A stretch of DNA of 10,920 bases from Amoebophrya sp. AT5.2 (lineage: Eukaryota; Sar; Dinophyceae; Syndiniales; Amoebophryaceae), in contig RXOD01006221.1 in assembly GCA_005223375.1 (NCBI GenBank), forward strand, positions 1 to 10,920. The letters are read 5' to 3'. Shown here piece by piece: positions 1 to 10,920 of this stretch. The notes under the pieces are model-generated. The model was not told the origin of the DNA, ran no database searches, and was given only the letters and a program-made list of their open reading frames with translations. The position numbers and the translations under genes were made by a program. Within the stretch, counting starts at the first letter, position 1. Each line of letters starts with the position of its first letter.

Positions 1-1
1 C

Positions 2-793
2 CCGGTGCTATCGCGGCTGACGACCGAGCAGGCAGGGGCGATCAAGGCATTCCTCGAGAACAATGGGGAGTACGCCGAGGTGGAGGCCCTCATTAAGAAC
101 CTACAGGCGGATCTGCGACATGATGCTCCCCCTGTCGACGACGACGCGGCATCAATGTCCTCCGATGAAGCAGACAGCAGCGACGCCGCCGACATACGGC
201 AGTTCCCGCAGCAGACAGAGGAAGACGGGTTCAAAAAGACCGCGCGAGAGCATGTGTTGCGGGAGATTGCCCGAGAAAACCAGAAGAGGGAGGCACCTTC
301 CGGAACTGCATACTTCGGGTTCTTGGACGACATGCGGGAGCTGTACTTCCGCGCGATCCTTGCCCAGTACCCGTACTACGACACGGAAGAAGGAAGCGAG
401 ATCAAGTTCAAGAAAACCTCGGGAGGACGGCGGGGAGAGCAACGGTATATTGTGAGTATACCACCAATGAACAAGCTGGCGCACCGGATCGGGCAACCTC
501 GGGATTCGAAGGAGACCCTCGCCAGCATTATCCTCCAGCTGGAGAACGAGTCGCTCCTGCTCGCGTTGCGGAACAAGAGGAAGTGGATCGTCGAGACGAC
601 GATCGAAGCGGAACTGCTACGCTGTACGCGAGTGCAGCTGATCTACGACGCGCCAGAATTGAAGAAGATGATGAAGGTGGACATCAGCAAAACGCCGCAG
701 ATCCAGAACATGGCAGAGATGCGGATTGCGAAGATCAACCACACGAGGACCGGGGAGATGGATGAGATCGATTCGGTGATCGACACTCCATTC
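2..793 (+). other. N-terminal region of the visible polyprotein, unknown function
   Basis: Residues 1-264 precede the helicase core. Roughly residues 40-75 form an acidic, Asp/Ser/Gln-rich low-complexity stretch, probably disordered. After it come charged, likely helical segments with aromatic clusters (PYYD near residue 124) and a stretch rich in Leu, Glu and Lys around 175-235. No zinc-binding Cys/His cluster is present, unlike the N-terminal zinc domain of nidovirus helicases or UPF1. The last 60 or so residues directly before the Walker A motif may be the helicase's own N-terminal or 1B-like accessory part, which is inference from position only. I do not recognise any other family. Confidence 0.5.
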
Positions 794-3700
794 GTTGAAG
801 GGATGGGGACGCTGAAGAAAGGTTCCTTGTTCGTCTTCCATGGTCCGTTCGGAACCGGCAAGAGTCGTTCGCAGGTTGCAGCAGCACGCCTGTGGGCCAA
901 GAAGAGCGCGAGACTGCTGAAGGACACCGGTGGAGTCGTCCAGCTTACTTCCGCCTGCAACGAGCAAGTAGTCTCCCTGGCAAGACGGTTGCAGAAATCG
1001 GAGGATCGAGATCGCACACTGTGGTTACCATCGGACGCGTACCACAAGAAGAACGTGTTCAAGGAGCACGAGCTCTACGAGATCTCGTTTCACGGCAGGA
1101 TTGCGGCGGCCGCGGCGGCTGGCGGAAAGATGGAACAGCGGTATCTCGAGCTGGCCGAGAAGCTCGCGAAGTCGGACCGGGGGACAGCGTTTCACATCAA
1201 ATCCTCGTACTCATTGGAAGATGAGGAGGAGCATGGCGAACTCCGGCTGACGCTGCAAAACGAGTACATCACGAGGCACACGTTTATTTGTTCCACAATC
1301 TGCGTCGGCTTCACGGTACAAGAGAAGGCCAAGTCTCTGTACACGTCGGTCGACGAGGCGGGGCAGCTGTCCGACCTGCTCCTCATGTTGGTCGCGAACA
1401 CGGACATCCTGATCCTCGCAGGATGCTACCTACAGCTGCAGGCAAACATGGCATCTGTATCGTGTTCGTTTCCTGAACTGGAGGCAATGAAAAACAACCT
1501 CATGGCACGCCTTGCGGAAGCCAACGAGATCGAGCACGCGCTGCCGACGCAGTACCGGTGTGCGCATGAGATCGCTGATCTCGTCATCGACGCCGTGTAC
1601 AATAGGAACCTTCAGACTGCGGATGCGGCACCAACGGAGAGTCCCTGGGACTTCGCAGACCCGTTGGCATTCGTCGACGCCGGGATCGACGACAGGCCCA
1701 CGACGGCACTCGTTTCGCAGAAGTGCGGGACGATCGCGGTGACGCTGCTGCGATACTTCCAGAGTCGAGGGGTGAAAGCTTTCATTATCACGCAGCACCT
1801 GCCGCAGCTTGCGTGGTATCATGCACTGGGGCTTACCTCGAAGGAAGTGCCCAATGTGGACAAAATTCAAGGAATCGAGGTCGATGTCGTAATCGGAGAT
1901 CTCGTGAGCTGGAACGAGCAGGGGCTCTCCGCGAAGACGCGTTCGTTCCGCCGCGGAAACGTGCTGATAACGCGAGGAAAAAGCGCTGTCGTGCTCGTCG
2001 GTGCAGCGGAAACCGTGGCGAAGAAGCCTTCCCTCTACACCTACGCGATGCTGACATGCGCATCGCGAGGTTCCTTTTTCAGCGGGGCGGACGATTACAC
2101 TCAGTCGTGCGTTTTCGCGAATAAGGAAACCGGGGAGGGGAAGGTAAAGGCGTTGACGAGCGCGGCCTTCGACACTGACGTCAAGACGACTCCCGGATCG
2201 CTGGAGGACCTTACTGCCGATTGGAAGATTTCGCGCCATTTCCTGAAGTACCATGAGGCGGAGGACACGGCGAGCTGGCTGCTTTCACAGATCCAGGCCG
2301 GCGAGCGGGTCGGGATCGCGCGGTGGGCGGATACATCAGAGAACTCCGTCGCGTGGACGAAGATGCTGGAGGCACTTATCCCACACCTTGCAGGACGGAA
2401 CTGCACCATCATGCTGGTCGACGACGCAGGGCGAGTCGGACTTAAGGACGTCGATCTCCCGGAGGAACCTTCCGGTGCGGAAGTAGAAGGGAAGATTAAC
2501 TTCTTCCATGCCGGAAGCAACGACGGGTTCCTGAGGTACTTCGGCAATTTCGATTCCGGCATGGACGACCTCCAGCTTACCATGATCGAGTCGGGACAAG
2601 GGCGAGTGTTTCCAACCGATTGTGCGCAGAAAATCCCACCGATGCCGGAGACGACGGTGAATGCAGACGGGGAGTCGAACTTCGTGATCGCAGCCGGGAA
2701 CGCGAAGTCCAGCGATGGAAAGAGGTTCCTTGACGCCAGCAGGGTAATGGTATTCGGGGAGTGTCGGATTTGGCTCGGAGGGATCAAGTCGCGACGCGGA
2801 CGCAGTGACTGGGCGCGGGTCTTTAACTGTACCCGCAACATCGACCTCGTAGATGAGAGTGATATACGGGCGCCGATGGCCTTTAAGGATCCTGCGAACT
2901 GTCTGCGAGCGATGCAACAGATGCTGCTGGAGTTAATCAAAAACACACCGGCCAGTGGGGACATTTTGTTCCACTGTGCGCAGGGAGTGGACCGGTCGGC
3001 GCTCTGCGCGTACTCGTTGGGGTACGTCATCTGCGGCAGGGATATCCGAGATGAAATTATTCTCGTACGACCAGAAGTGCGGCAGTACGGTCTCCACATC
3101 TACCAGATGTGGTGCACCTGGGCGGATAAGCACGGATGGAATTTGGTCACGGCGCCCTCGATCGGGCTCGAGGAGGAGATCGCGTGCGAGTACAACACGA
3201 GGAAGACCAACGCCGTCTTCAAGTATACGTGCTTCAAAGGAGAAACGCCTGGGGGTAAGGAGATCCAGATCTGGGTACTGACGTGGAACGTCGGAGCGAA
3301 GGCGGCGGAGAAACTCTGCGTGCAGGACCCGGACAAGCTGCGCAAGGCTGTGGTGGGCTTTGAGTTCTACGCCATCGGATGGCAGGAGCTGCGCATCCGG
3401 GACGCGCGCGTTGCAGCTGTCCTCGGCATGCTGAGCGAGATCCTGGCGTGCGATACATACTACAACGCCAAGCTCACAGGCTGGAGCATCTCGAAGAATC
3501 TTCGCGGTCTCTACGAGATCGAATACCCCGAAGGATTCGATGACGGTCGCGTTACAACGATCAAGTTCAACACGGAAGGGGCTGCCGCTGGTGCTCCGGG
3601 CTTCACACCGGCGATCGTGAACTCCTACACACCGAACAGCGGTGGTGACGGGTCGAATAAAGCAGCATCCGGAAAAGGAGAGGAGAAAACCGCAGCGCGG

Positions 3701-6700
3701 AAGCGGCACGACGCGGCGATGAAATGCTACATCCAGAGCCTCAACGACGCGGGGTTCGAGGTCTCGCTGGTGGGTGACCTGAACGTCCTATCAGTCGAGG
3801 ACAAGCGGTCTTTTCTCGTCGGCATGCCGTCGAACTCCGACTGGGAGCGGGAAAGCCTCCAAACGCTGATCGAGGGCGGGGATTTCGTGGACCACGGCGG
3901 CGCAGGTGACACGACGTACATCTCGTGGTCCTTTCCTCGGTGGAAAGGACGATTGGAATACTTCCTCATGAGCCGACTCATGAGCAGCAGCGGCCGGCTT
4001 GATCTGAAGGCCAGGTGGCTCGGGAACTACGCGGAGTCCGTGCGCCTGGGGAATTACGATCACACCGCTGGGGTGCTTGCCATGAAGTACCGGCTGCCGG
4101 TCGAGGACGCCAAGCCGACGGAGGAACCTGCAGGGGAGACGAGTGTCGTCAGCGCGACGGGCGATCACGAGGCAGCGTCCACCGATGTCGAGGTCAGAAG
4201 TGGGGAAACCGCGACTGTCAAAAGTGCAACAAGCGGGGCGACGACCAGCACAACGGCCGGCGTGGAGCAGTCGCGCGGATACGGGTCGCTTTCCTTTTGG
4301 AAGCGGGTGGTGTCCGAGGTTGAGACGGCAAGGAAGGAACCTTCCACGCAAGGTGAACCGCCGTCGTACTTTGGTGCGAGTAACCCGCCGCCGTACTGGG
4401 GCAACTTCTTCTTCGCAAGCAGCATCGACAAGCGCGCGAACGAGTTCGGAGCACAACGACGGCGAGAGGTTCACGAGGAAAACCAGGTGTACCGTTCGAA
4501 GACTGTCGACTACGCGGAGGAGCCGACGCCGGAGTGCCCGTTCAAGTGGAGTGACGCTGTACTGTCGTGGGACGAAGGGAAGGAGCGCGTCCAGGAAGCG
4601 GAGAAGCGGCATAATCACGGTCGACTTCCGTGTCCGGAGATTGTCATCGAGAACCGCAGCTCACATCAAGTTGCGATTGCGGAAGGGCAAAAGGGCCGGT
4701 GCCCCTCCGTGCTCGTCTTCGCGGATGGCGTCTCGCCTGGTGGGCGTATCGCGTCAGGAAGCTCGTTGCAGGAAGAAGAAACGCTCCGCACGTGCCCGAC
4801 AGCGTACGGATCGCTGTGCGCCTGCGACATGTACCCGCTCGGAGCTCCATGTGGACGAGCAGGAGTTCTTGAACTGTATACTCACATCGCGAGACACGGA
4901 GGCGACCAGGGGTACAAGTTTCTCCCGGAACCGCTAAGAGCTACCCTGTTGATGGCTCCGGCGCCACGGCGACACGACAAGCAAGAGTTGTACGAGGAGG
5001 TTTTTCGTACCATCCTGCTCGCAGCGGAAGGAACCGGAATTCAGCAGGCACCGCCGGCGGACGAGATAACGTTCATCACCGGGTTCTGGGGGTGTGGCGC
5101 CTTCGGCTTTGACGTGATGAGGGCCATGGAGATTCAGTGCCGCCTGCTGTATGAGCACGGCCCGAGCCTCTACAAGGCGGGTGTCACCAAGGTCGTCTTC
5201 GCATTTCCTGGATGGAAGGTTCCTCCAGGGCAAGAGGAAGCAAGGGGGGTGGTCCATAACCTCACGCGGAAGATTCGCGAGTCGAGCGAAGGAACGGCGA
5301 TGTTGCGGGTGATGAACGCGATGCACGAACAGATCGAGGACGCGAGTCCAAAGTCTTCGAGTGTGCCAGGATCGCTGAAGGCTACTACCGCAGCTGCAAC
5401 TGCAGAGGAAATGGCGGAAGCGGAGCGTGTCCAAGAAGAGGCGTTCCGAAAACGGAAGAAGAAATTCGAGGATGGGGCAACAACTTGGAACCCCGAGGTG
5501 AAGAAGTTGCTCGAGTCATCGACAGCTGCAAAGGTCGCCGAGATCTGCAGCCGCAACGAAGGCGACCCGTTTCAAGCGCTCATGTATGACGACGCGAGCT
5601 TCGTCGACAAGACCTCGTTCGGCTGTGCTGTCAAAACGCGCAAAAACGCGGACGCCGCGGTCGACATCGATGCAGAATTTGGGCTGGATAAGACAAAGCT
5701 CGGGTGCCGCGAGGGGACCCTGGTTGGCGTGAACCTGAAAGAGGGGACGATGGCAATCACGCCGGAGCGCGTCGAGTTCTTCGTGAACTCGCCGGTCGTG
5801 CCGTATTTCGCCCGGGACATGCGGCACAAGTTGTGTCTGCTTATCTGGTGCGAGAACAAGCTGATCGCCAGCCCAAAGGTCGCGCTCTTGGTCAAAAAGT
5901 ACTGTTCAAAATGGGGCCGCTGCACCGAGGAGGAGTACAAGAACATCGCGCATGACGAGGCAGCGATCAAGTGTCTCCGGATTTTGACGGCATCTGCCGC
6001 CGTCTCTCCGCTGCACGCGGTTGACCGCGAGGGGATCCGCGCAGGGCGCGTAATCTGGGTTAGCATCGTGGACTCGATGAGCGAGGGCACCGCCCACCTC
6101 AGCGGGAACGTGAAGAAGACGCTCTTCTACGCCGTAGGGGAGGAAGGGAAGGAACCTTCCAACATGGACATCAGGAAGAACATGGAGGTCTGCTACGTTT
6201 ACAACATATGCTTCAAGGAGGAAGATTACGAGTACGAGCCGGCAGACTACGAGGGGATGGGGCTGCTTGACATGTTCATGCGCGTGGACGTGCGGGTAGA
6301 AGACGTGGCGCCGCGAGTGATCATCTCGGACTGCCAGGGACTCGTTTTGCGGCGGAACTACCACCACTGTACCGACAAGGCACAGGTGCGCAGGATGAAG
6401 CTGCTCGATCGCTGCATGCAGAAACCCGGAGTCCAGATGATGCTTTCGGCCAGGGAAACCCTCGATATCGTCGACGGGATGGCAAACTCGGACCGGAGGA
6501 TGTTCGTCGCAGGAACGCCCGGGCAAAGGAAGCTCGCCACGCCGAACGAGGTTCTCCGCGAACTCTTCCCACTCCAGCGCAAAGTCTCCAAGTTCGAACC
6601 CAAGGAGTGGGCGAAGATGAAGGCCACCTTGCCGCAGCCGAAGGCGCCAACGAAGAAGCGCAAGGGTGGAAACAGTGGACCGACTGGGTTCGAGCTTGAA

Positions 6701-9700
6701 TCGCGGAGTGGCGGCGCGCCACAGCCGGACGGCGAAGAAGACGAAGAAACACCGCCGCTGGCGCCGCCGGGGCCGGTCGAGCGTCCGCGATCACTCGAGG
6801 ACATGGCAACAGCGTCTGAGAAGGTCGTAGGTTCAAGTTCGACCAGAAGGATGTACGGCACGTACAACAAAACCGGGGGAGCGACCGGAGGTGCAGACAA
6901 GGGTACCCGTGTGAGGTACCTTGTTGACCGCGAAGACCAGTTGCCGGCGATCAAGCAAGTCTCGCTGAAGACGAAGGGGATCAAGCCCGTGGTGAGCGAC
7001 TACATCGAGAAATATTACCTGGCGGAGAAGACAGGAGCAATTTTCCGGCACAGAATCCCAAAGCTATCGAAGAGCGAGGGAATGAAGAACGTATACCAGG
7101 ACCAGTGGCGGAAGTGGGTCGGAATGGGGAATTTCGAAAACACGCAGCGACCGTCGCGGGTGGACGCGATGCAGTTTCTCGTCGAGATGTCCGTCACCGT
7201 AGAAACATACGGTGGAGAACTACAGATCCGGCGCGAGCGTGTGGTTCGCTACGACGCGCTGAACGGAACAGGCGGGCCACTCCGTACGCGAATCGTCGTG
7301 AAGGTTCCTTCTGCGTTGAACGACTCGCGGATCGAAGCGAGGGAGCTGAATGAAGAGACCTGCGTGTGGGCAATGTACAACTCACCTAACATCGAACCTG
7401 TTTCGATGTTCCAGGTCGAGTCAGCAATGCAAAACACCGCAGAGGCCAGTCTCAAAGCGACGATGTACGCGATGTTCCCGAGCCTGAAGGTTCCTCCACC
7501 AGCGGACGGGCGGCGCAACGATCTTGATGCAGCACTGCAAACGAGGCGTCGCGGGGCAGAAGCGTTGCGGACCGAGCTGAAGGATCTACCGTTCGTCGAA
7601 GTCAACGAGTACGAGGGGCGGTTGCGGGACTTTCTGCAGTTCCTCGGCGGCTTCATCTCCGCACCACGGAAGGCGATTTGTAGAATGACGGACGAGTTCG
7701 TTCTGTGGGTACACCAGGCGGCGGGGTGTTCGCGAGTCAAGCAGATGGAAAATGCCTGCCGACTCGCGGGATATCTCGAGGAGTACGACGGGCAGATTAA
7801 ACGTGTGATCGAGGGCTGTGAAAGATGTCTCGGACATCTCGACAAGCAGCAGCCGGAGACGACCCACTCGTTGGAGATAAATGATAGGCAAACCGTCGAG
7901 GTGGATATTACCTGGGCAGATCCAACGGCTGGACCGATAACACGAGGAAGGGTACACCTCGTCGACATCGGGGAGGAGCTCTTCGATGAGTGGCAGGAGG
8001 AGCAGGGGAAGAACCAGCTGCATTACGAGGAGACGGGAAATTTCCTCGGGGGTAAGCGCCCATACAGAATGGTAACGAATGGGGTGTACGAGTTTTCCGT
8101 CGAGCGGGCCTGGGGACCAGATAAGGTACCTTTCCCGGAGCACGTGATGAAGTTTGAGCGGCGCTTTCTCGCGAAAGACGGGATCCGGGTGCTGCGAGTG
8201 TCCGACAAGGAGGCGCGAGGATGTCAGACAGCAACGTACTGGACGGCACAGGGCGTCAGTCTGGACACGACCCCGATGCACGCGCCGAACCGCTCGACGG
8301 CGCTAATCGGTTCGCGGCAGTACTACTGGTCCGTCGCGATGAAGGATCTCGAGGCGTACCGCATCGAGCACGGGTTGACCGAGAAGCAGAAGGAGCTCAT
8401 GGCGGAGCAGCAGTGCAATGCGCTGCATCGCGATGGCATCCATTTGGACGAGCTGACGGGATCCAAGTCGGAGCATGACTTCTGGATGTCTCGGCAGGCG
8501 ATCGGGCTTGCGGAAGCCGCAGTCGTTGGGAGGATCCTGCGCAGCAACATCGTGAACCTGGCGCGTACAAGGAAGTACACGAAGTACACCTCGCTGCGAC
8601 CAAGGGCGCCAGCAAGCTCCGCGGCGCATCCGCGGGTACTGCGGACGCTCGTCCACCACCCGAAGGGGGACCAAATCGCGATCGTCGGGTCGAACCCGGT
8701 GCTCGGGTCGGAAATCGCGACTTCCGGCGCCGCGCCGCTGCTACGCAGACCGTCCGCGATGGTGTGGGCGAAGAACAAGCCGGAGCATCAGAGCTGGGGG
8801 TACCTGGATATCACGCCAACGATCGACAAGCAGCGACTCGTCGACTCGTACGGAGTGTGGCGCAGCTATCCGATCGCGGTCGAGCCCGGAGTGGCGATCG
8901 GCTCGAAGGACAGTGCAGCAGGGAAGGTTCCTTTCGAAATGCATCACGAGGTGACACAAAAGGAGTTGGAGAAGATCTGCTGCAATTTCGACGTGCGGCT
9001 CGCAGCCGCGATTACGCACTTCAAGGTCCAGCCGGTCCGCTCGAGCGACACCACAGGAACGATGCCGAACCGACTCGCAGCAGTGAACGTCGACTCCGCG
9101 GTCGCATGGGACCTCAGTACAAACTCGCACGACGGATGCTACGTTCTTTCGGCAGACGGGATTCCGCAGAATTTCATCGGGCGAGGACTCGGAGAGCAGC
9201 AGGTCAGGATGAAGTTCGGTGAGCCGCCGGAGAAGCGACGGCGCATGCTATGGAAAACGCACGCGGCGATAGAAGGTACCTATACATACTACCTGTGGAT
9301 CGCTGTCGACGGACTCCCGCCGGTGAAGACGGGAATGTTCGACCATGGGACGCTCGGAATGGAGGCGACGTTCCGGATGACGAAACCGCGGCGGGAGTAC
9401 GTAGACGACGCGACAGCGAAGTACGCGTACAAATACGGCCGAGGAATGCAACTGCTGGGAATCCTCGAGCAGATGATCGGGACAGTCCGCTTCTTCTACA
9501 CGCGGGATACGGAAACCGACCCCAGCGCGAAGCTCCGTCACGAGGACCTCGTGGATACGCTCAACGTGTACGAGCAAGGAATCGCGTTTCTGCTGGAGGG
9601 GACAGTCGTCGCCGCGCTCTCGAGGGGGGTGATCTTGCGGTGGAGCGCCTACGCCGGTGAAAACGATCGCGGAAGAAGTGTCGTTGAGGAATTCCGGTCC

Positions 9701-10920
9701 GGGAAGTTCGACGCGGTAAAGCCGGGAGCCGACGCCGAGAAGCTGCCGTTCGGGAAGTTAGTAAAAACACTGACGACGGACGGGAAGGTCCAGATCGCGA
9801 AGTTCCCAATGGAGCAGAAGATCGTCGGCGGGCATCGGAAGGATTCGGCGCTCAGCATCCTGGTTGGCCGCGTGAAGATGGACACGCGAGAGATCACAGA
9901 CCCGCCGGATCGTGGTGAGGCAGAAGCGGCATACCAGCGACGCGCGGAAGCCGACAAGCACGAGGCGGCAGGAGGAACCTTCCTCCGGATAGCAACAAAG
10001 AGTAGCGTGAAGGCGGTGCCGATACAAACGCTGTCCTATCCGCGACTTAAGCAAGCAGAACTTCGCACTGCGGCGGCGGAGCAGTGCTATCCCGGCAAGG
10101 GACGGGAGGTCCGCTTTCCATATCTTTCGTACGGGACGAAAATGGTCATGTTTTGCCCCGCAGGACCGAGCGGAGAAGTGATTTACTCGCCGCCGGAAGG
10201 GGAATGCCCGATGGCCTTCGCGCGAGAGCAGCAGGAAACTGTCAAGCGGAATGGGGGTACGCCGGCAAGAGAACTTGACGTCGCGGAGGACCTCGAGGAC
10301 ACGGGTTGCGAGGCAGGGCAAACCTCATCGGATAATGCGACGGAGCAGGACTTTCCGCGGGCCGAACTCGTAATTCATTCGTGCCACTACGAAGAGGTCG
10401 AGGAACGCTTGTTCCAATACGGATGGCAATCGTACGTGTGGCACCCAACACATGATAAGGTGCACACGACAAACGGGTTTGCAGGATCCTTTACGGAACG
10501 GGACCCGAAAACCCGGCGCTTTCAACTCGCGAAAATGGGCACGAGCGGGCGCATCTACCGCGAGGATCCGCGTCTGTCCTACCGGATCCGGATACAAGGA
10601 GGAGGCGGGGCGCCGTTTACCCGGGGAAATCTCGACATGCGGGGATCTGAGTCGGTGATGAAACACGCACCGGCACACTCGGGACTCGTCACGGTGCGCA
10701 ACCCGGACGGATCGACGAAACGGATCAGCGTCGACGTATCCGCGTTCATCCCGCGCTGCATCGGAGCAATGACCGCGGTCTGGAACAAACGCAGCGCGAA
10801 GGTGCACTCAAAAAGCGTCGGGGACAACGTGGACCAGGGGCCGGGGGACATCATCGTGGGAGGTTCCTCTGGAGCAGGTGGGGCAAAGCCGCCGATCGTC
10901 TACGAGACGACTCAGCCCGG
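2..10920 (+). CDS. Giant multidomain polyprotein, partial at both ends
   Basis: Translation from base 2 runs through 3,639 sense codons with no stop, followed by two bases of an incomplete codon. Neither the start nor the stop codon lies in the window, so the full protein is longer. Domains recognised in order are an SF1 UPF1-like helicase, a dual-specificity phosphatase, an EEP nuclease/phosphatase, a microbial-type PARG and an integrase-like zinc finger plus core. Large unrecognised stretches lie between and after them. Low-complexity linkers separate several blocks, as expected of a polyprotein or a beads-on-a-string protein. No processing protease or polymerase was recognised. The motifs are in one consistent frame, and codon choice is similar throughout, which argues against frameshifts. 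It could be a viral polyprotein, a retroelement-derived polyprotein, or a very large host gene. The open frame is certain; the biological class is not. Confidence 0.96.
794..2077 (+). other. Superfamily 1 (UPF1-like, SF1B) helicase domain
   Basis: NTP-driven unwinding or remodelling of RNA or DNA. Motifs appear in canonical order. Walker A GPFGTGKS is at residues 281-288 (842-865). A Ia-like segment TSACNEQVVSLARRL follows. Motif II is DEAGQ at 451-455 (1352-1366). Motif III is LILAGCYLQL near 471-480. QYR at 517-519, followed by a Y-x-R-x-L-type segment, matches the UPF1-family motif before the second RecA domain. IITQHLPQL resembles motif IV. VDKIQGIEVDVVI at 619-631 is motif V, and NVLITRGKSAVVLVG at 653-667 is motif VI with its arginine finger at 658. 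The set is typical of UPF1/Dna2/nidovirus-type SF1B enzymes. The invariant Asp of motif III (GDxxQL) is Cys475 here, so activity may be modified. Insertions between motifs Ia and II are long. Family assignment is strong; substrate and polarity are inferred only. Confidence 0.88.
2078..2743 (+). other. Unrecognised segment between helicase and phosphatase
   Basis: About 222 residues (693-914) that look globular: alternating hydrophobic stretches, Trp-containing helices around residues 750-785, and a beta-like IMLVDDAGR near 804. A DSG-M-DD sequence at 851-856 superficially resembles the retropepsin active site, but no second half, flap or glycine-rich strand follows it. I do not call a protease. 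The C-terminal part leads directly into the phosphatase fold and may contain its first strand. Function unknown. Confidence 0.4.
2744..3142 (+). other. Dual-specificity / RNA-triphosphatase-type cysteine phosphatase domain
   Basis: The signature loop FHCAQGVDRSA lies at residues 990-1000 (2969-3001). It carries nucleophile Cys992, Arg998 and Ser999, exactly the HCx5R(S/T) motif of the protein tyrosine phosphatase superfamily. About 40 residues upstream, the segment IDLVDESDI (945-953 region) holds candidate general-acid aspartates at 951 and 954, where dual-specificity enzymes place theirs. A WLGG strand-turn at 924-927 resembles the start of the DSP fold. Length (about 133 residues) suits a DSP or a capping RNA 5'-triphosphatase (Mce1/DUSP11 type), not a classical PTP. 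In a helicase-containing polyprotein, an RNA 5'-phosphatase role is attractive, but protein or phosphoinositide phosphatase activity cannot be excluded. All catalytic residues I can identify are present. Confidence 0.82.
3143..3256 (+). other. Short bridge between phosphatase and EEP domains
   Basis: Residues 1048-1085. A mildly acidic segment (GLEEEIACEYN) is followed by Lys/Thr-rich sequence and a short beta-like stretch. It is too short for a separate domain and probably joins the two enzyme folds, which are adjacent without a low-complexity spacer. Confidence 0.4.
3257..4105 (+). other. Endonuclease/exonuclease/phosphatase (EEP, APE-like) domain
   Basis: Metal-dependent phosphodiesterase or phosphomonoesterase fold (DNase I / ExoIII / LINE endonuclease / CCR4 / inositol 5-phosphatase superfamily). 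Motifs seen in order: VLTWNVG with Asn1096; AIGWQEL with metal-ligand Glu1129; VNSYTPNS with Tyr1209; LVGDLNV with Asp1259 and Asn1261; TYISW followed by RLEYFLMS, the equivalent of the usual R-x-D-Y-I-L strand (Arg1317, with Glu1319 in the Asp place); and YDH with Asp1353 and His1354. The catalytic set is therefore essentially complete. The layout of N-x-Y-P-N, G-D-x-N, T-x-x-x-W, R-x-(D/E)-Y is closest to ExoIII/APE and non-LTR retrotransposon endonucleases. IPPc-type phosphatase or RNA 3'-end nuclease roles remain possible. A glycine- and charge-rich insertion sits between the Tyr and GDLN motifs (about residues 1212-1240). Confidence 0.8.
4106..4435 (+). other. Ser/Thr/Glu-rich low-complexity linker
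   Basis: Residues 1369-1478. The first half is dominated by Ser, Thr, Ala, Glu and Gly, with several S/T runs, and is probably disordered. The second half has Pro/Tyr/Phe clusters (PPSYFG, PPPYWGNFFF around 1452-1470) that could be short interaction motifs or a buried strand of the next domain. It separates the EEP and PARG domains. No enzymatic motif seen. Confidence 0.6.
4436..5215 (+). other. Microbial-type poly(ADP-ribose) glycohydrolase (PARG) macrodomain
   Basis: PARGs hydrolyse ribose-ribose bonds of poly(ADP-ribose) and reverse ADP-ribosylation. The bacterial-type signature GGG-x7-QEE is seen as GGR-x7-QEE, with PGG at residues 1579-1581 and Gln1590-Glu1591-Glu1592 (4736-4780). The preceding VLVFADGVS corresponds to the usual hydrophobic NFA-type strand. 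Downstream, TLLMAPAPRRHD matches the family's A-P-N/R region. GFWGCGAFGFDV (1695-1706) matches the G-x-W-G-C-G-x-F-G-N-D loop, with Phe1701 positioned to stack on the ligand. The N-terminal extension with EENQVY and the IVIENRSS segment also fits the family's N-terminal part. The third Gly of GGG is Arg, and the Asn after FG is Phe; the catalytic Glu pair is intact. Confidence in the family is high; activity is likely but untested. Confidence 0.84.
5216..5533 (+). other. Charged helical region with basic cluster
   Basis: Residues 1739-1844. Rich in Glu, Lys, Arg and Ala. EEMAEAERVQEEAFRKRKKK (about 1802-1821) is predicted by eye to be a long amphipathic helix or coiled coil. The RKRKKK cluster at 1816-1821 (5447-5464) could act as a nuclear localisation signal or nucleic-acid contact. 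Likely a tether or oligomerisation segment between the PARG and the next block. Confidence 0.5.
5534..6610 (+). other. Unrecognised globular block
   Basis: About 359 residues (1845-2203) with mixed hydrophobic and charged composition and several Cys residues. It looks folded, not disordered. A YDD followed 30 residues later by GLDKTK (around 1861-1896) recalls the palm of non-LTR reverse transcriptases, but the flanking motifs A and B are missing, so I do not call it. Beta-rich stretches appear around 2020-2110 (VIWVSIVDSM, CYVYNICF, RVDVRVEDVAPRVIISD). Position between PARG and the integrase-like part gives no firm clue. Function unknown. Confidence 0.4.
6611..6880 (+). other. Basic, proline- and acid-rich linker with NLS-like cluster
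   Basis: Residues 2204-2293. It starts Lys/Pro-rich, with APTKKRKGG at about 2215-2223 resembling a monopartite nuclear localisation signal. It continues through Gly/Ser/Pro and an acidic run (DGEEDEE), then PPLAPPGPVERP. Almost certainly disordered, separating two globular regions. If the basic cluster works as an NLS, the protein or a processed fragment acts in a nucleus. That would fit a DNA-based or retro-like life cycle better than a purely cytoplasmic one. Confidence 0.6.
6881..7663 (+). other. Unrecognised block upstream of the integrase-like region
   Basis: About 261 residues (2294-2554). Segments with alternating hydrophobics and charges (VDAMQFLVEMSVTVETYGG near 2393, TRIVVKVPSALN near 2432) suggest a beta-rich fold. 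It is followed by a helical Arg/Leu-rich region (about 2503-2540) that runs into the zinc-finger segment. In LTR retroelements with RT before integrase, RNase H would sit here, but I cannot see the D-E-D-D set of RNase H. Unknown. Confidence 0.4.
7664..8380 (+). other. Integrase-like zinc-binding domain and degenerate integrase core
   Basis: The N-terminal part matches the retroelement integrase zinc finger (H-x4-H-x29-C-x2-C) in spacing. His2571 and Cys2576 (in HQAAGC, where the usual H-x3-G-H has Cys for the second His) are followed after exactly 29 residues by CERC, Cys2606 and Cys2609. The sequence before CERC (GYLEEYDGQIKRVIEG) aligns without gaps to the typical Y-W-P-x-M-x-x-D-V-x-x-Y-V segment. 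A core-like region follows: TVEVDITW with Asp2635, HLVDIG, then VLRVSD with Asp2735, and TPMHAPNRSTAL, resembling the P-x-H-P-Q-x-N-G-x-x-E segment. The two Asp are about 100 residues apart (usually 50-65), and the Glu expected 35 residues later is absent (Ser2771). The fold match is good at the zinc finger and weaker at the core. Probably catalytically altered, or a repurposed DNA-binding module. Confidence 0.5.
8381..10918 (+). other. C-terminal 846 residues of the window, no recognised domain
   Basis: Residues 2794-3639. Mostly globular-looking, with Lys/Arg/Glu-rich helices and beta-like stretches. Regions that stand out: a basic segment around 2840-2870 (ARTRKYTKYTSLRPRAP); a YVDD tetrad at 3133-3136 followed by a helix-like LLGILEQM; an acidic, probably disordered stretch at about 3415-3455 (ELDVAEDLEDTG onward); a His/Trp/Tyr-rich block around 3460-3490 (HSCHYEE, YGWQSYVWHPTHDKVHTT); and a Gly-rich end (GGSSGAGG). 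None forms a motif set I can assign to a family. A reverse transcriptase would be expected here in a copia-like order (integrase then RT), but the required motifs are not convincing. Confidence 0.4.

Follow-up and report, generated by a model that had tools for sequence, protein, structure and literature searches.

A giant open frame in an Amoebophrya assembly: possible fragment of an enzyme-capturing retroelement

The window, i.e. the whole stretch of DNA analysed here, is the complete contig C2425 (10,920 bp) of a 50.7-Mb assembly. It carries a single stop-free frame of 3639 codons (2..10918, forward strand, as for all domains below) that spans the entire contig and is open at each contig end; the remaining five frames contain 73, 110, 63, 101 and 30 stops. 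Because one frame runs without a stop across the whole contig, the N- and C-terminal ends of its protein are both missing. The reading we favour, with evenly balanced confidence, is that of a fragment of a mobile element with a giant ORF, probably a retroelement that has captured a cassette of enzymes. This reading is based on decayed related pieces on contig C71, a homologous tail on contig C180, the selection detected between copies and the presence of other long element frames in the assembly. Its mode of action most likely resembles that of an RT-type retroelement (Ty3- or DIRS-like). We assign it to no known family, and not to the Ty3- or DIRS-like ones, since a complete RT was not found. 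The frame reaches well past positions 794-8380 in both directions, the part to which a preliminary description had assigned the order helicase-DSP-EEP-PARG-integrase. The order of the first four stands, helicase and PARG with significant matches, DSP and EEP by motifs plus weak profile matches, whereas the integrase as fifth domain of the chain is unproven.

The helicase core (812..2044) is that of an SF1 helicase of the Upf1/IGHMBP2-like type. Pfam AAA_12 matched above its curated cut-off (E=1.8e-15 with residues 1-920 as query and 1.4e-14 with the entire frame), TIGR00376 matched at 4.4e-12 (under that model's cut-off), and a PDB search returned UPF1/NAM7 chains (E 3e-6 to 2e-5). Walker A (GPFGTGKS, 842-865), DEAxQ (VDEAGQ, 1349-1366) and motifs IV-VI (QYR at 1550, QGIEVD, NVLITR) are all present and in order, so that the curated-level match, the PDB chains and the motifs bear out the helicase proposed earlier. 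Motif III reads GCYLQL; its usual form in SF1 helicases is GDxxQL. Helentron helicases are of the Pif1 type, and a Helentron reading was rejected, as a search of the window that admitted matches up to E=1 returned neither a Rep nor a PIF1 model.

The DSP-like and EEP-type identities rest on full catalytic motifs with weak profile matches. The putative dual-specificity-phosphatase-like domain (2720..3190, limits approximate) has a complete P-loop, HCAQGVDRS at 2972-2998, which fits HCxxGxxR[ST]; the DSPc profile did no better than 0.026 (range 0.026-0.17), and the PHROG dual specificity phosphatase matched at 0.17; the earlier assignment accords with the motif and, weakly, with the profiles. 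In the putative EEP-type nuclease/phosphatase domain (3263..4081, limits approximate) the catalytic set occurs in order (TWNV 3281, QEL 3383, GDLN 3773, YDH 4055-4063). Two exonuclease III models matched at 0.007 and INPP5K at 0.17; in favour of the EEP claim are thus the ordered motifs and exonuclease III, whereas no Pfam EEP model matched the window, which is also missing among the 19 genome-wide PF03372 matches.

A PARG domain of the bacterial/microbial type is predicted at 4604..5236. The signature PGGRIASGSSLQEEE lies at 4736-4780 with the Glu pair retained, and 3sig matched with E=3e-9 with QEE aligned; this similarity, which includes the catalytic Glu pair, upholds the PARG named in the preliminary description. 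TIGR02452 matched at 2.7e-8, under the model's cut-off, as were the Pfam PARG models.

Downstream of the PARG domain, positions 5906..6592 are homologous to the C-terminal part of a 5980-codon frame on C180 (33.7 kb). Genome searches gave E=1.7e-4 and 6.6e-5, and the 27-bit score compares with at most 3.2 bits in 500 shuffles. This conserved segment had been missed in the first reading of the sequence. It contains VDSMSEGTA, E and IISDCQGLV, a D-E-D pattern common to the window and the C180 tail, with no RNase H profile match. Ahead of it, 5582..5905 may be the C-terminal half of a reverse transcriptase (MYDD at 5582-5593, FGLDKTK, LVG); Pfam and NCBIfam searches gave no match there, and RT motif A, fingers and an ID.R.N pattern were found nowhere in the 3639 codons. 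By motif, using regular expressions that were composed after the sequences had been inspected, we infer that 5906-6592 is RNase H-like with an RT tail ahead of it. Preceding the homologous tail on C180 are RLVIDLRPIN, VEMDVAKAFNCL (Asp 30 residues past Asn) and MPALWGQRTGPKF, which we take to be the fingers, motif A and motif B of an LTR-type RT; a canonical YxDD was not found in the part of the C180 frame that was read. No Pfam, NCBIfam or PDB match to RT, RNase H or integrase occurred in the window or in the tested C180 pieces. The C180 frame includes its own SF1 helicase (AAA_12 9.3e-16, AAA_11 8.1e-11). The similarity of the two helicases was no greater than that of shuffles, and the cassette is therefore not shared by descent at a detectable level; a common origin of the two helicases was rejected as unsupported by this comparison.

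Regarding the integrase, the core proposed earlier (7859..8401) is unsupported, and its zinc-binding module corresponds to a Cys/His cluster with one His (His, then Cys, Cys, C-x2-C; 7712..7828) found by regular expression only; the D-D-like spacing was seen by eye only. The Pfam rve profile did not match the window, which is not among the assembly's 14 rve matches. A profile built from seven local integrases was tested on the window and also on the reversed window and 50 shuffles; the window was not reported, yet 13 of the 50 shuffles were. An AlphaFold2 model calculated without alignment reached a pLDDT of 34. Profile and sequence searches agree with the preliminary description for helicase and PARG, weakly for DSP and EEP, and not for the integrase.

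Four stretches of C71 (42.5 kb) match the frame with 56-81% amino-acid identity: 23857-23961, 24137-24352 (interrupted by TGA), 24361-24561 and 41633-41761 (interrupted by TAG). The decayed pieces thus occupy two places. Within the 1 kb read, the first three contain a stop and a frameshift and lie about 2.2 kb closer together than their counterparts in the window; parts of the EEP and tail regions are retained inside 0.7 kb. A dN/dS of 0.13 over 171 codons and a pN/pS of 0.24 (bootstrap 0.17-0.33) indicate purifying selection between the copies. Further distant relatives were found on C180 and, weakly, on C244 (28655-28966). Related copies thus exist elsewhere in the genome; their mobility is putative, and those on C71 may be remnants of a pseudogene. 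Other giant frames with a helicase lie on C1747, C292, C1681 and C60. Other long frames of the assembly carry element domains: rve occurs in frames as long as 2820 codons, C305 combines rve and EEP within one 1901-codon frame, and C2424 carries an RVT_1 element.

The foremost alternative, which we consider unlikely, is an ordinary, very large host gene with several domains for RNA/ADP-ribose metabolism, the C71 pieces being pseudogene fragments. Such a gene would agree with the purifying selection, with the single full-length copy found in searches of the assembly, with a codon usage closest to that of a WSC-domain gene (33 frames compared) and with the frequency of long frames (at least 1800 codons in three of 20 sampled 10-kb stretches). 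Against it stand the tail common to a second giant frame whose helicase shows no detectable similarity, the decayed pieces at two places of C71 and a load of the palindrome AGGWWCCT unlike that of 20 sampled stretches.

AGGWWCCT occurs at 20 dispersed sites in the frame (820..10868, strand-symmetric) vs. 0.40 expected, about fifty times chance; the sites start at 820, 1604, 2068, 2463, 2723, 2886, 4122, 4335, 5217, 6150, 6914, 7302, 7488, 8124, 8531, 8925, 9274, 9973, 10483 and 10861. None of 200 shuffles attained 20 sites. A coding artefact was ruled out by synonymous shuffling (mean 1.09, maximum 5, n=1000), and the sites fall in every codon phase. The palindrome is also present in the C71 copy; the 20 sampled host stretches hold 15 sites in all, in 200 kb. 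Nothing matching it was seen among the introner target sites of Amoebophrya in the available text of PMC7789003, and the literature matches listed for the two 8-mer strings held nothing informative. The palindrome load, which the preliminary description had not reported, is an unexplained DNA-level signal over coding sequence. Its enrichment would mean strong selection at the DNA level superimposed on the coding sequence.

An SF1 helicase together with an ADP-ribose-binding or -cleaving domain recalls large RNA viruses, and the assembly is mixed, as the bacterial-looking contig C1391 with its Mu-type transposase demonstrates. An endogenised or co-sequenced virus, whether as a polyprotein of RNA-virus type or as a piece of a DNA virus, is nevertheless improbable: polymerase and capsid are absent from the profile matches of the part of the protein available, IMG/VR scans gave no relative, the helicase is Upf1/IGHMBP2-like with no Viral_helicase1 match at E up to 1 (that model matches the C180 helicase at 0.0015), the codon usage is host-like, and the palindrome, being strand-symmetric, points to a DNA stage. 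The RNA-virus side of the earlier suggestion was dropped as first choice, given a contig within a genome assembly, the palindrome and no RdRp among the Pfam matches of a protein missing both ends.

A contig from another eukaryote in the mixed assembly, in which AGGWWCCT might be genome-wide, would account for synonymous codon preferences somewhat unlike those of the host sample, and for the rarity of the palindrome in 200 kb of host sequence, and would be in keeping with contaminants such as C1391. The relatives on C71 and C180 in the same assembly make this quite improbable, as does the base composition (GC at the top of the range of sampled frames, GC3 inside it). An assembly chimera fusing unrelated genes in frame has nothing but the odd domain mix in its favour and is scarcely credible with 3639 codons free of stops, quarters whose codon usage lies close to the whole (distance 2.0-2.6 vs. 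at least 3.5 for any other frame, each quarter being part of the whole), palindromes distributed from 820 to 10861 and EEP and tail parts together on C71.

In the favoured retroelement reading, one polyprotein would begin with a captured N-terminal cassette (SF1 helicase, DSP, EEP nuclease, PARG), followed by a Pol-like part consisting of an RT remnant, an RNase H-like domain and possibly an integrase, and would be cut into separate enzymes. RNase H and integrase would serve cDNA synthesis and insertion, with the RT presumably provided in trans, since the window lacks motif A. The cassette may aid the element's RNA or cDNA: the helicase would unwind, the DSP trim 5' phosphates, the EEP domain nick targets and PARG erase host ADP-ribosylation. 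No LTR, Gag or protease was found in the window, whose contig ends lie inside the frame; the available portion of the frame lacks both a CCHC knuckle and a D[ST]G[AS] motif.

A new lineage of element, as the preliminary description had it, is made plausible by the C180 tail and the C71 copies, but not on the side of an RNA virus or an integrase. More tentatively, a new class of giant elements of protist-like eukaryotes is conceivable, with interchangeable cassettes, a shared diverged tail and an AGGWWCCT code in one lineage. Its members would measure 3,600 to 6,000 or more residues and combine unrelated SF1 helicases, DSP, EEP and PARG with a common, extremely diverged tail of RT/RNase H type. 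The palindromes, regularly spaced about every 0.5 kb, might be recognised by a DNA-binding protein that acts as a dimer and belongs to the element or the host, with a role in silencing, packaging or copy recognition. If the tail is indeed RT/RNase H-like, it is too diverged for standard profiles, and comparable giants could be overlooked in the genomes of protists.

No protein with the order helicase-DSP-EEP-PARG was found in searches of 5.8 billion proteins or in IMG/VR scans, and no described family with it among the literature matches listed, in agreement with the earlier statement that none was known. The RNA/ADP-ribose enzyme set was likewise absent from retroelements among the literature matches listed; if the window derives from a retroelement, it would widen the known cargo by a set suited to countering host defence. 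Regarding known systems, Helentrons also combine a helicase and an AP/EEP-type endonuclease in a single long protein (PMC6431247, as far as available), but have Rep plus helicase, whereas the window gave no Rep or PIF1 match. According to the same partial text, the Terminons of bdelloid rotifers are likewise giant, reaching 40 kb, and carry an assortment of accessory enzymes, but have a Penelope-like RT, are telomeric and place their accessory functions partly in separate ORFs. Insect retrotransposons with an SF1 helicase fused in the polyprotein have been described (PMC6338049; PMC5563155); their helicase is of RNA-virus origin (PMC6338049), in contrast to the Upf1/IGHMBP2-like one of the window, and DSP and PARG are not mentioned in the available parts of either paper. 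LINE and DIRS retrotransposons of Symbiodinium carry DNMTs and resemble the window, as interpreted here, in being protist retroelements whose intronless frames hold captured enzymes and in their EEP, RT and RNase H domains, but differ in that the captured enzyme is a DNA methyltransferase, the RT is recognised by Pfam and the copies number hundreds (PMC5890265, in the text available). The planarian Burro elements are Ty3/gypsy-like giants with an ORF of about 5,000 aa and, together with the Symbiodinium and insect elements, provide a precedent for accessory domains in the polyprotein of a retroelement; in the accessible portion of PMC6431247, their extras include SMC, BIR, BCL2, ankyrin, MATH and a midasin-like ATPase, with helicase, DSP, EEP and PARG not named. 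Unlike the window, Burro exists in thousands of copies and its Gag, PR, RT, RH, IN and LTRs are recognisable, but it shares with the window, as interpreted here, a polyprotein of enormous length (4,873 and 5,140 aa in Burro) in which many accessory domains are chained to Pol domains, as well as decayed copies, in the case of Burro in a relative (PMC6431247, same portion).

The window spans the complete contig C2425 (10,920 bp) of an assembly of 50,716,278 bases in 2759 contigs. A single frame (2-10918, 3639 codons) is open throughout and continues past both contig ends, the remaining five frames holding 30 to 110 stops apiece. The limits of 794-8380 proposed in the preliminary description lie inside this frame but delimit only the inner part of a longer protein. 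Neither an Rfam match at gathering score, nor tandem repeats, nor a terminal-repeat pair were found in the window. The best-supported reading, weighed against a giant host gene, a viral origin, a contig from another organism and an assembly chimera, is a mobile-element polyprotein with an enzyme cassette.

The proposed chain of SF1 helicase, dual-specificity phosphatase (DSP), exonuclease-endonuclease-phosphatase-type domain (EEP), PARG and integrase stood in its first four members, DSP and EEP by their motifs, and gained no support in the last. The SF1 helicase (residues 271-681) matches AAA_12 (1.8e-15), TIGR00376 (IGHMBP2 family; 4.4e-12, under that model's cut-off) and UPF1/NAM7 structures (3e-6 to 2e-5), with motifs I, II and IV-VI found and motif III altered. 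PARG (residues about 1535-1745) matches 3sig (3e-9) and TIGR02452 (2.7e-8, under its cut-off, as is Pfam alone), with QEE aligned. The P-loop of the DSP, HCAQGVDRS, is complete (DSPc profile 0.026 at best). The EEP motifs TWNV, QEL, NSYTPN, GDLN and YDH occur in that order, and two exonuclease III models match at 0.007; the EEP has no Pfam match in the window and is not among the 19 matches of a PF03372 search across the genome. We accept both predicted identities on motif strength. The integrase reading was not adopted: the integrase profile rve has no match in the window, the window is not among 14 genome-wide rve matches, and a profile built from seven integrases of the same genome, which reported 13 of 50 shuffles, reported neither the window nor its reverse. 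An AlphaFold2 model of the integrase-like piece, from the lone sequence, has a pLDDT of 34, and no PDB chains were found for residues 1801-3639 at E up to 5.

Positions 5906-6592 match C180:31924-32601 (E 1.7e-4; reverse search 6.6e-5) with 27 bits, versus at most 3.2 in 500 shuffles. The match lies in a second giant frame (14872-32811, plus strand, 5980 codons, stop at 32812; partly L045, L047 and L048), the domain content of which comes from parts mostly outside 18601-30300. Upstream of the common tail, C180 carries RLVIDLRPIN, VEMDVAKAFNCL and MPALWGQRTGPKF, the Asp of VEMDVAKAFNCL standing 30 residues past the Asn; we take this order and spacing to match LTR-type reverse transcriptases (RTs), in which the fingers are followed by motifs A and B. 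The window tail holds MYDD, FGLDKTK and LVG, the half complementary to that of C180, and an RNase H-like D...E...D pattern comes next in both. Profile libraries and PDB searches gave no support for RT or RNase H. Read through motif patterns that were written after the sequences had been read, the common tail has about an even chance of being RT/RNase H. If so, this copy, being without RT motif A, would depend on an RT supplied in trans or be heading for decay. A weak third relative, with one TGA, lies at C244:28655-28966 (E 9.9e-4).

The C180 frame also has an SF1 helicase near its start (L047; AAA_12 9.3e-16, AAA_11 8.1e-11). Against the window helicase it scores like shuffles, with no detectable kinship; a host IGHMBP2-like gene scores 26.7 bits. 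This outcome would be consistent with separate captures. Further AAA_12 helicases lie in frames of 1859-4342 codons on C1747, C292, C1681, C60, C996 and C450; these may also belong to the giant-frame group, or be genes of the host.

Decayed copies of the gene were found on C71 at 23857-24561 and 41633-41761, using window pieces 5402-7201 and 2102-4330. Over 1 kb, identity is 73% over 33 residues in the EEP part and 81% over 72 and 73% over 67 residues in the tail; the gap between these parts is 0.2 kb on C71 versus 2.4 kb in the window, and the C71 stretch carries a frameshift and a stop. In aligned parts picked by similarity, and hence biased toward conserved stretches, dS is 1.31 and dN 0.167 (ratio 0.13; 171/172 aligned codons), pN/pS is 0.24 (bootstrap 0.17-0.33), and third positions hold 73 of the 131 differences. 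Still, most of the copies' evolution was that of a working protein, until one decayed.

A giant host gene would share its setting with other long frames, which are usual in this genome (at least 1800 codons in three of 20 sampled 10-kb stretches). The helicase piece weakly matches the host IGHMBP2-like gene, which has AAA_11/12, R3H and AN1 domains (1.2e-4); a match of the same kind links the PARG piece to a microbial-type PARG gene of the host on C2427 (2.2e-6). In the same genome, the C-terminal 839 residues and the integrase-like piece match themselves only. Of 33 frames compared, the one most like the window in codon usage is a WSC-domain gene, followed by an RVT_1 element on C2424, an unnamed C2300 frame (L028) and a copia element. 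A copia element (RVT_2, SH3, rve), the LINE-like C2424 element (L030:3312-8714; 1801-codon frame, RVT_1, EEP-like motifs by eye) and a 1901-codon frame on C305 (L044; C305:449-2320, minus strand; rve at 7.8e-5, then EEP at 2.8e-4) attest to a varied retroelement fauna. Another element family (L040 and L043, on C1935 and C1954) has rve matches in long frames (2820 and 1541 codons), where a protease-like DSCASH motif and, at the C terminus, a Cys/His finger are seen by eye. As to a virus, IMG/VR scans gave no relative of the window. Queries of 5.8 billion proteins with the whole frame, 6842-8401 and the two-sequence alignment A1 gave no match.

The palindrome AGGWWCCT occurs at 20 sites (820-10868) versus 0.40 expected, a count reached in 0 of 200 shuffles; AGGAACCT/AGGTTCCT account for 14 occurrences versus 0.17 expected, and AGGSSCCT for 0 versus 0.47. 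Synonymous-codon shuffles keeping protein and codon usage gave a mean of 1.09 and a maximum of 5 in 1000, and when all 64 possible arms of such a palindrome are compared, AGG is the clear outlier (20 versus 1.1; runner-up 3). The sites fall 10, 6 and 4 by codon phase, differ in the peptides they encode and have a more regular spacing than points placed at random (CV 0.53, P 0.002). Judged from these patterns, the palindrome reflects selection on DNA, or paired RNA, not protein. There are 15 sites in a 200-kb host sample, none in 6.4 kb of C180 pieces and three in 1.0 kb of C71, where window site 6150 is identical (11 bases) amid a poorly conserved stretch and the remaining two lie just beyond the alignable parts. 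Three sites were also seen in 10 kb of C2424. Were C71 and C2425 from another organism with genome-wide AGGWWCCT, the same pattern would be expected; the assembly is mixed, a Mu-type transposase (C1391:13598-13981, L038; GC3 0.92) lying on a bacterial-looking contig in an otherwise eukaryote-like assembly. As for a chimera, the palindrome marks the contig over its full length as a single unit.

For the mobile-element polyprotein, beyond the observed frame, helicase, PARG, copies and constraint, we infer RT/RNase H activity, integration and polyprotein processing, with a cassette that may serve unwinding, 5'-phosphate removal, nicking and reversal of ADP-ribosylation. Titles and abstracts of the literature searched, with most subscription papers outside its coverage, held no description of this kind of combination. 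Captured enzymes in protist retroelements include DNMTs (PMC5890265), and SF1 helicases occur in insect retrotransposons (PMC6338049). Nearest in kind to the proposed element is Burro (PMC6431247).
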